Part shown: positions 1-20,443 of the stretch, piece after piece
Numbering within the stretch: the stretch's first letter is position 1
How the letters are laid out: the number at the start of each line of letters is the position of its first letter
Origin: a virus
Reading direction: 5' to 3' (one strand)
Length of the DNA: 20,443 bases
Virus record (IMG/VR): IMGVR_UViG_3300045994_000727
Location: 1-20,443 of that record
Notes under the pieces: model-generated
The model's input: only the letters and a program-made list of their open reading frames with translations
Told to the model about the DNA's origin: nothing
Database searches by the model: none
Made by a program: the position numbers and the translations under genes

Positions 1-29
1 AATACTTTTTTTAGTTCTTTACTATTCAT
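1..29 (-). CDS. Start of an unknown small protein, cut by the left edge
   Basis: Only the first nine codons (MNSKELKKV) lie in the window. The ATG overlaps the stop of the upstream gene as TAATG, the same kind of coupled junction used elsewhere in this phage, and a GGAG lies about ten bases upstream. It shows that the leftward cluster continues past position 1. Nothing can be said about function. Confidence 0.4.
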
Positions 30-292
30 TATTTAACATCTCCAGTTCTAAGAAATTCTTGTTTAAAAACTACTTCATCAGATATGTTTTTTACTCTGAA
101 AAGAAGTGTTGAATCTTCATGATCTTCAGGGAAGATAAAACCACCTTCAAATAAACAGTCTCTAATCCAGTCAATACACGCATCCACAGAATCAAATTCT
201 AATAGTTCACCAGTGTTATAATCTTTATTTTTATCCCAACACTCTCTCTCTTCATCATAATTTTCAATTGTAAAAATCTCTGTAATATTCAT
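29..292 (-). CDS. Small acidic protein of unknown function
   Basis: This is an 87-residue acidic protein that I do not recognise. It has no membrane segment, signal peptide or metal motif; the composition (many Asp, Glu and aromatic residues) suits a small soluble protein. The ATG follows a good ribosome binding site (CGAGGAAATT then ATG) at the end of a two-hairpin intergenic element at 297-366. It is the last complete gene of the leftward cluster from the promoter near 1855-1883. Position in a cluster of tiny unknown genes suggests an accessory, possibly early, phage protein; that is inference from context only. Confidence 0.65.
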   Translation of the reverse strand: MNITEIFTIENYDEERECWDKNKDYNTGELLEFDSVDACIDWIRDCLFEGGFIFPEDHEDSTLLFRVKNISDEVVFKQEFLRTGDVK

Positions 293-296
293 AATT

Positions 297-366
297 TCCT
301 CGTTGGTTTATAGGCTTAATCCGCCTTAATGGCCGCAGAAATCTGCGGCGCATAGGGGGGATTAAA
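297..366 (-). ncRNA. Intergenic two-hairpin RNA element, copy A
   Basis: Read on the minus strand, the element starts at the stop codon of the upstream gene with TTTAATCC and a C-run. A hairpin follows at 332-349 (GCCGCAG, loop ATTT, CTGCGGC), then a second small hairpin at 312-326 (AGGC, loop GGATTAA, GCCT), and finally a ribosome binding site. The second loop GGATTAA is perfectly complementary to TTAATCC at 359-365, so a pseudoknot is possible in this copy. The same layout recurs at 773-853 and 1550-1624 with different stem sequences but kept pairing, which argues for a real RNA structure. It matches no riboswitch class I know. Confidence 0.6.
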
Positions 367-772
367 CCTCCGCATGTCTAGAATGATATGAGATAAATGC
401 GTCGACCGCTTCATAAATCTGTCTCTTTGCTATATACTGAGCAGCCGATATAACAACCCAAATATTTTCGAAATGATCTCCCTCCATAACTTCATTACAT
501 AACCCGTCAGAAAATGAGTATCCGAACCATTTATATAAATCGTTATGGTAGCAATCAGCTTCGATTGTAATATCATCGAGTTTATCGTTAGATAAATCGT
601 CGAACGCTTCTCTAACAATTTCATAAATCCAGTCGTTAGGCAAGGCGTCAAAATGTTGGTGTATCTCATAGACAAGATCTTTTAGCTCATCAGGTGCATC
701 ATCTTTTAGAAAAATGTAGGGCAATCCATTATCTACTTTATTTCCACGCTCGAAATAGTTCTTATAGTCCAT
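362..772 (-). CDS. Unknown acidic protein of 136 residues
   Basis: This is the longest protein of the left cluster; I do not recognise it. It is acidic and aromatic-rich, with a mostly helical look (DELKDLVYEIHQHFD, IYEIVREAFDDL) and no membrane segment. I start it at 772 because GAGAGG lies five bases before that ATG; an in-frame ATG at 784 overlaps the GAGAGG itself and would add only MRGF. The stop codon lies inside the first bases of RNA element A, and the start lies just after element B, so this gene is bracketed by two copies of the element. Confidence 0.65.
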   Translation of the reverse strand: MDYKNYFERGNKVDNGLPYIFLKDDAPDELKDLVYEIHQHFDALPNDWIYEIVREAFDDLSNDKLDDITIEADCYHNDLYKWFGYSFSDGLCNEVMEGDHFENIWVVISAAQYIAKRQIYEAVDAFISYHSRHAEV

Positions 773-853
773 AAATCCTCTCATAGTTTTTTGGTTAGAG
801 CTTCACCGCTCATTATAGCCCATGAGTTTTCATGGGCTAGCTGAAGGGTTAAA
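773..853 (-). ncRNA. Intergenic two-hairpin RNA element, copy B
   Basis: On the minus strand it begins with GTTTAACCC, including the TAA of the upstream gene. It then has an 8-bp hairpin at 818-837 (GCCCATGA, loop AAAC, TCATGGGC), a small hairpin at 798-811 (GAGC, loop GGTGAA, GCTC), then TAACC and the start box AAAAAACTATGAGAGG. Both stems differ in sequence from copies A and C but keep pairing. Here the pseudoknot between TTAACC and the loop would have one mismatch. Confidence 0.6.
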
Positions 854-1067
854 CTTCCAGTAAGTGTAATATTTCATAGCAGCAAGGCAAGTCGTAAGAA
901 CTTATTTCATCGCCGTATTGAAAACCTTGCTCTTTCAGCCTATCCATAACCCTGGAAGCTACATATTTAATCAGCCCTTCCACAGATATGGTATATTGTG
1001 ATTGATCTAAGGCGTGTAGTTGTTCGCTATAGTATTGCCGTAAGTCTGTTATGCTATTTATTCTCAT
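849..1067 (-). CDS. Small unknown protein
   Basis: This is a 72-residue soluble protein with predicted helices (ITDLRQYYSEQLHALD; VEGLIKYVASRVMDRLKEQ) and no recognisable family. The start is put at 1067, where the ATG follows GAGGTGTAAC; an in-frame ATG at 1079 lies within that ribosome binding site and would add MRCN. The gene follows the previous one with a single base between stop and start (TAACATG), so translation is probably coupled. Its stop codon opens RNA element B. Confidence 0.6.
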   Translation of the reverse strand: MRINSITDLRQYYSEQLHALDQSQYTISVEGLIKYVASRVMDRLKEQGFQYGDEISSYDLPCCYEILHLLEV

Positions 1068-1068
1068 G

Positions 1069-1314
1069 TTACACCTCATACTTGCTATATTTTTCTATAA
1101 TGTCGTTTACCATGTCCTTATTCCATTCTATCCACTCTAATAAACCTTTGAGCGTGATTTTTAACCTTCTCATCCCCGAATCACTCCACTGATAAACACG
1201 CATAATAGTATGCTCAGTTAGGGTGTGAAATCCTTGCGCCTTATTCCAGTGAGGATTGTATAAAGGCTCATTGCCGTTATTAAAACTAGTGACGGACTTT
1301 TGTTTTATAATCAT
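1069..1314 (-). CDS. Small unknown protein ending in YEV
   Basis: An 81-residue protein with a Trp-rich middle (HWNKAQGF, VYQWSDSG, LLEWIEWNKDM) and no family I recognise. The start at 1314 is chosen because GAGGTGTAAC precedes it; a start at 1368 would run 18 codons back into the upstream gene and has no such site. The last codons, TAT GAG GTG TAA, double as the ribosome binding site of the next gene, which explains why it and its upstream neighbour both end in YEV. Confidence 0.6.
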   Translation of the reverse strand: MIIKQKSVTSFNNGNEPLYNPHWNKAQGFHTLTEHTIMRVYQWSDSGMRRLKITLKGLLEWIEWNKDMVNDIIEKYSKYEV

Positions 1315-1315
1315 G

Positions 1316-1549
1316 TTACACCTCGTAACGTGCTGATAGGCTAAATCTAGCAGTTTCCTCGCTAACACATTCTACGCTATGCAAAATGTGTCCAGTTACA
1401 TGACTTATATAACGCCAAGTTTCTAAAAAATAATCATCGCCTATAGCAACTAGATATGTTGTTAAATCGAATCTCATATATTGCAAGATCTTCTCACCTT
1501 TTCTCGCTTCTTTTAACGCCTCATCGACGCTTGTTATTTCCTTAATCAT
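1316..1549 (-). CDS. Small unknown protein ending in YEV
   Basis: A 77-residue protein with an N-terminal helix (SVDEALKEARKGEKILQYM) and a beta-rich aromatic middle (TTYLVAIGDDYFLETWRYI). No known family is recognised. The ATG follows RNA element C and the start box ACTATGAGG. The C-terminal YEV and the sequence TACGAGGTGTAACATG at its end match the next junction in the operon, so this short translational coupling signal occurs twice in a row. Confidence 0.6.
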   Translation of the reverse strand: MIKEITSVDEALKEARKGEKILQYMRFDLTTYLVAIGDDYFLETWRYISHVTGHILHSVECVSEETARFSLSARYEV

Positions 1550-1624
1550 ATAACCTCATAGTTTTTGGTTAGGCTTCAATCGCCTTCGCTGCCCCCGATA
1601 ACTCAGGGGCTATAGGGGGGGTTA
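1550..1624 (-). ncRNA. Intergenic two-hairpin RNA element, copy C
   Basis: On the minus strand it starts at the stop codon of the small membrane protein (TTAACCCCCCC). A hairpin follows at 1591-1610 (GCCCCTG, loop AGTTAT, CGGGGGC, with one G-U pair), then a small hairpin at 1571-1585 (AGGC, loop GATTGAA, GCCT), and the tail TAACCAAAAACTATGAGG. Layout and spacing match copies A and B; the first stem differs in sequence. It is not a simple terminator, because no U-run follows either stem. Confidence 0.6.
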
Positions 1625-1756
1625 AGATGACAAAACATTTTTTAAGTGAACTAATAGCTGGAAAATAACCAAGATATTTACCAAGCCTATTCCCATCATC
1701 ACGACGGATATCAACACTTCATATTCTTCAATTAAATCGTTTATTACATCTAGCAT
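1622..1756 (-). CDS. Tiny single-pass membrane protein
   Basis: This 44-residue reading frame has an acidic N-terminus (MLDVINDLIEEYE) followed by about 23 hydrophobic residues (VLISVVMMGIGLVNILVIF) and a short basic tail, so it should be a single-span inner membrane protein. The start at 1756 is preceded by GAGAGATAAC; an in-frame ATG at 1768 would add MRDN. It is the first gene after the leftward promoter and ends inside RNA element C, which supports it being real. Size and topology would fit a holin, antiholin or superinfection-exclusion peptide, but nothing here chooses among them. Confidence 0.55.
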   Translation of the reverse strand: MLDVINDLIEEYEVLISVVMMGIGLVNILVIFQLLVHLKNVLSS

Positions 1757-1854
1757 GTTATCTCTCATAGTTTAGTTTTATAGTTATCGGCTTTTCTTTT
1801 TAGCAACTACCGCCTAGGCTAGTAGCGTTACTCAGTACTCATACTGATATCTAG

Positions 1855-1883
1855 ACTATAGCTTAATAACCTGATATAGTCAA
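1855..1883 (-). promoter_or_regulatory. Sigma70-type promoter for the leftward cluster, overlapped by an inverted repeat
   Basis: On the minus strand TTGACT (1878-1883) and TATAGT (1855-1860) are separated by exactly 17 bases, a close match to the sigma70 consensus. Transcription would start near 1848 and read into the tiny membrane protein and the small-gene cluster. A perfect 7-bp inverted repeat (GACTATA, 14 bases, TATAGTC) at 1854-1881 covers both boxes and could be an operator. Confidence 0.7.
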
Positions 1884-1932
1884 CACCTAACATGAATAAA
1901 AAGAATTTCTATTATTCACTTGGGAGATAGGT

Positions 1933-1962
1933 TTGACAAATAATCTTTTTAATGTCATGTTA
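1933..1962 (+). promoter_or_regulatory. Weak candidate promoter toward terS
   Basis: A perfect -35 box TTGACA lies at 1933-1938, but the best -10 at 18 bases spacing (ATGTTA, 1957-1962) is poor. It points toward the GC-rich element and terS, and would form a divergent pair with the leftward promoter. An activator or phage-specific factor would be needed if it is used. Confidence 0.3.
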
Positions 1963-1977
1963 ACGGTATAACCAGTC

Positions 1978-2049
1978 TTGAACCCCCCAAACCCCCCGGG
2001 TTTGTGACGGCACGCTGGCCAGACACAAGCCCGGTAAAGGGCAGTTCAA
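1978..2049 (+). other. Long GC-rich stem-loop just before terS
   Basis: Three nested pairings stack into one long structure: TTGAAC (1978-1983) with GTTCAA (2044-2049), part of a C-run with GGG (2039-2041), and CCGGGTTTGTG (1996-2006) with CACAAGCCCGG (2024-2034), 11 pairs with one G-U. The loop contains the palindrome CTGGCCAG. It is strikingly GC-rich against its surroundings and holds two AACCCCCC repeats. It has no U-run, so it is not an ordinary terminator, and it does not fold as a tRNA. The place directly upstream of terS makes a packaging site (cos or pac) or a 5' leader structure the obvious candidates. Confidence 0.5.
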
Positions 2050-2100
2050 CAGAACCAGGTCGAAATTTAACCGGCTTCTTATAGCCTAACATAGGATCTT

Positions 2101-2532
2101 ATGGCCGGCTTCCCATCAGCTAAAAAAGGCGACCGTAGAGCCGATAAAGCTAAATCGCCTAAGCCAGGACTACCCTTTGATAAAGATATTATCGCTGATC
2201 TGATAAAAGCTGAAACTGGTAACGTTAGCAGAGTGGCCGATAGAATAGGCACTAGCAGAGGAGCTATGAGAAACTTCATAGACAGGCACCCTGAACTACA
2301 ACAGCTGCTAAAAGATCAGCGCGAACGTCAAATAGATGAGCTAGAACGCAGCGTGTTCGATAGGGCTATAGATGAGAAAGATACAACACTTCAGCTTTTT
2401 CTCCTCAAAACACAAGGTAGACACAGAGGTTATGACCAAGACGATGCTAAGAAACTAGCTGGAGACATAGCTAGCGCAGCATTTGAGTTTGTCGTTAATA
2501 GATCCAAGAACCCTGCTGAGCCTAGCCAATAG
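2101..2532 (+). CDS. terS: Terminase small subunit (TerS)
   Basis: TerS recognises the phage genome and hands it to the large terminase for packaging. The 143-residue protein has a basic N-terminal tail (residues 1-24), then a helix-turn-helix region (about 27-60: IIADLIKAETGNVSRVADRIGTS) typical of DNA-binding small terminases, followed by a helical oligomerisation region with the family-like stretch LQLFLLKTQGRHRGY at about 98-112. The length suits the family. AGGATCTT precedes the ATG. It is unusual that the gene is separated from terL (9548) by about 7 kb of unrelated genes on both strands; a GC-rich stem-loop lies directly upstream. Assignment rests on this pattern, not on a database search. 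Confidence 0.75.
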   Translation: MAGFPSAKKGDRRADKAKSPKPGLPFDKDIIADLIKAETGNVSRVADRIGTSRGAMRNFIDRHPELQQLLKDQRERQIDELERSVFDRAIDEKDTTLQLFLLKTQGRHRGYDQDDAKKLAGDIASAAFEFVVNRSKNPAEPSQ

Positions 2533-2621
2533 CCTTCTCACAATACTCACAAGCCTATCATCTAACCACACCATCTAACTACTGTGTTAACCAACTAGGT
2601 GGATGGTTACAACACCTACCT

Positions 2622-2686
2622 AGTCAACTAAATACTATATATCTACGCCTAGAAAGGAAGTGCTATACTAAATAATTTAGTTGACT
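2622..2686. repeat. Perfect 12-bp inverted repeat, 41-base spacer
   Basis: AGTCAACTAAAT (2622-2633) is the exact reverse complement of ATTTAGTTGACT (2675-2686). The spacer holds an extended -10 box (2661-2669). Candidate roles are an operator pair or a cruciform near an origin. Confidence 0.6.
2661..2669 (+). promoter_or_regulatory. Extended -10 promoter motif
   Basis: TGCTATACT fits the extended -10 pattern TGnTATAAT with one mismatch. The -35 position (2641-2646, ATCTAC) is poor, as is common for extended -10 promoters. Start would be near 2676, within the right arm of the 12-bp inverted repeat, and would serve the small rightward genes from 2969. Confidence 0.35.
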
Positions 2687-2885
2687 TCAACCAGGGGTGG
2701 TCATCCTTAACTAGTACCGGTTATATATATATTCTTCTCCCACCTCTGTTAATTATTTAAATCACTTTCTAGAAAAAAAAATAAAAACATCTTGTGGTGT
2801 CGATGACGTTAGCTAGTGTGGTAAGAAAAAAAAAGTTTTTTTTATTTTCTAGATATGCTAGATCTCTCTAGACGGTAAAAGAAAT

Positions 2886-2939
2886 TTACTAACCATTAGG
2901 AAATTCCTAATAGTTGGTAGAGAAAAAAAAGATTTTTTT
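2886..2939 (+). terminator. Hairpin followed by A-run and T-run
   Basis: TTACTAACCATTAGG pairs with CCTAATAGTTGGTAG around a 5-base loop AAATT (2886-2920; one mismatch, two G-U pairs), followed by A8-GA-T7 ending at 2939. It could terminate rightward transcription from terS, but the T-run starts 12 bases after the stem rather than directly after it, so a control structure for the next gene is equally possible. Confidence 0.35.
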
Positions 2940-2968
2940 GTAAATATTGATTAATGTATGTTGGTTGG

Positions 2969-3160
2969 ATGGAAGATAATGTTAAGACAATGCAGTTGGT
3001 GAACAGGATATGTTTGCTGTCGGAGGAGGGGTTTAGCCAGCATGACATATTGATGGCTGTACTGATGATGTCTGTGTTGGGTAGTAAGATATCAGGGTTT
3101 AGTAAGGAGGAGCTGTTAGAGAATATGAGAGCCTTATGGGAGAGTAGTCTAGATGGATGA
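2969..3160 (+). CDS. Small helical protein, tandem paralogue 1
   Basis: This is a 63-residue helical protein with a Met-rich hydrophobic centre (DILMAVLMMSVLGSKI). It aligns with the next gene: over 38 positions from its SQHD, 11 are identical, including MM, V, K, KE, L, M and W. I start it at 2969 because that aligns with the start of the paralogue; an ATG at 2954 is also in frame and neither has a good ribosome binding site. Its stop overlaps the next start (ATGGATGA). Function unknown. Confidence 0.6.
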   Translation: MEDNVKTMQLVNRICLLSEEGFSQHDILMAVLMMSVLGSKISGFSKEELLENMRALWESSLDG

Positions 3161-3347
3161 TATAGAAAAAAGTAGGTTGGTAGGTGAAGAGATGTTGAGG
3201 TTGCAGGAGCATATGAAAAAAAACAGCATTTCTCCTGAGATAGGGTGTCTGGCTATGATAATGATGATAGTGGATCAGGTTAAGTTTAATAATAATGATA
3301 AAGAGAATTTCTTACGGACGATGGGTGATACGTGGGATCTATTGTAA
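3153..3347 (+). CDS. Small helical protein, tandem paralogue 2
   Basis: This 64-residue protein is a diverged copy of the preceding gene, with the same C-terminal pattern (MIMMIVDQVKF, then DKENFLRTMGDTW). The ATG lies 8 bases inside the upstream gene, so translation is likely coupled. The pair probably arose by tandem duplication and could form a heterodimer; that is inference. No family is recognised. Confidence 0.6.
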   Translation: MDDIEKSRLVGEEMLRLQEHMKKNSISPEIGCLAMIMMIVDQVKFNNNDKENFLRTMGDTWDLL

Positions 3348-3442
3348 AAAAGCTGTTGTCTATGTTGTTTGGTCTGTTGAGTGATCCGGTTAGGGATAAT
3401 CCTAACCATCCGAGGAATAAAGAAACCTGGAGGGTTTTGTGA
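3332..3442 (+). CDS. Possible 36-residue membrane-active peptide with GTG start
   Basis: A short GTG-started frame overlaps the end of the upstream gene and ends as GTGA on the start of the next one. Its N-terminus is a basic amphipathic or hydrophobic stretch (VKKLLSMLFGLLS), then a polar tail (PNHPRNKETW). The gap-free fit between its neighbours is the main support; the ribosome binding site is weak. If real, it could sit at the inner membrane. It may also be just the untranslated leader of the lipoprotein gene. Confidence 0.35.
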   Translation: MGSIVKKLLSMLFGLLSDPVRDNPNHPRNKETWRVL

Positions 3443-3606
3443 GGTATATAGTGTTGGCTATGTGTGTTAGTGGATGTCTGTTGGGGAATGTGACGGATTA
3501 TAACTCCTCTACAGGACAGTATCATGTAGATCAGTATGGTAGTAAGAAAGAGAAGAAAAAAATCATCAAATTTCCGAATGAGCTAAAAAAAGGGTTGGTA
3601 AAATGA
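3439..3606 (+). CDS. Small predicted lipoprotein with GTG start
   Basis: A 55-residue product starting at GTG 3439, with a strong GGAGG five bases upstream. It begins with a short basic-hydrophobic signal (RYIVLAMCVS) ending in a lipobox-like VSGC with Cys13 as the expected lipidated residue. The mature part is polar and ends in a very basic tail (KKEKKKIIKFPNELKKGLVK). The end overlaps the next start (ATGA). A tiny phage lipoprotein could be an outer-membrane spanin (Rz1-like) or a superinfection-exclusion lipoprotein. Rz1 proteins are usually Pro-rich, which this is not, and no Rz-like partner overlaps it, so I leave the role open. Confidence 0.55.
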   Translation: MRYIVLAMCVSGCLLGNVTDYNSSTGQYHVDQYGSKKEKKKIIKFPNELKKGLVK

Positions 3607-3806
3607 AGCAATATCTAGTGTTAGTAGACGAGCCTGTGATGGCTAAACTGTCTGAAGTGTTTAAAGACATTAAGTTCTTAGAGGTAGAAGGCATGTCTCT
3701 GCAGAATAACCACCAGATGTTGGTAACACCTGTGGTTAAACCTCTACTAGAGACTGAACAGCCTGTACAGGAAGAACCTCCTCAAGAAGAAGTTCCGGAA
3801 GAATAA
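3603..3806 (+). CDS. Small protein with acidic Pro/Glu tail
   Basis: This is a 67-residue protein. Residues 1-45 look like a small alpha/beta fold (MKQYLVLVDEPVMAKLSEVF, then FLEVEGM); residues 47-67 are a Pro/Glu/Gln tail (ETEQPVQEEPPQEEVPEE) that is surely disordered. The start overlaps the stop of the lipoprotein gene (ATGA) and AGGG lies upstream. No family recognised. It is followed after only 11 bases by two tRNA genes. Confidence 0.6.
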   Translation: MKQYLVLVDEPVMAKLSEVFKDIKFLEVEGMSLQNNHQMLVTPVVKPLLETEQPVQEEPPQEEVPEE

Positions 3807-3817
3807 TAATAAAAAAA

Positions 3818-3912
3818 CCCGTGGTGGCAGAGTGGCTGATTGCAGCTTGTCTTAAGACAAGTAGATCAAGGGGGAAACCTCGGTTCCGTAGGTTCAAATC
3901 CTACCCTCGGGA
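3818..3912 (+). tRNA. tRNA-Leu-like (anticodon UAA) with 8-nt anticodon loop
   Basis: The fold is a class II tRNA: acceptor CCCGTGG with CCTCGGG (one U-U mismatch at pair 5-68), discriminator A, D-stem GCA/TGC, anticodon stem GCTTG with CAAGT (one G-U), a long variable arm containing GGAA/TTCC, and a perfect T-stem GTAGG/CCTAC with the standard loop TTCAAAT. The anticodon loop TCTTAAGA has eight bases, one more than normal; reading CTTAAGA as the standard seven gives anticodon UAA (Leu). No CCA is encoded. Because CTTGTCTTAAGACAAG is self-complementary, the loop could also close up further. Confidence 0.6.
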
Positions 3913-3916
3913 ATAT

Positions 3917-4008
3917 GGCATGTTAGCTCAGGAGTAGAGCGTCATCGCGATAAGCTGAATTCGTTCAGTCATAGATGAAGGTCGTCAGTGCAAGTCTGAC
4001 CCATGCCT
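3917..4008 (+). tRNA. tRNA-Ile(GAU)-like gene interrupted by a 20-nt hairpin
   Basis: Acceptor GGCATG pairs with CATGCC, D-arm GCTC/GAGC, five-base variable loop AGGTC and T-stem GTCAG/CTGAC are all canonical. The anticodon stem TCATC (3942-3946) pairs perfectly with GATGA (3974-3978), but 27 bases lie between them. The first seven, GCGATAA, read as an anticodon loop with GAU (the usual tRNA-Ile loop is CTGATAA). The remaining 20 bases (3954-3973) contain CTGAA-TTCG-TTCAG, a UUCG-capped hairpin. Oddities: C instead of U at 33, T-loop TGCAAGT lacking U55, one acceptor mismatch. It may be a tRNA with a removable insert, a tRNA with an enlarged variable arm through a weaker TCATC/GCTGA stem, or a decaying tRNA. 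Confidence 0.6.
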
Positions 4009-4019
4009 ATGGATAAAAA

Positions 4020-4205
4020 ATGACTAAAGACTACCTTGAATTTCCTGAAGAGATTTCTCACCTATATATAGTAGAAGTGCTGGATAACAACGGGTGTCGT
4101 TTAGAAGAGATGATTATCAATCATAAGTGGAGGGTTGTACCTAAAGGAAATCCTGACAAACCTTTTAAAAAGGTAAAGATAAAAAACGAGATTTTAGAGG
4201 AATGA
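4020..4205 (+). CDS. Small basic protein of unknown function
   Basis: A 61-residue protein, beta-rich in the middle (SHLYIVEVLDNNGCRLEEMII, HKWRVVPKG) with a lysine-rich end (FKKVKIKNEI). It starts 12 bases after the interrupted tRNA, with only a weak GGAT upstream. Its last bases TTAGAGGAATGA contain both the ribosome binding site and the start of the next gene. Not recognised; a small beta-barrel, nucleic-acid-binding fold is possible but not shown. Confidence 0.55.
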   Translation: MTKDYLEFPEEISHLYIVEVLDNNGCRLEEMIINHKWRVVPKGNPDKPFKKVKIKNEILEE

Positions 4206-4525
4206 TAGATAAAAAACGTTTTTTAACATTGTTGGATCTTCCTCATGAGAAATATGTTAAATTGTTTAGAAATACTGAGGAAAATATGGAAGAAAACGCA
4301 CACTTCATGGAGCCTATACTCAAACGTCTTGAAGATGTCGGTAGGGTTAGAGAAAGATTAGACGAACTTCTGAAATTAGAGATATTCGATGACCTCTCTA
4401 AACATAATCCCTACTTCGACTCAGAACATGACTTAGAATCAGATAAACTCTATGACATACGTTGTAAGTTTAGAGTCATACAGGACAGTTTAGAAGGAAT
4501 TAGCAATATTCTATACAAAGACTAA
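4202..4525 (+). CDS. Unknown helical protein
   Basis: A 107-residue, charged, mostly helical protein (EPILKRLEDVGRVRERLDELLKLEIFDDL, then DLESDKLYDIRCKF), probably with a short coiled coil near residues 35-60. The ATG overlaps the upstream stop (ATGA) with GAGG directly before it. Its end overlaps by three bases the end of a leftward gene. No family recognised. Confidence 0.6.
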   Translation: MIDKKRFLTLLDLPHEKYVKLFRNTEENMEENAHFMEPILKRLEDVGRVRERLDELLKLEIFDDLSKHNPYFDSEHDLESDKLYDIRCKFRVIQDSLEGISNILYKD

Positions 4526-4674
4526 TACTTAACAGCCTTACCGTTCACACCCATACGCTTCTGATCTTTAGCCTTAATGCCAGGAGTCAGACTCTTAGGC
4601 TTAGGTGCTACCGTCTGCTTCTCACCTTTAACAAACTGCGCTACTTTATCTTTCTTTCCTGAGCCCTTAACCAT
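4522..4674 (-). CDS. Small Lys-rich basic protein
   Basis: A 50-residue strongly basic protein (VKGSGKKDKVAQFVKGEK, PKPKSLTPGIKAKDQKRMG) with no hydrophobic core, probably disordered and nucleic-acid binding. The start at 4674 has an excellent site (GGGAG, five bases, ATG); an upstream in-frame ATG at 4707 lacks one. It is alone on the minus strand between rightward genes, and its TAG overlaps the convergent stop of its neighbour. Isolation lowers confidence, but the ribosome binding site supports translation. Confidence 0.55.
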   Translation of the reverse strand: MVKGSGKKDKVAQFVKGEKQTVAPKPKSLTPGIKAKDQKRMGVNGKAVKY

Positions 4675-4734
4675 ATAAACTCCCTTGCTTTTTTTAAAAC
4701 TTCTCATTACGGTAATTTTATGTAAAGAGGGATT

Positions 4735-4950
4735 ATGGATGACAAAGAAGTTCTAGATGATATTTATGACAAACCTGAAGAAGCGGCTATAAAAAATCCT
4801 TCTATCTTTAACCTTATATCAGAAGCAGAGAATATGCTAAGAGCTAGACAGCCGGATGAACAAAAACTCATCTACTCCGTCGCTAAACTCCCTCAAGAAG
4901 AAAAAAACGCTATCATCGAAGCATATCAAAATATCCATGGTAAAAAATGA
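4735..4950 (+). CDS. Small acidic protein of unknown function
   Basis: A 71-residue protein: an acidic N-terminus (MDDKEVLDDIYDKPEE) followed by helices (SIFNLISEAENMLRAR; KLPQEEKNAIIEAYQNIHG). GAGGGATT precedes the ATG. Its stop overlaps the start of the FCCH-like protein (ATGA), so the two are coupled. No family recognised. Confidence 0.6.
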   Translation: MDDKEVLDDIYDKPEEAAIKNPSIFNLISEAENMLRARQPDEQKLIYSVAKLPQEEKNAIIEAYQNIHGKK

Positions 4951-5393
4951 GCAACCCTCCTAATCCGCAGAATCCCCTAGATCCTCTATACCTCTTCATC
5001 GACGAACAGCCACCTGACACCTTCCCTAATAATCCCGACTCCTCATACTCCCATTTCACCGTCCGTCAATTTATTCCTATCGATATTACTGCAAGTTTGC
5101 CTATTATTGTGACAATCCTTAACCACGGATTCATAAATGGGCAAGCTCTTCGTGCTACTAAATTTGTCACTATGCCTTTTGCTAATGCTACAGGCATGCA
5201 ACAGCTCAATAACAGACTGTTTTACGTTCAACGAGCCACTCTACACACGTTCATACTATGCGATAATCACGCTGTACCTATCGACGGTCGGGGTTATACT
5301 CCTTATATACAGGGTGGAGAGTTCACGCTGACAGGACCTACTCTTCCTATAGTAAACCCCTCCCATTTTCCTCCTGCAGGGATTGTCAACTAA
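4947..5393 (+). CDS. Phage protein with an FCCH-like beta module
   Basis: A 148-residue protein. Residues 1-35 are Pro/Asn-rich linker-like sequence; residues 49-131 match the pattern of the small beta module often annotated in phage virion proteins as ubiquitin-activating E1 FCCH-like (NHGFINGQALRA, then GMQQLNNRLFYV, then HTFIL, then YTPYIQGG). Similar modules occur in the virion proteins at 15469 and 18036 here. This suggests a minor virion or receptor-interacting protein. It lies just before the collagen-like gene, so the two may act together at the particle surface; that is inference. Confidence 0.6.
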   Translation: MSNPPNPQNPLDPLYLFIDEQPPDTFPNNPDSSYSHFTVRQFIPIDITASLPIIVTILNHGFINGQALRATKFVTMPFANATGMQQLNNRLFYVQRATLHTFILCDNHAVPIDGRGYTPYIQGGEFTLTGPTLPIVNPSHFPPAGIVN

Positions 5394-5466
5394 TTTGTTT
5401 AATAACATCATTAAGAGCATAATGAAATTACTTAGAAGACACAAAAATTCTTCTATAGGAGGTGTT

Positions 5467-6114
5467 ATGTGTGATTGTGATTGTAAAGATGGTGCACAAG
5501 GTGCTCCAGGTATCCAAGGACCACAAGGTATCCAAGGATCTACTGGCGCTCAAGGCCCACAAGGAGTAACTGGACCACAAGGTATCCAGGGTGTTCCTGG
5601 AAAAGACTGCGAAGGTCCTGATCATGGCTGCTGTAACGAGAGGTATGCCAGTCTATACGCTTCTCAAGCTCAGCTTATCGGCGCTTATAATACTGCTACT
5701 GATGCTGTGCTTTTGGATTCTCAAAGTGCTGTGTCTGCCGGAGATTTCGATCTCTCCATGAAAAACGTCAACGGCGATATCAAGTTTCTAAAACATGGTA
5801 TCTACAACCTACGCTGGCAGTTGCAAGCTAGGATTTCTACCCCAGTTCCAGTACCAGTGCCAAGCTGGTCATTCGGTTTCTGGAGAAATGGTGTGTTAGT
5901 CCCAGGATCTATATATTCTGGCTTCACACAAGCTCCAGGAGATGACGCTTGTCATTCTACAGGAGATCTATCAATAGAAGTTTTCGCTGGTGATGTTATC
6001 AGACTTAGAAACACTTCTGTTTCTCAAGTCAACTTGAATCCTAGCGTGACAGGATCAGTATTTCCTATTACTATCGCTTCTATTAACATTCATTCTTTGA
6101 AAGAACTTCCATAA
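5467..6114 (+). CDS. Collagen-like trimeric fibre or decoration protein
   Basis: A 215-residue protein with three parts: a Cys-rich cap (MCDCDC), 13 uninterrupted Gly-X-Y triplets at residues 9-47 (GAPGIQGPQGIQG, rich in Gln and Pro), a second Cys group (KDC, then CC), and a C-terminal beta-rich domain (about 65-215) resembling the trimeric C1q/BclA-like heads that follow bacterial and phage collagen repeats. It should trimerise; the flanking Cys could staple the helix. The ATG at 5467 follows AGGAGG; a TTG start at 5383 is in frame but lacks a good site. A terminator follows. Likely a fibre or head decoration. Confidence 0.75.
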   Translation: MCDCDCKDGAQGAPGIQGPQGIQGSTGAQGPQGVTGPQGIQGVPGKDCEGPDHGCCNERYASLYASQAQLIGAYNTATDAVLLDSQSAVSAGDFDLSMKNVNGDIKFLKHGIYNLRWQLQARISTPVPVPVPSWSFGFWRNGVLVPGSIYSGFTQAPGDDACHSTGDLSIEVFAGDVIRLRNTSVSQVNLNPSVTGSVFPITIASINIHSLKELP

Positions 6115-6129
6115 AGTTCCCACTGGTTT

Positions 6130-6157
6130 GTCCGTTTTCCATAAAAACGGACTTTTC
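6130..6157 (+). terminator. Rho-independent terminator after the collagen-like gene
   Basis: GTCCGTTTT pairs with AAAACGGAC around a 5-base loop, directly followed by TTTTC. It ends the rightward transcription unit 15 bases after the stop codon. Confidence 0.75.
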
Positions 6158-6202
6158 TAAAAATCCACTCTCCTCTACTATGTAAACTTTGATGGAGGTT
6201 CC

Positions 6203-6475
6203 GTGGAAGATATTAGAAAATATGACCGCTCTGAAATGCCAGACTATATCCTAGAAGACATGGATATATTCGAAAAAGAATTCCAAGTTATTTTTAACGT
6301 CATGATAAAAAGAATGTCCCCCGACATGTGCCTAACCGTACTCTCTAGAGCCCATGCAGGTCTTCTATTCTTCCTCTCTAAACAATATGAAAAAGATCTT
6401 AAAGAAATCGCCTACATTAACATCAAAGCTTTTGTCTATAACCTAGAGGCACTCTCAGGAGAAGATCTATTCTGA
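6203..6475 (+). CDS. Unknown helical protein, GTG start
   Basis: A 90-residue helical protein (IFEKEFQVIFNVMIKRMS; AHAGLLFFLSKQYEKDLKEIAY) with no clear membrane segment. The GTG is preceded by GGAGG at the right distance. It lies alone downstream of a terminator and ends 9 bases inside the convergent DUF551-like gene. It is loosely similar in length and character to the paralogous pair at 2969 and 3153, but I could not align it convincingly. Function unknown. Confidence 0.6.
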   Translation: MEDIRKYDRSEMPDYILEDMDIFEKEFQVIFNVMIKRMSPDMCLTVLSRAHAGLLFFLSKQYEKDLKEIAYINIKAFVYNLEALSGEDLF

Positions 6476-6853
6476 ATCGTCATTCGGACAATCATCAAAA
6501 TCCTCTATATCCTGTGGGTCATCATCTTCGAACGTGTCACAATTCGGGGCTTTCTCACCGCATAGAGGACAATACTTAACAGCGATAAAACATCCTTTCA
6601 TCGGCATAAACCAAAACGTATCGTCCGTTTGAAAGCATTTCTTCCACTCTGCACCCTTATAACAACATTCATGCAAATCACTAGGAGGTTCCGGCACTTC
6701 CATCCAATGCGTCACCTTAGTATCTAACAAAAACCTTCCTTCATTCGGCATATATTCCAACGTGGTAACGACCTTTTCCTTCTGATAATCAAAAACCACA
6801 AGATATTTCTTCTTCTCTGTAGGCGGCCTGTTCTTCATGCTTATCCATTCCAT
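6467..6853 (-). CDS. DUF551-like protein with a zinc-ribbon-like tail
   Basis: A 128-residue protein beginning MEWISMKNRPPTEKKKYLVV and continuing to THWMEVPEPP at about residues 49-58, which is the pattern of the DUF551 family common in phages (W-I, P, then T-H-W-x-P-x-P-P). A CPLCG knuckle at about 95-99 with other Cys nearby may bind zinc, and the C-terminus is extremely acidic (FEDDDPQDIEDFDD). The function of the family is not known. The ATG at 6853 overlaps the upstream stop as TGATG. It is the last gene of the leftward operon. Confidence 0.65.
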   Translation of the reverse strand: MEWISMKNRPPTEKKKYLVVFDYQKEKVVTTLEYMPNEGRFLLDTKVTHWMEVPEPPSDLHECCYKGAEWKKCFQTDDTFWFMPMKGCFIAVKYCPLCGEKAPNCDTFEDDDPQDIEDFDDCPNDDSE

Positions 6854-7557
6854 CACAACACCACCCTTATAGGCTTATTCACAGGATTATAATCCTCGTC
6901 CATGATACTAGCATTTACACACGTAAACTCTCTTCCCTTGTGTCCTATAGCCATCTTGCCATAACCATCATGGATATGCCCAAACACATGCAGCTTTAAC
7001 TTAGTTAGCCTCTCTAACGTCTGAGTAAGGTCTTTACAGCCGCAATGAAAACCTCCTGGTTTTCTACGACTAGATAACCCACTAACATCCAAAATGCCAA
7101 AAGGAGGGCCATGTGTAATAAGTATGTCGATATCATCTGGTATCAAATCCCACTGTTTTTTTATCTCTTCACCGCGTTTCTTCATGAAATGCCAGTTAAA
7201 AAATACTGGCGTCCATGGACTTCCCCAGATCTTTAATCCCTCGAACTCTGTGCCGGAATCGCATAGATACTCGAAATCCGGCTTCTCTGCACCATCCACT
7301 TCCTGCAGGAAAGACTGAACTTCTTTCAGCTCATCAGCCTCTTTCTGGCTTTTTGGCATTCCACTCTCCAACTGACCGTCATGGTTTCCTGCTATGATTA
7401 TCTTCTTAGTATAATACTGTTGTGATAACCAACTGAAAAATTTCGCCCATTCTTCCACCTTATCTCTTCCCGTCATATCACCTGCCACAATCAGAAGATC
7501 CCCTCCTTCTAACTTCGGCTGATAACCGTGTAAATCCGCTATACAATCAATCTTCAT
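6853..7557 (-). CDS. Calcineurin-like metallophosphoesterase
   Basis: This is a two-metal phosphoesterase of 234 residues. The signature motifs are all present: D8-L-H10, G26-D27, G57-N-H-D60, a histidine at 149 in ITHGPP, and G193-H-I-H196. The stretch IWGSPWTP near 110-117 is typical of the MPPED-like branch. Such enzymes cleave phosphomonoesters or cyclic or linear phosphodiesters; the phage substrate is unknown and could be a nucleotide or an RNA end. The start at 7557 puts the D-x-H motif at the expected N-terminus; an upstream in-frame start at 7614 would lie deep in the preceding gene. It overlaps that gene by 11 bases. Confidence 0.85.
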   Translation of the reverse strand: MKIDCIADLHGYQPKLEGGDLLIVAGDMTGRDKVEEWAKFFSWLSQQYYTKKIIIAGNHDGQLESGMPKSQKEADELKEVQSFLQEVDGAEKPDFEYLCDSGTEFEGLKIWGSPWTPVFFNWHFMKKRGEEIKKQWDLIPDDIDILITHGPPFGILDVSGLSSRRKPGGFHCGCKDLTQTLERLTKLKLHVFGHIHDGYGKMAIGHKGREFTCVNASIMDEDYNPVNKPIRVVL

Positions 7558-7756
7558 AATCACCATTAAGTATTTCGCATAAAGCGTGCGCTGCTTCTCT
7601 AGTTTCATGTTCACAGGTAATATCTATGTAGTTATCTCCTTCACAATCAATAATTCTTATTGTGTTCGGATGATTAGGATGTCTGAATACCTCATCCATA
7701 TCTTCATCACATATGTGAAAATAAGGATCTCCTATTTTACTGATCAAATTTTTCAT
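7547..7756 (-). CDS. Small acidic protein of unknown function
   Basis: A 69-residue protein with a beta-rich centre (TIRIIDCEGDNYIDITCEHET) followed by a helix (REAAHALCEILNG). No family recognised. AGGA precedes the ATG. It begins 13 bases after the 3' end of the tRNA on the same strand and its end overlaps the phosphoesterase start. Confidence 0.6.
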   Translation of the reverse strand: MKNLISKIGDPYFHICDEDMDEVFRHPNHPNTIRIIDCEGDNYIDITCEHETREAAHALCEILNGDYED

Positions 7757-7768
7757 AATTTCCTTTTA

Positions 7769-7841
7769 TGGGATAACCTGGACTTGAACCAGGGACCGAC
7801 GGGTTATGAGTCCGCTGCTCTAACCACTGAGCTATTATCCC
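7769..7841 (-). tRNA. tRNA with anticodon CAU, probably tRNA-Ile2 (reads AUA)
   Basis: A regular 73-base cloverleaf: acceptor GGGATAA/TTATCCC perfect, discriminator A, D-stem GCTC/GAGC, anticodon loop CTCATAA, T-stem CCTGG/CCAGG with TTCAAGT. No CCA is encoded. The anticodon stem has one G-U and an A-C mismatch at 31-39. CAU belongs either to Met or to the isoleucine tRNA whose C34 is modified to lysidine by host TilS; the body (TAGCTCAGTGGTTAGAGCA, GGTTCAAGTCCAG) is much closer to E. coli tRNA-Ile2 as I remember it. AUA codons are common in these phage genes, which fits. It sits between protein genes inside the leftward operon, 5 bases after a stop. Confidence 0.85.
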
Positions 7842-7846
7842 GTTGC

Positions 7847-8038
7847 TCATGCGTACCATCTGTCTATTCTGTCGAAAGCATCCGTAATTCTCTCATCATC
7901 TATGTATTCTAATAACAAAAGATCCGCATACATATGACCATCCTCACAGTCACAATATCCACTCTCTGAATGCTCGCGCTGGTCAGACTGCTGCTTGATA
8001 ACTTCTATTAGTTCTCTCAACAGCTCTTCTTTATCCAT
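7847..8038 (-). CDS. Small acidic helical protein
   Basis: A 63-residue acidic protein: a helix (EELLRELIEVIKQQSDQRE), a Cys/His-containing turn (GYCDCEDGHMYAD), then another helix (LEYIDDERITDAFDRIDRW). The ATG at 8038 overlaps the upstream stop as TGATG with GAGGAG five bases before it. The CxC-x4-H group could bind a metal, though a lone site of this kind is weak evidence. Function unknown. Confidence 0.6.
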   Translation of the reverse strand: MDKEELLRELIEVIKQQSDQREHSESGYCDCEDGHMYADLLLLEYIDDERITDAFDRIDRWYA

Positions 8039-8577
8039 CAAAACTCCTCATCATGCTGGCAGCAGTTAAACACAAAAATGCCGTGACTACGCCACATCCT
8101 AACCACCTTCGGCCTGTCATCGAAGACGAAATCAATCTTTTTACCCTGTGCAATAGCTTCATCTAACCACCTCTCTTTCAACTGATCGTCAGGAGTATTG
8201 TCGCCGATGGGACGCATTTTTAATTTATATTCGTCGTTATATATAGGTACGTGAGTTTCTAACCAACGAACAGTTTTTCTCCTAACGGATTCACACCTTC
8301 CAGACCAAATTTCGATTTCAATGTCGTTAGAATAAAATGCAAGGAAAGCCGCAATCACAGGCACAATCGGCAAATCCTCTCCACAAGCTTCGTAGAATGC
8401 TGTCCAGTTAGGTTTAAACAACGATCCATCTTTATTTAGTAGAGCATAACCACTTTGTCCTTTGAACTCTGGTCCATAATATTGTTCTTCATCAATCCAT
8501 TTCTTTTCATGTGGACGAACAAAATGCCGTCTATGCTCACAGTCTGCTAGACAACCATCCAAATCGAAAATAATCAT
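8038..8577 (-). CDS. HAD phosphatase resembling the 3'-phosphatase domain of T4 polynucleotide kinase
   Basis: A 179-residue HAD-family phosphatase. D5-L-D7-G supplies the nucleophile and general acid; S92-G-R94 is motif II; K134 and D153-D154 in FVFDDRPKVVRMWR supply the later motifs. The arrangement LKMRP, then D-D-x-x-K, then FDDR-x-x-V-V-x-M-W-R is the pattern of the phosphatase half of T4 Pnkp (PseT), which removes 3'-phosphates and 2',3'-cyclic phosphates from RNA or DNA ends. The kinase half is absent and no RNA ligase is seen in the window. The start overlaps the upstream stop (ATGA). In a phage carrying unusual tRNAs, a tRNA end-healing role is plausible but unproven. Confidence 0.75.
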   Translation of the reverse strand: MIIFDLDGCLADCEHRRHFVRPHEKKWIDEEQYYGPEFKGQSGYALLNKDGSLFKPNWTAFYEACGEDLPIVPVIAAFLAFYSNDIEIEIWSGRCESVRRKTVRWLETHVPIYNDEYKLKMRPIGDNTPDDQLKERWLDEAIAQGKKIDFVFDDRPKVVRMWRSHGIFVFNCCQHDEEF

Positions 8578-8819
8578 TCTTCTTCCTTGTCATAAACTTT
8601 AATCCACACCTCTCTTCCGCAATACTCTACCTCTTCAAACTTCATCCTGACATAAGCTTTTTCACCAAACCTTACAGCCTCAAAATCACAGTGCCATAAC
8701 AAATAACCCTGCGCTCCCCACTCTTTCGTTTCCGTCACTACCATGAAAAAACCTGGCCATCTCTCATGAGTAGGATTGATCTGCAGGATGTCGCCTTTCA
8801 GTAGCTCACGCTTTTCCAT
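8574..8819 (-). CDS. Small conserved-looking phage protein
   Basis: An 81-residue, beta-rich, aromatic protein (KGDILQINPTHERWPGFFMVVTETKEWGAQGYL). It has the look of the small beta-barrel phage proteins with a GDxxxI opening found near packaging genes, but I cannot name a family. AGGAAG precedes the ATG, which overlaps the upstream stop as TAATG. It is coupled to both neighbours. Confidence 0.65.
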   Translation of the reverse strand: MEKRELLKGDILQINPTHERWPGFFMVVTETKEWGAQGYLLWHCDFEAVRFGEKAYVRMKFEEVEYCGREVWIKVYDKEEE

Positions 8820-9217
8820 TATCTTCCTTTTCCTGCTTCAAGGATTGGTAAGTTAGCCTCAGTTGGGACATATATCACTTGCATTTGGTTAGTCTGCAAT
8901 CCTTGAATCCAAAGATAACGTAGGTAGCTTTCGTTTCCTTCTAAAGAATTACCAATGATTTTATTGGCTTCAGCAACACCCTTTGCACGGATTATTTCAG
9001 CATTGGCTAAAGAATAAGATGATTCCTCATGCGCTTTAGCTTCTAGAGTCTTGATCTGTCTATTGGATTCAGCTCTTGCTAACTCTGCTTCTCCTGCTAA
9101 TCTTTCAGCCCACACTGTATAAATAGGAGAAATAATATACATAACAAGAATAAATGTAGTAACACTTACTATTAATATAGACCCTATTTTAACAAGATAT
9201 TTATCAAATGAATCCAT
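8819..9217 (-). CDS. Small SPFH/prohibitin-like membrane protein
   Basis: A 132-residue protein with one N-terminal membrane segment (about residues 9-31, IGSILIVSVTTFILVMYII), a long Ala/Glu-rich helix (about 36-90: AGEAELARAESNRQI, then NAEIIRAKGVAEANKII) and a C-terminus YVPTEANLPILEAG. The helix and tail look like the C-terminal part of SPFH proteins (prohibitin, HflC, stomatin) without the globular band-7 domain. Such short forms occur in other phages near terminase genes as far as I recall; HflK/C-type proteins modulate FtsH protease, so interference with that system is one idea. The ATG at 9217 overlaps the upstream stop as TGATG. Confidence 0.65.
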   Translation of the reverse strand: MDSFDKYLVKIGSILIVSVTTFILVMYIISPIYTVWAERLAGEAELARAESNRQIKTLEAKAHEESSYSLANAEIIRAKGVAEANKIIGNSLEGNESYLRYLWIQGLQTNQMQVIYVPTEANLPILEAGKGR

Positions 9218-9444
9218 CAACTCACCTTCTCGCTATGCTTATTACTTAACATACAACAGTCTTGCCTAGAAAAAGCTCCTTCCATACGACACAAACGACG
9301 GTCTACGTCTGTTAGTTTTTCATCTAGTTTGTCTATTCTAGAATAAACTCCATAACTTAATGATGTGTGAAGATAAAGCATCAATGTACCTAGTGATGCA
9401 AATCCAATTCCCATAGCCCATAATAATATACTTATAGATTCCAT
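9217..9444 (-). CDS. Small membrane protein with a coiled-coil tail
   Basis: A 75-residue protein with one membrane segment at about residues 5-25 (ISILLWAMGIGFASLGTLMLYL), then a heptad-like helix (RIDKLDEKLTDVDRRLCRMEGAF) and three Cys near the end. GGAGG lies before the ATG. It is the first gene of the leftward operon and directly coupled to the SPFH-like membrane protein, so the two may form a membrane complex. A holin is possible by size, but a single segment plus coiled coil is not decisive. Confidence 0.65.
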   Translation of the reverse strand: MESISILLWAMGIGFASLGTLMLYLHTSLSYGVYSRIDKLDEKLTDVDRRLCRMEGAFSRQDCCMLSNKHSEKVS

Positions 9445-9465
9445 ATACCCTCCGTCTTTCCATCT

Positions 9466-9494
9466 AACATATCAAACATTTACATGTTAAGCAA
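9466..9494 (-). promoter_or_regulatory. Leftward promoter of the 6467-9444 operon
   Basis: On the minus strand TTGCTT (9489-9494) and TATGTT (9466-9471) are 17 bases apart, each 4/6 to the sigma70 consensus. The start would be near 9459, giving a short leader with GGAGG. AACATT/AATGTT inverted repeats overlap it and may be operator-like. Confidence 0.5.
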
Positions 9495-9496
9495 TG

Positions 9497-9525
9497 TTAA
9501 AAAAATTACTTGTTGGTGATAAAAT
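9497..9525 (+). promoter_or_regulatory. Rightward promoter of the morphogenesis block
   Basis: TTAAAA (9497-9502) and TAAAAT (9520-9525) are 17 bases apart, and TGA directly before the -10 makes it an extended -10 promoter. It lies back to back with the leftward promoter and would drive terL, portal and the structural genes. Confidence 0.5.
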
Positions 9526-9547
9526 AAAAATTTGATAAAAATACGTT

Positions 9548-11050
9548 ATGCTAACAGATGTAAACCCTTCATTACAAAACACTATTAATGTCCTTGGCGA
9601 TCAAGCATGGCGTCTGAAAAACCTATACAAAATTAAAGACAAACAGGGAATGATGGTGGACTTCGAGCCCAACTGGGCTCAGTTAGCACTCTCAAAACCT
9701 CACTACCTCAACATCATACTCAAAGCCCGACAGCTTGGCATCACCACCTACCATGCTATCCTCTTCCTAGATACCTGCCTATTTAACAACAACGTCAACG
9801 CCGCCATCGTCGCTGACTCCAAAGACATCTCCAAAGAAATCTTCATAGACAAGGTCAAGTTCGCATATGACAACTTGCCACAGTTCGTTAGAGACATGTG
9901 CCCGGCGTACAGAGATAACGTTCATCAGATGCGTTTTGCGAATGGTTCTGTGTTTAGAGTGGCTACCTCTTTACGTGGAGGCACACTTCAGCTTTTGCAC
10001 ATCACGGAATTCGCCAAAATCTGTCAGGAAAATCCCACGAAAGCTAACGAAATTATATCCGGAGCTCTCAACGCTGTACAAGCCGGACAGTTCGTGTGCA
10101 TCGAGTCTACTGCACGCGGCAGAGAAGGCCACTTCTACAATCTCTGCAAAGAAGCTCAAGCTCTACAAGATGCCGGAACTCCACTAGGAAAGTTAGACTG
10201 GAAAATATGGTTCTTCTCCTGGCATCAACATCCCGACTACGTAATAGATTCAAAAAATGTCTTGATAACTAAAGACGCTGAGAAGTATTTTACAGAATTA
10301 GAAGATAAAGGAATTACTTTAAAACCTGAACAGAAAGCTTGGTACGTAAAGAAAATGCAGACTCAAGGCGAATACATGAAGAGGGAATACCCTTCTACGC
10401 CAGAGGAAGCTTTCGAAACCGCCAACGAAGGTTTTTACTTCGCTAAACAAATCTCTCAAGCACGACACGAAAAGAGAATCTGCCACCTCCCTTATGACGA
10501 CAACGCGAAAACATACACTTCTTGGGACATTGGCATCGGCGATTCGTGCGCCATTTGGGTATGGCAACTCGTTGGTAAAGAAATACATTGTATCGACTAT
10601 TACGAAAACTCTGACGAACCTCTCGCACACTATGTACGCTGGATCAAAACGAAAAACTATATCTTCGAAAAACACTTCCTACCACACGACGCCGTCGCAA
10701 GAGAAAAAGGCTCAGGGAAATCATTCGCAGATATCGCACGAGAGCAGGGGCTCAAAGTGGACATTGTACCACGACAATCGAACGAAATGTTTGGTATTGA
10801 GTGTCTCAGAAACACCCTCACCAGATTCTTCTTCGACTACCAAAAGTGCGAAAAAGGTCTGAAGGCTATAGAGAACTTCCGTAAAGAATGGAACGAAAAA
10901 CTCGGGTGCTACAGAGAACGCTCCTACCACGACTGGGCCTCTCACGGATCCAAAGCCCTCATATACGGAGCAGAAGCCATCCAGAGACTCACAGGCGGTT
11001 CAGGGATGTCTGCAGAAGAATGGAACAGAATGCGTAAGGAATGGATATAA
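9548..11050 (+). CDS. terL: Terminase large subunit (TerL)
   Basis: TerL is the ATP-driven packaging motor and headful or end-forming nuclease. This 500-residue protein shows a deviant Walker A KARQLGITT at 59-67, a Walker B region LLHITEFA at about 148-155 with the catalytic Glu, and the coupling motif ESTARG at about 184. The RNase H-type nuclease has acidic groups in SWDIGIGDS (about 325-333), LPHDAVAREKGSG (about 377-389) and SYHDWASHGSKAL (about 458-470). Length and motif order fit the family using R-Q-x-G-x-T-T instead of a classic P-loop. No good ribosome binding site precedes the ATG at 9548. It opens the rightward block, far from terS. Confidence 0.92.
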   Translation: MLTDVNPSLQNTINVLGDQAWRLKNLYKIKDKQGMMVDFEPNWAQLALSKPHYLNIILKARQLGITTYHAILFLDTCLFNNNVNAAIVADSKDISKEIFIDKVKFAYDNLPQFVRDMCPAYRDNVHQMRFANGSVFRVATSLRGGTLQLLHITEFAKICQENPTKANEIISGALNAVQAGQFVCIESTARGREGHFYNLCKEAQALQDAGTPLGKLDWKIWFFSWHQHPDYVIDSKNVLITKDAEKYFTELEDKGITLKPEQKAWYVKKMQTQGEYMKREYPSTPEEAFETANEGFYFAKQISQARHEKRICHLPYDDNAKTYTSWDIGIGDSCAIWVWQLVGKEIHCIDYYENSDEPLAHYVRWIKTKNYIFEKHFLPHDAVAREKGSGKSFADIAREQGLKVDIVPRQSNEMFGIECLRNTLTRFFFDYQKCEKGLKAIENFRKEWNEKLGCYRERSYHDWASHGSKALIYGAEAIQRLTGGSGMSAEEWNRMRKEWI

Positions 11051-11055
11051 ACTAA

Positions 11056-13119
11056 ATGGTTATGTACTCCCAACAGTACGATGGAAGCAGTGCTCTTACA
11101 CCAGATCATAACGATAAGGTGTTCAAGTGGCAGCAGTTTTTCTACGACGCATGGCGTACATGGGGCACATATTATTCCGAGGCTTACCGTGACTTGAGGG
11201 CTTATGCAGGAGACAACTGGACAAATCTCGAACGTACCAAACTTCAGCGACAGAATAGGATGGTATTGGAGCTCAACAAAATACGTCGGGTTGTCAATCT
11301 CTATTCCGGATACGAACGCGAGAATCGCACGCAAACAGTCACTGCCCCAGTGGAAGGATCTGATGAGATTACGGCGGATCTCTTTTCTAATGTCATGTAT
11401 TACGTCTACGATAAAGGTAATGCCGACTACATCTTCTCCGAGGCTTTCGAACATGCACTTAAGACTGGTTTGTCCATTGTCGGAATCTACATGGATTATT
11501 CGAAGGATAAGGTTAATGGAGACATTAAATTCTACTGGAAACCGTTCAATGCTCTTATGCTTGATCCGTACTTTACTAAACGAGATCTTTCAGACTGCGA
11601 CCAAGCCTCTACAAGAGATCTTCTCTCTAAAGAATCAGTAAAAGCTATGCTCCCATGGATCGATCCCGCAGAGATCGACTCCATCCCTACAGGAATCAGA
11701 GACAACAAATATCAGTACCTAGGCATCTACAGACAGTATAACTCTACCTACATCGCCAAACACCTCGTCACATACGACCAATACTGGAGAAGAATTAACG
11801 TCGCACAGAAATACCTCGTCGATGTAGACACAGGAGTTTCTGACGAATGGTTCGGAACAGCAGCCGAAGAAAAAGAACTTAAGAAAAATCTGGAATATAC
11901 TCCAAATATCCAACTCATCCACTCTCACAAACGAACAATAGAACTTAACATCATCGTCGGAGGAAGACTACTGTACAGCGGTCCTGATCCTACAGGTCTA
12001 GACAACTTCCCTTTCGTGCCAATACTCCTATATCACGAGCCTTTGATAGACTCTTATGAGCTTAAAATCCAAGGCATAGTCCGCTCTGTTAGGGATGCCC
12101 AAAGACAGTACAACCGTCGTCACAGCCAGATTATTGACTTGATGGAGTCAATCATCAACACTGGGTGGATAACCAAAAACGGTTCTGTCCTAGACCCTAC
12201 GATGCTCATGCAAGCAGGTCAGGGAAGACAAATTGTTGTTAACGATGGGTTCGATGTAAATGCCGACGTCAGAGAAATATCACCGCCTAATATCCCACCA
12301 GGATACCTGCAGTACCAAGATATCATCGATAAGAACATCATGGAGATACCTGGCGCTTCAGATGAGTTGCTGGGTCTATCGTCTACGGGTGATAGTCAGG
12401 TATCGGGAAAACTCGCCGAAGTTCGTTCCTCGAACGGACTCAAGGGTAACCGCGGTATTTTTGACAACCTTGAACAAGCCAAGAAATACGTCGGATCTCT
12501 AGTCCTCGAATGCATTCAGAAGAACTATCAGCCAGGAAAAATCTATCGCATCACAGGAAAAGAACCTACAGAAGAATTCTTCTCCGGACAGTTCGGTGAA
12601 TACGACTGTGCCATCAAGCAAGCCGTCAAAACTGTCACTCAACGTGAAGCATACTATTATCAGCTTTTGCAATTAGTCTCTCTAGGGGCGCCTATCCCCT
12701 GGGAAGACGTTATGGAAGCTGCTCCTCTACAAGGCAAAATCGATCTACTCGAAAAAATGGCTCAACGCAGAGAAAGCCAAGAAAAACAACAACAGAAAAT
12801 GGAAGAGATGGAAGAGATCCAGAAACAACTCGAACTCTCTCATATCGACCAAAATACAGCTCTGGCAGAAGAAAGACGTGCGCGCGTACTCGCAGACATC
12901 GGCCTGGCCAAAGAACGTATCTCTGAACAAGACCAAAACTACGCTAGAGCTCTTCTTGATAACGCTCGTACAGTCAAAGAAATACAAGATATCGATAACA
13001 AACGCCTATTCGATGTCATGGAACTCGCCGCCACTATGCGTATGCAGGAACAAGAGAGCGTAGAAAGACAGCTAGATCGCGATGCACAGAGATCTAAACC
13101 AAGCCCATCAAAACCATAG
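11056..13119 (+). CDS. Portal protein, P22 gp1-like
   Basis: The portal is the dodecameric ring at one capsid vertex through which DNA enters and the tail attaches. The 687-residue protein has the long all-in-one layout of P22-type portals: an N-terminal helical region with the LRAYAGDNWTNLERTKLQRQ stretch, then RRVVNLYSGYERENRTQ at about 80-96, a central clip and wing region, and a C-terminal charged coiled coil from about residue 563 to the end (MAQRRESQEKQQQKMEEMEE), consistent with a barrel helix. It follows terL after 5 bases. No clear AGGAGG precedes the ATG, so coupling with terL is likely. Confidence 0.88.
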   Translation: MVMYSQQYDGSSALTPDHNDKVFKWQQFFYDAWRTWGTYYSEAYRDLRAYAGDNWTNLERTKLQRQNRMVLELNKIRRVVNLYSGYERENRTQTVTAPVEGSDEITADLFSNVMYYVYDKGNADYIFSEAFEHALKTGLSIVGIYMDYSKDKVNGDIKFYWKPFNALMLDPYFTKRDLSDCDQASTRDLLSKESVKAMLPWIDPAEIDSIPTGIRDNKYQYLGIYRQYNSTYIAKHLVTYDQYWRRINVAQKYLVDVDTGVSDEWFGTAAEEKELKKNLEYTPNIQLIHSHKRTIELNIIVGGRLLYSGPDPTGLDNFPFVPILLYHEPLIDSYELKIQGIVRSVRDAQRQYNRRHSQIIDLMESIINTGWITKNGSVLDPTMLMQAGQGRQIVVNDGFDVNADVREISPPNIPPGYLQYQDIIDKNIMEIPGASDELLGLSSTGDSQVSGKLAEVRSSNGLKGNRGIFDNLEQAKKYVGSLVLECIQKNYQPGKIYRITGKEPTEEFFSGQFGEYDCAIKQAVKTVTQREAYYYQLLQLVSLGAPIPWEDVMEAAPLQGKIDLLEKMAQRRESQEKQQQKMEEMEEIQKQLELSHIDQNTALAEERRARVLADIGLAKERISEQDQNYARALLDNARTVKEIQDIDNKRLFDVMELAATMRMQEQESVERQLDRDAQRSKPSPSKP

Positions 13120-13129
13120 GAGGTTTTTT

Positions 13130-13399
13130 ATGGCAGGACTAAAAGGCACGGCTCATGCCAATAAAATGATGCCTAATATGAGTACTTATGGCGGACAGGA
13201 AAATCCTGGCTACCACCCACCTACAGGCAGCGCTGGCGCTAAAGCCCATGGTGAATACTCAACTAAACACAACCCTTTGTCAGTGCCTAAAAAAGGCTCT
13301 AGCATAGGTCCAGGTTACGGCAATGCTGACAGAATGAAAGCAATGGCTAACCAAAGAGCTCAAGCAGTAAAAGAAAATCTCAGGGGTCAAGCGTGCTAA
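13130..13399 (+). CDS. Small Gly/Ala-rich basic protein
   Basis: An 89-residue protein, low in hydrophobics, with repeated Gly, Pro, Lys and His (PGYHPPTGSAGAKAHGEYS, VPKKGSSIGPGYGN) and a short basic helix near the end. It is probably largely disordered. The ATG at 13130 follows AGGAGGTTTTTT; an earlier in-frame ATG at 13082 lies within the portal gene and is not preferred. Between portal and scaffold, it could be a minor head protein; no family is recognised. Confidence 0.65.
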   Translation: MAGLKGTAHANKMMPNMSTYGGQENPGYHPPTGSAGAKAHGEYSTKHNPLSVPKKGSSIGPGYGNADRMKAMANQRAQAVKENLRGQAC

Positions 13400-13761
13400 T
13401 TAAGCCTCCAAGCGTCCTACTACGTGAACATCACGAGGTAAGAGAAGGGATCACAAATCACTTCAACCACCTCATGGAAAAAATCCTTAACGAGAACTCT
13501 CATAAGGACATGTACTGGATTCTTGGTAAAGCGAAAATTCACCATAAGAACGGCAAAGACATCGTCAAGCCCTTCTTACAAGTATGCGATGAAAAACCTG
13601 GCATTGTCCGCGAATCTTTCGTTTATGAAGTGGATAATAAACGAGGGGTAAAGACTCTACTTTGGGTGATGCACCCAGGAGATCTTTTAAGTTTTCCCAC
13701 TCTAGGGAAGTCCATACGCGTCGCCGGCTCTAAGGGCGTAACAATCTTGCCGCCGAAGTAA
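13393..13761 (+). CDS. Unknown protein between portal and scaffold, GTG start
   Basis: A 122-residue alpha/beta protein: N-terminal helix (VREGITNHFNHLMEKILNE), then beta-rich sequence (DMYWILGKAKIHHK; IVRESFVYEVDNKRGVKTLLWVMHPGDLL) and a compact end (SIRVAGSKGVTILPPK). The GTG overlaps the previous gene by 7 bases and follows AGGGGT. Placement suggests a head morphogenesis or minor virion role, but I recognise no family. Confidence 0.65.
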   Translation: MLIKPPSVLLREHHEVREGITNHFNHLMEKILNENSHKDMYWILGKAKIHHKNGKDIVKPFLQVCDEKPGIVRESFVYEVDNKRGVKTLLWVMHPGDLLSFPTLGKSIRVAGSKGVTILPPK

Positions 13762-13785
13762 CGGGCGTAAAAAACGGGAGTCTAT

Positions 13786-14454
13786 ATGACAGATATCACA
13801 GAACAAGATCAAGACGTTGCTGTCTCCGAGCAATCTCATGATGATTCTCAGGAAACTACAGAAGTAGAACAACAGGAAGATGGACAGAAGATGGTCCCAC
13901 TTTCTGCAATGCTAGCCACTAGAAAGAAGCTCCAGGAAGCTGAAGCGCGTGCCCAGAAAGCTGAAGCAGCGTCTCAAGTCTACCAAGAGCATCTTATGCG
14001 CGATAAAAACGACGCAGACTCAGATAAAGAAGATCCTAACGCTCTTGTAGAGAAGAAGGACCTCGCTGAATCCGCTATGTATAACAAACGCGATATTCTA
14101 GAGACAATCTACCAAGATATGAATCCTGAGGCTGTTCTACGCATAAACAAGTACTTAAAACCGATTTTAGAACAGAAACCTTGGCTGGCTGCTTCTGTAG
14201 ACTCTGCTGCTAATCGTTGGGCTAGAGCCGATGAAATAGTGAAAGACTACTTGCATCTGGTAGAAGAAAAACCACGTGCCAGAACCTCTCATATTTCTGA
14301 TGGCCAAAGGATCGTACAAAACTCTCAGAAACCCAGATCTCCGGTCGAAGTCGGAAAATCTGCGAAACCTGAAGGTATGGACTATCTCAAAAGCATTCAA
14401 GGTAAAAAAGAGTTCAGGGAATACAGAGAGAAAGTCCTAAGGGGAGAAACATAG
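13786..14454 (+). CDS. Scaffold-like capsid assembly protein
   Basis: A 222-residue, highly charged, helical protein with an acidic Gln/Glu-rich N-terminus (TEQDQDVAVSEQSHDDSQETT), a coiled-coil segment (RKKLQEAEARAQKAEAASQVYQEH, about residues 46-69) and a basic C-terminal end (KEFREYREKVLRGET). Scaffolds guide coat assembly and usually sit directly before the major capsid gene, as here, and their basic C-terminal helix contacts the coat. GGGAG precedes the ATG. Assignment rests on composition and position, as scaffolds share little sequence. Confidence 0.75.
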   Translation: MTDITEQDQDVAVSEQSHDDSQETTEVEQQEDGQKMVPLSAMLATRKKLQEAEARAQKAEAASQVYQEHLMRDKNDADSDKEDPNALVEKKDLAESAMYNKRDILETIYQDMNPEAVLRINKYLKPILEQKPWLAASVDSAANRWARADEIVKDYLHLVEEKPRARTSHISDGQRIVQNSQKPRSPVEVGKSAKPEGMDYLKSIQGKKEFREYREKVLRGET

Positions 14455-14475
14455 AGATAATTTTTTTATCTCTAT
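14451..14475 (+). promoter_or_regulatory. Perfect 10-bp hairpin between scaffold and capsid genes
   Basis: ATAGAGATAA (14451-14460) pairs exactly with TTATCTCTAT (14466-14475) around five T. It covers the scaffold stop codon and no U-run follows. It may be a processing site or mRNA-stabilising 5' end that helps raise capsid expression relative to scaffold; a phage or host control site is also possible. Confidence 0.5.
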
Positions 14476-14506
14476 TATCAAAACATTTTTTGACTAGGAG
14501 ATAAAA

Positions 14507-15451
14507 ATGGCTTCAGGAACTACCACGACAGTACAAGTTGACCCAGAAGTTAACTTGTTCTTCGATAACATTCTGCTGGACAGACACCAGCCGTATTACG
14601 TTCACGGATACTTCGCTCAAGAGCGTAGAATTCCTCAGAAGAACTCCAAGACGGCTATTTTCCGCCGTTTTGACAACCTCGCAGATGCACTTACTCCTCT
14701 TACTGAAGGCGTAACTCCAGCATCCGAACAGGTAACGAAATTCGATATCACTGCTGTTGTTTCTCAATACGGTAAAGTTGTTTCACTCTCTGACGACGTG
14801 ATCATCACCGTACAAGACCAAACAGCAAACGAAGTCGCTGACATGCTAGCTCAGAACATGGCATCTACTTATGACAAAATCATAAGAAACATGCTTGCTG
14901 CTACATCAGCACAGATCGATTGCCTTAACGGTGTTAACGGTAATGCTATCACAGAGATCACTACTACTGACCTTGAGTTGGCTGTAGATTATCTTGAAGG
15001 TAACAACGGTAAGAAGCTTTCTCCTAACCAAGAAGGAACAAACGCTTTCGGTACTGCTCCAGTTTGGGCTGCTTACTGGATGATTATCTCTACTGACCTA
15101 CGTAGCGATTTCAAAAACCTTTCTAACTTCCTGCCTACTGCCGACTACCCACGTCAACAGTCTGTTCTTGAAGCAGAATTCGGTTCTTGCGACGAAGTTC
15201 GTCTAGTCAAGACATCTGAAGCATACAAAGACGTCAGTGTCGTTCCTGCTGTGTATTCTAACTTCTTGTTAGCTGCTAACGCCTACGGACGTATTTCTAT
15301 CGACGACCAGTCTATGGAAATGATTATCAAGCCTTTGGGAGCTGGAGAAGATGCTCTTAACCAACGCCAGACAATGGGTTGGAAAGGTCGTCTTGGAGCC
15401 GTCATCCTAGACGACTCTTGGTGTATCGCTCTTAGAAGCACTAAAGGTTAA
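14507..15451 (+). CDS. Major capsid protein, N4-gp56 family type
   Basis: This is the HK97-fold coat protein that builds the icosahedral head. The 314-residue sequence has the family pattern seen in N4-gp56-type capsids: an N-terminal arm, YFAQERRIPQKNSKTAIFRR at about residues 36-55, then ALTPLTEGVTP and the helix-rich stretch SLSDDVIITVQDQTANEVADML at about 98-119 (long spine helix), and later P- and A-domain beta strands. AGGAGATAAAA precedes the ATG. It follows the scaffold after a hairpin. Confidence 0.88.
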   Translation: MASGTTTTVQVDPEVNLFFDNILLDRHQPYYVHGYFAQERRIPQKNSKTAIFRRFDNLADALTPLTEGVTPASEQVTKFDITAVVSQYGKVVSLSDDVIITVQDQTANEVADMLAQNMASTYDKIIRNMLAATSAQIDCLNGVNGNAITEITTTDLELAVDYLEGNNGKKLSPNQEGTNAFGTAPVWAAYWMIISTDLRSDFKNLSNFLPTADYPRQQSVLEAEFGSCDEVRLVKTSEAYKDVSVVPAVYSNFLLAANAYGRISIDDQSMEMIIKPLGAGEDALNQRQTMGWKGRLGAVILDDSWCIALRSTKG

Positions 15452-15468
15452 TAACAAGGAGAAATACT

Positions 15469-16233
15469 ATGGCAACATCTCTAGGAACCACGGCTAACCG
15501 CTTCGCAGGTTTGCGTGAGTTCAGCAACGTTACAAATTCTTACGGCGGATATCTGCAGTCTGCAGGTGCCGCTTACAACCTAACCCTTCCGTTCCTGCCA
15601 GACAGGTTCGACTGGTTTAGATACACAGGATTCGGCACTGCCGGAGTTCTAGGTCAAGGTGTGTGGTTTAGAGACTTTCCTGCTGGAGACTCTCTTATTC
15701 TACGATCCATCGCAGATAACGGAGCTACCGCTGCTACCAGCCAGTTGCTAGAAACAACTAACGGTATCACAGACGCTACTATCCCTGGTGGCTTCTATGA
15801 CCTGCATCTTGTAATCACAAGCTTTACTACAGCAACACCTGCAGTAATCACTACCAGCGCCGTCCATACTCTTTCTGATATGGATCGCGTCGTCATCACT
15901 AAAGTTGTCGGCACAATGGCTGCACAAGTAAATAACCAAACTTATGTCGTTAGAGTTCTCTCTACAACTACGTTTGCTATTTACGACACATACGGCGTTC
16001 CTGTGACTGTTCTAGGTGCTTACACATCTGGCGGTCAGGTAACAAAAATCGGGCCTCTGTTGGGTAATCCTTTAGAGCCTGTAAGTCCTGTTGTTCAGCA
16101 TAGAGCAATCATCGACTATCCACCTTTGGTTCAGCTTACTTTAGGTACAGCAATCATGGGTGCTGATAACGATATTCTTTACTTCACAGCATGGCAGTTT
16201 AACTCATACGTCAACCGTGGCGATGTAGCTTAA
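15469..16233 (+). CDS. Virion protein with an FCCH-like module
   Basis: A 254-residue beta-rich protein. Residues 119-195 contain an FCCH-like module (TPAVITTSAVHTLSDMDRVVI, then VNNQTYVVRVLSTTTFAIYD, then AYTSGG), while the flanking parts (residues 1-117 and 200-254) are Gly/Ala/aromatic-rich and look like a structural virion domain. AAGGAG precedes the ATG. Just after the coat gene it is probably a head decoration or head-associated protein. A strong hairpin follows. Confidence 0.65.
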   Translation: MATSLGTTANRFAGLREFSNVTNSYGGYLQSAGAAYNLTLPFLPDRFDWFRYTGFGTAGVLGQGVWFRDFPAGDSLILRSIADNGATAATSQLLETTNGITDATIPGGFYDLHLVITSFTTATPAVITTSAVHTLSDMDRVVITKVVGTMAAQVNNQTYVVRVLSTTTFAIYDTYGVPVTVLGAYTSGGQVTKIGPLLGNPLEPVSPVVQHRAIIDYPPLVQLTLGTAIMGADNDILYFTAWQFNSYVNRGDVA

Positions 16234-16241
16234 TAAACATT

Positions 16242-16271
16242 AAGACTCCTCGCCTAAAAACGAGGAGTCTT
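16242..16271 (+). terminator. Perfect 11-bp hairpin after the virion protein gene
   Basis: AAGACTCCTCG pairs with CGAGGAGTCTT around an 8-base loop, followed only by TTA and an A-run. With a short U-run it is a weak or partial terminator, or a 3' end that protects the highly expressed capsid message. The next gene starts 19 bases later. Confidence 0.55.
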
Positions 16272-16290
16272 TACTAAAAAATGAGGAAAA

Positions 16291-16755
16291 ATGGCTAAGA
16301 GAATAGAGACGAAACAAGAACTAGAAGAGATGGAAAAACCATTCGACTTCGACACCTTCGAGATTAAAGAGCTTGCAGACTTCCAAATATGGAATCTTCA
16401 CGCTAGAAAAGCCTTCCGTGAGGCTAAGAAACGCAACCCAAAATGCGATCCTCCTATACACGTAAAAGTACCGGATGAGTCTTTCCACAAGAAAATTAAG
16501 ATCAAGTTCCAGCGTTTCGATCAGCCTGAAAACGTGCTTAAGATCAACGTGAGAACTCGTGATATCGACTGGCAAGGACAACTTAAGCCAGGAGCCATCT
16601 ACGACCTTCCCCTTCCTGTCGTTAGATTTCTTAACAATCTTTCTGTCCCAATCTTCTCTGAAGTAAAAGTCGATGACGGCGGTGAAGTAAGAACGGAAAC
16701 AAGGCAAGTCGGCGAAAGAAACCGTTTCTCTTGCCACCTGATGGAGCTTGTATAG
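16291..16755 (+). CDS. Unknown basic structural-block protein
   Basis: A 154-residue protein: charged N-terminus (KQELEEMEKPFDFDTFEIKELADFQIW), a helix rich in Arg/Lys (ARKAFREAKKRNPK), and a beta-rich second half (FHKKIKIKFQRFDQPENVLKINVRTRD, then GAIYDLPLPVVRFLNNLSVPIF). GAGGA lies before the ATG, and the stop touches the next start directly. It lies in the head-completion region; I do not recognise its family. Confidence 0.65.
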   Translation: MAKRIETKQELEEMEKPFDFDTFEIKELADFQIWNLHARKAFREAKKRNPKCDPPIHVKVPDESFHKKIKIKFQRFDQPENVLKINVRTRDIDWQGQLKPGAIYDLPLPVVRFLNNLSVPIFSEVKVDDGGEVRTETRQVGERNRFSCHLMELV

Positions 16756-17451
16756 ATGGCTAAATCTACTGCTGATCTCGTTACGATCTTGAGAAACGTC
16801 ACAGGAAGAGTGGATTCCTCCGATCCTCTATTTACTGACCCAATCATGATTCAATATCTCAACGATTTCATCCAGCTAGAATCCACGCAAGACATCAGAA
16901 TATTCAAGAACAGGACCTGGTATGAATTCACGATAGATAAAAATACTGTAAATCCAATCCCCATAGATTTACAGACTATCGTGATGATTAACGGTAATGT
17001 AGGAGCCTCGACATTAGAACCTCCAGCCTATGTCGAGGGCTTCGATTTGTGGTGGTTTCAGGACCCAGCAGAGTTCTACCGTAGATGGCCAGAAATAAAT
17101 CATCAGATTCCTCATTATCATACACACCAGAGGCCACTTGCAGTTCTTTGGTATAACAATGAACTTACATTCCCTGGACATTTTGACACCTTCTCAGAAC
17201 TTGATACTAGAACATTTCTAGTAAAAATCGCTGCCTATCAGGTGGAAGTGCAACTGACTCCTAACGGTTTTATAGATCAGGATTATCTCTACAGGTATAT
17301 CTGTTACGGAGCTGCTCTGGACATCTTCTCGGACTATGGAGAGACAGACAAGTACAGAGACATCATGCCAGCTTACATGCGTTATCGCTCTCTAGTCTAC
17401 GCACGAACAAGTGCCCAGTATCAAAATCAACGCCCATCCCCGGAGTTTTAG
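16756..17451 (+). CDS. Head-tail adaptor candidate
   Basis: A 231-residue protein. The opening (DLVTILRNVTGRVDSSDPLFTDPIMIQYLNDFIQLE) is the small helical motif typical of podovirus head-tail adaptors and gp4-type tail accessory proteins, which bind under the portal and close it after packaging. A beta-rich middle and a C-terminal helical region (YLYRYICYGAALDIFSDYGETDKYRD, then AYMRYRSLVYAR) complete it. It starts directly at the previous stop. The assignment is by pattern and gene order (after coat, before nozzle). Confidence 0.65.
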   Translation: MAKSTADLVTILRNVTGRVDSSDPLFTDPIMIQYLNDFIQLESTQDIRIFKNRTWYEFTIDKNTVNPIPIDLQTIVMINGNVGASTLEPPAYVEGFDLWWFQDPAEFYRRWPEINHQIPHYHTHQRPLAVLWYNNELTFPGHFDTFSELDTRTFLVKIAAYQVEVQLTPNGFIDQDYLYRYICYGAALDIFSDYGETDKYRDIMPAYMRYRSLVYARTSAQYQNQRPSPEF

Positions 17452-18036
17452 ATGCCAACTTATCAGACAGCATGTCCTAACTCTTCTCAATCTCCAGGCA
17501 TCCTTCCTCCACAGGCAAACGCGAACTGGATAGTTCTACAAGACGAGATAAACCGTGACCATATTTTTAATGATACTCCTAACGCTATCCCTTCTACTGA
17601 TAACAGTGGTACTCATAGACAAGTTACTCTGACAGACAGGCTAGATCCTGTTGCTCCTCTACCTGCAGGAACTAACGGGATTGTCTACCTGAAAGACGGC
17701 AAGGTTAGTTATTTCAACGGAACTACTTACTTCCGACTTGCTCCTGTATTAGCATCGGTGACTTTCGATACTAATGGAGTAATTCTAGGAACAGCTTTTA
17801 ACGCTACTGTCACAAAAGACGTACCTAATTCTAGGTACACAATCACCTTCACGAACGCCCTTCCAAATATCTTTGGTCAATTCAGCATCATAGGCTGGGG
17901 TGTAGATGCTAATAACCCCACCATCGCAAAGATAGATACCTTTACAACCGCAGCCATGACAGTAAGGTTCGTTAACCAGAACTCTTCCGTACTGACCACC
18001 ATCACTAGCGCTAACCTCATCATCTTCGGGGGCTAG
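17452..18036 (+). CDS. Beta-rich virion or fibre-like protein
   Basis: A 194-residue protein. Residues 1-75 look extended (NSSQSPGILPPQANANW; TDNSGTHRQVTLTDRLDPVAPLPAG), with an internal VYLKDGKVSYFNGTTYFRL near 80-97 like short tail-fibre segments; residues 100-194 form a beta-rich domain (SRYTITFTNALPNIFGQFSIIGWGVD). The ATG directly follows the previous stop and the end overlaps the next GTG by one base. It may be a fibre or a tail-vertex protein; no exact family is recognised. Confidence 0.6.
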   Translation: MPTYQTACPNSSQSPGILPPQANANWIVLQDEINRDHIFNDTPNAIPSTDNSGTHRQVTLTDRLDPVAPLPAGTNGIVYLKDGKVSYFNGTTYFRLAPVLASVTFDTNGVILGTAFNATVTKDVPNSRYTITFTNALPNIFGQFSIIGWGVDANNPTIAKIDTFTTAAMTVRFVNQNSSVLTTITSANLIIFGG

Positions 18037-20443
18037 TGAACTACCAACCATACCTCATAGCAAACTACGAGACAGGGATAGACAAAAGGCTACAGCCTTG
18101 GCTTTCTCCTGATGATTCGCAGGAAGAGCTGCTAGATGGTTATGTCTATCGAGGGACTCTCTCCAAACGCTCAGGATACAGCTACTTTGCCACAGGAGAG
18201 CGCGGAGGCACTCCGTACACAGAAAGCCGCATTGTCACAGGAGCCGTTATCCTTGCCCCTGCAACAGGCGCTATCGACGGTGTCAACGCCACCTTCACTT
18301 TCACCGCAACTCCTCCTGTTAGAGTAATGTCATTCGTTATCACAGGATCTAATCCTGTTCAGACTTTTACTGATAACGGTTTAGGATTTTTCTTCAATGG
18401 TATTACCCAGATAGGAACTATTAATTACTCCACTGGTGCCGTTTCTATCACTCTTCCTGCAGCTCCTGTAGCATTGTCAACACTAACAGCATTATATGTA
18501 AGTGCAAGCATCCCTGACCTACCAGTCATGATGGTGGCTACCTACGTCACCGCTACAAACATAAAAGAACTTATCGTCGCCAACACACGCGATGTGAATC
18601 GGTATAACCCAAATACAAACCGTCTAGACTTTCTACCACACACAACAGTCTTCACAGGAACTTCTTTCAACTTCTTCTCCTGGGTTAACTACGATTCAGC
18701 TACTAGCGTTCCTAGACTTCTCTTCAGCAATAGCATAGACCCTATACAGGTTTATGATGGGGCTACGGTTGCTAACTATGTTTTTACTATGACTGGAGTT
18801 GCTGTAGGGCAACTTAGTGCTCTTCTGATGTTTGAGTTTAAAGATCGTCTTATTTTACTAAGGACTAGAGAAAATGGAACAATTTTTCCAAAAAGAATAC
18901 GAATATCAGGAACAGGAATCAACAGTGACGATTTTCGAACTTCTGCAACTGGTGCTGGCTTCATTGATATTCCTGACGGCACTTGGATTATGGGAGCAGC
19001 TTTTAACCGTGACGACCTAATAATCTTCACTGAACAAGCTACATGGTCGCTTAAGTATACAGGCAATGACACAACGCCTTTCACCCTGGTAAAACTAGAC
19101 GAATCTCGTGGATCTAAAGCCCCTTACGCAGCCATCTCCTACCTTAGCAGAACTTCCGCACTCTCTCCTCGTGGTATGATTCTCACAGACGGATATAGAG
19201 TAGAAAGACAAGATATCAGCATCCCTAGCTTCACTTTCGATGAAATCGATCCCGACAACTTCGAACTATGCTTTGCAGGCTCTGTAGATGAAGACAGAGA
19301 CCACTACCTGATTTATCCTCCACCCAATGAAGCTCAATCTCAACGTATTCTTACCACAAACTACGATGAAGACAACTATGCAGTCTACAGGCTCCCTCTA
19401 TCATGCATGGGTACTTATATTCTAGGATTCGACATCACATGGAATGACCTTCTCGTTTATAACAACTGGGATGAATTCGCCGCTGTCTACGGAAACTGGG
19501 AAGCTTTTGCATTCAGTAAAGGCGCTCCTTTCTCTGTAGGAGGAGGTCATCATGGTGAAATCTGGAAGCTAAACGTCACTGGCTCAGAAGACAATCCTGT
19601 GAAGATTCGTAATATCACCATCATCGACAACACGACCATCGAGGTCACTACAGACTGGCATAACTTCAGCACTCATGTCTCTGGAACACAGAACTACGAT
19701 CCTGCTCTAGGAGCAGACATCATCTTCCTAACAGCCGTCGGTGGAATGGTAGAGGTAAATGACCAACAGTTTACCCTAGCAAGCGTAACTAACAATAACG
19801 TCTTCCGTCTAAGAACTCCTGAAAGCACAGCCATCTTCTCGGCATACACTACCGGAGGAACAGCCTCTAGAGTCATTCCTTTCAGCGCACAGTTTAAAAA
19901 GTTTAATCCTTACATCAACGCAGACAAAAAAGTCCGCTGTGGATGGATGTATGTCTATGTAGATTCTACAGGAACTAACCTAGAAAGGCCTATACGCATC
20001 ATAGGAGCGTCGCAAGCAACCGCAGCAGTCATAACCACCAACGTCAACCACGGGCTCGTTACAGGCGATCAGGTGAAGATCTTCAGCGTTGGAGGCATGA
20101 CACAACTCAATGGCCTTTCCTACTACATCACAGTCTTATCTCTAAACACCTTCTCTCTAGACGACACAGACTCCACTCTCTTCACTCCATACACTGTCGG
20201 TGGATATGCCTCTACACCAGAAAAAGCCAAGATGGTCCTCGACATCATCACCGATGACATGGACGACACAGAAATACCTACAAAAAGCGTCGTCGGAACT
20301 TCTACTAACTTGATTTTTGAAAACGGTGCTAAGAAATGGTACAAAGTCTATATCAACCAGACAGGTAAGTTCATTCAGTTCAGGATGCGTAGTCAGCAAG
20401 CAGGAGCCACGATAAACGTGCAGGCTACCATGATGGGCTTTGC
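18036..20443 (+). CDS. Large tail-nozzle-like protein, incomplete at the right edge
   Basis: An open frame from GTG 18036 runs to the window end without a stop: 802 codons so far. It overlaps the previous stop as TAGTG. The start (IANYETGIDKRLQPWLSPDDSQEELLDGYVYRGTLSKRSGY) has the character of the P22 gp10 / T7 gp12 nozzle proteins, which open with a line about the declared input and an RxGY motif and fold into a beta-propeller at the end of short tails. Repeats such as WDEFAAVYGNWEAFAFSKG and DILNRYN-like strands fit. Two FCCH-like modules sit at about residues 530-614 and 657-730. It would form the tip of the short tail. Confidence 0.72.
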   Translation, partial: MNYQPYLIANYETGIDKRLQPWLSPDDSQEELLDGYVYRGTLSKRSGYSYFATGERGGTPYTESRIVTGAVILAPATGAIDGVNATFTFTATPPVRVMSFVITGSNPVQTFTDNGLGFFFNGITQIGTINYSTGAVSITLPAAPVALSTLTALYVSASIPDLPVMMVATYVTATNIKELIVANTRDVNRYNPNTNRLDFLPHTTVFTGTSFNFFSWVNYDSATSVPRLLFSNSIDPIQVYDGATVANYVFTMTGVAVGQLSALLMFEFKDRLILLRTRENGTIFPKRIRISGTGINSDDFRTSATGAGFIDIPDGTWIMGAAFNRDDLIIFTEQATWSLKYTGNDTTPFTLVKLDESRGSKAPYAAISYLSRTSALSPRGMILTDGYRVERQDISIPSFTFDEIDPDNFELCFAGSVDEDRDHYLIYPPPNEAQSQRILTTNYDEDNYAVYRLPLSCMGTYILGFDITWNDLLVYNNWDEFAAVYGNWEAFAFSKGAPFSVGGGHHGEIWKLNVTGSEDNPVKIRNITIIDNTTIEVTTDWHNFSTHVSGTQNYDPALGADIIFLTAVGGMVEVNDQQFTLASVTNNNVFRLRTPESTAIFSAYTTGGTASRVIPFSAQFKKFNPYINADKKVRCGWMYVYVDSTGTNLERPIRIIGASQATAAVITTNVNHGLVTGDQVKIFSVGGMTQLNGLSYYITVLSLNTFSLDDTDSTLFTPYTVGGYASTPEKAKMVLDIITDDMDDTEIPTKSVVGTSTNLIFENGAKKWYKVYINQTGKFIQFRMRSQQAGATINVQATMMGF

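Follow-up and report, generated by a model that had tools for sequence, protein, structure and literature searches.

A tRNA-like RNA with a conserved core and a hypervariable, non-decoding anticodon arm in uncultured phages

In mitochondria, t-elements and tRNA punctuation place tRNA-like structures between genes, where they serve end processing and not decoding. The tRNA-like small-RNA precursors of MHV68 and the mascRNA of MALAT1 are likewise non-decoding mimics, freed by RNase P and RNase Z, and a further departure from the ordinary tRNA is the staphylococcal non-translational tRNA-Gly (no G18G19; G55-type T loops). The staphylococcal molecule serves peptidoglycan (PMC4810233), and the phage tRNAs associated with theta ribozymes are transcripts with special processing (PMC10879173). 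No description of phage tRNA-like non-coding RNAs, of an A18-G55 pair or of phage tRNA punctuation was found in open-access papers. Here we describe a tRNA-like RNA (TLS) of 92 nt in an uncultured soil bacterial virus. The window, that is, the whole stretch of DNA analysed (20,443 bases), carries capsid, terminase and P22-type portal genes.

The tRNA-like RNA and its neighbours

The TLS and the genes around it comprise the following features.

3603-3806, +: upstream ORF, co-directional; no Pfam family match
3818-3912, +: tRNA-like gene of class II (Leu-like), ending 4 nt before the TLS; ARAGORN label 'tRNA-??? (ta)'
3917-4008, +: TLS, from the 5' end of the acceptor to position 73 (U); CCA not encoded
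3917-3923, +: acceptor stem 5' strand GGCATGT, pairing with CCATGCC at 4001-4007 (6/7; T3923/C4001 mismatch)
3926-3940, +: D arm GCTC-AGGAGTA-GAGC, the loop ending in A18 G19 U20 A21, not G18 G19
3942-3978, +: remodelled anticodon arm, TCATC (3942-3946) with GATGA (3974-3978), from the fold and compensatory change
3954-3969, +: apical hairpin G-CTGAA-TTCG-TTCAG-T; six pairs, the terminal one being G-U
3979-3983, +: variable loop AGGTC, standard tRNA core-contact nucleotides kept (alignment A2)
3984-4000, +: T arm GTCAG-TGCAAGT-CTGAC, carrying G55
4020-4205, +: downstream ORF, starting 11 nt past the TLS; no family match

An earlier note on this DNA had taken the element for a tRNA-Ile(GAU)-like gene with a hairpin inserted after the anticodon loop. 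On re-checking, the coordinates and pairing that it gave for the anticodon stem (five pairs enclosing 27 nt) were exact, deletion of 20 nt (3954-3973) did leave the loop GCGATAA, and the capped hairpin CTGAA-UUCG-UUCAG in the anticodon arm proved real, as did C33 and the odd T loop of this copy. Within the arm, internal-loop strands of 7 nt and 4 nt lead to the apical hairpin in the predicted fold; a 7-nt anticodon loop with U33 on a 5-bp stem is absent, and a 27-nt loop with an internal hairpin is found instead. The acceptor, D and T arms and the core tertiary contacts of tRNA are present, and these arms pair and covary; core nucleotides 8-14, 15-48, 26-44 and 19-56 are present, and 18-55 is swapped to A/G.

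Over the whole window, ARAGORN reported three tRNA genes, namely 3818-3912, 3917-4008, labelled tRNA-Ile(gat), and a canonical Met gene at 7769-7841 (-); its tmRNA search was negative, and the gene is 92 nt long. The Rfam tRNA model (RF00005) scored the TLS at 36.1 bits in sensitive mode (gathering 29, E 6e-6), whereas with fast filters it reported 3818-3912 and 7769-7841 and not 3917-4008. Our family model R1 gave 74.2 bits, a score that is not independent because the window was part of the R1 training set. For the window copy alone, the cloverleaf with the hairpin (-27.5 kcal/mol) was nearly tied with another fold (-27.6 kcal/mol), and at the level of aligned sequences the comparative evidence settles the predicted structure as the cloverleaf with the hairpin.

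The TLS sits between two co-directional ORFs and no U tract follows it; promoter and terminator scans around it were not clearly above shuffles. In the upstream class II gene (RF00005, 38.3 bits), the anticodon loop has 6 nt (CTTGT-CTTAAG-ACAAG). The TLS also adjoins tRNA-like genes that are class II or Leu/Ser-like in L004 (3444-3575), L006 (1517-1595) and L019 (8764-8857); the anticodon loops of these genes have 21, 12 and 6 nt, respectively, so that the partner gene is often non-canonical too. Elsewhere in the window, the predicted product of 5383-6114 has a collagen-like repeat (PF01391) and may be a virion fibre.

The core is under selection and the arm is hypervariable

A terminase-based scan of viral contigs yielded 52 loci, and a homologue 82% identical over 98 nt was found in six contigs (L011, L012, L041, L056, L077 and L090), which represent one sequence type. 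The arm reads TCATC GCGATAA GCTGAA TTCG TTCAGT CATA GATGA in the window and TCTTC GAGATAA GCTGGA TTCG TCCAGT CATA GAAGA in L011. The two copies differ by four two-sided compensatory changes: A3944-T3976 of the anticodon stem is T-A in L011, A3958-T3965 of the apical hairpin is G-C in the L011-type copies, and in the T stem C3986-G3998 and A3987-T3997 are T-A and G-C in L011. No stem-breaking change was found in L011 relative to the window. The search of related phages that the earlier note had suggested thus showed the insert kept, with compensatory changes, in the L011-type copies, and relatives with random decay and without the insert were looked for and not seen. Exact and stem-degenerate insert patterns found only L011-type copies in the viral contigs; L101-L103 also matched the insert pattern, by chance. 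In 50,697 cultured phages, blastn queries with the locus or the TLS returned no TLS, and the weak matches were ordinary tRNAs or chance. The conserved UCAUA 3' of the hairpin was considered as an anticodon (in intron mode, ARAGORN labels L011 Met-CAT) and was rejected, as it gives no consistent loop.

More distant family members were sought with patterns that placed a T arm beyond the normal distance from a D arm, and with a portal-anchored scan that used no TLS feature. Together, these searches gathered about 50 distinct TLS with non-canonical anticodon arms; the patterns were biased towards D arms with TAGCTCA and T loops with GCAA. The acceptor, D and T core is common to the family; the anticodon arms differ, are mostly well paired and are non-decoding, and range from stems of 6 to 10 bp with loops of 3 to 14 nt to two-part hairpins like that of the window (L059, L045). 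A cloverleaf-core scan of both strands gave 190 matches in 2.06 Mb of loci versus one weak match in 2.06 Mb of shuffled sequence, and nothing in 257 Gb of bacterial genome sequence matched one strict TLS pattern. Ten related large terminase-group records lack the TLS, indicating that it is accessory. The TLS of the window group and of the portal group may descend from one ancestor or may have arisen by repeated remodelling of phage tRNAs.

Three alignments were scored against a hand-written structure. In A1, 97.2% of cells were paired and covariation was 0.742, versus 0.205 when shuffled and at most 0.165 when slid; in A2, which includes the window, the corresponding values were 97.0%, 0.451, 0.174 and at most 0.124. 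In A3, which comprises portal-set matches, was fitted to the model and contains four ordinary or weak matches, they were 96.7%, 0.495, 0.153 and 0.132. Covariation of the acceptor was present in all three alignments, and all five anticodon-base pairs varied two-sidedly in A2 and A3. The arms of 50 TLS were more stable than their shuffles (mean z -1.85, Stouffer -13.1) and had paired ends in 31/50 cases versus 7.3% of shuffles; p-values and counts are optimistic, as the loci are related, partly redundant and not phylogenetically independent. In the portal set, which was not chosen for TLS, core identity was 77% and arm identity, at 47.5%, equalled that of shuffled arms (45.7%). Because arm identity is that of shuffled arms while the arms pair more than shuffles do, the sequence of the arm is free and its pairing is not. 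Selection is thus shown on the TLS core, in its elbow contacts (below) as well as in its acceptor, D and T arms, and the anticodon arm is hypervariable, mostly structured and non-decoding.

The elbow pair followed a rule among the tRNAs and TLS of the loci, T-loop U55 going with D-loop GG and G55 with AG. Where the loci had been fetched with no TLS pattern, the GG:AG counts were 10:0 for U55 and 0:12 for G55 (p 1.5e-6); in the pattern set, where the T-loop letter but not the D-loop pair was part of the search, they were 148:2 and 1:38. As A18/G55 also occurs in some canonical phage tRNAs (L013, L059, L071), it counts as a trait of phage tRNAs, shared and retained by the TLS.

The nine sequences of A1 (L112, L116, L117, L118, L122, L131, L132, L135 and L136) form a subfamily whose arms run in k-turn order, C-NNN-GA-U-helix-G-GA-G, which is absent from the window copy. 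Both GA dinucleotides are invariant in 9/9 sequences, the C-stem partner is C or U, and 3b-3n is U-G in 8/9. The arms agree with the k-turn consensus (C-NNN-GA / GA-G, two flanking helices), and we assign them as putative k-turns on sequence and covariation only.

Other departures from the standard arm were met in the loci. Four elongated-arm TLS (L166 2853-2930, L177 7446-7523, L175 3107-3185 and L179 7501-7580) have the apical loop GTTATGA or GTCATGA, which still looks like an anticodon loop, with U33 and the triplet UAU or CAU; this may point to an Ile or Met tRNA ancestor or to a ligand that has been retained. Inserts of about 45-55 nt lie just 3' of the anticodon in otherwise canonical phage tRNAs (His, Gln, Thr and probably Asp), in L053:273-386:-, L064:5378-5497:+, L074:7124-7244:-, L076:666-781:-, L086:12310-12425:-, L234 near 3277 (-), L239 near 2610 (+), L235:1238 (+) and L241:3159 (-). 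They consist of a closing stem and a T-arm-like hairpin (TGGTGCAANTCCA), with TA before the last loop base; the search required a GCAA motif, so that motif conservation is partly selected. Rfam named no intron at these inserts, which look like a family of tRNA introns of very small size or of nested halves of mini-tRNAs. In two phage tRNAs, at L231:678 and L231:816 (+), inserts of about 55 nt lie on the 5' side of the anticodon loop and are of a different kind from the 3' inserts.

Ends and placement of the TLS

U at position -1 was found in 42/52 TLS versus 44/86 canonical tRNAs of the same loci, against a background of 26.5%, and U occupied positions 73, 74 and 75 after the acceptor in 35, 32 and 38 of 52 TLS; CCA was mostly not encoded. 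RNase P favours U(-1), and both U(-1) and the U-rich flanks could be explained in other ways.

In the portal set, the TLS lay behind a small post-portal ORF in 25/45 loci, always on the strand of the portal. The same site holds a canonical tRNA-Asp in L204 and both a TLS and a canonical tRNA-Asp in L202. An intrinsic terminator was found at this site in 14/18 relatives without a TLS versus 4/21 TLS loci (between the ORF and the TLS), counts that come from a purpose-made scanner and a contrast due in part to the short distance, 10-20 nt, from the ORF to many TLS. Directly after several TLS come a Shine-Dalgarno sequence and a gene in the same direction. In about ten portal-group phages (L129 9361-10240 and relatives), the gene after the TLS is ParA-like and mostly starts 80-95 nt on; a recurring AAAATATATTTGATCTATAT-like stretch, which may be a promoter or a partition site, lies between the two.

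Readings of the TLS and comparison with known systems

We propose, with confidence about evenly balanced, that the TLS is a phage non-decoding tRNA mimic that host RNase P would process and that would mark transcript junctions or ends. The TLS would be transcribed within a phage operon and fold into the tRNA L; host RNase P would cut its 5' end, and RNase Z or exonucleases its 3' end, so that the element would act as transcript punctuation or as a 3'-end element and leave a stable by-product. The features that RNase P would use (acceptor-T stack, elbow and U(-1)) are kept, and those that would matter only on the ribosome are lost. Retention of the elbow matters because bacterial RNase P docks there. 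Against this proposal, the TLS is accessory, and a 3'-end role is not obvious at the window, where an ORF begins 11 nt on and there is no U tract.

The main rival, which we regard as possible but rather improbable, is that the TLS acts in trans, as a stable RNA occupying a host protein that binds the elbow or the acceptor; RNase P, tRNA-maturing enzymes and a defence nuclease that reads acceptor or elbow would be candidate targets, with the arm as a diversifying module of specificity or escape. This reading gains from the full tRNA core, from the complete turnover of the arm among phages of which many have portals about 85-92% identical, from the restriction to phages by the strict pattern and from the accessory presence of the TLS, and phage tRNAs reportedly act against defences that target tRNA (PMC10264068). 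The complete loss of arm identity could itself reflect diversifying selection for such a role. However, the fixed site and strand by the end of a transcription unit in the portal group suggest a role in cis, and a decoy for anticodon nucleases, as the earlier note had considered, fits poorly because the anticodon loop that those nucleases bind, and that a decoy would retain, has been lost. A broader and somewhat more doubtful version is a class of lytic-phage non-coding RNAs in which a constant A18/G55 tRNA frame would carry an interchangeable arm that evolves fast, whether a simple long hairpin, a capped two-part hairpin or a k-turn, as the specificity or escape module of a trans mimic directed at host RNA-binding or defence proteins. 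It is unlikely that the TLS is itself a transcription terminator or an exonuclease-blocking 3' end, formed by the cloverleaf and a U-rich stretch behind it, and not a processing site: an intrinsic terminator usually occupies this place in relatives without a TLS and positions 73-75 are mostly U, yet the window copy has no U tract and the next ORF begins only those 11 nt on, and the Shine-Dalgarno sequences just after several TLS also speak against it.

Two further readings, an excised insert and a decaying tRNA, both raised in the earlier note, lost ground; an insert that is tolerated, which that note had also considered, may still apply. That a 20-nt mini-intron (3954-3973) is spliced out of a tRNA-Ile(GAU) is now scarcely credible: its removal gives the 7-nt loop GCGATAA, but position 33 is then C in the window and A in L011, and without U33 this is not a normal decoding loop in either phage. 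In most related RNAs, moreover, the arms are extended and unrelated, and there is no 7-nt loop that excision could bring back. No intron class fits either. A bulge-helix-bulge consists of a 3-nt bulge, a 4-bp helix and a 3-nt bulge at the exon-intron junctions, whereas the inner strands here are 7 and 4 nt around a 6-bp hairpin; a group I intron spans about 200 nt or more and has group I core helices, whereas the insert has 20 nt and no Rfam intron match. We know of no matching splicing machinery in bacteria. A decaying tRNA, or a tRNA scar from integration, is very unlikely. C33, G55, the acceptor T-C mismatch, the missing CCA and the accessory presence all point that way, but the compensatory substitutions and the covariation in all arms show stems that are not drifting, G55 is matched by A18, and the strict pattern is absent from bacterial genomes. 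An integration scar was rejected, as both acceptor halves are present (5' half complete).

A sizeable group of uncultured phages thus keeps tRNA-shaped RNAs that are unable to decode, a finding relevant to the long-standing puzzle of tRNA genes in phages; tRNA scanners list them as ordinary (or undetermined) tRNAs. As a ready collection, these RNAs could also be used to test RNase P recognition, the A18/G55 elbow pair and the mimicry of tRNA by RNA in phage-host conflict. Compared with t-elements, the TLS occurs in a dsDNA phage and has a full tertiary core and a structured, hypervariable arm, and its processing is inferred. The MHV68 and mascRNA precursors are eukaryotic, and the TLS lacks microRNA-like hairpins. 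The staphylococcal tRNA-Gly keeps a normal anticodon loop, whereas the TLS has lost its loop and has no identified amino acid. Unlike the theta-ribozyme tRNAs, the TLS has no such ribozyme reported nearby by Rfam. Phage tRNAs (RF00005), including anticodon-loop mutants (eLife 2023, PMC10264068), likewise combine a cloverleaf core, a phage genome and an altered anticodon loop; the TLS differs from them in having an extended hairpin arm in place of a 7-nt loop with U33, so that decoding is impossible as folded. Finally, the A1 subfamily would place a k-turn of standard order in the anticodon arm of a tRNA-like RNA.
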